This document shows, in pieces, positions 1-64,000 of a DNA stretch of 64,000 bases; the first letter of the stretch is position 1, and each line of letters begins with the position of its first letter. The notes below the pieces were generated by a model. The model had not been told where the DNA came from and did not search any database. It saw nothing but the letters and a program-made list of their open reading frames with translations. The stretch is from Tetradesmus obliquus. Lineage: Eukaryota; Chlorophyta; Chlorophyceae; Sphaeropleales; Scenedesmaceae. The position numbers and the translations under genes are program-made. Location of the stretch: the NCBI GenBank assembly GCA_030272155.1, contig CP126193.1:1798001-1862000 (forward strand). Direction: 5' to 3'.

Positions 1-3000
1 CTAAACACAAGGTGGGCACCATAACAACACGTGCAACAGCAGGTAGCACCTCAGCTACGCTGCAGAGTAGGAGCAGCAGCAGAAGTTGTGGACTGAACAG
101 ACAACCGTGTTGTCCTACCGCATAACAGCTGCCTTCATGCACAGCAAGAGTACATGTTTCCTCCAGATACATGGGCTAGACATACTTGCCATCCCAAAGC
201 AATTTGTTGTGCTGGGCTGCGTCTGCTGTCGTGCACTTCCAGGTTGCCAGCAAGATCGTGTGCATGTCCTGGACCAGCGACGGCATGCTGCTGGCAATGG
301 GGCTGTATGATGGCAGCATCAGCGTGCGGGACAAGGCAGGCACTGAGAAGCACAAGTTCTCAGCAAGCAGCAGCCCTGTGTGGAGCATAGCATGGAGCCC
401 GCAGGTGAGCAGCAGTAGAGAGGCGCAGTGCTGCTTTCAAGCCAATCTCATGACAGCCCTGCATGTAACAGCACTCGTTGTACAGCAGCTGAAGCTTGGG
501 GCCCCTCCTGAGAAATGGCATGCGGACGCCATGTCATCCAGCTCAACGTCTTTGTTTAGCAGCAGCATGTTCACAATCCCGTCAGTTAGCAGCAGCCCGC
601 CGCAGCAGCACCCAGCAGCGTCGGCATCAGCCCTGCATGCTCATGCTGCACCTGCTGCACTCTGTTGTGCCTTGCAGGACCAGTCTGTCCTGGCAGCAGG
701 CTGCTTGGATGGGCAGCTGCGCTTCTTCAGCAGCACGGGGCAGCCCAAGCTCAAGGAGCGCAGCATGGAGGGCGACCCCCTCAGCCTGGCGTACTTCAAC
801 AGCGACTACCTGCTGGCAGCAGGCACAGACAAGTGAGCAGCAGCAGCAGCAGCAGCACAGCAGCTGCATGGCGTGCGGTGTGCATGCATGTGCTGCGGTG
901 AACAGTTGCAGGGAGCAGGAACACACACATCTCTGGCCTGGGGCAGGATGCATCTCTGTGTTAGACACTGCAGCAGCGTTTTTTGCTGTAGGAGGGCCCC
1001 CTTGTAGCAACAGCCTGTCGCGTATGGGTTCGGCTTGCAGGACAGTGCCACCAACACGGCTGACGCTATGGTTTGTCCAGCAGCACCACAGCTGGCTGTG
1101 CTCACCTGGTACCGATGTGTGTCTGCTGCGATGTGTGTGGCTGTTGCTGTTGCAGGTGTGTGCACCTGATGACGCGGGAGGGCATTTACCTCAGCAAGGT
1201 GGCCACTCGTGACAGCTGGGCATGGGTGGTGCAGCCGCGGCCCAAGGGCAACTTTGTAGCAGTGGGCTGTGAGGATGGCAGCATTGCCATGCTGCAGCTC
1301 ATGTTCTCCACAGTGCACGGCCTGTATGGGGACCGCTACGTGTACAGGGACCAGATGACGGATGTGATCATTCAGCACCTCATCACGGAGCAGAAAGTGC
1401 GCATCAAGTGCAGGTGGGTCAAGATTTTGCTCTCTTTGCAGGTGCAGGCGTTGTAGATAGCAACACACGCAGCAGTGCAGCCACAAACAGAGCGGCTGCA
1501 GCCATCGTGGCATCTGGCGGCAGTTGCAGCAACCGCTGGTAGCCTGGCCCCGTCGCCTGCACTTTTTACGCACACCTGTGCTGGCAGCTGCCGTCCTTAC
1601 GAGCAACTGCTGCACCGGCTGTAATTGCACGCTCTGCAGGGACTATGTGAAGAAAGTGGCGGTGTACAAGGACAGGGTGGCAGTGCAGCTGCCATCACGC
1701 GTGGTGCTGTACAAGCTGGACTCCAGCGCCGACGACATGGACATGCAGTACCGCAGCGCAGCCAAGATCAACCAGAAGCTGGAGTGCAACCTGCTGGTGG
1801 TCACCTCCAACCACATCCTGCTCTGCCAGGTGCGTTTTTGGGGCATTTGTCAGCAGGGCAGCAGGCACGAGAAAGTGCTCTGGCTGCTTTTGGTGTGTAT
1901 ATGGCGTGCCATCATTGTGCACGGGTCAGGAGCTCAGCTGCACGTCGTGTGTTGTTGTGTTAAATTGTTGCTGCGTCTGCACACGTGCTGCTGGCGCACT
2001 CAGTGGCATTGCCTGCTTTTCCTGCTGCAGGAGAAGCAGCTGCAGCTGTACAGCTTTGAGGGCGTGCTGGTGCGTGAGTGGATGATGGACGCTGTGGTGC
2101 GCTACATCAAAGTCGCTGGCGGGCCAGCAGGCAAGGAGGGGCTGCTGGTGGGGTTGAAGCACGGCGCTGTGCTCAAGATCTACGTGGACAATGCCTTCCC
2201 CATCCCGCTCATCAAGCACACATGCAGCATCAGGTGTGGTGGTGTCTCGGGCGGTGTGGCGTGCCCTTGGCGCGCGGTAGATTGGCATGGCAGCATTGCT
2301 GGTGGATCTTGGCTGCAGCAGATGTGCTGCGTGCAGCAGTCTGGGCAGCCAAGCCGCTTGCGTTTCACTGTATGTTCTGGCAGCACTCAGGTTATGCGCC
2401 TTTTGGCTGACCAGGCATGTGTCACTGCCGTAGGTGCTTGGACCTCAGCTGCAGCAGGCGCAAGCTCGCGCTGGTGGATGAGACAAACACTGTGGTGGTG
2501 TATGACCTACACACCAAGGTAAGCCGGACTTGCTTGTCGCATGCTGCTCACACAACTCCTAGCCAGCAGACGAATTCAATGTACGCAAGTCCTGTGATGC
2601 GGCTTGGTTGCCTGTGAGGTGTCCTGGCGGGGTGATGCAACAACCCAGTGCTGCTGTACCTATGCTGTGCGCTGCATGCATCAGGAGCTGCTGTTTGAGT
2701 CGAAGGGCGCCAACAGCGTGGCTTGGAACAGCCACTTTGAGGACATGCTGTGCTTCAGCGGCAATGGCCAGCTGGTCATCAAGACAGGGGACTTCCCGCT
2801 GCATGTGCAGAAGATGCAGGGCTTCGTGGTGGGCTTCAAGGTGAGCCGCTGTCATCAAGTTGTTGATCTTTTTGTTTTTCAAGGAAAAGAATATTGTTTA
2901 GACATTAATGTCTAAGGCTCACGCCTGTCAACCAGTTCACAGACAGACATTATATTTTGTACAAGGGAGCATTGCACTCTGTGATGCGACGTTGTCAAGC

Positions 3001-3713
3001 AGGCACACTGGGATGCAGCAGCTGGATTGCAGCTGTAAGCCTGCATTGCCATTGGCCTGCAGCAGAAGTACATGATGTGTCGGGTGACAGATTTGACGGG
3101 CAAATCTGCGTTGTAACTTGCACTGCCTCCGTTGATGGGGAGGCTGTCAGCATGCATGCATGCATGGGAATGCCGTGCTGCTGGCACACTAGCAAGGCAG
3201 AGCAAATAACCCAGTACGTTACGGCTGTTTGCTCACTGCTGCTTGCTGTCTCTTGCTGCAGGGCTGCAAGGTGTTCTGCCTGCAGTACGTCAACGTCGCC
3301 ACCATCGATGTGCCACAAAGCAGCAGCATGGCCAACTACCTGGAGCAGGGTGATGTTGACTCGGCATACAAGGTGGCATGCCTGGGCGTCACGGAGGCTG
3401 ACTGGCGCACGCTGGCACTGGCAGCACTTCAGGTACTGCCTTGCACGCCACCAAATGTGCATCGCAGCACAGCATCATGTGCACGCCGGGAGTGCAACAC
3501 ATTGACAACATGCTGCGCTTGATGGGCTAGGACCTTCTGTGCGTGCTACGCCAGCTGCTGAATGTATATCCTGCTTGCTGTGGAAAGGACAGCTATTCAG
3601 CTGGTGCTGTATCAACCCAAGATGCTGCCACACAGCTAAGAGACTCAACTTCAAGCAGTTGCAATCACAGTCAATAATATGTTGTACCTGTGGCACTCTC
3701 ACAACATGCATGT

Positions 3714-3745
<32 letters not shown>

Positions 3746-6700
3746 GCTGCTGCTGCAGGTGCTGGAGCTAGAGGTGGCACGTGCAGCATTCATCAGGCTG
3801 CACGACGTGCGTGCAGTGGAGCTGGTGAACCGCACAGCCAGCGGCCTGGCCGCAGGCACGCCCAAGGGCCTGCTGCTTGCGGAGATTGCCGCCTGGCAGG
3901 GCCAGTTCAATGAGGCTGCCAAGCTGTTTGTTTCTGAGGGGCAGCTGGAAAAGGTGCGCGCATGCGCCTGCATTGTTTTTTGTTAACCACTACAGCATAT
4001 CTGAGCAGGTCAATGTCCATGTTCCCTGGCATGCATGTCTGCCGCTTGCGTTCCCACACCATAAGCACACACATCATCGTGTTACACCAGCATACCTTAG
4101 TACATGTGTTACTGCTGCTGCAGGCTCTGGAGATGTTCACCAGCATGCGCATGTTTGACGAGGCGAAACAGTGGGCAGAGAAGGCCGCGCGCAGTGGCGG
4201 GGTGGGCAAAGGCAGCGCTGGGCCAGGCGGTGCCGGCGGCGCTGCAGCAGTGGCAGAGCTGATAGGCCGCCAGGCGGAGTGGAGCGAAGAGACAGCCAAC
4301 TACGAGGCAGCAGTGGAAATGTACATAAAGGTTGGTGGCCATGGCTGGTTATGTGATGCACGCGCAGGCTGTTGATAGCAGGTTTCCTCGCCGAATTAAA
4401 CGCGGCACAGCAGTATGCTTAGAGGACAACTCTCAGACAGCTGACAGCCTGAGGTCTGTCCTGCGGCAGACCGTAATCATTGCTCCTTACCGTTCGTTTC
4501 ACCTTCTCCAGCGGTAGTGCTGGCAACAACCACCCGACGTGTGCTGCTTGCTTTTAAAACACACTTACTGCTTGCTCCAGGCAAAGAAATACGAGCGCGC
4601 CATCGCACTGCTGGTGAAGCATGGCTGGTGGGAGCGGCTGCTGGCGCTGATGCGCTCGCTGGACAAGGCCGCTGATGTGAAGCACATCACAGCAGCAGTG
4701 GCTGCCTTCAGGCGCGCAGGTGCGCTGTCTCTTCACAAACTATCACCACCCGTACCAAAAATGACAGTGAGTTCTGTCATATGTGTGCTAGCAGCCTGTG
4801 CCTGCATGTTGACCTCCTGTTCATGAGTTGACTGCTGCTGCTGCCTCCGCCTGCTGCTGCTGCTGCTGTCGCCAGGCAAGTCTGATGCGGCCAAGGAGGG
4901 CCTGCTGAAGCTGGAGGACATCCCCGGGCTGCTGGCGCTGCATGTGGAGGAGCTGCGCTGGGATGACGCCTTCCTGCTGCTTGCAGGACACAGCCAGCTC
5001 AAGGACCAGGTGTACGGGCCATACGCCAAGTGGCTGCTGTCCCAAGACAGGTGAGCAGCAGGCGCAGTACGCCCCCGGATGCTGGATTCAAGCAGGAGGC
5101 CTAGGGCTGTCTGACGGGTGATGTGCTGCTGGACTGATACAGCACTGCACACTGCCTTAGCCGTGCTGCATCCTGCTGCATATGACAGCAACGTGCATGC
5201 CAAGGAGAGCGTGCCTTGCCTGCCTGTGTGGATGTTTGCATATGCGCAGGTTTGCCGACGCATGTGCAGCCTACTGCCAGGGCGGCCGCAGAGAGCAGGG
5301 CTTGGCAATCCTGCAGCAGCTCGCAGACAATGCTGTTGCTGAGCGCCGCTACGAGGACGCTGCGCATGGCTACTACAAGCTGGCCATGGAGGCAATGCAG
5401 GTGGGGTGGCAGCTGTGCCAAGGGTATGCATGTGAAACCTGCTGGCTGCGCAACAGCTGCACTGGCTGCATTGTACAGGTCAACTGCAGCAGAGTGACCA
5501 TGTGTGGACCCAGTATTGTGTGGCGGCACATGTATGGCAGCGCACTCTGCTGTGTGTTCCCTGTCAAGGGAGCAAAGCGCATGAAGCTAATCAACACAAT
5601 GTTTGTCATGGACTTGTTGTAGATGTACGCGTGCATATGTGCGCAGTGGTTCATGGAGAAAACTGTACTGCATGTTGTGTGCTGCACCTGCAGGGCATCA
5701 ACCCTCCCGCTGCAATGACGGATGCTGACCAGCAAGCGCTGCAGGCGTTCAGCAGCCACTACGAAACCGCTGAGCTGTACCATGCCTTCAGCATAATCCA
5801 CACAGCAGCACACCAGCCCTTCAAGACTGTTGATGATGCCACGCTGTTCAATGCAGCTAGGTGAGCATGCGACCAGGAACTCTGCAAAACTGCACATGGC
5901 TACAGCGTGTTTGGCACACGGCAAAGGCATCTGGCAGCCACACCTGCAGAGCATGTAGAAGGGACATAAGCACAGCGTAACCCTACAGCAGAAAGTTAAC
6001 ACTGTCAAACACTGTTAAATGGCCAGCCAGGCTAGTGGCGTGCATTCGCAGTACAATCCAGATTGTGGACACAGCTGTCAACATGGAAACCAGGGCCCAG
6101 CAACAGATAAGCTTAAACATGAACCTGTGCTCACATCTTTGACAGTTTACTAGCACTTCATTGAGCAAGTCAACAAGTAACGCTGCTGATATGGCCCAGT
6201 CAATACTGCCGCTTCTGATTAGCAAATTCTGCTGTGCATGAATCGGCGCAGGTTCCTGCTGATGCGCGTGCAAGGGCGGGAAGTGCCCAAGGGCATCGCC
6301 CTCTCGCAGGCACTGCTGGCGCTGGCCACCCAGGCGCGGGCACAAGGCGCTTACAAACTGGCACGCTACGCGTACAGCAAACTGCAGGTGCGGCTGCCAG
6401 CAGTGGTGTCTGACTAGATAGCGAGGCCAAACTCCACAAAAGCGATGTTGCGCATCGTGCTGCCGCAAAGCTGCGCTATCTGCAATCTGGATAGTTGTAA
6501 TGAGCTGCCTGTAACTCGGCAGGGTCTCGCCTGTCATTCATTGACACTGTGTTGTGTGGCGTTCCCTTCTGCTGCAGGCGCTGGCGCTGCCGCCGGCTGT
6601 TGTGGCTGAGGTTGATATGGCCAGCCTCATGCTGCGCGCACAGCCCTTCACGGATGCAGATGCGCTACTGCCCATCTGCTACAGGTGCCAGGCCACAAAC

Positions 6701-8169
6701 GCACTGCTGAACACGCAGGTGAGCTGGGCTGCACATGGTTTTGCAGGATCTGCTTCAGTTATATGTAATAGCATGCACAGTTACTCAAGCCACTGTGGGA
6801 CTTGCAGCAGTCCGTGGAACACTTTTGCGCATGTGATGCCAGCGCTGGTGCATGTCCTGCTGTCCATGCAGCAAACATGTATCACTGTGTATGACGTGCC
6901 TGTCACCTTGTCCGGGACTCCTTTGCTGCATGTCTGCCCAGTTGGAGCGCAACAGGTGCCTGAGAAGCTCTGTGCTGTGCAAACGTGCCTGCAGGGCGAC
7001 TTCTGCACCAACTGCGGGGCTCCCTTCCTGCGCAGCTTCATCACCTTTGAGGTGCTGCCTCTAGTGGAGTTTGAGCTGGAGCCAGGCATCAGCGATGCAG
7101 AGGCAGCAGCACTGCTTGGCGAGGATGTGCTGGGCTCCGCAACAGCAGCAGCAGGTGGCAGGGGCGTGGAGATGGTGGTGGGCAGCGGCAGTGCAGCAGC
7201 AGCAGCAGCAGTGGCTGGCGGGGCCGGCGGCGGCGCAAATGTGCTGCGGTTGGATGATGAAGATGAGGGTGCTGGTGGAGGAGGGTTTGGGGCGCTAGGG
7301 CTTGGCAGGAGCGGCGCGCTGGAGGACTCGTTTGCAGCACAGGTGAGGCCAGGCGCACGGCTGCAATGCAACAATAAGGTTGAATTGGACACAAACGCGG
7401 ACAGCTGCTGCTACATGGATATGTGCATGAATTGGGTGCTGCAGAAAGGAAGACGCAGTGAATCGCGCTTGCAGGATGTCGTCGTTATGACAGCTGCGCA
7501 TACCCATGTATGCATGCCCGTCACGTGCTGCAGGCTGCTGTGCCGCACACGCCCATCAGGCTGGGCCGAGCAGCGCTGCGCAAGCTGCGGCCCAGCGAGG
7601 TGCTGCAGCGGCGCTGGCCCAACCCTGCGCTGCCGCAGCAGTGGTTCAGGCTGCTGGACGATGAGCAGCCTGTGCTGGTGGGGCCGTGCGGGCACTTCTT
7701 TGAGGCAGAGGAGTACGAGATGGTGAGGCGAGATGGGCGCTGCTGCATCAAGTGGCTTGCAGGCATACATGGTTCTGCCTGTAGTGCTGGCTGCATCGCA
7801 TATCAGGGGGACGCTGCATGCTGCATGCTATTGCAACCGTACCAGCTTGCATGTCAGCATGTGTTGGCAGCACGCGGAGGTGCTGTTGTGCATCGTGCAG
7901 CCTGCTGATGCATTGAACTTCAATGCAGGCTGAGCCGAGCAGACAACCAACAAATGAACCAAATTCTTGCGGCGTGGCTGTGATTGCAGGCAGTGTTGGA
8001 GCATGGCAGGGCGCCCTTCTCACGAGAGCCTATGGCCAAGGACATGTCAGCTACTGCAGTCAGCATGTCGGCTGACTTTGGCAGCAGTGCGTGGAAGGCG
8101 CAGGCAGCAGTTGAGGGCACAGGGGCAGCCGCAGCTGCTGGACAGCAGCAAAGATGGCCAGGATTGTGA
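1..8169 (+). CDS. IFT122: Intraflagellar transport protein 122 (IFT-A), 3' part, 19 exons in window
   Basis: IFT122 is a core subunit of IFT-A, the complex that drives retrograde transport and membrane-protein entry in cilia. Exons seen: 243-404, 678-832, 1156-1413, 1640-1829, 2031-2233, 2434-2518, 2685-2840, 3262-3432, 3759-3953, 4124-4330, 4581-4719, 4876-5050, 5250-5400, 5694-5860, 6252-6387, 6578-6718, 6995-7342, 7534-7722, 7990-8169 (stop TGA). They add to 1136 codons in one frame. The order matches the animal protein: WD40 blades, the [16 protein letters not shown] and [13 protein letters not shown] blocks, GFVVGFK, then TPR-like helices ([13 protein letters not shown]), then the zinc ribbon CYRC/CTNC. 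About 150 N-terminal residues (first WD repeats) must lie left of base 1; bases 1-242 read as intron. Ala/Gly-rich insert in exon 6995-7342. The C-terminal CPxC pair of animal IFT122 is absent: the tail reads [11 protein letters not shown]. Identity is near certain; individual borders are hand-called. Confidence 0.96.
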
Positions 8170-8606
8170 CTCATGCAGTGCAGCAGGCGCTGCTAGTCAG
8201 GTTGCGCGGTGTGGCAGGTGTAACCTGGGCTTGACAGCTGCAAGTCAGACTGTCAGACTGACACCGAGCGTTGACCATGCGCTGCTGGCGAATCTATGGT
8301 GTAGGACTGCACTTAAAACATAATTTACTCATAAAAAATCCAATCGCGATGTACAAGCTGCAGACCCACCACAGCGACCCTTCGCAAAAGTGGGAGGGAC
8401 CAACGGGTGTTACGCGTCTGTCTGGCTTCGCACAGCTGCGGCGCGCGCCATATAGCCTTGTACACGGTACACCTTGCCTCACACCAGTCTGCTGCGACCA
8501 TCCGATCCTCGCAAAGCTATAGCAATTGTGATCTCTGTGCCTTTGCTCTCTGGCAATCCTTCCACCAGTCGCCTATCAGCGCTAAGCGTGCATACCAGAG
8601 TCCACG
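8170..8606 (+). promoter_or_regulatory. IFT122 3' end and METE promoter/5' UTR
   Basis: Only 437 bp separate the IFT122 stop from the METE start codon, and both genes run the same way, so the METE promoter must fit here or overlap the IFT122 3' UTR. A TATA-like CATATAG sits near 8449-8455, about 155 bp before the ATG. No other motif is recognised. Confidence 0.35.
8219..8223 (+). terminator. TGTAA poly(A) signal of IFT122
   Basis: TGTAA, the usual chlorophyte polyadenylation signal, lies 50 nt after the IFT122 stop codon. Confidence 0.55.
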
Positions 8607-11600
8607 ATGGCCCAGATCAGCACCGGCACGTTTGGTGAGTTTGCTGTCAGCAGCTGCAGCGAGTTCGAAGGCGTGCGTGGTTGGTGGCACTTCCTATCCA
8701 AGCGTTTGCCTGCCACGCTCCAGCGCCCTTCGCATTGATCGCTATCAGCAGCCATATATCCATATTGCACCAGCGCAAACGCACGCGTGCTTTAGCCAGC
8801 GCGTCTGTGCTCCAGGGCACCTTTGAACAGCAGCACGAAAGCATCTTGGTGCCTCAGCGCCTTGTGCACCAGATACCGCTTAACGGGCCTCCCTGTATCA
8901 TTGCTCACCCACATCAGCAGCCAGCCAGCAGCAGCAGCTACACAGGCGTCCTCCCCAAATCAACAACTAACCCTCTCCCGCCTTGCTGTGCTGCCTTGCT
9001 GTCCTGCACCACTCCCCTACCCCCCACCCCTTCCCTCCTCCCTTCCTATCCCCAGGCTTCCCTCGCATCGGCCCCAAGCGCGAGATCAAGGCTGCCCTGG
9101 AAGCCTATTGGTCCGGCAAGCTCTCCCAGCCCGAACTCCTCTCCATCTCCGCTGAAGTCCAAGCTGCAGACTGGCAGCTGCAAGCATCTGCAGGCATCAC
9201 CCGCATCGGCATTGATGGCACGCTGTATGACCAGGTGCTGGACACCACGCTGGCCCTGGGGCTGGCCCCTGTGAGGTTTGCCAACTTCAGCGGCCTGGAG
9301 CTGTATTTTGCCATGGCACGAGGAGCCAGCGGCGTGGGCGCGCTCGACATGTCCAAGTTCTTTGACACCAACTACCACTATCTGGTGAGTGCGTGGTGTA
9401 CCTTCTTGGTTGGTGATGAAGTGTGCTAGAATGGCTGTGCTGGCTGGATGTGGACATGTGTGGCACTGGAGGGGATGCAGGGAGTGGCATGTGTGCACTG
9501 CAGCGCCAGCTGTGTTGTCAGCTGGATGTGCTGCAACCTTGTCTGTAGCAGTGCGCGCGGTGTGAGCAGCCGCCACCTACCCCTGTTTTCATGGCCATGT
9601 AGCTCACAAACACCTGCTCTGCCCTGCCACCCCTTGCCCACCTCTCCTCATCCTCCAACCACTCCCTTCTCTCCTCTCCCCCAGGTGCCAGAGCTCGAGG
9701 GCGACTTCTCCTGCAAGTCCCCCAACTTCACACCCCTGCTGGAGAAGGTCACTCGCGCCCAAGCCCTCCTGGGCAAGTCCCGCGCCATCCCCATGCTCAT
9801 CGGCCCTGTCACCTTCGTGCTGCTCTCCAAGCGTGACCTGGCGCTCCCCGAGGCAGTGTCCCGCCTGCTGCCCGCCTACGGCCAGCTGCTGCGGCAGCTG
9901 CAGCAGCTGGGCTGCCCCGAGGTGCAGCTGCACGAGCCGAGCCTGGCTACTGATGCTGGCGCTGCTGCACGTGAGGTGTATGAGTCAACCTACGCCCAGC
10001 TGGCGGCTGTGGGCTGCCCGATTGACCTGGTTACCTACTATGACGACCTGGGCGAGGCCTACCCCTGGGCTGTCAACCTGCCTGTTGCTGCTGTCAGCCT
10101 GGACTTCTGCGGGGTGCCTGGCAGTGCTGCAGGCAACGCAACGCTGGACCTGATCCGCGCACACGGCTTTCCTGCAAGCAAGCGCCTGGGCGCCGGCCTC
10201 ATCGACGGCCGCTCTGTGTGGGCCGATGACCTGGCGGCGGCGGCTGCCGTGCTGGGCGAGCTGTCCACAGCTCACGGCATCACCAGCATCTCCATGCAGC
10301 CCAGCACAACGCTGCAGCACCTGCCCTACTCCACTGCTGGCGAGGCGGGGCACCTGCCTGCAGAGCTGCTGCCGAAGCTGGCCTTTGCAGTGCAGAAGCT
10401 GCAGGCGCTTGCTGACCTGGCAACACCCGGCAAGGTGCAGCCGGCTGGCCCAGAGGCTGCGCGTGTGTGGGGGCAGCCTCCTGATGGCGCTGCTGCTGCC
10501 AAGGCCGGTAGCTTGCCTGGCGTGGATGCCGCACTGCTGGCCAGGAGCGAGAGCTATGAAGTGAGGAGGCCTAAGCAGCCAGAGTTCCATGCCTTCCCTA
10601 CAAGCACCATTGGCTCCTTCCCCCAGACTGCAGAGGTGAGTGGAATGTGCTGTGTTGTGTGTGGTGTGCAGCGCTTTGGTGGGGTGGGGAAGGGTGGGGA
10701 GGGGAGCAGGGTGGGCATGTTAGCAGTGTGTTTGTGACTGGTGGGTGATTGTGTTGTGGTCTGATGTTTCGCATCAGTGCACCACCTGTGTGCCTGGGCC
10801 GCGCTCTGAGCAGGACATTCCACGTCCAGCCCGCACCAGCCATTCGGTTGGCGCCGCTTGCGTTGCTTGGCATGCCTCAGCGCTGCCTCGTCCCTCCACT
10901 GCCACTGCGAAAGGTTAGGTCATGTGGTATGACACCCTGCCAGCAGGGAGCTACCAGGTTCGACTCCTGGAGCCTTTCAACAGTGTGTGCGCCCGCGCCC
11001 GGTGCTGCAGCTGCAGCGCCGGCCGGCCAGTGTCGGTGTGGGATAAGAAGCAACCAGCGGGTGTGTGGGTGCTCAGCAGGCGTGAACAACCCGGGTACCT
11101 GGTGTGTGTGCTATGTGTGACCAAGGACATCTGTTGTCTTGGTGTTGCGCTGTGCAGTATGTATGTTGTGATGTGCAATCTTGAGTGCGTCCTGATGTGC
11201 GGTGTTATCTTTTTTTTCTATGTATGCTGCAGCACATAGTGCAAACAATGCAGGGTTCCTTCTATAAAATCACCCTGAGCAACATGCTCAGTAACATAAA
11301 CTTTGCCACAGCACTTGGCCTTGAGAAGATAACAGTGTTGCAGAGCCAACTGGAGAGGTAGATAACACGTCAAGCCACAGCAACATGCTGCTACATAACC
11401 TGAGATGTTACCACAATTTTACACTTTCCCGTAGCGCTACAGAAAATGTCAACAAGCTAGCAGGGCAGCTAGAACATGATACACATGCCAATGTCTTGAC
11501 ATATTGTAGCTGGGTTGTCATGGCTCCCAACGCAATATACATTATCAGCAGCTGCCAGCTGTGGATTGGGAGCAGAACAAGTACAGCGGGCAGGACACAA

Positions 11601-14600
11601 CTTGGGTGCTGTTGCAGTGGCAGCCGCGAAACGAAAATGCTAATACTGCTGCTGTGACCAGAAAGAAATAACACAAGAAAAACACTGCTTTTGTTGATAG
11701 AAATAAGTTGAGGGTGTTGCTGCCTTTGCACTTGAAACTTGGCAATCCCTCAGCAGGACCACAGTTGGGGAAGTCACCCAGACCACGTTGTTTGCCGCTC
11801 ACACACACAGCACATGGTTGTGCTGTGTGCTTGAAAATTGGAAACCACCACAAACAACTTGTTTAAGCCAGATGGTTGAAAGCAGCCGCAAAATGCCGTC
11901 GTCTTGTGCAAACACATGGTAGCTGGGGTAGAGCTAGAATGAGTCCCAAGTGACACACTACTCAGGTGAACTGTGTGGCCTGGTCACCATTTAATGTTAT
12001 GGTTCAGCCGGAAATGTACACAGTGTAAGACCAGACCGCGGACAGCAGAACACCAGCACAGTGTGAAATGACGGACGGTAAATGCACAACTGCACCTTCA
12101 GACAAACTAAACTAGGAGCCCTCCTGCCCGAAGACCCCTGGCCTAAGTGGGTGCACGCAGGCACAGCAGTCCAGTAGCACGGGGTTGTGCGGGTGTGGCG
12201 TCGGCAGCAGCGAGTAAAAGTGCATGGTTATGAACTTTGTAAATCAAATGGAGGTTGAGCAACTGACAGAAGTGGCCAGCGCTCGTGGCTGGGGGTTGCA
12301 GCATGCAGTGCGCTAACACATGAGGATGCAACCGTCTGGCTGAACTCTTAAAGCTGAACTGGAATACCATAATGCAACGACAATCGCAGCAACCACCAAT
12401 CCCAACCACATGCAATATGCTACCTCTGGCAAAACCTCTGCACCTTGCAGCTACAGTGTGTGGGCACGCTGTCCTTTGAGTACCTGTCGCCTCATGTGCA
12501 GGGGGGGGGGGGGGGGGGGGTGGGAGTCCCAGGGTAGCAGCACGCACTGTGCAGAGCTGCAAGACATTCTGTAGCACAGTCGAAAGCAGCGCCTGCATGG
12601 CTAAGCTGGCGGCACCACCACTTTTCAACAAAAGATGGTGCCAGGACTAACTGGCCAACTAGGCCTTCCTCACAATCCGCGTCACTGCATCATCAGCATG
12701 CAACAACGCCAGTGCAGCAACTTCAATGAAAGCAAAGGCACACACGCAGCTGTGTGCGCAGCAAGTCTGTCGGGCAGATGTTCCTCGAAACTGAGGCTCG
12801 GCAACCACAGATGAAACAACAGGACTGGCAGCAGCTGGCTGACAGTGCAGTCGGTGCATCACTTGCAAATTGTTTGGGCAGTTGCCTTCTTGCAGGAAAC
12901 TTGTGGCTGTGTTGATTTCATGCCTGCTACCGTTAAGTGCTGTGTCACAGTGCGTCGTCAGCATGTCATCAGTTGTTGGCCAGTACTGCACCTGCACTGT
13001 CATCAACCTAATTGCCCAGTACTGCACCTGCAAGGCGGATGACGTGCATGCTTAAGAGCTGAAGATCTTCCGCCGCTGCTACATGTGTAGCTGTAGTGTA
13101 ATGCACACTCTGTGACTTGTGTGTGCTCAGCGCTGCATATGTTTCCCAGGCATGTCAGGGGGGGGGGGCACTCCAGAAAGTCCAGGACAGCATCACCAAA
13201 AACTGAAACAGGGCCCAGCCCCCCCCCCCCCCCCGTCCTCACCCCAAAAGGTTGCGTGTATAGGCATGTTACTTGATATTTTGTTATCAAATAGCTGCTT
13301 CAACACGTTTTTACGGCCTGAGCTGTGTTCATGCGTGTTTCCGGGACCATTCTGCCGATCTGATCTGGCCCAAAAAACTTGCTGTTGCTTGGGTTCGACG
13401 TGTGGTCAGTCCATTGCCAGCTGCTCCACATGTATGTGATTGTTTACTGGTACTATTTACGTGTGGAAATGATAGAACATGATATAAGCTGTCAAATGAG
13501 CTTGCTCTGCCTTCAATCAAGCTCCTGACCAAAAAGTTATAAAACTTGAGACAAAAAGTGACCGGCCCCCCAGACACCCCCCCACCCCTGCTCCCCCCAA
13601 AGGCCTCAGATTCCCCTCAAAAAATGACAGTAGTTATTGGTTATAAAATATAACATATCCTGAAGTTTTTTGGAGGAAAAGAATGATGGTGCTGTCAGTG
13701 GATGGAGTCCCCCCCCCCCCTTGGGCATGTCGACTTTTGCGTCATGGCATGCCACAGTGCAATCCAGCAACATCAAGCATGATGTAAAAAGAATGCCGAA
13801 AGAGTCCAAAGCATGCAACTCCAGCTGACTTCCCGCTGCAGTATTCTCAGCTGCAACGCACCACATGCATGCAGCATGGCATCAGCCCACACATCTGCGT
13901 CAGCCATATGCAAGGACCTGCTCACAGGCACGCGCCTGTGTGTGTTTAAGGAGCAAAACAGCAGATCATGCACTGCCAGTGGTTACTGCGTAACCCCCCT
14001 GCTGCTCTTCTCACAATGAGCGTCTGTCATGCTGCGATATGCTCAACTGCCTATGTGCAAACTCCCAACCAAACAGCATGCCTCTGTGCCCTCATCACGT
14101 CATGTGCCAGCCCTCTCCTGCACACCCTCCACACCACACCGCAACAGGTGCACCGCCTGCGCACGCTGCTGCTCTAGTGCGGGCGCGGCAGGGACCAGTA
14201 GGTCACAACGGCCCTGCTGTACATCACACAGTTGGCCCAACCCATCACTGCTACCCGCATGCACAAAAAACCACAAACCAGCAACAATCCCCTGCCCACC
14301 TCATCATCTGCGTTTGTCATCATTTGCCCTGCCGCTTGCTGCCTTTGCTCCTGCACACCGCACCGCAACAGGTGCGCCGGCTGCGCACGCTGCTGCGCTC
14401 CGGCAAGCTGTCCCGCCCTGAGTACGAGCGCCTTGTGGACCAGCAGGTGGCCTTTGCGGTTGGGGTGCAGGAGGCTGCGGGGCTGGACGTGCTGGTGCAT
14501 GGCGAGCCGGAGCGCACCGACATGGTGGAGTACTTCGGCGTGCAGCTGGGCGGGCTGGCCTTCACGCTGCAGGTGCGGCACAGTGCACAGATGTGTAGAT

Positions 14601-17600
14601 GATGTGTAGAGTCAGAAATTGTGCATGAACTGGCCCCAGCGGCGCTTGTGACATGGTGGAGTGGTTAGGCGTGCAGCTGGACGGGCTCGCCTGCACGCTG
14701 CAGGTGCGGGGCTGGTGTGTTTTACATAAGTGTCACCCGAAGGCGCGTCAGTAATGGCTGTACATGGTATCATAACATGATGTTATGACAGGGTTGCAGC
14801 CCAGACAGATGAATGGTCGGGGTTGGCTGGTTTCAACTGCAGCGGGTGCAGATATGGCAGTTGCTCTGGCCTGTGCCACACGGTGGCCAGTGCCCGGCCT
14901 CTAGGCTGGCGGCAGAGCCCTCGGGTCTGCACAGCCCTGCAAACCAGCACCTGGCCTTAGCTAACTTCCACAGGCGTGCATGCACTGCTGTCCTACTACC
15001 AGCCAAACCAGCCTCTGCTGCCTTGTATCACACAGCTCACCCATTGATCAACCCTGCTGGCTCATCTTGATTGTCCTGCGTTCACCCCAGCCATTCTTCA
15101 CAGGACTCGACTGCCGCTCCTGCTACGTGCGGCTCCCACCATCAGGTTCTGTCATTTGAGCTCGATGTACTATTCTGGCTTGCTTTTTCCTTGCTTGCAG
15201 GGCTGGGTGCAGAGCTGTGGCTTGCCCTACGTGTGCCCCTGCCATCAGATTCTATCATTTGAAGTTGATGTACTGCTTTCTTGTTTGTTGCTTGCTTCCA
15301 GGGCTGGGTGCAGAGCTACGGCTCCCGCTACGTGCGGCCCCCCATCATCACCGGCGACGTGTCCTTCACGCAGCCCATGACCGTGCGCGAGTTCACCGTC
15401 GCACAGCAGCTCACTGCCAAGCCAGTCAAGGGCATGCTGACTGGCCCAGTGACCATCCTGAACTGGTCCTTCCCCCGCAAGGACATCAGCAGGGCAGCGC
15501 AGGCGGCACAGCTGGGGCTGGCGCTGAGGCGCGAGGTGGATGCGCTGCAGGGAGCAGGCTGCAAGATCATCCAGGTGGGCCTGTGTGGCTTGTTTGTGAG
15601 TGCTGTATTTGTTTACAAAAGTGCTGTGTTTGCTGTTGTCAGCGTTATGTGCATTGACAGAAAGAGGGTAGTTACATGTGGTTCTCGGCACCAATTTTCT
15701 CGTATAACCTGGAACAAGATGAATGCATAGTCTGTCAACAGGAAGTAGAAGCGTGAACAGTGTGCATTGCAAGAAAAAAGGGAAAGTCCTCTTGGGTTTG
15801 TCTTGGGGCTGGCGCTGAGGCGCGAGGTGGATGCGCTGCAGGGAGCAGGCTGCAAGATCATCCAGGTGCGGCTTGTTGATGTGTGTAGTACACCTAGTGG
15901 GTGCTTTTTGTGTGTGTTGCTGTGTGTATTGCAGGACAGACAACGTGGAGGTCCTCTCGTACAGCTGCGCAAGCATGCTGCGGTGGCATGGCGCTTGCAA
16001 CTGCTGCCCGTCCACTGCAGCCATATGCTGCCTGTGTCGCAGCTGCGCTTCATGCAGCGTAACACGATGCATGCGGCTGCTGCACTGCGGCCACCCCGCT
16101 GTGCCTCCTAACAGGTGGACGAGCCCAGAAGCTGCCACTGTACTTCGTAGTGCGTTGAATCAGCAAGTGCTGCGCTGCATGTTGCATAAGATAATACATG
16201 CCACTGCTGCGCTGCTTGCTGTTGTCACCTTGACTGGCTGCATCACAGGTGGACGAGCCTGCGCTGCGTGAGGGCCTGCCGCTGAAGCAGCAGCGCTGGG
16301 CAGGCTACCTGGGCTGGGCCGTGGACGCCTTCAGGTAAGACCGCGCCCGGCAGCAGCAGCAGCAGTGCCGGCAGCAGCAGCATAACAGTGGCGAGTCTGT
16401 AGAGCTAGGCTTTGGAAGAAGAGCCTGCCTGGTCTGCCTTTAAATTGGTGCCTGCAGCCTGGCTGTGCTGCTAGCAGACAGTGCCTGCTGTCCTGTGCGT
16501 GCGTGTGGGTGCTGGGTAGCGTGTTGGCTTTGTCATATTGGGATGTAGCTGTACATGTTACTGTGGCATTAGCAGATGACTGCACACGCAAGGTTCAACA
16601 AATCAGGGTGTTATTTCGGTGAGTGTCATGCCACATCCGAAGGTATCAACAGGTGAGCTGCAGTTGGCCAGGTGCGGCCGGCGCTTATTAGTGTGTTTCT
16701 TTGTGTGTTTCATGTCTTCGTTTGTTTTGTTGCTTACTGTCAGCAAGTTTCAGGTACGCTGGCCAGTTCGTCAGTAGCAGCCTGCTTGTTTGTGCACCAG
16801 CTGTGTGCCTGGGCCGCGCTCTGAGCAGGACATTCCACGTCCAGCCCGCACCAGCCATTCGGTTGGCGCCGCTTGCGTTGCTTGGCATGCCTCAGCGCTG
16901 CCTCGTCCCTCCACTGCCACTGCGAAAGGTTAGGTCATGTGGTATGACACCCTGCCAGCAGGGAGCTACCAGGTTCGACTCCTGGAGCCTTTCAACAGTG
17001 TGTGCGCCTGTGCTTGGTGCTGCAGCTGACAACAAATAGGCCACGCGCTTCTGCGCGGCCTACTTGTTGTTTGCTGCAGCGCCGGCCGGCCAGTGTCGGT
17101 GTGGGATAAGAAGCAACCAGCGGGTGTGTGGGTGCTCAGCAGGCGTGAACAACCCGGGTACCTGGTGTGTGTGCAGCAGGCAGAGCTGTGCTTGTCATCT
17201 GTCTGCCCTGCCTGGGGTGTACTTAGCATTTGCTCAACTGTTTGATGCGGTCAGTCCTGTGGTTCCTGTTTGGTTTTTTTTGCCTGTTCTCACAAGCTGA
17301 TGGTTTGCTGGAAGGTGAGATGCAGTCACAAAGGGGCTTGGCGCGTTTTCCAGTTTTGTAACGTGGTGATTTGCCTGCTGTAAGGAGCTGCCATGCCACT
17401 GAGCTCTGTTGAGTTGCTGTGTTCTTTGTCCGAGCCTGTGCAAGCCTCCTTTGCTTTGCCTGCGTGGCATGCTGGTGCCATGTGAAAGCGATGTCCACAC
17501 TCCAGCGTTGCGTGCTCGTGGCGGCCTTGTGTTTGGAACGCGCACTCATGATGCCAGCATAAGCATTGCCAGCACATGTAACATGCGCAGCATGCCGGTC

Positions 17601-19568
17601 ATGCTGTCTTCCTATCGCACAGCTATATGCAGCAGCTGGCCAAGCACTGCGCCGCACATTTGCATTGCCATGCTGTGCCCAGGTTACACATAACTGTGAC
17701 TGCTGCCTGGAAGCTTCTGACATTCTTTCTTCACTGCTGGGCTGAGTGCTGCTCCTGCCAGGTACATGGCCTGACCTGGCCGGCAAAACAATGCAGCGTT
17801 TGTGTGTCGCTTGAGCTTGAGTCTCATTAGTCTCTTCGTGTGCTGTTCTTTGGCTTCTGTACATGCAAGTTCCTGCCGGATTGTGCACCAGCAGCGCACC
17901 GATGTCAACCATGCCTGCTGGTACTGCGCACAGCAGCAGCTGCAGCTCACTCCCTATGCTGTGTGTGCTGTGCCTTGCACTTGCTGCTGCTCCTGCCTCT
18001 GCCCCGGCTGCTGCCTGCCGCCAGGCTGAGCAACGCGGTTGCGGCCCCGGGGCGTGCAGGTTGTCACCCATCCTGTGCTACAGCAACAGCTGCAGCTCAC
18101 TCCCTGTTTTATGCGTGCTGTGCTGCACTTGCTGCCACTTTCTCGTCACCCTCCCCTGCTGCCGCCAGGCTGAGCACCGCGGTTGCGGCCCCGGGCGTGC
18201 AGGTGGTGACTCACCTGTGCTACAGTGACTTCCAGGACATCATGCCTGCAGTGGATGCCATGGACGGTGAGTGGTTGCTGCTGTAGGGCCCTGCTGTAGA
18301 AGTGAGAAGTGATGTCTCGCTTCTGCAACGGTGTTTGAGGTGAACTGGTTCAGCAGGTGAAGGTGGTGCCATTGCGCTGCCTGCGAGCTTTGTGTGTCAC
18401 AGCAAGCCCCCAGCACCCAGTGCAGCACATAACTGCCTGCAAAATGTTCTTGTCCTACCCTGATCTGCTGCTGCGCTGCAACTCGCCCCAACTGCATTCT
18501 ACCCTGCGCTGCGCCGCACCCCGCCGTTCGCCCCTGCAGCCGACGTGCTGACCATTGAGAACAGCCGCAGCGGTGACGCCATGGTGTCGGCGCTGGCTGC
18601 CAGCGGCTACGCCAAGGACCTGGGGCCCGGCGTGTACGACGTGCACAGCCCACAGGTGAGTCCACAAGGACATATATGTAAACAGTAATTGCATGATTAC
18701 GCACCATCAAGCAATGCTGAAAAAAAGGAGTGTTTGAGGCTGCCGGCAGGGCTGGATAGCGGTGTGTGGAGCGCTGTTGCTGATGGGAGCCGGCGTGTAC
18801 GACGTGCACAGCCCACAGGTGAGAGTGTGAGGCTAAACTGAGGCGGCATTGTTGAGCTGCGCTGTGTAGAATGCTGTTGCACATGGGCCCTGGCGTGTAC
18901 GACGTGCACAGCCCACAGGTGAGTGTGTGAGGCTGTATGAGGTTGTATGGAAGTTGTGTGAGGCAGGGTTGAACAGCGCTGTGTAGAGTGCTGTCACAGA
19001 AGGGCCTTGGCGTGTACAACAGGCACAGCCTATGAGTAGGTGGCGGCTCATTGCAGCCACCCATCAACTCCAGCAAGCACAGCCTGGCTGCAGCAGCTGC
19101 CTCAATGCAGCTGCACAGCAACCACCGCGCTGCTCTGTTTCCCCTGCTGCCGCTGCTGCTGCTGCCATTACTATGCCCACCAGGTGCCTTACGTGGACTC
19201 CTTGCTGTGCCCTGCCCTTGCTGCTGCTGCTGCCCACTCACCCACCCCCTCCCCAGGTGCCTGACGTGGACTGGCTGGTGGAGAAGATCCAGGGCTTCGT
19301 GGACAGCGGCGTGCTCAAGGGCCGCCCGCAGCACATCTGGGTCAACCCGGACTGCGGGCTCAAGACGCGCCGCTGGGAGGAGGTGATCCCCTCGCTACGC
19401 AACATGGTGGCGGCTGCAGCCATCATGCGCGGCCGCCTGGCCGGCAACGCTGCTGCGGGTGCGGCTGCAGCTCCTGCGGCTGCTGCGGCGCCTGCAAATG
19501 CAACTGGTGTGGAGACGAAGATTGTTCCGAAGGCGGCTGGATGCGCTGCGGGCGGTTGCTGCCACTGA
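8607..19568 (+). CDS. METE: Cobalamin-independent methionine synthase, 9 exons
   Basis: Transfers a methyl group from 5-methyltetrahydrofolate (polyglutamate) to homocysteine without vitamin B12, making methionine. No transit peptide, so probably cytosolic. Exons: 8607-8634, 9056-9384, 9685-10635, 14372-14572, 15302-15574, 16249-16334, 18169-18266, 18540-18655, 19257-19568; 797 aa against about 765 in plants, the excess being an Ala-rich C-terminal tail. Start chosen at [15 protein letters not shown], the classic MetE N-terminus. The N-terminal domain covers roughly residues 1-430; the C-terminal catalytic domain follows, with [49 protein letters not shown]. Zinc ligands are visible as His638 and Cys640 (THLCYSD) and Cys727 (NPDCGLKTR). 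Coding is intact, yet introns 3 and 6 are very large and nearly every junction is flanked by copied exon edges. In other algae METE is repressed by B12; no B12 element is recognised here. Confidence 0.98.
10777..11111 (+). repeat. tRNA-like SINE, copy 1 (METE intron 3)
   Basis: About 335 bp, repeated at 16792-17174 in the same orientation; roughly 204 consecutive bases are identical between copies. The central part has a perfect pol III B box, GGTTCGACTCC (10957-10967), and an A-box-like segment (10916-10927), and folds as a tRNA (separate entry). Both borders begin and end near GTGC. Architecture (tRNA-like head, unrelated flanks, no ORF) fits a tRNA-derived SINE or other pol III-transcribed repeat. 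The family is not one I can name. Confidence 0.7.
10910..10977 (+). other. tRNA-like fold inside SINE copy 1
   Basis: Seven-pair acceptor stem AAAGGTT/AGCCTTT, four-pair D stem GTCA/TGAC with a GG-bearing loop, and five-pair T stem CCAGG/CCTGG with loop TTCGACT. The anticodon arm is wrong: CCCTG/CAGGG closes on only four bases (CCAG), so it should not decode. I therefore call it a tRNA relic within a repeat, not a tRNA gene. The same fold recurs at 16925-16992. Confidence 0.7.
15115..15318 (+). repeat. Tandem copies of METE exon 5 acceptor region
   Basis: Two units of about 100-104 bp precede exon 5. Each carries a near copy of the start of exon 5 (GGCTGGGTGCAGAG... / CTACGTGCGGC...) followed by TTTGA-rich intron and the next acceptor. 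The true exon begins at 15302; the copy at 15202 keeps a usable TTGCAG acceptor but would shift frame, because the unit is 100 nt. Confidence 0.8.
15804..15868 (+). repeat. Exact 65-nt copy of METE exon 5 3' edge
   Basis: Bases 15513-15577 (the last 62 coding bases of exon 5 plus GTG of the donor) recur without a mismatch at 15804-15868, 291 bp downstream inside intron 5. The copy has the donor but no nearby acceptor in front of it. Confidence 0.9.
16792..17174 (+). repeat. tRNA-like SINE, copy 2 (METE intron 6)
   Basis: Second copy of the element at 10777-11111, about 6 kb away and in the same orientation. The tRNA-like core is at 16925-16992. It differs mainly by a 45-bp fold-back insertion at 17028-17072 and a few substitutions around 17008-17020. 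High identity in non-coding DNA implies recent duplication or recent insertion of both copies. Confidence 0.7.
17028..17072 (+). mobile_element. 45-bp fold-back insertion in SINE copy 2
   Basis: Absent from copy 1, so its borders are defined: it splits GCTGCAGCTGCAGC and is flanked on both sides by GCT, as expected of a 3-bp target duplication. The insert is a hairpin: ACAACAA/TTGTTGT, then TAGGCC/GGCCTA, closed by GCG/CGC around a short loop. It could be a miniature inverted-repeat element. The flanking GCT may also be chance in a GCT-rich context. Confidence 0.5.
17931..18079 (+). repeat. Copied METE exon 7 acceptor region
   Basis: About 149 bp covering the intron tail (CAGCTGCAGCTCACTCCCT...), acceptor and the first ~50 bases of exon 7 are duplicated in tandem: the copy at 18029 onward mirrors exon 7 at 18169 onward (AGGCTGAGCA..GCGGTTGCGG). 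Small differences include an extra G in the copy, which would break its frame. Confidence 0.8.
18791..19038 (+). repeat. Three copies of METE exon 8 3' edge in intron 8
   Basis: The exon 8 tail and donor (18628-18660, GGCGTGTACGACGTGCACAG core) recur at 18791-18823 and 18891-18923, both with an intact donor GTGAG, and in a decayed form at 19009-19038. Spacing is about 100-160 bp and the sequence between is also repetitive, so this is a tandem array anchored on a splice donor. Confidence 0.85.
19178..19207 (+). repeat. Copy of METE exon 9 5' edge
   Basis: ACCAGGTGCCTTACGTGGAC resembles the exon 9 start CCCAGGTGCCTGACGTGGAC at 19253 onward, including the acceptor AG. It lies 73 bp upstream of the real one. 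Confidence 0.7.
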
Positions 19569-21184
19569 AGGGGCGCGCGGCTGCTGCTGGCGGCTGCAGT
19601 GCCGCTGCTGGCGGCTGCACTCGGCCGGCGGCGGCTGCAAAGCGGCGGCAGGGCGTTAGCCCACCGGCGGGCTGAGTTTGATCGGAGGTGGCTGCATGGT
19701 GGCTGGGAAGGATGTGGGGAGGTGGCTGGCGGCGGCGGCTGTGAAGATTGTGATAATGACGGTGGTGTGCAGCTGTGGGGTGTGCGGGTCAACAGGCTCA
19801 GCCTGCTGATTGACTTGGAGGTTTGAGAATGCACAGGGCTTGAAGTGAAGCAGCGCAAGCACTGGCTGCAGCTGCTGCTTGTGTTGCTGCTTGAGGTGCT
19901 CAGGTGGGAGCGGGCAGGCTGAACATGGCGATGGCTGGTTTGCAGACAGCTGGGTTGGGTGTGGTGCATTCAGGCTCTTTGTTTGGTATGTTATTAGTGT
20001 ATGTGTTGGCAGAACATTGCTTTATGATGACGCCAGTACTTACATGGCACATGTGGATCCACCATGAGATAACAGCAGATCACAGACAAAGGGATGTACG
20101 GTGCACATTACTATTTTTTGGCAGTGAGAGCTGGGTTTAGCAGAATTGTGATGTCAACGTTGATCAGGGTTTACAAGCAGACACTGGGATTGGTAGGGGT
20201 ACACGGGGCATTGGCTGGGCTCCAACACCCCTCTGCTGATGCCATCATGTGCTGTGCAAGGTGCTTGCTGCTTCAGCAATGTACCCAGAATGGGAGATCG
20301 TTATGGGAGATGTATAATGCGCATGTGCATGTACACGCAAGGCTCTGGAAGGAAGTTTGCCGGGTTGCCTGGGGTGCAGCACGGCCGCCAGCAATGCTTT
20401 GCTGGTGGCAGTCCTCAGCCGCCGCCTTGAACACATCCTGCTTTTGCAAAGTGGGCTTCCTGCAGCTATTTGAACGCAGAGCCTGCCTGTGGGCGGGTGG
20501 CCAGCACCTTAGGGTGTGCTGGTGTAGTGATCATTATGGCACAGCATGCTGCAGCTGCCGCCACGCGTGTATTAATGGCAGCTTAGATGCACGTGTGGCA
20601 GGTGGCATGCTGTTGCCACACATCTGCATAGCTGCTGCATGCGGAAGTTGGTGGAGAAGCCTCATCTTTCCAGCTGCAGTGCAGCGTTGTTGTTCTGTAT
20701 TTGGTAACGCATTACACGACCTAACACCTCGCGGCTATAGTGCATTGCCAATACTACTGCTAGCGCTGACTGCACGCTGCCGATAACGTGCTCAGTCGCT
20801 CTCGGCTCCCAACTCTGTAGTGGATTTACTAGGAAGTCTCGAAACTTCTGCACCCTTTGCCGAGCGTGCCGGGCGCAAGGAGTGAGGTGCAACAGCAGGC
20901 GCTGATCATGAAGGCATGACTACACAAGTTACACCAATGATGTGCACAAGATGCCAAGGCACTGCACAAAGCTGAGTCCATCACCTGTCCATGTCCACAA
21001 CAAAGCCAGCATGTGCGCCGCAGCATTAAGAATCGCAGGGAAGACAATACAATATAGCAAGGCCCAACAACGTTGGTGTTTAACCAGCGCTGTACACCCG
21101 CCAAGTGCATCGCCAGCTGCAATCAAAGAGCGCCGTCATCACCATGACACACGCCACAACCAGCTTGACAAATCACGCCAGGCC
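19569..21184. other. Convergent 3' region between METE and LRRC40
   Basis: 1.6 kb between two stop codons. Probably holds both 3' UTRs. A Leu/Ala-like GC-rich stretch directly after the METE stop (19570-19700) is repetitive GCGGC/GCTGC. No gene is recognised. Confidence 0.5.
20929..20933 (-). terminator. TGTAA poly(A) signal, LRRC40
   Basis: TTACA on the plus strand is TGTAA on the minus strand, 252 nt after the LRRC40 stop. Another candidate is at 20712-20716. Confidence 0.4.
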
Positions 21185-25678
<4,494 letters not shown>

Positions 25679-26580
25679 TTCAATCAGCATTCGCCGCTGA
25701 TGATGGTATGGGCGGTGCGTGGACGTCGTGTTATACTTCTTGTTCAAACCCAATGAAACAGCTGTTACAAGATCACGTGATACATTTGCAGCATGCAATT
25801 GCGAGCTTCAGAGCAGCATTACCGGCAGCATCACAGCCTATTGGCCCACGACTGAAGCGCTTACATGTGCCTGCTACACTGCATAGAACGAGTTTGCAAG
25901 CATATTTTTTCTGTCAGTGCTGCTGCGTCTGACGTACCACATAACGCGTCCCCAGCAGATCCAGCCTGACCAGCATACGAAGCAATAGATTAAGCAGAGT
26001 AGGCGTCAGCATGCTCCACATGCAACACCGGTGACCCCTTGACGACTTGACAGCCAGCAGTTCAAGAGTGGTTGTGCATGCCCTCAGGCTTGTCATGGGA
26101 CCATTGCTGACCATATGAAACACATATCATCATGTGCTAATAGGCTGATGTGATTTGGTGAATAATCACAGGACAGCACGTTGCTCATGCATGTGCATGC
26201 ACACAACATCTCTGTGCCTGCAGCTCACACGATGAGGCTAGCCTAGTAGGGGTGCACCCCTACCTGCAGCATGCTGCGCAGTACCCTGGGTACATATGTT
26301 GGGGCACTTTTTCAACAGCACGCCCTGGTGCGCAGTTAAGATACTCATAATGATTCTGTGGTGCATAAAACACAATGACCCTCAAGGAGTCGTAACCCTG
26401 TGGCATTCTGGTGTTGTAGTAGTGGTTCTGGAGGTTGACACTCCGTTCAACAGTGCGAATGCCAAGATCAGCACCGATGCTGGACCTATTCCACATGCTG
26501 AAGTCACTGTATACATAATTGTTGTGCGAGCTTGCGCTGTCTGCTGCACACGTTCGTGCTTTTCACGCCTGCACAGCTCG
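25679..26580. promoter_or_regulatory. Divergent intergenic region LRRC40 / NTRC
   Basis: 902 bp between two head-to-head start codons, noticeably more AT-rich than the genes. It should contain both promoters. No specific element is recognised. Confidence 0.4.
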
Positions 26581-30820
<4,240 letters not shown>

Positions 30821-31515
30821 CCTGAATGTCTATATGCGGGAGAGCGGGGTGTGGCCTTGAGTAGTAGCAGCAGTGAATGGTGTGTGTTATGGGTGCGTAG
30901 TGTGCGGCAGCAGTGGTAGGCAGCAGGGCAATGTTATGCAGGGTGGTTGATTGGGTGCTGGCATCAGACAGTGCTGATCTCAGCAGGAAGCTATATGGGG
31001 CGTGGGTGCGGCAAGCACGGCGGCAACTGCAAGCTGCCGTTGTGCAGATGCACCGCAGCACAGCCTTGCCAGGCTGTTCACATGCGCTGCACGGCATGGG
31101 ATGGTATGCGTGGGACGGGTCTGGATGGAAACTCTATTTTTGTTTTGGTGGCATGCAGTTGGTGCACATGGCCAAGGTGCATGTTGCTGCTCAATCTTCG
31201 TACAGCACACGCTGTACTGCAGCAGCTGGCAGCCGTTGAGAGAGCGCGTTTGAGGAAAGCTGCACGGTCAGGTTTGATCTGTAACACCTGTTTCTGTAAC
31301 TTTTGTAGGCAGCATGACCTTGTGGTGTGGTCACGCCCGCTGCGGGGTGACAGAGCCGGCAGGATTGGAACCACCGACCGGTGACACCTAACAATCTCCC
31401 ACGCAGCTGCCCTGAAGGTGCAATGCTTTGTTGTTCCTGAGCCATACTTATACGATTCTGAAGTGGAACATGCTATAAGCTCAGCTGTACGGAGCTTGGA
31501 GGGTGCTTCTCACAG
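30821..31515. other. NTRC 3' region and upstream of Cys-rich gene
   Basis: About 0.7 kb. TGTAA occurs at 31280-31284 and 31295-31299, possible NTRC poly(A) signals about 460 nt after the stop. No gene recognised. Confidence 0.4.
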
Positions 31516-32816
31516 ATGCATGCAAGTGCCGTCCTCGTGGCCATTCTAATATTTTTGATCGGGCCTACATCAATCGTGTGCTGCAGCCATGGCACACAGA
31601 AGTGCGGGTCAGGTGAGAGGCTTCTGCCGTGTGCGCGATGCGCTGCTGCGAAAGTACACGCGGCATCTGTTGGCTATGCACCGTTCCACGACACACAACG
31701 AACGCTTTACCTTTCCCGATCTCGGGGCTTCCAGCTGATGCTTGAACTGCAGCTCAGTGTTGTCTGATGCTGCTTCCTCGCAGGCTGCACACCGGCACTC
31801 GGCTATTGCGTAGAAGACAAATGTTACGACAGAAAAGAGAAAGAGGTGAGCAAGCATGAAGCACGCCCGTCACATGCTGTGGTGAACAGCCCATGTGCTG
31901 CTCATGTTCATATCCCAGCACACATCGACACGTACCCCACACAGGCAGTACCAGTGATTTGCTGACAAGCACGGCTAGCGCTTGGGTGCCTGGGACTGTC
32001 ATCAGCGCTTGGCACTGCCAGAAACTGCCAACTGCAGTACAGTCACCTGCCAGTGCACTGCTCGATAGCATCGCAGCACATCGCGACACCGGTGCCGCTA
32101 GTAGGGCCCTCCTCAACAGCTTTGCAGACAAACCCAGCACGCCGTCACCGTTCATCGCTGTCGCCTGCCCTGCTGCTGCTACCTGCCCATGAACTGCACT
32201 GCTGCCGTGCAGGTTAACTGCGAGCCAGACTACCAGCATTGCAGCGGGGTAGCATGCGGGCTTGATGAGTTCTGTGCAGGCAAGGTTTGCCGGCCCAACA
32301 CCTGCAAGGAGCGGCAGCGGTATGCATGCCCGGCTGACACAAGCCCTCTGCGGTCAGTCACATGCGCCAACGCTAGCTTCGTTGACTGCTACGCGTCACA
32401 GAACTTCAACTGCAGTATTGGCACGGGTGCAACACAGATCAGCTGCACTGTGAAAGCACAAACAAGCTCAAGCGCGCTGCCGGGTGCTTCTTGGATGGGT
32501 AGCCAGGTGAGGACAAGCAAGAGGGCAGCAGCTGTCACCTCAGCTGCCGTTGCGGAAAAGACAGTGAGGCTGGCAGCTTAGCAGCATGGAGTGTCTGTAA
32601 ACACAGCAACGCAGAGCTGCTCCGGCATGTGCGCACGCCTGTAGCATAGTAATCAGTGAATGCAGATGTCTCAACAGCTCAGCAGCATGTGCTGATAGGA
32701 GAAGCTTACGAGCTATCAAGCTGCATGTTGCGCTGATGGCCCACTTTGTGCTGCAGGTGTTGCTGCTGGTGCTGCCAACTGCGTTGGCGGCAGTGCTTGC
32801 TGCAGCCATGGTGTGA
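31516..32816 (+). CDS. Secreted Cys-rich protein with GPI-like C-terminus, 4 exons
   Basis: I do not recognise the family. Exons 31516-31612, 31784-31845, 32213-32506, 32757-32816 give 170 aa in a consistent frame. Residues 1-21 form a signal peptide (MHASAVLVAILIFLIGP). The mature part is Cys-rich with patterns such as HCSGVACG, DEFCAGKVC and NTCKERQRYACP, plus likely N-glycosylation sites (NAS, NCS). The last exon codes a 19-residue hydrophobic end (VLLLVLPTALAAVLAAAMV), typical of a GPI-anchor signal or a terminal membrane helix. If intron 3 is kept, exon 3 reads on to a TAG at 32579-32581, giving a hydrophilic tail instead. A cell-wall or extracellular role is inference. There is no transcript evidence. 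Confidence 0.55.
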
Positions 32817-35317
32817 GCCGGGCCGTTGCGCGCCTCAGCTTGATAGAGTAAACAGAGATACTGCCAGCTGACTGGCGCAACCCAGACATTACAGCGTTGC
32901 ATGGTGCACGTGACACCAACAGGCGAGACCCTTTGTCGAGCCATCACTATCTGTTGAAGTAGAACAGCTTAATCTGAGCCGACAGGGGTTGGTCCTCAAG
33001 CTCTGAAAACAGCTTTGGAACGGGAACAGCGCAGCATCGCATCAGTGCAGTGATCCGGCTGCGTACACCGCACGCTGTGCCCCTCTCTGAATCCTTGTTG
33101 GGCAGCATGCCAAGCTGCAGCTGTGTTGGTGGGGAGGTGCATCGAGTGGAGGTTCTGCACTTGTCATAGCATGCTGATGGGTCTGGCATGGGCTCTTGCT
33201 GTCAGCCGTGTTGTTTGTTGAGCTAGGCCTTCATTGCGCTGTGCAACAGTGCAGTAGTGAGTAGCCAGGTGCCAGCCATACTCCATATTGGCTGCCGGGA
33301 CCCAGTGTGCAGCTGCAGCTGACAGCAGCCCTGCTGCTGCTGTTCTGTGGTGTTGCAGCACACCATGGTGTGCGCTGCATGATGTTGCTGCGGCAAACAT
33401 CATGTGCTTCGCTTGAGCTGCGTGGTAATGCTGCTTGAAGCAAGCTCATGCAGGCTAAGAGTGCCTTGCCCAAATTGCATGCGCCGGATGTGGCTGTTAC
33501 AAGTCACCAGTCCTAGGCTGAATTTGTTGAAGGCAAGCAGCACCCAGCAGCAACTGCTTGCAGCACCTAGCACAACCAGGAGATCAGAGCCATATCATTG
33601 CTTGCGTGCTCCCCTTTGCTGGCACGTGTTGTGTGCTGGCACGTGTTGTGTGTTGTGGTCCCGCGAGTGTTTTGTTTTTCTTCTTTCTCCATTAGATTAC
33701 TGGCTCCTGCGGCAACTAAAAGCCAGGGTCCAGGGAATGTATGTCACCCTGGCACCCGCCGCTGCCTGGTTGCATGCTATGCGCTGCATGAACTTTAGGC
33801 TGGAGTGGGGTATTCAACTTAGCTGTGGTTAAGATCATTAGAAGGCTGTGCTGAGTGTTGTTGTGGCTGGGGTCACTGAAGTTTGTGTTGACACAAGGGG
33901 TGCAATCGGTTGCATGCGAGCAGGGGAGTGTCCACCTCTGGCGGACATATCCCACTTGGGTTTCGAGTTGCGCTGTGTTGTGGGCACAAGGAAGTGAGCA
34001 GCTCAAGCACACAAGTTGGTGCTGCAAGCCGTGAGCAGCGGCGTTAGGCCCTGGGGTCTGCTACTACTGACTGCGCTCAAGTGAAGGGAAGTCGGGTCAG
34101 TGGAGTCAGGGTCACCAGTGAGGGTTGACCGTAAACTTGACAGGCGCAGAGGGTGTGTGCAGATGTCGCAATTTGACTTGGCTTGCGGCAGCGCCTGCGG
34201 CTGTTTGGTGTACATGCGTGTGTGTGGGTGACCAGCAGCAAACGCCAGCAGGTTGTGTTCGTTTACGGTCCACCCAGCTGCTGCACTTTGGCCTTAGTTC
34301 AGATTATTGCTCATGATGTGCACAGTGCGTTGGGTCCAGAGCTGTCCGTTGACACTGACATCAAGATTAGTTACAGCGAAGCGGGTTTCATTGCAGGAAG
34401 TGCCACAGCGGCGTGTGTTTGCAGTTGTGCACTCATGGTCATTTTGTGCTGAAGCTCCAGCTGTCTTGGAACGTAACGTATCACCCGGTAGCGTGATATG
34501 CTAGTCCACAGCTTGAGTGTGCACACACACAGCAGGTGATCAACTTGGTCACACATTGAATGTTTACTCTACTCTTTGGCAGACAGGTGGCGGCATCTTC
34601 TGCCAGAAGTGCTTGTGCTTGTAATGATTACAGGAGGCCTAGGCGTGGCGGATAACGGGGTCAGCACAAAGCTAGGACCTGCCTCCTGAACTGAACTCGA
34701 AGCCCATAGCTTCTCACATCATGATGCTCTCACGCCTCTGTTACAAGCTGTGCCGCACCCCACCACGCCACGCTGCGGTACACAACAGGACAACTCAGCA
34801 GCTAGGGTACCGGACAAGCCTGGGGCTGGACATCAAAGGAAGCAGTTGCACAAGAAGGCAGGGCAATTAACAACCACGTCAACAAGGATGAAGGTGCTGG
34901 CAATGCACCAGCACGCGTCCCGTGCAATGCACGCGCCAACTTCGGGTTCTCTCAAATACCCACCAACATGCACATGCCGCCGTGCAGCACTGAAATCATA
35001 TGGATCTTCACATGGAAATACCTGCTGCAGTCAACCTGACATGCTCAACTGTGCAATCGAGGTCCTTGCAAACATCAATTAAGCGCCGTTTGCGCACGCT
35101 GCGCTCGTGCAAGCGTGGCAGCCATGGCATCGAACAGCCGCCGCTGCGGCAGAATATCAGCCAGCTGTCTACCTGCCCGCTAGCAGCCATGCTGCTTCCA
35201 CAGGTCCGCAACAGACCAGCAACCCAACGCAAGACAGCCTGCCAGCCCTGACAACATCCTGCCGCTGCTTCTACTGCTCCTGCTGGCAGACAAAACACAG
35301 GTTTGCTGCGCAGCTGC
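32817..35317. other. 2.5-kb intergenic region, no gene recognised
   Basis: Contains the 3' ends of the Cys-rich gene and, on the minus strand, of FeSOD (TGTAA on minus at 34741-34745 and 34628-34632 are candidates). Short ORFs here show no domain, no consistent splice chain and no family likeness. Confidence 0.45.
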
Positions 35318-38036
35318 TTAGGCGGTGGCTGCCTCGAAGCGCTTGGCCACTGCTGCCCAGTCCACCAGGTTGTCCACAAAGTTGGTCATGAAGTCGGGCC
35401 TGAGCAGCAGCAGCAGCAGCAGTAGACAAATCAGTGACAGCCTTCAACTTGCTTCGTTACGGCGATCGTCTCCCCTGGCTATCACCTCGCACTACCAACC
35501 CCCATGCGCAACTGCATAGAGCACTGCATGCATGCACAGGAGGTGCCGAGTGTGATTCCAAAAACGCCATCTCACTGCAAGTACTACTAGGCTTGCAGCA
35601 TAATGTAAGATCAGGTGTCTTGGCACAACTTGAATGCATGTTAGCAGCAACACGCAGGGACAGACGTGTAGTGCGCACCTCCTGTTCTGGAAGTCCAGGT
35701 AGTAGGCGTGCTCCCACACATCCATGGTCAGGATGGGGCTCTTGCCCTCAACCACGGGGGTCACTGCATTGGGCGTCTTCACAATGCTCAGCTTGCCGGC
35801 CTTGTCGGCCACCAGCCACGCCCAGCCGGAGCCAAACTGTGTGGCGCCTGCGGCAGCAGCAGCAGCAGCAGCGGCGGATCAGCAAAGCAAGTGTGGAGCA
35901 AGAGCTGGGGTGTGACAAGGCCCTTGACAAGCAGTGCGGGCCGAGCGCATTGCTGGCAGCCCTGCTCGTGCCACCCTGCCACTCATTGCAGTGCTGTTTG
36001 AGTTTGTGTTATGGGGTGCCGCCGTTGTGCGGCAACACTGCTTCCCGACCGCTGCCTTGCACTGCGCCTTGGAAGTGATACTGCTGCTTGCCACCCTGCC
36101 ATGCACTGCACAGCTGCTTTTCAGCACCGCTGCGTGCTGCCGGCTCACCTGCTGCCTTGAACTGCGTCATGAAATTGTCCAGGCTGCCGCCCACCCTGCC
36201 ATGTGCTGCAAGGCTGCTTTTACAGTAACATGCGTGCAGCAACTCCCTGTCGTGCACTGCTGCGTGCAGCAGCCTCATTTGGCTGCCTTGAACTTGGCTA
36301 GGCTGCCTACAATGCACTGCACAACCGATACACTGCTTTGATACAGTACGGCTGCGCGCGGCCACTCCCACCTGCTGCCTTGAACTGTGTCTCGAACTCA
36401 TCCAGGCGGTCGCCCACCCTGCCATGCACTGCAAGGCTGCATGTATGAAACTGGTGCATGCAGTTGCGCTCACCTGCTGCCTTGAACTGTGTCTTGAACT
36501 CGTCGAGGCTGCCGAAGCTGGCGTTGATGGCGTCAGCAAGCTTGCCGCTGGGTGCGCCGCCGCCGTTGGGGCTCATGCTCTCCCAGAAGAAGGTGTGGTT
36601 CCACACCTGCAGGTGCACACATGCATTGCATTGGTGAGACACAGTGGCAAGGGCGGAGGCACTAGGGTGGTCGGCAGTTTGGGCTCATGCTCTCCCAGAA
36701 GAAGGCGGTGGTTCCACACCTGCAGCCAGGCCAATCACATGAGATACAGTCAAATCAGCGGTTGGTTGAACCCCTCCTGGGGGTAGAAGAGGTTATGGAT
36801 TGGGTGCACACATGCTTTGCTGGGATGCTTGCTTGCCCAGGGTGGTATGAGCCGGAGACGACCGCAAAGGGCTTGGCAGAAGCTGGTGTGCTGCTCGTAT
36901 GCATGGCCGTTCTGTGGCGACTATTGTTCTGCTGCGCTAGGCATCTGGCGCCCGTGCATCGAAGCTGCTGTTAAATCAAGTTTGCCAATGTATTGATGGT
37001 GTGTACCTGAGCTGCGTTGTTGAAGACTGGGGTGGGGCTGCCGTTGTTCCAGCTGGCCATCACAATCTCCTCCAGGCTCTTGCCCTCCAGCTCAGTGCCG
37101 GCAATCTGCTTGTTCATGTTGTCAACATATGCGCGGTGGTGCTTGCCTGCACAGACGAGGGGAACAGGCAGGCAGCAGCATAGAGTGAGTAAGTGCAAGC
37201 CAGTGGAGGCTTGCTCTTCTATTCTAAGGCTGGTGCTGCTGCAGGACACCCTCTCAGCAGCAGCACAGGCAGCCGTTGCCGACGGGCTCGTATGTAAGCG
37301 CAAACGGCTCTAATTGCTTACAAGATGGTGAGGAGAGGCATGTACGTCGTGCGTATGCCCCAGGCTGCTGGGCGTGGCCAGATCACTAGCGCCACACACT
37401 TGGAACCAACGCCGGCGAATCCAGCCTCACCCGACAACATAGCCACAGTATAAGCAGTTTCACCTCAAAAGCGTACCAATGTGCTAAGCCAGCGATTGAA
37501 TGCACGACTGGATCGACGTGCGAAGCTTCTACAACGCACAGAGAGCATCACTCAAGCGACCACAGGTACGTTCTCAAACAATGAACGTCTCAAGCCTAAA
37601 TTTGAACACAACTGAACATCAATGCAAGGACAGATCACCGGCAAAGCGTCGCACACAGCTGTAAGGCCTTCTGCAACTGAGCCAGCCACTTGTTCATGCT
37701 GTAGGGAGTGGACATCAAGAACAACGCACGACACCACTGCCATCATCCAACAAACAAAGCACCACAGGCAGCCTTTGCACGGCCAAGGCATCAAGCAGCC
37801 AGCAACACATCAACATCGGCGCTGTGCAGCTCAAGATGCTCAACAGGCGCCAGGCACTCACCCCAGTGGTACTCCAGGGTGCTCTTGCTCATGCCCTTGC
37901 CCTCCAGTGCATCCAGGGCGAAGGGTGGGTCCTTCAGGGTGATGGCAGCCCTGGGCACCACAGCGCAGCGCCTGCTGAAGCTGGGGCGGGCAGCAGTGCC
38001 CGCTGCAATCTTCTTCTGTGCCAAAGTGAATGCCAT
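35318..38036 (-). CDS. FSD: Iron superoxide dismutase, chloroplast, 5 exons
   Basis: Converts superoxide to hydrogen peroxide and oxygen, in the plastid stroma. Exons in transcript order: 37862-38036, 37007-37146, 36474-36606, 35679-35847, 35318-35399; 232 aa. Residues 1 to about 30 ([20 protein letters not shown]..) form a transit peptide. Metal ligands are all present: His57 (EYHWGKHH), His109 ([11 protein letters not shown]), Asp192 and His196 ([11 protein letters not shown]). The GSGWAWLV motif and overall spacing are Fe-type rather than Mn-type. Introns 2 and 3 carry several copies of the exon 3 edges. Divergent from the small ORF at 38445, with about 400 bp between. Confidence 0.98.
35960..36440 (-). 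repeat. Tandem copies of FeSOD exon 3 3' edge in intron 3
   Basis: The exon 3 donor end (36468-36514) is copied at 36365-36413 and 36143-36190, with a weaker copy at 36276-36310. Between them a CCACCCTGCCATG..CTGCA segment recurs near 36089, 36191 and 36413. Copies keep CTCAC|CTGCTGCCTTGAACTG, i.e. the donor plus the codons for QFKAAG. Confidence 0.85.
36678..36725 (-). repeat. Copy of FeSOD exon 3 5' edge in intron 2
   Basis: Matches 36566-36612 (acceptor side of exon 3, codons for [11 protein letters not shown]) almost perfectly, with an extra CG and the CACCTGCAG acceptor kept. It lies about 113 bp upstream in transcript sense. Confidence 0.85.
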
Positions 38037-38444
38037 GGTGACCAGCGCTCAACGAGCAGATAGTGCTTATCAAAGGGGGGTGAGGGAGAGTATGGGCAGA
38101 GCGCAGGCACCATGCTGCACTTTGAGGAAGGATGAGGGGTGTTATTCTGTGGTGGTTTCATGGCGCAAATCCAGGGGGCCGTGTTGGTGCTGAAGATTAC
38201 CTCAAAGGTCGACAGGAACTTCAAATTGTAAGACGTCAGTCACTCAAGCGTCGCGCGCACGTATGCCACACGCTGTGGAGCCCGCACTGTGGACACTGCC
38301 CCGACATCGCACGAGCCAGTGGTATTATCTGCATTGCGTTTTACAGAACATTTGACTGAATTGGAAGTCGTCCTAGGCTGAGGAAACAGTTCATCACATC
38401 TAGCTTCCATTAACATACACTCACTCCGGGCACACCAACCAGCC
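38037..38444. promoter_or_regulatory. Divergent region FeSOD / small secreted ORF
   Basis: 408 bp between opposed start codons. It should contain the FeSOD promoter. No element is identified. Confidence 0.35.
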
Positions 38445-38696
38445 ATGGTGTGCCCGATGCGCTTCGTGCTGGTGGGAATATCGATGGTCTTGGCATCCCT
38501 GGCAGCTTGGCGTTGCATGGCGGAGCCTGTCAGCATCCATGAGCAGCACCAGCACCAGCAGCAGCAACAGGTGGAAGACAAGGGCAGCAGAGGCAAGTGG
38601 CGAGAAGCAGCATCGACGCTGCTGGACATGTTCACTGGCAGGTATCTCTACAACTATGTATGCCACAGGCCGACTGCAACGCTGAAGGCTTGCTGA
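38445..38696 (+). CDS. Small secreted-type ORF
   Basis: 83 codons. An N-terminal hydrophobic stretch after MRFVLVGISMVLASLAAW looks like a signal peptide, followed by a His/Gln-rich patch and KWREAASTLLDMFTG. A good donor (GGCAG|GTATC) at 38641 suggests the frame may splice on, but I found no convincing next exon. Family unknown. The initiator could be the first Met or the one at codon 5. It may be a real small secreted protein or the first exon of a larger gene. Confidence 0.35.
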   Translation: MVCPMRFVLVGISMVLASLAAWRCMAEPVSIHEQHQHQQQQQVEDKGSRGKWREAASTLLDMFTGRYLYNYVCHRPTATLKAC

Positions 38697-40948
38697 AGTG
38701 CGCAGTGGGAGGCTTGGGGTGGGTGTATGTGCAGCCTGCACAAGCATCACTGCATCCTGCAGCCCGCTTGTCTACCGAATCTGTTACAGATGTACGTTGT
38801 GTTGTTTGCATGCCCAATAGGTGAACTTACATCAACTATTGGGTTGCCTGTCTTCATTGGCATGTGTTGGGGGTGCTGACGGGCGTATGCCAGTTGCAGC
38901 TCTGCTGTTGTTGGCTATGAGGGAGCTGCACATCAAGTTGTACAACATCCATGTTTGCTTGTACATATACACAGCAGATCACTTTTGGGCGAATGAGGTC
39001 TGTACAATTTGCAAGGGGTGTGGCTCAGAGTTTGCAGTGCCACAGCAACAGCGCGAGCGGCTTGCCAAGTGCAGAGTTGCTTTATCATTTCCTTGAGGGT
39101 CAAGTACCCCATGATCGTCAGTTCAGTGCTTTCTGGTTGGCTGTCAGCAGCTGTATCTGGATGCCAGATGGCATGCTTGGCTGTCAGCAGCAGTATCAGC
39201 ACTGGTAGCATCCATTCATCAATTCTGTGGTGGCCAATTAGTTTCTGCATTGTCCATGCAGCCTCGACTTCAACAGTCATGCCTGTTCAAGGTTTGCACC
39301 CAAGCTGCCTCCTTGTTAGCAGCACAGAAGTACAGCAGTGTTGTCAGTAGCAGTTTCACGCGGTGCTCCTTTGCAAGCTGTAAGTATGCTTGTGTTGTCC
39401 TGGCATCAGCAGGTCCTGCCTGCTGATGCAGCATGAGCCCTTTGTAGTTGCGCACTGCGGCAGCTGTAACATCCAGGGGTTGTGGTGTCCTGACTTCGGC
39501 AGATGAGATTTTGACAGGCGGAGTATGATGTCATGTTGACTGCTTTACAAGGTTGCAGATACATGGTCATCTCTTGATTGAAGCACAAAAATAGTTGTGG
39601 GAGTGAGTGATGCCTCTCAGCTGGATTCCCCCAGCAGGGGCTAGCTGGCCTACTGCTGTGCAGATGAGTCGCTTCCGCAGAGCATGTGACACATTAATGC
39701 GTGTCGTGCAGCAAGGGGATGTTGTTGGGTAATTTGATGATGAAGGGGTTGTTGTGACAGAGTGCGCACATGGGTGCTGCCTATCTGCATGTGGGTTGAA
39801 CAGCATTGCACACATTTGTGTTGAGATGCAGAGATACGCTGCTGACAGATGATCGCCAAGCAGCACATGCGAGCGTGTCAGACCGCATGGTTGTTTCATT
39901 GCTGTTGTTGCGGCTGGAGGCATCACCGTTTGTTTGTTACCAAGCAGCTGTTGCTGCACATGCTTCGTCACTGGTTGTAATAGTATTGCTGTCAGATTTT
40001 CGGCAGAGCAGTCAGGCTATGGACAAGAACAGCCAGAACATGTTGAACTCTGCAATGCACATGTAACCGCCGGCTCTCTGCTTGCCCCCCTTAGGTTGGG
40101 GTTACCCATCAAGCCATGGCATCAACGCCATCGGCCCCAATGGCCGTCGGCTCACTGCTTGCCCCCATGGTCCATGGAACATCATCATAATCATTTTTTT
40201 TGTGGTTACCAGGGGGGACGGAATCCTACTGGCTCGCTACCACAGCACAATTGGGCAAGCCCAACTGCCGGGAGCGGGAGGCAATGCCTCACCAGCAGAA
40301 CACGTCACAACACCCTATACCGGAGGTGCCCAGCGCCCGGACCAAAAATCATAATCATTTTACCATCAGCCATAGCATCAACAGTCCATGTAACGTCCTT
40401 GGCCTGATATAACAGGCTAATTTGATACAGCCCACCTTCCATTCACATGCAAGAGCAGCATGCCGTCAGGGCGTCCACCCAATGGGCCCAGAGCAGCAGC
40501 AGCGCAAACCGTCTAGACGCAGATGCAGATCTGCATGTGACATTCTGAGCAGTGGCACTGCCATGCAGGAACAGCGCACTGCCATGTCCTATGCATAGGA
40601 ACATGCATGACGTATCACAGCTGCAGATGTGTGCACGCTGAAATGAAGTCAGACAGCCACAGCCGTGCATACAGGGTGCACAGCCCTCAAACCAAGCAGT
40701 ACTGCCGCAACACGCATTACGCGTGCACTTGGCGCTGTACACCTTGGTGGCTCTGCTGCATCATTAGGACGAAGCTCCTGTCAAATCTTGAAGTCTTGCT
40801 TGCGCCTTGCACTGCAACAGCAACCTGGGACCAACCTGAGCTGTATCTTCTGAGGCTCACTGAGCTGGCACCTGGTGTCAGGTCAGGTTGCCGGTGCCAA
40901 GCTGGCCAGAGGCGTGGAGTATGATACTCAACCACAAGCTTGGCTGCA
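38697..40948. other. 2.2-kb region with degraded coding-like tract and diverged repeats
   Basis: On the minus strand, 38933-39971 holds several overlapping ORFs in different frames (e.g. MRNYKGLMLHQQAGPADAR) that read more like protein than chance, perhaps a decayed transposon or pseudogene; the family is not recognised. 40069-40388 holds pairs of diverged internal repeats (GCTCTCTGCTTGCCCCC / GCTCACTGCTTGCCCCC; TCATAATCATTTT twice; CCATGGCATCAAC / CCATAGCATCAAC). Confidence 0.35.
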
Positions 40949-42737
40949 CTAGGAGCCCTCTTGCAGTTGGTGTTGCTTTGGGAGGAGGGGCTCCTCTTGA
41001 CAGCTTGCCGGCTGCTCACCTTCAGCATCACGTTCTGCCTGCTCCTCTGCCTGCTCCTCTGCATGCTGCTGCTGCTGCTCTTCTGCAACTTCAGGGCTCG
41101 GCTCAGCAGGCTGCTGCTGCTGCTGCTGCTGCTTGCCTGTGCCACCTGAGCTGCTTGCCCCAGTATGCTGCTCCAGCAGCTTTGCTGCAGCCGCTGCGTC
41201 GTGCTTCTCCAGCAGCTGCAGCGCCTGCTCCAGAGGGTGCTTGGGTGTTGATGACTCCAGGGCAAGCCCCAGCTCAGCCTCAAGCTCCTCATCTTCCTGC
41301 AAGCATGCGGGGCAGTGACGTCAGCAAGGATTGGTGCACGCACCCGCAGGCTGTTTTGCCAGGCTCACAGTGCGAAGCAGAAAATGGCACAGAACGAGCA
41401 GCGGGACTGTGGCAGGATCCTTCTGCAGCATGCAGACAATGCACAGGCAAGGAGTTGCGCGCTAACAACTGTCCGGTTGCTGCGGTTGCATTACGCGACT
41501 GCACGCATGGTCATGGCATGTACACAAGCCAGTAAGCAGTTGGCTTCCATGCCATGTCGTGTGGTACGGCGGTGGGCAGCTGCTGCAACACCCCCTCCAC
41601 ACACCTGCTTGCTCAGCGGGCCAGCAGTCATGCTCAGAGTGCCTGCTGCACCTGGCCTAGCCAGCCAGTCTGCCTCTGCTGCTGCAGCATCAGCCAGCCG
41701 CTGCTTGGTGGCCTTGCTGCCTTTGGCCAAGCCCCGCAACCTTTCGAGCTCCTGCTTGGCGCGGTTTAGGTCTTTGAGGGCAAGCGACCTGCGCTGCTGC
41801 GCTGCTGTGAGGCGCGCCTGTGCTGCTGCTATGTCGTGGTAGAGCCGCTCACGCTGCGGCGCTTCTCCTGCAAGTGTATGCGTTGTACGACACAAGTTGA
41901 CCTGGCATTGCGCATCGGCATTACATGTATAGCATGCTGCTCCAACAGGATATCAGCTGCTGCTGACTACTGTTGGCGCAGAGAGACTGCCATACAGTGA
42001 GCTGCTTCTGTGAATACAGCAGTGCTTGCTCACCGTCTATGATTTCTGCCTTTGCTGCTGATGTGGCTGATGCCTGCTCTTGCCTTGCAGTCAGCAGCTG
42101 CAACCGCAGGTTGCTGTTGTCCAGTGCATCTTTGAGGCCTGCTTCTATTGCCTGGTCAAACCCCTGCTTGACTTGGCTGAGCAAGGGCCCATAGACACCA
42201 AAGCCATCTATGAACGTCTGGAACACCTGCAGCAGGTGCAAGACATAGCACTGGTCGCAGGACAAGTGCGCTTTGCTAGCTCTTGCTTGTGCTGGCAGAA
42301 TATCGGCATCGGCTGATGCTTGCTGTTATGTTTGTTACTGGAACAGCAGTACACGCATCTTGCAGCTTATTAGTATTGTACTATCTGCATGTGTGCTTTT
42401 CGACTGCTGTGACAGCAGCACCAGCTACTGCGCAAATATGCGCTGCTGTACAAGCTTGCCTGCCTGTGCGCATCAAGAGACAGGTTGGCTGCTATGTTTG
42501 GGTCACGCTGCTGGTGAGGTCCTGCGCTTGCTGATCGTGCCGCTGCATTTGTGGCCTCCAACAGCTGCGCTTCCAGCGTCTGCAGCAGAACTGGCGGCCT
42601 GCTGCCTGCTGCCCTTGGTGGGAACACCTGCAGGAGGTGGATGCTGGTAATCAATACGCCACATAGTTTAAAGTGTACAGACACGGAGGAATCATGCTCC
42701 ACTGTACCTCTATGAAGCCAACTTCGTGCAGTGCCAT
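40949..42737 (-). CDS. TSNAXIP1-like coiled-coil (probable ciliary) protein, 5 exons
   Basis: Exons in transcript order: 42708-42737, 42460-42627, 42034-42226, 41605-41867, 40949-41296; 333 aa, frame consistent throughout. Residues about 15-110 resemble the N-terminal domain of translin-associated factor X-interacting protein 1, a family found in ciliated eukaryotes: LQTLEAQLLEATNAA, then VFQTFIDGFGVYGPLLSQVK. A long helical coiled-coil follows (RLYHDIAAAQARLTAAQQRR) and an acidic Gln/Glu-rich tail. Intron 2 uses a GC-AG boundary (CAG|GCAAGC) where no in-phase GT exists. The first exon codes only MALHEVGFIE and was chosen because it keeps phase and has a clean donor. Family assignment rests on remembered similarity; the function is not shown by sequence. 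Confidence 0.65.
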
Positions 42738-43446
42738 AGCCAGACAAGACGAGAGCAAGCACAAGCCTCCTGCAGCTGTTCGTGCTTGATAAGGGCCGCA
42801 TCGAGTTTAAAGATTGTTCATCAGGTGTATGAACGCTCTACAGTGTACTGCACGACATCAACGATAAACTGCGAGGAACGCTCCATTTGAAAAACCCTAA
42901 GTTGACTAAACAGCGCTGACACGCTCAAAGTACTGTGTGATGCCCCCGTGTCTGCTTTGGCACATTTGCAAGCTATAGTAGCCCTACTCACTTCTTGTCC
43001 CTCATCGGCACGACAAGCAGCTGACAAGCACTACAACTGGACACACTCCGCAACATGTTGTTACGAACAATTCAATTGAAGATTATACAAGAAAACCTGT
43101 AGCTGAAAATGGCTGGGAGCTGGAGTTAGGGGCTTGGGGCAGGCCAGCGCTGGCACATGCACAGTGCTGCTGTGCAGGACTGCTGAGCAGCACGCAACAT
43201 GCACAGTAAGCTGGCAGGCAATTGCCCTCACAGCAGCAAGCAGATGTTAAGCATGTTGAATGTTTTTTTTAAGCTCTGAGCCTCTATTCTCACCTTACCA
43301 ACACCCACACGCATCCCACCGTTGATGCTTTGTGCATGCACTTGTCAAGCTACACTGCAGCAGTTCTCAAGCTTGCCTGCCACCCGAGCTGCTGCAGCAC
43401 AAGTTCAGCTGTGAATTTGTACAGTCTATTTTCTACCACCACATAG
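42738..43446. promoter_or_regulatory. Shared divergent region, TSNAXIP1-like / LF4
   Basis: About 0.7 kb between opposed start codons of two probable ciliary genes, AT-richer than its neighbours. A candidate bidirectional promoter. I did not find a clear X-box pair by eye. Confidence 0.4.
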
Positions 43447-46400
43447 ATGCATGATGCTTCAAGCTGGCGCACACCTTGTTACACTGAACTGCCTGATGCA
43501 GAATACCGCCTGGTCGCCAAAAAGGGCGAGGGCACATTCAGCGAGGTGCTGAAAGCGCAGTGCATCAAGAATGGCAAGTACGTTGCCATCAAGTGCATGA
43601 AGAATCACTTTGACAGCTTGGACCAGGTGCGTGGCAGCACTGGCAGAAAACTGCAGAAGCAGCCTGCAGTGCAGTGCTGTGGGCTCAGCAGCCTCCGCTG
43701 CTGCTGAGCTGCAGTGGCATGCATCCCATGGCTGCTGGTCTGTTGCACAGCGACAGCAGCACCAGTAGAAGCAGCCACAGCAAAATAGCAACAGCAGCAG
43801 CTGGAAAGCTTCTGGCAATCTGACAGAGCTGTTGGTTCCAGGTTTGGTGTTGATATGCTGGTGGCCTTCTGTCACCGCCAGTGGTAGCATAAGCACTGTG
43901 GGCCAACACCGGAATATGCAGCTGCTGTTGCTCATGACCGCAAAGTGGATACATCCCAAGCCGCTTTCCATCCTGCCCGCCCAGCCTGGAGTACACAGCT
44001 GCCTGCTGCTGCTTCTGCTGCTTCTGCTGCTGCTGCTTCTGCAGGTGAATAACTTGCGTGAGATTCAGGCGCTGCGGCGGCTGTCGCCGCACCCCCACAT
44101 CATACAGCTGCTGGAGGTGCTGTATGACCAGCCGACAGGCCGGCTGGCGCTCGTGTTTGAGCTCATGGTGCGCTGGTCTGCAAGCAGCAGCAGACGCACA
44201 GCAGCAGCAGACACAGGCTTTATACTTAATCAGCGCCCCACGTATTGCGCATCACTGTAACATGTTGCAGCTCAGCACGCAGAGTTGTGCAGCGGGGCAA
44301 CATGCAGTAGCTGCCACAGTCTGCGGTAGCTGTGATGTGGCTGCTTATGTACGGCGCAGCTTGCATGCACCACCGGCAAGCAGTGCAGCCAGCAGCTGTG
44401 GTTCTAGTGACTCGGGGATGAATGCAGCTGCCCCTAGTAGCTGAGATGTGGCGGCTGTTCTTGCAGGACATGAACATATATGAGCTCATCAGGGGCCGGC
44501 GGCACTATGTCGCTGAGGACCGCGTACGCTCGTACCTGTACCAGCTGATGAAGTCGCTGGACCACATGCACAGGAATGGCATTTTCCACAGGTGCGCCTG
44601 CGACAGCACTGGTCCAACACCTGCAGCAGTCAATGCTACAACTGGCTGCGAAGCGTTGTCACAGCAGCTGCAATACACAGCATCAGCAGCTGGCAGAGTT
44701 TGTTTCAGCACGCGATTCTGTGCAGCATGAGGAGTGGTTAGTAAACTTCATGTATGGATGATGCTGCATGCTGCAGGGACATCAAGCCGGAAAACATCCT
44801 GATCATGGATGACTGCTTGAAGCTGGCAGACTTTGGCAGCTGCAGGGGCATCTACAGCAAGCAGCCGTACACAGAGTACATCTCAACACGATGGTGAGCA
44901 GCCTGCCGCATGTGGCTCATTGCAGCTGGCTTTGTGACATGAAGAGCAGCTGCGCATGTGACAAACAGCAGGATGTACCAGCAGGTTGTTGCAATGGCTT
45001 GTTGTAGTGCAAAGCATCAAACTCTTTGCTGGAAGACAGCAGCGGCAGCCTGCAATGGTTGACGTGATCCACTCATACGCGTTCAGTGTCGTGTCTCTCA
45101 CTCCAAGGGCCTCGGCTTGGGATGTATCCGCCACACCCGCAATCACCCCGCAGGTATCGTGCGCCGGAGTGCCTGCTGACTGACGGCTACTACAACTACA
45201 AGATGGACATGTGGGGCGTGGGCTGCGTCATGTTTGAGGTGGTGGCGCTGTACCCGCTCTTCCCAGGTGGGTGGGGTGGCAGCACAGCCTGCACAGCCAT
45301 GCAGCTGCTCTGCCACTGCAACAGGTGGAAATGGAAGCGCTGATCGCCACTGACGGCCACACATATTTTCATCGCAGTGCAGTGCAAGCGTGCCGTATAG
45401 TTGCTGGCAGTTGCAGCAGCCGCTGTTAGCAGTGATGCACTACACTGCGCTTGGGTGACTGGCTTGCAGGCAACAACGAGCTGGACCAGATCCAGAAGAT
45501 CCACGCCATCATGGGCACGCCGCCACCCGAGCTGCTGGCCAAGCTGAAGAAGCGCTCCTGCCACTCCTCCTCCTTTGACTTCCCCGCCTGCGAGGGCAGC
45601 GGACTGGCCAAGCTGCTGAGTCACGTGCACCCTGAGTGCGCTGACCTCATCAGCAAGCTGCTGGCGTACAACCCCGACGAGCGGCTCAGCGCGCGGCAGG
45701 TGTGGAGGCAGCTGTGTCGGCGACCGAGCACATGACCGTGCAGCCTTGGGTTGTTGGAGCCGAGTAAGCTGCATGTGCATTGCAGGAGCCGGCACTTCAA
45801 GCATGGACTGGGCCTGCTAGAAAACGAATGCACGAAGCATGTGCCAGAGAAGGGTGCGCAGTCATGCGTTTGAATGACACTTCAGCATGATTCTTTTTAT
45901 CTACTGTTGTGGCTGCAGGCGCTGCGGCACCCTTACTTCAGGGATCTGCGGGACCAGGAGAAGCGGCTGCGGGCAGCTATGCAGCCGGACATCGCAGGCA
46001 GCTACCTGGCAATGTGAGCGCCAGCTGCAGCAGCATAAACTGGCGGTGCGGGGTTTTCCTTCAGGGTTCTGGACTGTGTTCAGGCAGCAGAGATGCTTGT
46101 GCGTTAGCGCCATGCTGTGTACATATTATGCTGATGCAGCGGTGTCATGTTCTGCTTCTGCTGCTGCAGGGACAGTGACAGGGGCAGCCATGCAACAGCT
46201 GCAATGGGCCAAGCACTGTCTGCTGACGGCCTGCTGCCAGCTGACAGCGGCCTCAGTGAGCTGCAAGCTGACGCAGTGCAGCAGCCAGCTTTGAGCAGCT
46301 TCACAACAGCCGTGCGTGTTTCAAATGGAGCGCCGGCAGCTGCTGCAGAGCACGCAGGCGGTGGTGCAGCAGCAGGGAAGAGCCTGCCAGCGATCACTGG

Positions 46401-47765
46401 CAGCAGTATGAAGGTGCACGGGCATGGGCAGCAGCAACAGCAGGGCTCGCACCCCATGCACCACCAGCATTTGCAGCAGCAGCCGCAGCAACAGCAGCAG
46501 CAGGCGCTGCAGCAGCAGCTAGAAGGCCTTCACATCACAGGGGCAGCCACGATGCGTGACAAAGAGGGCTCCCTAGGCTTGCTAGCTGGCGAGGTGTCTG
46601 CTGCGTCTGCTGCGCTGCATGTGCCTGGCCTGGGCGTGCAAGCCAGCATGGACAGTATATGGGAGGAGGGCAGTGAGATGATAGGCGCTGCAGCAGGCTC
46701 AGGGCCTGGCCAGCTGCTGCCGCCACTGCTGAGCAAGGCAGCTGCTGCCAGCCATCAGCAGCTGCAGCAGCAGCAAGCGCAGCAGCAGGCGCAACCTAGG
46801 CGCAGCAGCTACCTTGGTCAGGTGAGCACTGCGGCCTGCGCAGCAATCGTGGTGACCTGCAGACGTACTGTCCTGCTGCACATCATTGTGCTGTTGTGTT
46901 CGGCAGTGCCCATTTCGTGCCGCCTTCCCTTTCCACAATCCAGGCTGTGCTCATGCTCTTGCTGCTGTTTCTGCGTGTGCAGGGCACACGGCAGCAGCCG
47001 CCGCAACAAGGCAGCAGCATCAAAGCAGCAGCGGCAGCTGGCAGCCATCACCATGCGGGCCAGGGCTACAGCAACCACAGCCACAGCAGCAACGCCAGCA
47101 ACGCCCTGGCTGCCAAGGCCAGCATGATGCAGAGCCAAGCAGCTCGCGGCGCAGCAGCTGGCAACCCTGGCATACAGGTGTCCAGTGCCAGGTGAGCCGT
47201 ACAGCGCAAGTTGAATTCATTCTTATGCAAGCTCTGCTGGCTCAGAGGTGTTGGTCAGGGGTCAGCGGCTGCATGCATACATGAACAGCTGGCCCAGAGA
47301 CAGCCGAGAGTTGGCCAGCGGACCCGGCTTGCATTCCGGAGCAATGCTTGCGTGTTTGACACGCATGACCTTGCGCCAGCGCCAGCTGTGTGCCTCATGC
47401 TCAAGCCACCAGCAGAGATGACAGCTGAAGGGCTCTGATTCAGCTCCCAGGCTGAGGCTCCAGCTGCCTGACAGTGTGTTTAAAGCATTTCTGGCATCTG
47501 CGTGCCTGCCTGACGGCGCTGTCTGATGCCTTGCAGGTACAGCAAGCACGGCATTGGCAGCACCAGCAGCAGCAGCCTGCAGGCTCCCGGCAGCTTGGCC
47601 AGCAGCATGACCAATGTGTCCAGCCTGCAGGTCAGCAGCAAGTATGGCAGAGCCATGGGCGGCGGCGGCGGCGCAGCGGCAGCAGGGGGTGCTGCTGGTG
47701 GTGCAGCAAGCAGCAGCCGAAAGCATGTGGGGACGTATGTCAGCCCGTATGCACAGCGGCGGTAG
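43447..47765 (+). CDS. LF4: MOK/LF4-type MAP kinase-like flagellar length kinase, 10 exons
   Basis: Ser/Thr kinase of the RCK (MAK/ICK/MOK) group; Chlamydomonas LF4 shortens flagella and its loss gives long ones. Exons: 43447-43626, 44045-44167, 44467-44591, 44777-44893, 45154-45266, 45470-45699, 45919-46013, 46170-46821, 46983-47191, 47537-47765; 690 aa. Kinase domain about 20-330: Gly loop KGEGTFSEV, Lys49 (VAIKCMK), HRDIKPEN with Asp144, DFG at 161-163, TEY activation motif at 175-177, [15 protein letters not shown]. The blocks [23 protein letters not shown] and [16 protein letters not shown] are specific to MOK/LF4. A long Gln/Ala/Ser-rich low-complexity tail (about 330-690) follows, as in the algal enzyme. 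Start: first in-frame Met of the exon, 19 residues before the kinase core; a short N-terminal exon upstream cannot be excluded. Confidence 0.96.
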
Positions 47766-47850
47766 CCAAGCTATGATGTATCCACCGTTGCCAGCGAAGC
47801 GCAGGCTGCACCCATTTGCTGCTGTGCAGCTGTCCCTATGCTGCTGGAAT

Positions 47851-47855
47851 TGTAA
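47851..47855 (+). terminator. TGTAA poly(A) signal of LF4
   Basis: TGTAA 86 nt after the LF4 stop codon, a typical algal distance. Confidence 0.5.
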
Positions 47856-48277
47856 ACCCAACCCTGCAACTATGAATCTCGTGCTTGAACTGGTTATGTA
47901 AGTTGCTGCTCCGCAGCAGCACTGGTTGCTGCAGGCTTGCTGCACCATGGTTACGTTGTACCGCATGTACTGCTGCCGCTCAGCAGGCTTGCCTTCTTGT
48001 GTGCTAGCAGACGTGCTGGCTGCTGACAGAAGCTGGAAGGTGTGGTTCAGCCTTGAAGGCTGTCACGTGTGTAATGTTTTAGGGCCCAGCTGGTGCACAA
48101 GTTGTGCTGCACATAACAGGTGCATCACTGGTGCATAAGTCAAGTGCAAGATGTCGGCAGGAATAGTCTTAAGAATGAGGGAGGCCTCTAAATCCTTAAA
48201 ATACTTCTGATCCTACACGGCTGGCATGGCAGCACAGTGAACAGGTCGCCCGCCCGTCCTTTTTACGATAGCTTGCT
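47856..48277 (+). other. LF4 / F-box intergenic region
   Basis: About 0.4 kb between same-strand genes; should hold the F-box gene promoter. Nothing specific is recognised. Confidence 0.4.
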
Positions 48278-50523
48278 ATGGGCGAGCTGTTTGGCTCCTC
48301 CGTCAAGAGCCTGCTGCAGCAAGACCCTCCTCCGGTATGCAACACAAGAAGCAGCGCCATCCGGGCTGTGCAGCGCGTTTTGCATTGACAGCAGCAGAGC
48401 ACAGCAGACCAACTGAAGCCTTCCCAAGCCATCAGCACCACCACCTTGCCCATCAGACCATGCGGGATATCAAAACCAAGTTTTAGCTGGGTTTACTGCT
48501 TCAGCAGGATGCCTGCTTGTTCCACCAGATGCAGTTCTCTGTAACACATTGCACCTCGCTGCTTGCTGCAGGTGCCCAATGAAGCGGAGCTGCTAGATGC
48601 AGTGGTACAGAAGGTTGGACCTTTTGCAGACAGGGACAAACTCTGCTACCACATCCGTATATCAGCTGGCAAGGTGCACTGGGCAGGTGAGCAGCTGCCA
48701 TACACTGCTGCGTGCTTCGTTCTCTGATAGTACAGGCAGCCACTGCCGCAGTGGCAAAGCGGCTTTGTGTCTTACACATCACTGCACTTGCTTTATCTTA
48801 AGCTGAGAGTGAAGCTCATCCCCCTGTTCCTGGGTGCAGGTGAAGTGTCTCATTGTGTGCCTACTGTTGCTGCTGCTGCTGCTGCCCATGTGTGCGCTGT
48901 TGTTGTGCAGTGAACTCGTATTTCCGCAGCATCCTTGCAACAGCCTGGCCAGCCAGGGAGGACTTTGACAGCAAGGCCAGCAGCAGCCAGCAGCAGCAGG
49001 CAACAGCAGACAGGCAAACTGCAGAAGACGTAGCTGCACACGCTGCAGCTACAGTGCCAGCCACCACAGCTGGTAGCTTCTCAGGCAACGCAGACAGCAG
49101 ACAGCAGCAGCAGGCGGCAGGCAGCAGCAGCTGCGGAGCAAGCAGTGGCAACACAGCACAGCAGCCTAGTGAAGCATGTTTGGAAACGTGCTGCTGCTCC
49201 GCTGATGCTACAGGGGCACCAGCAGACGCACCTAGCTCAGCAGCAGCTGCAGCAGCTGCTGCTGCCTCCCCTGCAGTGCAACTTGACGCGCTGCCTGGCA
49301 GTGTGTTAGAGTGTGTGCTTTTATATCTGGAGCTGCCGTGCCTGCTGCATGCAGCTGCTAGCTGCAAGGCACTGCACAGGGCAGCACAATCAGAGCAGCT
49401 CTGGCGGCAGCTGTTCCTGCAGCGCTGGGGCGCTGTGCTCTTCCCTACCAGCAAGCACAGCTGCAGGGTGATCAGCAGCAGGGGGGCTGCTGGCCGTGCT
49501 GCTGTGGGCAGGGATGCTGGTTATGGTGTGCGTGGTCCCATTGATGCACGTAGCGCTGGAGCGGCAGCAGCAGCAGCAGCAGCAGCAGCAGCTGCTGCAG
49601 AGGGCGTGCATGGCGCTTACGGCACTGGCAGCAGCGGTCGACAACAGTCAACAACAGCAGCAGCGGCAGCAAGGGTGGGCGACGTGGTGAAGGCAGGCAG
49701 CAGTACAGCAGGCAGGTTGGCTAGCAGACATGCTCCAGCTTGCAGCAGCAGCGACAGCGCTGCCTTTGTTAGCCGGTGGACTGGCAGCTGCCTAGCTGGG
49801 CCAGCTCCCCTGCCAGCTGCTGGCGGCGCCAGCAGCAGTAGCGGTCCACTGCATGCACTGCCTTCGCCGCTGCTGCCGAACCAACAACAGCAGCAGCAGC
49901 AGCAAAAACATCAGCAACTCGCAGCGCAGCCTGCAGCAGCAGGCACCAGGTGTTTGTCTTCGCAACAGGCGGCTACCGCTGCGAACAGCACTGGCGCCGG
50001 CAGGCGCAGCTGCGGCTGCCCATGCGGCAGCCCCGCAGTGCTGCCAGCAGCAGCACCCAGTGGCAGCTGGCGCCTGCAGTACAAGCAGCAGCACAGCTAC
50101 CAGTCGGTGCGGCGCTGCCCCAAGTGTGGCGAGGCGACAGTTGTGCCCATTGTGTATGGCTTTCCGAGTGGCCCGCTGCTGGCTGGCATGGGGCTGAAGC
50201 GGTTGGTGCTGGGCGGCGACCATTTGATAGACAGCTGCCATGTGTGGGCCTGCAGTGGTTGCAGGAGCTGCTTCAGGTTCTTCCCGTATGCAGATGTGCA
50301 GCTGTGGCTGCAGGATGATGAGGCGCAGCAGCGCTGGGACCAGGCACGGGCAGCAGCAGGCCGCAGCAGCGGCAGGCGTGGGGCCGGGGGCGGCGCTGCT
50401 GCTGCTGGCAGTGGCAGCGAGCAGCAGGGTGGGCGGGAGGCTGGGGATGATGCTGCGGATGTGGCGCAGGCAGATGCAGCAGCAGCTGCAGCGGGGTTCC
50501 CCAGGTATACGTATGAGCTGTAG
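48278..50523 (+). CDS. F-box protein with C-terminal Cys-rich (zinc-ribbon-like) domain, 3 exons
   Basis: Exons 48278-48334, 48572-48686, 48911-50523; 594 aa. Residues about 1-75 are conserved-looking (ELLDAVVQKVGPFADRDKL, VNSYFRSILATAWPAREDF). An F-box follows near 182-230: LDALPGSVLECVLLYLELP, SEQLWRQLFLQRWG. F-box proteins recruit targets to SCF ubiquitin ligases by binding SKP1. Long Ala/Ser/Gln low-complexity spacers separate it from a C-terminal block with RRCPKCGEATVVPIVYGFP and CHVWACSGCRSC, two Cys pairs spaced like a zinc ribbon. The combination is one I cannot match to a named protein. Substrate unknown. Part of the low-complexity middle could be an unrecognised intron, since the whole of it stays open. 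Confidence 0.7.
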
Positions 50524-50607
50524 CAGGGTTATGATGGCAGTAACTGTTATTTGACTGGTTGACTGGCAGCTTGCTGTGCAAATGTGCTGTGTCCAGCTTA
50601 GGCTCTG

Positions 50608-50612
50608 TGTAA
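50608..50612 (+). terminator. TGTAA poly(A) signal of F-box gene
   Basis: TGTAA 85 nt after the stop codon. Confidence 0.5.
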
Positions 50613-50852
50613 GTTGCTTGTTGGCTTCTGTTGCGGTTATCGTGATACAAAGCGCTTGAGCTGCTGTTGACACCTTGCTTGCTTGCATCATTGCTGCCAA
50701 CTCAGCAGCGCCACATTGGCAGTTCAGAGCACGCTCGTTGATCCAGTCCCGATCAAGTGCTCAAGTACAGTCAAACTTACAGCTTTGAGGCGAGATTAAG
50801 GCAGAACCGTGCTACTGCACTCTACAGCCCAAATCATTGCAGACTTGCAGAC

Positions 50853-50951
50853 ATGATTGGAGCCTACCTGGCATCGTTTGCCGCTGTTATGGTTGCACTA
50901 GCAGTCTACACAAAGCTTGTGATAAAGCCAGTCCTGGATCGCTACGCCTAA
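50853..50951 (+). CDS. Possible 32-aa single-pass membrane peptide
   Basis: ATG at 50853 opens a 33-codon frame (stop included): MIGAYLASFAAVMVALAVYT then a short basic tail KLVIKPVLDRYA. Most of it is one membrane helix. The frame is open further upstream to 50757. It ends 24 bp before the start codon of the 419-aa gene, so it could be an independent short gene, an upstream ORF in that gene's leader, or chance. Not matched to a family. Confidence 0.35.
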   Translation: MIGAYLASFAAVMVALAVYTKLVIKPVLDRYA

Positions 50952-50975
50952 AGGCAGGATGGGCCGAGGCGCACA

Positions 50976-51702
50976 ATGGATGAAAACACTCGTCCGGAGG
51001 ATGTGCTTTCACAGGAGATCCTGCGAAAGCTAAAACTAGTGAGTTGAATAGCCGATACACAGTGCCAAGCGCAGTCACAGCGCATCTGCTGGGCGTTACC
51101 AACAGCAGCCAGCAACAACTGTCTGCCTGCAGGCAACAGAAGCAGAAACCAAGGAGGATCGCGAGATCATCTGTGAGGAGGTGTTTTGCGACATCACTGG
51201 GCAGTTAGACTTCATTGCCAAAGGTTAGGAGCAGACTGCCACCAGCAGACAGCAGCAGAACAGTAGCCAACACTGCACAACTTCGGCAGTCTGCCATGTA
51301 CAAAGCAGCCAGGTTTCCGCATCAGACCGTGCTGTTTCAGGATGCTGGGATCAAATGAAGTCTTTGGAACCTGGTCCAATGTTTGCTCGGACGCATTCAA
51401 GCAGCAGCGCAGCTGGTGTTGAGCACTGCCAAACAGCAGCTGATAGCAGCAAGTATGATGCTTCTCGTCACCCTTTGACATTGTAATCACCAGCAACCGA
51501 CAATGAGCCTCACCAGTTAGCTGGCATTGGTTGTCAGTGGATGGTAAGGTTGATGATGATAAGCAGCCCTCGGGATGCGCTGATCAGACCTGCCTGTGCA
51601 TGCTTCCACATGCAGAGCGGTTGCACGTGAACCACTCAGGACCCGTCTGCTTCTATGAAGTGCTAGCACCCTACTACTTCCAGGTGTGCGGCAGGCGCAG
51701 GC

Positions 51703-51735
<33 letters not shown>

Positions 51736-54700
51736 GCGCCAGCAGCAGCGGCAGCAGCAGCAGAACAGCCATTTGGCGTGCATTGCAACATGCAAAATGC
51801 ATGGTGTGCGTGACAGCACCAGCAGCGCGCGGCGATACTCAGTGTGGCAAAGACTGTGTGACACCAACGTCCTGCGTGTATGTTGCTTGGCAAGCCAGCG
51901 CAGCAGCCTCAAGCCAGCATGTCTTGAATGCAGGGGGATGGTGTTGCAAGTCTGCTGTGACACGGGTGCACCCGGTACTGACCGGCCATTGCTCGTCTGT
52001 TGTGGCGTGCTGTGCTGTGGCTCATGCTGTGCAGAACAATGTGGCGGCAGACACGCTGCTGTACTTCTGCAAGCGGCTGTGGGGCCTGCCCTACCTGGCG
52101 CCTACCTTTGCGCTGCTGCTGCACAGGTACCCCTTGTTCAACCAGCAAAGCAGCAGCAGCAACAGCAGCACGCACACACAGCAGCCATGGCATGCACCAG
52201 GACTGGCTGCAATCAGCGGTAGCTTGCTGGTGCACTTGCAGACTGCATGAGCAGCAAATGCATTTTGGAGTGCAACAGCCGCCAATGAATCACACTGATT
52301 GATGCTGGCGCATTCGGCAATGCCAGCAGCAATCACACACAAAGCAAGTAGGGGCGTTTGAGAGGTACAAGCATTGACACTTCATGTGGCTGCTCTGTCA
52401 ACTGTATTGATCTGTTGTGAAGGTGGCTGCTGCTGCGGCGGGAGGCAGGCGGCATTGAGCAGCGGCAGAAGCATGTCAACGTACTCATGTATGGTGAGCA
52501 GCAGCAAGGCTCAGCAAACGCCAGGATGCTGCAGGTGCTGCGCAGCACAGCTGCAGTGGCAGTACTTGTCATGCAGCTGTCCAGCAGCAGCGGCCTTCCT
52601 GCTGCGGGATGTGGTACCTGCTACATTTCAGCTGGGCTAGCGCTGTGTTTTGCAGCTGCTTGCCCTCTGCACGTAATGTATGCATGGACAGTCGCGTCAT
52701 CACCTCATCAGTGTCATCAATGCCCCGCAGCGCCTCCTTGAAACACCATGCCAAGCACCACTTGCCCTGATCTGTCTGCCAATACAAGAACCGTCAGTTC
52801 TCTCATCTGACAGGCCAGCTGTGCAAATTGTGCTCCTCGTCTCTCCCTTCCACGTGCAGGCAGCCGCCAGCTGTTCCTGGGTGATGTGCAGAGCGGGATC
52901 AAGAAGTTTGCCGCACTCTTCGGCTTCTTGAGCCAAGGGGTGGTGCTGTCGCCCAACAGGCAGCACCTGGACCAGCTGCCGGCGCAGGCGAGAGAGACGC
53001 TGCTGGCGGTGGTGGCGGCATACACGCCCTACTACACGCCACCCGCGGTGAGCATGATGTCACGCAGCAACTGCGTGCTACTCGACGCCAGTTGAAGACA
53101 AGTCATCATGGGGATTGATATTGCCATGCAACATTGTGTGTGAACGTGGATGTGTGTTTGATTGGTTGCCATGTTATGTGCGATGAGGGAGCCAGTGCAT
53201 CGGGGGTGTTTTTGTCACTTGGCAGGCATTTTGTTGGCAGGGAGACGCTGCTGGCAGTGGTGGCGGCATACACGCCCTACTACACGCCGCCCGCGGTGAG
53301 CGCCGCACAGATTGCGACAATGAGGGCTCAGTGGGGGAGGTACAGAGTGACGGCTTGCCTGTAGACATAGGGTTAGTCCGAGGCTATGAAGTAGACGAAG
53401 AGTCTGAGATTGGTATCGGCTCATTGATGCCGTCTCTTTTCCCCTCCTGACACACTGCTTTACCTGCCCTGCTGCCTGCTCTTATCTTCACCCGTGCACG
53501 TGCGCCCGTCAGGCTGTGAAGCAGGTGATGGAGGAGTTCCCCTCACCTCTGCACACACTGGCAGAGGGAGGCCACATGCCAGGTGCGCAGTATGCTACTT
53601 GTCTTGAAAGGGCTTGGAACCTGCGTAGAATTTGCAAACGTAATGCAAAAGTGCTCCTTTTTTGCCACTCCTTTGCGTGATTGCTATGGCTTGATTGGTG
53701 ATTTGGTGATGATGCCAGGTGCAAAGCAGCAGCTGCAACGTAGAGCCAGCAGCCATGTGTGCCAGCCGCCTAGGCAGGGCCAGCAGGTGACTGGGGGCGC
53801 CAAAGGGCTCACGTTGCATATGAAGCTGCATGATGACCCACCCAGCACTTGTCACCTGCACCTCTACAGTGCAATACCTGCTGCTGTCTCCAGCACTCAT
53901 CATGCTGCTGCTTGTCCTCCCTCCGCCGCCGCCGCTGCTGCTGCTGCTGCTGCTGCAGGCGAGGGCGCGGACTTCCTGCTGGGTGAGGTCACTGACACCA
54001 TCAGCCGCGTGCGCACCGAGCAGGGCCTGCTCACCTACCTGCACTGCCTCAAAGCGCTAGGAGGGGCGCACCACCTCAAGTCGCTCAAGGCCATCACACG
54101 GCTGCGGCTGCAGAGCGAGCTGTACAGCCTCACCTCGCCAGGTGGGTGGCAGGGTGCAGGGGCAGCTGATGCTGTTCGTTGTTGGCTGCGCTGATTGCGT
54201 GCAGCACATCGCGTCCAGCCAGAGACAGAGCCAGTTAGAGAGCTGTCCAGAGTGGCTGGGAGTAATGGTTTGCTGGTAGTGTGACATGTATGCAACAAGC
54301 GTTGTCTGATCTCGCTGCCACAGCCGGCTCATGACATGCGTGCGTATATGGATGCTGCATGCTCAGCATGGTTGGGGTGGTACCTTGCCTCAGCTGACAT
54401 GCGCAGCAGCTGCACTGCGCCTCCCAAGCGTGCGGTGCGCTATCACTCCCGGAGCACATGCATCACGCAATGCGTCACGCCTGCCTGCAGTGGGCTCGGG
54501 GCCGATGGCGTTAACGCTATGGCTTGATGGCTGATTTGCTGATGCTGCATGCCTGCAGGCGGCCCCTACTATGCGCCGCGCTCGGTGCGCTCCGCTGCGC
54601 TGGAGGTGCTGGACGCGCTGTTCCCCATGGGGCGGCGCAGCCGGCGGCTGGTGCGGTTGGTGTTTCGAATCCTGCACCCCGCGGAGATCCTGGGCGTAGT

Positions 54701-54914
54701 GTTTTTCGTGCTGCTGCTGCCGGTGCGCGTGTGGAGCTGGGCGAGCCGCAAGGCGCTGGGTGGGGTGGCGTGGGCTGTGATGGGTGTGCTGCGGCTGTTT
54801 GGGCTGCTGCGGCTGCTGGGGTGGCATGGCGCCGCTGCTGGGGGTGGGAAGGCTCCGCAGGTTGGGCAGGCAGCGAGGGGCAGGGCGCCTAGGGGCCATG
54901 GTGCGCTGCAGTAG
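50976..54914 (+). CDS. Conserved-looking unknown protein, 419 aa, 9 exons
   Basis: Exons: 50976-51038, 51133-51223, 51538-51683, 52035-52126, 52423-52493, 52860-53047, 53513-53582, 53959-54141, 54559-54914; 1260 nt, exact codons. The N-terminus is acidic and soluble (MDENTRPEDVLSQEILRKLK). The middle is helical with compact conserved-looking blocks (RLWGLPYLAPTFALLLHRWLLL, KKFAALFGFLSQGVVLSP, YTPYYTPPAAVKQVMEEFP, GLLTYLHCLKALGG). Near the C-terminus ILGVVFFVLLLPVRVWSW is a likely membrane helix, followed by more hydrophobic residues and a basic tail. No catalytic motif or signal peptide. Function unknown; I cannot name the family. The open frame continues past exon 3 for 570 bp, so intron 3 retention would still encode protein. 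Intron 6 carries a copy of the exon 6 end. Confidence 0.75.
53242..53301 (+). repeat. Copy of exon 6 3' edge in the 419-aa gene
   Basis: 60 bases match 52994-53053 with few changes, 248 bp downstream, including the donor CCCGCG|GTGAGC. Here the copy is also preceded by an acceptor-like TTGGCAG, so 53241-53295 could splice as a 55-nt cassette exon, which would shift the frame. Confidence 0.85.
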
Positions 54915-56122
54915 TGGTGCGTGTGCGTGTGTGGTTGAGGCTGCGGCGGCACAGATTTGATGAATTGCAGACGTCTGGTTTGTCTGTGCGAGACTGCACG
55001 TTGTGTCTTGTGCTCTGTGAATGCAGCAGCTCCACTGTGGCGGCCACCATGATGTTGGCTGCTGCTTTTGAAGAGAGGAGGGTTACACATGGGTCTTATG
55101 GTGTCAGTGCAGTGTCGCAGGCGCCTGCATCAGGCAGTAGTGAGTAGCAGTTGTTGCTTTTGATTCTTGTTGGCCCGTGCTGCTGCGTCGAGGTGTTGCT
55201 CGATGCGTTTGGGCCGCTGCTGTGGGGTGTAGACCTATCGGTCTGCTGGTCATGCTCACCAGCAGGCTCGCATGTAGTCAGGCTTAGCAGCAGTTTAGTT
55301 GCAGCCTTAGTACAGCTGTTATTGCAAGCAGCATTTGTTCACTTCAAGTGCATGCACAGCGACTGCCCCCTGGCCTAGAAGTGGCATGTTGGAGTTCTTT
55401 TCGACATGGAAGCATGCTGCCGTCAGGTGTGGATAGTGAGTGTTTCACTGCAAGTTTCGGCCACGCTTTTGTGCTGTACGTGGAGCTTGGACGCGTGTGA
55501 GTCTGTGACTCTGGCTGCTGTCAGTCTTGCATAACCTGAAGCCCGTTGGTAAATGTTGAGCTGTCCTGCATTCACCAGATTGAGATCAGCACACCTGTAG
55601 GCGGCCGCCGCCAGCCTTGTGGACGCCGATGCACCTAGTGCATGATATGCCGTAATTGATGGCAACTTCGTGCTTGTTACATGTCTATGTGGCCATTGAT
55701 TTGTCAAGGCATCATCCATCACCATGCACATCTTGAGTTTGTATGCTCCTGGATGGTGCATGGAGATGCATGCTCTCTACTGGCCAGGTGACACATGCCA
55801 GTATTATGCCGTCGAACTGAAGACCCAGAAGCAGCTGACGGACAGTTGCAGCGTTCAAGCGAATGACGGAGATTGTGTAGCCTACTGTTTGTTTCATCTC
55901 AAAGCCAAGTGCTCGCCAAACCCTAGTTACTCAACTGTTGGCAGAAGCCGCAAACAACTATATAAGTAGCTGTAACCCGCATAAATGGAGCAGTTTTCAG
56001 CATCAGACAGTTGAGCGTGAGCACGCAGTTGAATAAAAGTTGAGCAAAGTTGAGGAAACGGAAGTTGCGAAAGGGTGAAGACTAGTGGCACGCCACATTG
56101 CTTTCTTACACCCGCAGAAATA
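54915..56122. other. 1.2-kb intergenic region
   Basis: No gene recognised. TGTAA at 55971-55975 is the first poly(A)-like signal after the 419-aa gene. An 81-codon ORF ends just before it (55724-55969), without domain likeness. Confidence 0.4.
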
Positions 56123-56959
56123 ATGCATGATATAACTTCTGAAAGCAGGCCACCGTGGAGCCACTCCACCGTCAAGGTGAGCGCGTTGTATGCAGCAGTA
56201 GCAGGAACAGGCTGCGACAGAGCCAAGCCATCAGCACCAGCACACGTCTGGGTTGCACATAAATAGCTTCTTACGTCTTATTTTGCTTGTTTGGCTGTGG
56301 TGCAGACGCCGGAGGTGGTGGACAGCAAGCAGACTCACCGCACCTGGCACAGGATAGGCTGGCAACAGCGCCCTTTCCATACAACAGAGGCCCGAGAACA
56401 CACCATGCAGGCCTATTCAGTAGCAAACCAAGGCACACCAAAGCAGCAGATGTCACAGCAGCAGTCGTTGCAAGGCCAGCGGCCAGTGACGCAGCAGTCA
56501 GGGTCCCATGTTGTGGCTCACACCCACAGCTACACCTTCATGCACTCCCAGAAGCAGACACACACGCACAGGTGCGCAGCCAGCAGCTCTGCTCATCAAC
56601 CCAGCTGCAGAAAGCCATGCATGCACCCTGCAGTAGCCACGGTATGCAGTCAGCTAGCAGCACACACGGTTCAATTTGCAGCTGCCTGGCCAGCTCCTGC
56701 ACACCTCAACTGCTGCGTCAGCTGCTGCCGTGCTGTGCATGTGCATATGATGAGTGCATGCTGTAGGGCTGAGCTCCAGCCATATGAGCACCAGCAAAGC
56801 ATGAGCAACCAGGTGCCGCTGCACCATCAAGCTGGCCGCAACAGCTGCTGGCGCTGCTGCTGGTGCTTGCAGGACCATCCTGATGAAGAGCTGGGTGCCT
56901 GGGCGGGACGGGCCTGCTGCAGCGATCAACACAGAGGGGCTGTGCGACGAACTCAACGT

Positions 56960-57021
<62 letters not shown>

Positions 57022-57738
57022 CAGCACATCGTCGACATTGCATCAGCAAAAGACATGCTGTTGTCCTAAACGCCTTCCAGCCCTTTGCAGGGAGGGTTGC
57101 TTATGCTTGCCAGGCAGCAGCAGCATCATGCAGCACATACAGCACAACAACGGTGCAGGACTGCTGGCAGCACTTGTAGACATAGCGGTTACCTACTTGT
57201 GCGCAGTGCCCAAAGCAGTGGTTGCATGGCACGCTTCATGCTCGCATGCGCAGCAGCAGCTGCTGCAACAGCAGTGACGCACAGCAGCACCCTGCTCAAG
57301 CATCAATGCTGTCTGTCTGCAGATGCGCCTGCTCAACATTGACCAGACGCTGCAAGGCCTGCTGGCGGCGAACTCGCCACAGCAGCAGCAGGAAACAGCA
57401 GCAGCACCAGCAGGAGTACGGCACAAGCTGGAGAATAGGTGAGGCAGCAGTTGTGTGGCTGTGCGTGGCGAGGCTCGCACGCTTTGCATTGCCTGGCTGT
57501 ACCCATGGCTGTGCACTGCGGCGGACTTGCAACCAGGGCACTTTCACCTGTAGTGGTTGCTGTACACTGCGCTGCTGGCAAACTTGTTCAGTGAAGTGTC
57601 CTTGTCTGCCTGTAAATGACCATGCGTGCTTTGCTTGCTGCTGGTGCTGCTTGCAGTGCTCTGCATCAGCAGCTGGCCTTCTCCACTGCGCTGCTGCTGG
57701 ATTGGTGTGGAGCAGCACCAGCAGGCAGCGCTGAGTGA
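56123..57738 (+). CDS. Unknown Gln-rich protein, 5 exons
   Basis: Exons 56123-56176, 56306-56571, 56873-56957, 57323-57438, 57657-57738 splice in consistent phase to 200 aa: HSTVKTPEVVDSKQTHRTW, a Gln/His-rich stretch, then RTILMKSWVPGRDGPAAAI and a helical end (MRLLNIDQTLQGLLAAN, ALHQQLAFSTALLLDW). No family recognised and no signal peptide. The terminal GA|GTGAGT at 57733-57735 is also a strong donor; with an acceptor at 57788-57790 the protein would be extended by about 45 residues. Chained splice phases are the main support. Confidence 0.5.
56961..57020 (+). repeat. (AGC)20 microsatellite beside a splice donor
   Basis: Twenty uninterrupted AGC units begin three bases after the exon 3 end of the unknown gene (AAC|GTAAGC...). 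The donor GTAAGC itself runs into the repeat. Confidence 0.95.
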
Positions 57739-59310
57739 GTGCTGCAGCAGCTGGTGCAGTGACAGTGATGTGACGTCACAACGCTTGCAGGATTGTGCAT
57801 GTGCAGCATGCATCGGCAGAGAAAGCCTCAAAGTGCTCAGCCGTCGCTGTTGCGGTGTTAGGCCAACTGCGCAGTTGCTCCAGCATGCTGTTCAGGAGGC
57901 TGGAATTGTAGGTCAGCTGCCTTTCAAGTTGATGTGGTGCCAGCTTTGCCAGCCGTGGTGCTGGTGCCCGGGAAAGCAGTCACATCCCCAGATCACACAC
58001 GGTGGAGAGGGCAGCTGTTTTCATAACGTCGACATTGTGTGCATAACTGGCATGATAGCTGGCAAGCACGTGTGTTCTGCATCTGCACCTGTGCTACGTG
58101 CCACGTGGCAGGCGGGCAGGCACTGAAGGGCGCTGCTTGCCTCACTCGCAGAGGTTCCAGGGTGTCACTGAAAGGCTGCTTCGTGTTGTTGATACTGCAC
58201 TAACGTATGTAGCGTAGGCGCAAAGCCCTTTCGCCCTAGCAACAAAATGACACAGCGACGGCACCGCCCCGCCCCGCACACGCCTTTTCACCACTAACCA
58301 GCGACGTATATCAACTTGAATTTCTGCACTTTCAAATTGATATCCAGTTTACAGGGTTTCCGTGCACGCAGCACGAAGCACACGTTGTATGCCAGAAGAT
58401 GTAGATCGTCGATGCGGTCACCGCATACACCGGGTGTGTTGATCCGTAAGTATTTATGTCTTTGATGCAGCACTTTAAAGCTGCTGATCCATGCATAGTT
58501 CTTGACGCAATTAGCCGGTGGACACTTGAGTGACAAGGCCTTAGACGAGCGAGGTCTTGAAGTTGCAAGTCGTTCCTGCACACACATTGACGATGATTGA
58601 CTGAGATGGTTCAGTTCGATATTTAATTGAGATAGCTAACTCCAATATGCAAATTACACATGCACCTGACATGACAAGCAGAAATGCAACCCCGCTTCAC
58701 AGGTCAAACAGCAGCAACAACAAATCACAGTGCTGAAGGCAGCAGCATTGGCGGACAGCACAAAGCGGAGTAAAGAAGTCAAATAAAGACTAGATGTAAA
58801 TTGATCAAGTACGCGAAGATGCAGCACAATGATGACGCAGGCATCCCAAAGCATGGCAAACAGGGGTCAGTGCTGGGCAAACCAGACTAACAAACAGAAA
58901 GGTGGCAGGGGGATCGACGGTAGGGCAGTTCAGGAGTTGTATTTGACCCAGTGGGGCTCCTCGTGCAAGTAATGCCTGAACTCAAGGCCTACCACCATCA
59001 CCATCAGTGTCACCCTGGGAGTGAGTCACTTGTTACTGTCTTGTCCTTGACCCATGTGCTGCTGAGCAGACATGCCATGTGTTCGTGCGCCACTGGTGCG
59101 GTTGCTTTTTTGTATCTAAACTGTTATAAAGCTGCTATCTATACGGGGCCGTCGCAGCTGAAGCGTGCTTCCTGCAACTCTTTCCATAAGTGACCGCAGT
59201 GACATACAGCGCCCCCGCACAGTTGCTGCCGAACTGGAAATATACAAGCACTAAATCACTTTGCCAAGCTTTGAGAGCGAAACAGAAGTGCTTGCCAACC
59301 AACAAAGGCC
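57739..59310. other. 1.6-kb region, gene ends and an AT-rich ORF
   Basis: 57739-58140 may hold a further exon of the preceding gene. On the minus strand 58294-58587 is an open frame of 97 codons in AT-rich DNA (e.g. KYLRINTPGVCGDRIDDLHL), different in composition from neighbouring genes; family unknown. 58900-59310 should hold the promoter of the FN3 gene. Confidence 0.4.
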
Positions 59311-62146
59311 ATGGGGCAGCCATACCGCTGCTTGGCAGCGTGGCTCCTCGTAGCTTTCACCGCCATAGCCTTAGCTGCTCCAGAAGACGCAAATAGTGCT
59401 GCAGCATGTAGCGATCAGCGGCCAAATCAGCCCCAACAGCTCAGACTGAAAGCAATCCCGAACACTTCATCCATTGGCGCGTTGTGGGAAGCTCCGGGCA
59501 ATAAGGCATGCGTCGACAATTATATAGGTGAGTTGATGCAGGCAGTCGATGTCAAGCGTGCCTTGGGATGCCGTGACGACAGCCCATCTCTGTCGAAGCT
59601 TGACAATCACACGCGACATCATTTCCGTAGTCTAGTCATTGATCAAACATATTACATAAATGACATATGTATTTTGAGTCCTGCTGTGGTGACCGGTGTC
59701 ACCATGCTCAGTAATCATGTGATCACCTGCTGGCAGCACTGACCTCCTTTCACCAGTGCATTTCTTGCCAATGCTCGTCTAGCATGGGCCTCTAGTGCTG
59801 TTCTCAGACTGTTCAGCTGACATGCAAGTTGCAACGACATGGGCATAGGCCTGCAATGACAGCACCCAGGTGCGCCCTACTGCGCAGTTACGGTACCTAC
59901 TACTGAGTGCAGCAGCTGCTTCAGCAGGTGCGGCACTGATACATCTGAAAGCACTGGAAATCCAAACATGTGTTGCAATGCCCTGCAGTGTTGGTGCGGC
60001 CCACGGCTGGCGCCAGCAAGGAGCCCTCACCACACAAGGTCAAGTCACGCAGCGTGATCGTGTCAAACCTGAGGCCCAATACAGTGTACAGAGTGGATGT
60101 GGTGCCAGTTAGCAGGTGAGGTTTCGGAAGGCATAATGTCGCTGATGTATGCCAGCTGGCTGCAATTGAGGATGTCAGGCAGAGCAACAGATGCGGCAGA
60201 TTGCAGGCAGAGCACGCGCGGTGGCAGGGCAACATGCTTGCAGCAGCAGCAGCAGCAGCAGCACCAGCACCAGCACCAGCAAAGCGGCTGGTGGAAATGC
60301 AGCATTTAGCTAAGTAACAGTGCACGTCCAGCAGCAGCAACGCAGTGCATAATGTTGCCGCACAGTTGCCGCAGATCAAGTCCAAATGCTAGGCACCACA
60401 CAGCAGTGGCAGGGCCAGTGTAGTGTTGGAATAGAGGTGGGGCTGTTGTGCTGTTGGGCTTGCAGCACCTGGTGCAAGACGCCAACATACGGAGCAGTGC
60501 TGCCAAGCAGCAGGCGAGTGTCACTTTGCCTGCAGGCACAGCAGGGAGAGCATGTGCTCTGATTGAAGGCAACGCATGCAAGGGCCACACATGCAAAATT
60601 GGTTGCACCACACAATGGGCTGCACTGTGAATGGCAGCTGCATGCTTTCCGCAAACCTGCTCTGTGTCATAGCCTTGCCAGATTCCTCCGACACATGCAA
60701 AATGACAATATCACATGCAGGAAACGCGGCACTGGTCCATTTGCAACAGCAACTGTCACCACACTCAGTGGGCCCAGCTGCAACCCGAAAGCAGTGCCTG
60801 GGAAGGCGCAGCAAGTCAAGGCCACACCCTCCAGCAGCCGGAATGACAGAGTAACTGTTACTTGGGCGCCGAATAGCGGCGGCGGCAACGGCTGCGTGAA
60901 TGGATACCGGGTGGAAGGGTTTGATGCCAGCAATGGTGAGCGCAGCAACGTGCTGGAAAGCGCAGCGAGTTGGTTGCACACGCATCGCTGCTGCCTCAGC
61001 TGCTGCATGGCGATGCTGCCACAACTGCCGCAGCGTACACAGCTGAGGTGCTCCAGGCTTATATGTTACAATATTGCAATGTGCTTGCGGCTGCAGGTGC
61101 CAAGGTGGTCAGCATCAACCTGGGCAGGGATGTGGAGGAGCTCAACGTGAATGGGCTCATCCCAGGCACCAAGTACAACTTCATAGTCATCGCAAAGTCA
61201 AACGCTGCCTATAGCCCAGAAGCCACGGTGCAGGTCACCACACTCGGCAAGGCACCAGCTCCACCACCTGCGCCAGCGGCTGCACCAGCACCACAACAGC
61301 AGCAGCAGCAGCAGCCTGCGGCTAGCACGCCAGTGCCGGCAGCTGCTGCGCCAGCACAGCCTGCACTGGTGCCTGCGCTTGCTCCTGCTGCTGCTCCAGC
61401 CGTCACAACAGACTCATCGGAGCAGGTTGAGTTCAAGCAGCCAGCAGCAGCGCAGCCTGCGACCATCACGACGGATTGCCGCAGTGATGTGGAACCTGCG
61501 CCGCCTCAGAGTTTCACTGCTGTGCCGCTTGGCAAGGATAAGATGAGCCTCTCGTGGCAGAATGGGGACCCAGGGATCTGCACGCAGGCGTACAAGATTG
61601 ATGCGTACCAGCTGAAGACAGGCGACAGGGTGATTGGGACAGAGACAGGTGAGGCGTGTGGGCGAGGCACATCAGGGACACCCTGCTTGCCACTGGCACT
61701 TAGTGCATGTGCGTAGAATAGGATGGTGAAGAGAGTACTGGTTTCAACCCGTGCATCTATTTTTGCGGAGGTCAGGTTAGAGCAACTCAATGGCCATGAG
61801 CAGCTGTACACGCGCAAAATGGCAGACGACATACGGACTGGTGCACACGCACACCTTATACTGCAGGTCAGGTGCAGATGCTGTTGTTGATGGCCCTACT
61901 CAGTCTCTACCTTGATGCTTCCAATGCACATACATTTGCTGGCAGTCAGCTCTGAGTGTGCTCACCGCTTGTGCTGATGGTGTGTTGTGTGTCACCCGCT
62001 GCCAACTGCCAACAGGCCTCAGCAGCTACACGCTGACAAAGCTGGTGCCTGGTGTGGAGTATGCCTTCACTGTTGCAGCAGTCAACAGCAAAGGAGACAG
62101 CATACCTGCCACAGCCATGTCATCCACGCCCAAGAACAGGCGTTGA
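59311..62146 (+). CDS. Secreted fibronectin type III-like protein, 5 exons
   Basis: Exons 59311-59527, 59989-60115, 60721-60935, 61097-61648, 62016-62146; 413 aa in consistent phase. Signal peptide: MGQPYRCLAAWLLVAFTAIALA. Three FN3-like modules are visible: (1) PQQLRLKAIPNTSSIGALWEAP ... NLRPNTVYRVDVVPVS; (2) VPGKAQQVKATP, VTVTWAPNSGGGNGCVNGYRV, NGLIPGTKYNFIVIAKS; (3) PPQSFTAVPLGKDKMSLSWQNG, TKLVPGVEYAFTVAAVNSKG. Each has the W and L.P.T.Y.V pattern. A Pro/Ala/Gln linker (about 243-300) separates modules 2 and 3. No membrane anchor. FN3 modules bind proteins or glycans; an extracellular or cell-wall role is inference. Each module carries a Cys near the strand turn, perhaps disulfide-linked. 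Confidence 0.7.
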
Positions 62147-63457
62147 CAGCAGCAGCAGCAGCAGCAGCACATCAGGCAGATCAGCGGCCATGCAGTGCTC
62201 CGGGATGCCCGGCATGTACTGACGTGTCAGTCAAGCAGGTCAGCCACATCGGAGCTGCATTGAGTCTGCTGGTGGTGCAATGCAAGGATATGCATTGCTC
62301 CAGCATTGTTCTGTATCCCTGCTACGCTTGCCCTTCTGAATGAAGCAGGGGGTTTACTTGCCACTGCAATATATGAGGGCCGCTTGCGGTTTGACCAACC
62401 TCGTACTGTACATGTGCTGCGTGCTGTGTTCCATTGCAGTGGCGCTGTAGTATCAATGCGCCGCTTCAGCTTACTCTGTTGTTTCGGCTAACAGATTGGC
62501 GTTCCGTGCGCGTCTTATGCCTGCTATTAACTGGCATGGCTGTGATCATGTTTTGACATCTCATCCCCAGCTCCGACAACAGACTGCCTGGGGCACGAGA
62601 TGAGTGCATTTCATTACAGCATGCATTGCACCTGTATGCCGCTTCGTAGCCAACGGTGGCTGGAAGTGTATCAGCAGCGCCTGCGCCGTGCTGAACCTGA
62701 GGTGTTCTGGTGATGGCGAAACAAGGCACGCTACGGCACACAAGGGTGCTATCGGTGCTCAGTGTCTGGCTTATTATGTTAGCGCAAACTCAATCCCATG
62801 CGGGAACATGCAGTGGTAATGGATATTAAGTGGCAGCAGCGACATGCGAGCCGCTTACTGGGGCGTGGTTTTGATGGGGTGAGAGGCGTGAGTGTTATCT
62901 GTGTGGGTGCAATTTGCGTCCGTAAATGGCTGCGCAGGGGTTGCGGTTGAGCAACTAAAAAGCGCAGCCATTGGCTGAGTGCGCTGCCAAGTTGAGCACG
63001 GACCTCCTGTGGTAATTGGGTTTCCTGCATAGTTGAAACAACATGATGAGCTTTGGTGGATGGGTTTGGTGTTGTGAAATGTGGTGGAGGCAGCGCACGT
63101 GCAGCATTCTGTGCAAAGAACCAGCTGCCATGCATGATAGGCTTGGCGGCCATGTTAGATGGATTGACGAAGCCCAGGCGTGTGCGTGTGGGGGCGCGTG
63201 TTGCCCGGCCACATATGAAATGCATGCTTGCGGTGCTGCTGCTGCTTCTGGTATGAATTTCTGCCTGGCTCCTCAGGGTGATCTGCATTACCTCGGAAGC
63301 ATGCATGCCGCTGTCCGGAGATTGATGGTCAGCAGTGCAGCATGGCACAGTGCATGTACCAGTATATATCCGTTCTGCTAAACAGGAGTGCCCAGTGGTG
63401 CTGCAGGTTGCAGTGCATCATTCACGTGACTAGAACCGCTGGTTGAACGTAAAACGC

Positions 63458-63519
63458 GTGAGTGGCTGTCTCTGTGTCCACAAAATCCGTGAGTGGCTGT
63501 CTCTGTGTCCACAAAATCC
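63458..63519. repeat. 31-bp tandem duplication
   Basis: GTGAGTGGCTGTCTCTGTGT... occurs twice, perfectly, with a 31-bp period. Confidence 0.9.
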
Positions 63520-63687
63520 GTCAGCTTTAGGGGGATGTTGAAGGCAAGGAAACAGCAAGCTGTGCACCTCAGCAGGCTCCAGGGCGGTGCATTCATTTGG
63601 CGCAGTGCTGGGTTTAGGCCGCTCTAGAGAGAGATCTGAGTGATCTGTCAGGGACACAGAGTGTCACCTGTTATAGATCCCTTTTGT

Positions 63688-63756
63688 TAAGGCTGTCACT
63701 GTCATGACTAAGGCTGTCACTGTCATGATTAAGGCTGTCACTGTCACTGTCATGAC
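63688..63756. repeat. 21-bp tandem repeat, three units
   Basis: TAAGGCTGTCACTGTCATGAC repeats three times; the last unit has an extra CTGTCA. Confidence 0.9.
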
Positions 63757-64000
63757 TAATCAGTTACAGATCCTCACTCCAGGCGAAAGCCCCGTGCATC
63801 AACAGCGCTGTGCCATTGCTGGAACATTCAAAGGTTGCACTGCACTGAGACTTGTGGCTAGGTGGCACAAGGCAACGTTTGTTACCTGCAATTCTTTATA
63901 CTAAGGCTTCAACGCACGGCGTGTGTTGGCACAAAAAAACGAGTCAGTGGCAACCAGCTTAGCCAGCTCTGCTGAGATTCGTGGCTAGCTAACCGGGTTT

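Follow-up and report, generated by a model that had tools for sequence, protein, structure and literature searches.

Exon-edge copies in the introns of a green alga as probable relics of local duplications across splice junctions

Gao and Lynch, in 2009, are said by papers citing them to stand behind a model in which introns are gained by local duplication. In the potato RdRp gene, a tandem duplication across an intron-exon boundary has been reported (Ma et al. 2016, PMC4974935), and tandem repeats are enriched near the intron-exon junctions of Chlamydomonas reinhardtii and Volvox carteri (G3 2014, PMC3887541). A scan of 20 eukaryotes described exon-intron matches within the same gene as common. 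In the window analysed here, i.e., the whole 64,000-nucleotide stretch of DNA, exon edges are repeated inside the adjoining introns. These copies, termed echoes, contain exon bases plus the adjoining splice-site bases. A first-pass annotation had noted them in METE and in three other genes and had read them as tandem duplications spanning splice junctions by which introns grow.

The window contains no N, and its GC content ranges from 51 to 62% per 2 kb. The source is a green alga, judging by the genes of the window. METE encodes a cobalamin-independent methionine synthase (Pfam Meth_synt_1 and Meth_synt_2; best solved relative, 1u1h), and a second gene was read as NTRC, a thioredoxin reductase with a C-terminal thioredoxin domain (best structure match 7p9d, which we take to be a Chlamydomonas entry). 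Further genes encode Fe-SOD, IFT122, a leucine-rich-repeat (LRR) protein, a CDK/MAPK-like kinase, an FN3-domain product, and a coiled-coil protein with a single sub-threshold Pfam match. For the product of about 300 aa encoded at 52035-54860 (the 53-kb gene), no Pfam match at E 0.001 was found. The gene models come from a small gene finder that had learned from clear exons, with later editing by hand; they derive from the sequence only, and their terminal exons are uncertain. They span 9 genes, 61 introns, and 122 internal edges. The mean modelled intron (429 bp over 61 introns) and the GC content resemble the values published for Tetradesmus obliquus (mean intron 462 bp, GC 57%; PMC5966456). 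Probing a viral contig collection with the METE exon 5 peptide recovered one locus and no intron-bearing alga: a 48-kb contig (L001) carries an uninterrupted 758-aa ORF (200-2476) over the METE match at 60% identity and, since this ORF is uninterrupted, represents no intron-bearing algal relative. The IFT122 peptide retrieved zero algal relatives from the viral and genome contig collections. None of the other 61 modelled introns comes near METE intron 3 (10636-14371; 3.7 kb) in length; it has C and G runs near 13160-13240 and 13560-13720. Outside the modelled genes, exact or near-exact short tandem duplications occupy 63457-63521 (31 nt × 2.1) and 63688-63746 (21 nt × 2.8).

Exon edges were compared with introns as ungapped 36-mers of 6 intron and 30 exon bases, with 27/36 as the clear cut. 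At a score of at least 27/36, matches were present in the own-side intron at 11 of 122 edges, and in none of the controls, comprising the wrong-side intron (0/104), inverted matches (0/122), introns of other genes (0/1223), and exon middles placed in flanking introns (0/74). A looser cut of 22/36 gave 13/122 on the own side and 1/104, 2/122, 19/1223, and 0/74 in the same controls. Together with the start of Fe-SOD exon 3, recognized by a gapped test, the clear echoes amount to 12 of 122 edges, or about one junction in ten: METE exons 4 (start and end), 5 (start and end), 7 (start), and 8 (end); NTRC exons 3 and 4 (starts); Fe-SOD exon 3 (start and end); exon 3 of the 53-kb gene (end); and LRR exon 8 (start). 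The starts of METE exons 6 and 9 add two weak cases. Direct local repeats (offset below 1 kb, at least 50 bits) number 16 in the window, inverted ones zero, and 12 locally shuffled windows yielded no direct repeat. All 16 fall in the echo loci of METE, NTRC, Fe-SOD, and the 53-kb gene, a few of them being echo-to-echo pairs. The echoes are not due to chance. The exon-edge scan and the comparison with shuffled sequence, both proposed with the first-pass annotation and carried out here at window scale, confirm its observation, including the upstream placing of acceptor copies and the downstream placing of donor copies, and the three further genes in which it had seen the pattern correspond to NTRC, Fe-SOD, and the 53-kb gene, to which the LRR gene adds a weaker case.

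The METE copies, all on the forward strand, are located at, or a few bases from, the places first named for them. The start of exon 4 (14372-14572) is repeated with its acceptor at 14126-14175 (90% to 14350-14399; 31/36; echo junction 14148; intron flank p = 0.002), and its end with the donor at 14650-14709 (90% to 14519-14578; 33/36; echo junction 14703), where no intron-flank similarity was found relative to the donors of other introns (p = 0.51). At the start of exon 5 (15302-15574), a tandem array with a unit of 101 bp and 2.3 copies (15116-15350) includes an echo at 15201-15247 (15123-15247 vs 15227-15347; 30/36; echo junction 15201; intron flank p = 0.001) and an older, decayed copy of the exon part at 15104-15142. 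The end of exon 5 with its donor recurs at 15804-15876 (97% to 15513-15584; echo junction 15865; intron flank p = 0.08). All 61 exon bases compared (61/61) are the same there, and the intron similarity is lost just past the 5' splice site. The start of exon 7 (18169-18266) and the end of intron 6 form a unit at 17930-18083 (81% to 18080-18225; echo junction 18025; intron flank p = 0.001), so that two units lie head to tail; by eye, four bases (ACAG) are common to the unit start and the exon continuation. For the end of exon 8 (18540-18655), the three copies originally claimed are two near-perfect ones with the donor, copy 1 at 18788-18823 (95% to 18621-18660; echo junction 18818) and copy 2 at 18888-18924 (93% to 18618-18661; 35/36; echo junction 18918), and a decayed third at 19003-19040 (within 18859-19030 vs 18759-18913). 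Exons 6 and 9, which had been listed alongside exons 4, 5, 7, and 8, have weak echoes only. That of the exon 6 start (exon 16249-16334) lies at 16109-16126 (echo junction 16115), next to a repeat pair (16042-16088 vs 16169-16215); its exon part is not significant (p = 0.30) and its intron flank is (p = 0.007). That of the exon 9 start (exon 19257-19568) lies at 19178-19199 (echo junction 19184; 24/36, p = 0.01; intron flank p = 0.011, in a CTG-rich stretch). No echo at all was found at five edges of exons 1-3, the ends of exons 6 and 7, or the start of exon 8.

Outside METE, the start of NTRC exon 3 (28432-28626) is echoed on the forward strand at 28324-28375 (28324-28365 vs 28422-28463, 90%; 32/36; echo junction 28334; intron flank p = 0.21), where the AG is gone, and the start of NTRC exon 4 (29062-29250) at 28903-28990 (86% to 29031-29117; 35/36; echo junction 28932; intron flank p = 0.002), where the unit start and the exon continuation share two bases (CA) at the join, by eye. 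Separately, a 12-nt minisatellite starts 8 nt downstream of the NTRC exon 2 donor (28039-28099, 5.1 copies, GCTTGCAGGACA). In the 53-kb gene, the end of exon 3 (52860-53047) with its donor recurs on the forward strand at 53239-53301 (95% to 52991-53053; 35/36; echo junction 53295); 52 of 54 exon bases agree, the intron similarity stops just past the 5' splice site, and no intron-flank similarity was found (p = 0.59). Fe-SOD lies on the reverse strand. The start of its exon 3 (36474-36606) is echoed at 36674-36725 (92% to 36562-36612; gapped score 69; echo junction 36719; intron flank p = 0.48), the ungapped score being low (23/36) because of an indel. The end of the same exon has a near copy with the donor at 36366-36405 (36369-36407 vs 36471-36509, 92%; 32/36; echo junction 36372; intron flank p = 0.09) and a farther one at 36143-36180 (repeats 36043-36514; echo junction 36149; intron flank p = 0.001), with further decayed copies between and beyond. 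The weaker LRR echo, at the start of exon 8 (21185-21368), is on the reverse strand at 21474-21507 (24/28 from the first exon base; 27/36; echo junction 21501). Zero echoes were accepted in IFT122 (0/34 edges), the kinase (0/16), the coiled-coil gene (4 edges), and the FN3 gene (8 edges).

Several candidates were dropped: the start of FN3 exon 4 (score 37), which is rich in CAG and has no anchor at the junction; the end of NTRC exon 2 (score 24), also unanchored; the starts of kinase exon 8 (14 bases) and IFT122 exon 6 (11 bases); repeats between LRR exons, which look like protein repeats; and two non-coding pairs lacking a junction echo (53675-53715 vs 54508-54548 and 40067-40089 vs 40144-40166).

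The echoes cluster, with 6 of 16 edges affected in METE and 6 of 106 in the remainder (Fisher p = 0.001, LRR echo counted). Within this one window, such clustering lends no support to the genome-wide pattern suggested by the first-pass annotation. Echo-bearing introns are longer, with a median of 614 bp (n = 10) vs 293 bp (n = 51; p = 1.5e-5), in agreement with the proposed intron growth; cause and effect are not separated by this comparison because long introns also give echoes more room. In this test and in the random-placement test given below, the LRR echo intron and edge were treated as echo-free. Offsets to the nearest copy range from 98 to 291 bp (73 bp for the weak METE exon 9 start), and the echoes hold about 28-61 exon bases and one splice site. 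Having one splice site each, and with exon middles unmatched in the control scan, they do not represent whole-exon tandem duplications or mutually exclusive exons, and their offsets exclude a minisatellite near intron ends with units of 1-50 bp. Codon bias, taken as a stand-in for expression, did not separate the echo genes (ENC 33.6 for METE and 28.4 for Fe-SOD), since echo-free genes have similar values (35.4 for IFT122 and 34.9 for the kinase).

The echoes are best explained as what remains of local duplications across splice junctions, at offsets of about 100-290 bp, which lengthened introns while leaving the protein unchanged; we assign this reading a probability of roughly 0.6. A duplication spanning an acceptor would place the intron tail and exon head twice in succession, and use of the downstream acceptor would keep the old mRNA; one spanning a donor would duplicate the exon tail and intron head, and the upstream donor would do the same. 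Both types would presumably be near-neutral, leaving a longer intron in which the unused copy decays, and repeated rounds could produce the arrays at the METE exon 5 start, the METE exon 8 end, and the Fe-SOD exon 3 end. Slippage or end joining would fit the short identities seen at two joins (2 and 4 bases). The reading is supported by the direct orientation of the copies (16 vs 0 inverted at 50 bits), the head-to-tail units at the starts of METE exons 7 and 5, the stop codons that use of the echo would bring into the exon at 14 of 16 sites tested, and the greater length of echo introns.

Further support comes from the intron side of the copies. Intron flanks were compared, anchored at the junction, with the acceptors or donors of other introns at 13 loci, the LRR echo standing outside the set. 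The flank was copied along with the exon edge at 7 of 13 loci (the starts of METE exons 4, 5, 6, 7, and 9, the start of NTRC exon 4, and the end of Fe-SOD exon 3). The absence of detectable intron-side similarity at the other 6 (the ends of METE exons 4, 5, and 8 and of exon 3 in the 53-kb gene, and the starts of NTRC exon 3 and Fe-SOD exon 3) counts against the duplication reading. So does the result that, for the METE exon 4 end and the exon 3 end of the 53-kb gene, no intron partner was found even with long gaps allowed. At the METE exon 8 end, intron-flank similarity was found at neither of the two near-perfect copies (p = 0.77 and 0.64), but the echo unit re-matches the real intron once a gap of about 68 columns, which opens right after GTGA, has been passed, with offsets of 163 and 100, a difference of 63. 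Here the alignment shows a visible cause for the flank mismatch: the 5' splice site is followed by a block of about 65 nt, past which the unit resumes as expected of a duplication. This block suggests that insertions and deletions may rebuild the intron part, and the exon-derived part would then outlast it.

Divergence was evaluated by simulating neutral decay for 10 events, with exon differences counted by eye. Because the exon copy is under selection, a divergence of about d is expected between exon and echo and about 2d between the intron parts. The starts of METE exons 5 and 7 fit neutral tandem decay. It was rejected for the end of METE exon 5 (0/61 differences), copy 1 at the end of METE exon 8 (0/29), and the end of exon 3 in the 53-kb gene (2/54), and the rejection holds even with d raised to its 95% upper bound, whether indels are light or heavy. 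These three cases, which combine 96-100% exon agreement with an unalignable intron flank, also speak against the duplication reading in its simple form. The end and start of METE exon 4, the starts of NTRC exons 3 and 4, and the start of Fe-SOD exon 3 are partly low at the point estimate (the METE exon 4 and NTRC exon 4 starts under light indels) and compatible at the upper bound. The original proposal of junction-spanning tandem duplication, with the frame-keeping copy in use, is supported for the arrays and the majority of acceptor echoes, and simple duplication followed by neutral decay fails for the three rejected cases. There is direct evidence for the proposed mechanism at about half of the loci; the rest need added insertions, deletions, or conversion.

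Conversion was considered as an account in its own right: the duplications would be old, and their exon-derived part would be refreshed by gene conversion from the exon. With selection fixing the exon as the template, the exon part and the first bases of the 5' splice site would stay alike while the intron flank diverges. The end of METE exon 5 (61/61) and that of exon 3 in the 53-kb gene (52/54), with their unalignable flanks, agree with such a process, which would also explain why the ungapped identity of donor echoes stops 3-6 bases past the junction. Copies 1 and 2 at the METE exon 8 end, both intronic, point the same way (core 33/35, aligned flank 59/75), but this contrast is borderline (p = 0.05). 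The process is not general, as the exon parts of the METE exon 4 start and end echoes have decayed by about 11%. Overall, we regard it as an unlikely main explanation.

The donor echoes might alternatively form a separate class, in which repair with template switching placed short stretches of exon tail and 5' splice site 70-220 nt downstream, bypassing any tandem stage. The ends of METE exons 4 and 5 and of exon 3 in the 53-kb gene have a copy-spacer-copy form. Intron-side similarity is present at 1 of 5 donor loci and 6 of 8 acceptor loci, a contrast that rests on small numbers. On the other hand, the METE exon 8 end is a tandem unit plus a block, and the METE exon 5 end is weakly similar on the intron side when long gaps are cheap (p = 0.015, 0.020, 0.005, and 0.090 at four gap costs relative to shuffles; p = 0.08 relative to other real introns). 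Random breakpoints, moreover, would not repeatedly end copies 3-6 bases behind a junction, and this origin appears improbable.

The copy-spacer-copy form of some donor echoes would also be produced by an introner-like mobile element that duplicates its target on insertion. When seven spacers were compared pairwise in both orientations, one pair fell below p = 0.03 (p = 0.02), which is near the chance level, and none of five spacers exceeded shuffled scores in a window-wide search; within the window, a repeated mobile family among the spacers is not supported. Introner target-site duplications measure 3-9 bp (PMC9860276), compared with 40-70 here, and an origin of this kind is very improbable. 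An assembly artefact is less credible still, given that copies differ from their exons by 0 to about 25%, that many offsets occur, and that the order is always the one that real duplications predict.

Two echoes would lengthen an exon in frame without a stop codon if used, that of the METE exon 7 start (18025-18168, +144 nt) and the near copy of the Fe-SOD exon 3 end (36372-36473, +102 nt); from the sequence, they are possible alternative isoforms. These two open extensions, together with the GT or AG kept at 15 of 16 echo sites (the more decayed copies being outside this count), many of which score like real sites, would suit selection that keeps echoes as decoy or alternative splice sites. 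Such retention, however, is little above the expectation at about 10% divergence, the splice site is gone from the older copies at the ends of METE exon 8 and Fe-SOD exon 3, and zero known RNA families matched at the gathering score in 13-20 kb. Selection of this kind is considered quite improbable. In METE and Fe-SOD, our own simple gene finder mistook echoes for exons, so that protein models from such genomes may contain false repeats.

The position of the repeats bears on whether junctions are targeted. With annotated exons masked, 9 of 11 local repeats (at least 33 bits) sit in echo-bearing introns. Under random placement of the observed unit lengths, 34-60% of intron-only or one-edge placements would cross an edge. 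Duplicate pairs that lie wholly in introns diverge at twice the rate and are more easily missed. All 11 units cross an edge (p = 1.2e-4), but as this value ignores the twofold faster decay, only the five loci with a detectable intronic part, all crossing an edge, are to be weighed (p = 0.012). This result is suggestive of junction targeting by the duplications, and the near absence of purely intronic duplications is a further point against undirected local duplication. Splice junctions, rather than introns in general, might then be preferred for local duplication or copying in this lineage, with constrained exon edges serving as templates that re-copy into the adjoining intron; we regard this as unlikely. 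If true, introns would grow by a junction-directed process, stronger in METE, Fe-SOD, and NTRC than in other genes.

All echo copies sit inside existing introns, and no new intron was seen; the data support the lengthening of introns but not their gain. Were about one junction in ten echoed genome-wide, related strains would provide a dated series of junction duplications, in which intron lengthening, splice choice between near-identical neighbouring sites, and conversion into new introns or exons could be studied directly.

The tandem-duplication model of intron gain (AGGT) shares with the present loci a local intragenic duplication rendered harmless through splicing; it differs in that exon sequence there becomes a new intron, whereas the echoes lie in pre-existing ones. 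The potato RdRp case (PMC4974935) is alike in its unit, which runs from the 3' part of an intron into the 5' part of its downstream exon and inherits the splice signals. A new intron is reported to have arisen there, as shown by relatives and RNA, whereas here existing introns lengthen and many junctions in one window are involved. The repeats of Chlamydomonas and Volvox (PMC3887541) also belong to green algae and are concentrated towards intron ends, but their units are 1-50 bp and are not reported to include exon edges, whereas the present copies do include them and have offsets of about 100-290 bp. The scan of 20 eukaryotes required whole-exon coverage and would probably miss edge-only copies with 28-61 coding bases. 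No title or abstract on splice-junction echoes at such a density was found in a literature search that most subscription papers lay outside. The type of event is already known from these systems, and the density of its traces is the interesting part of the present window.
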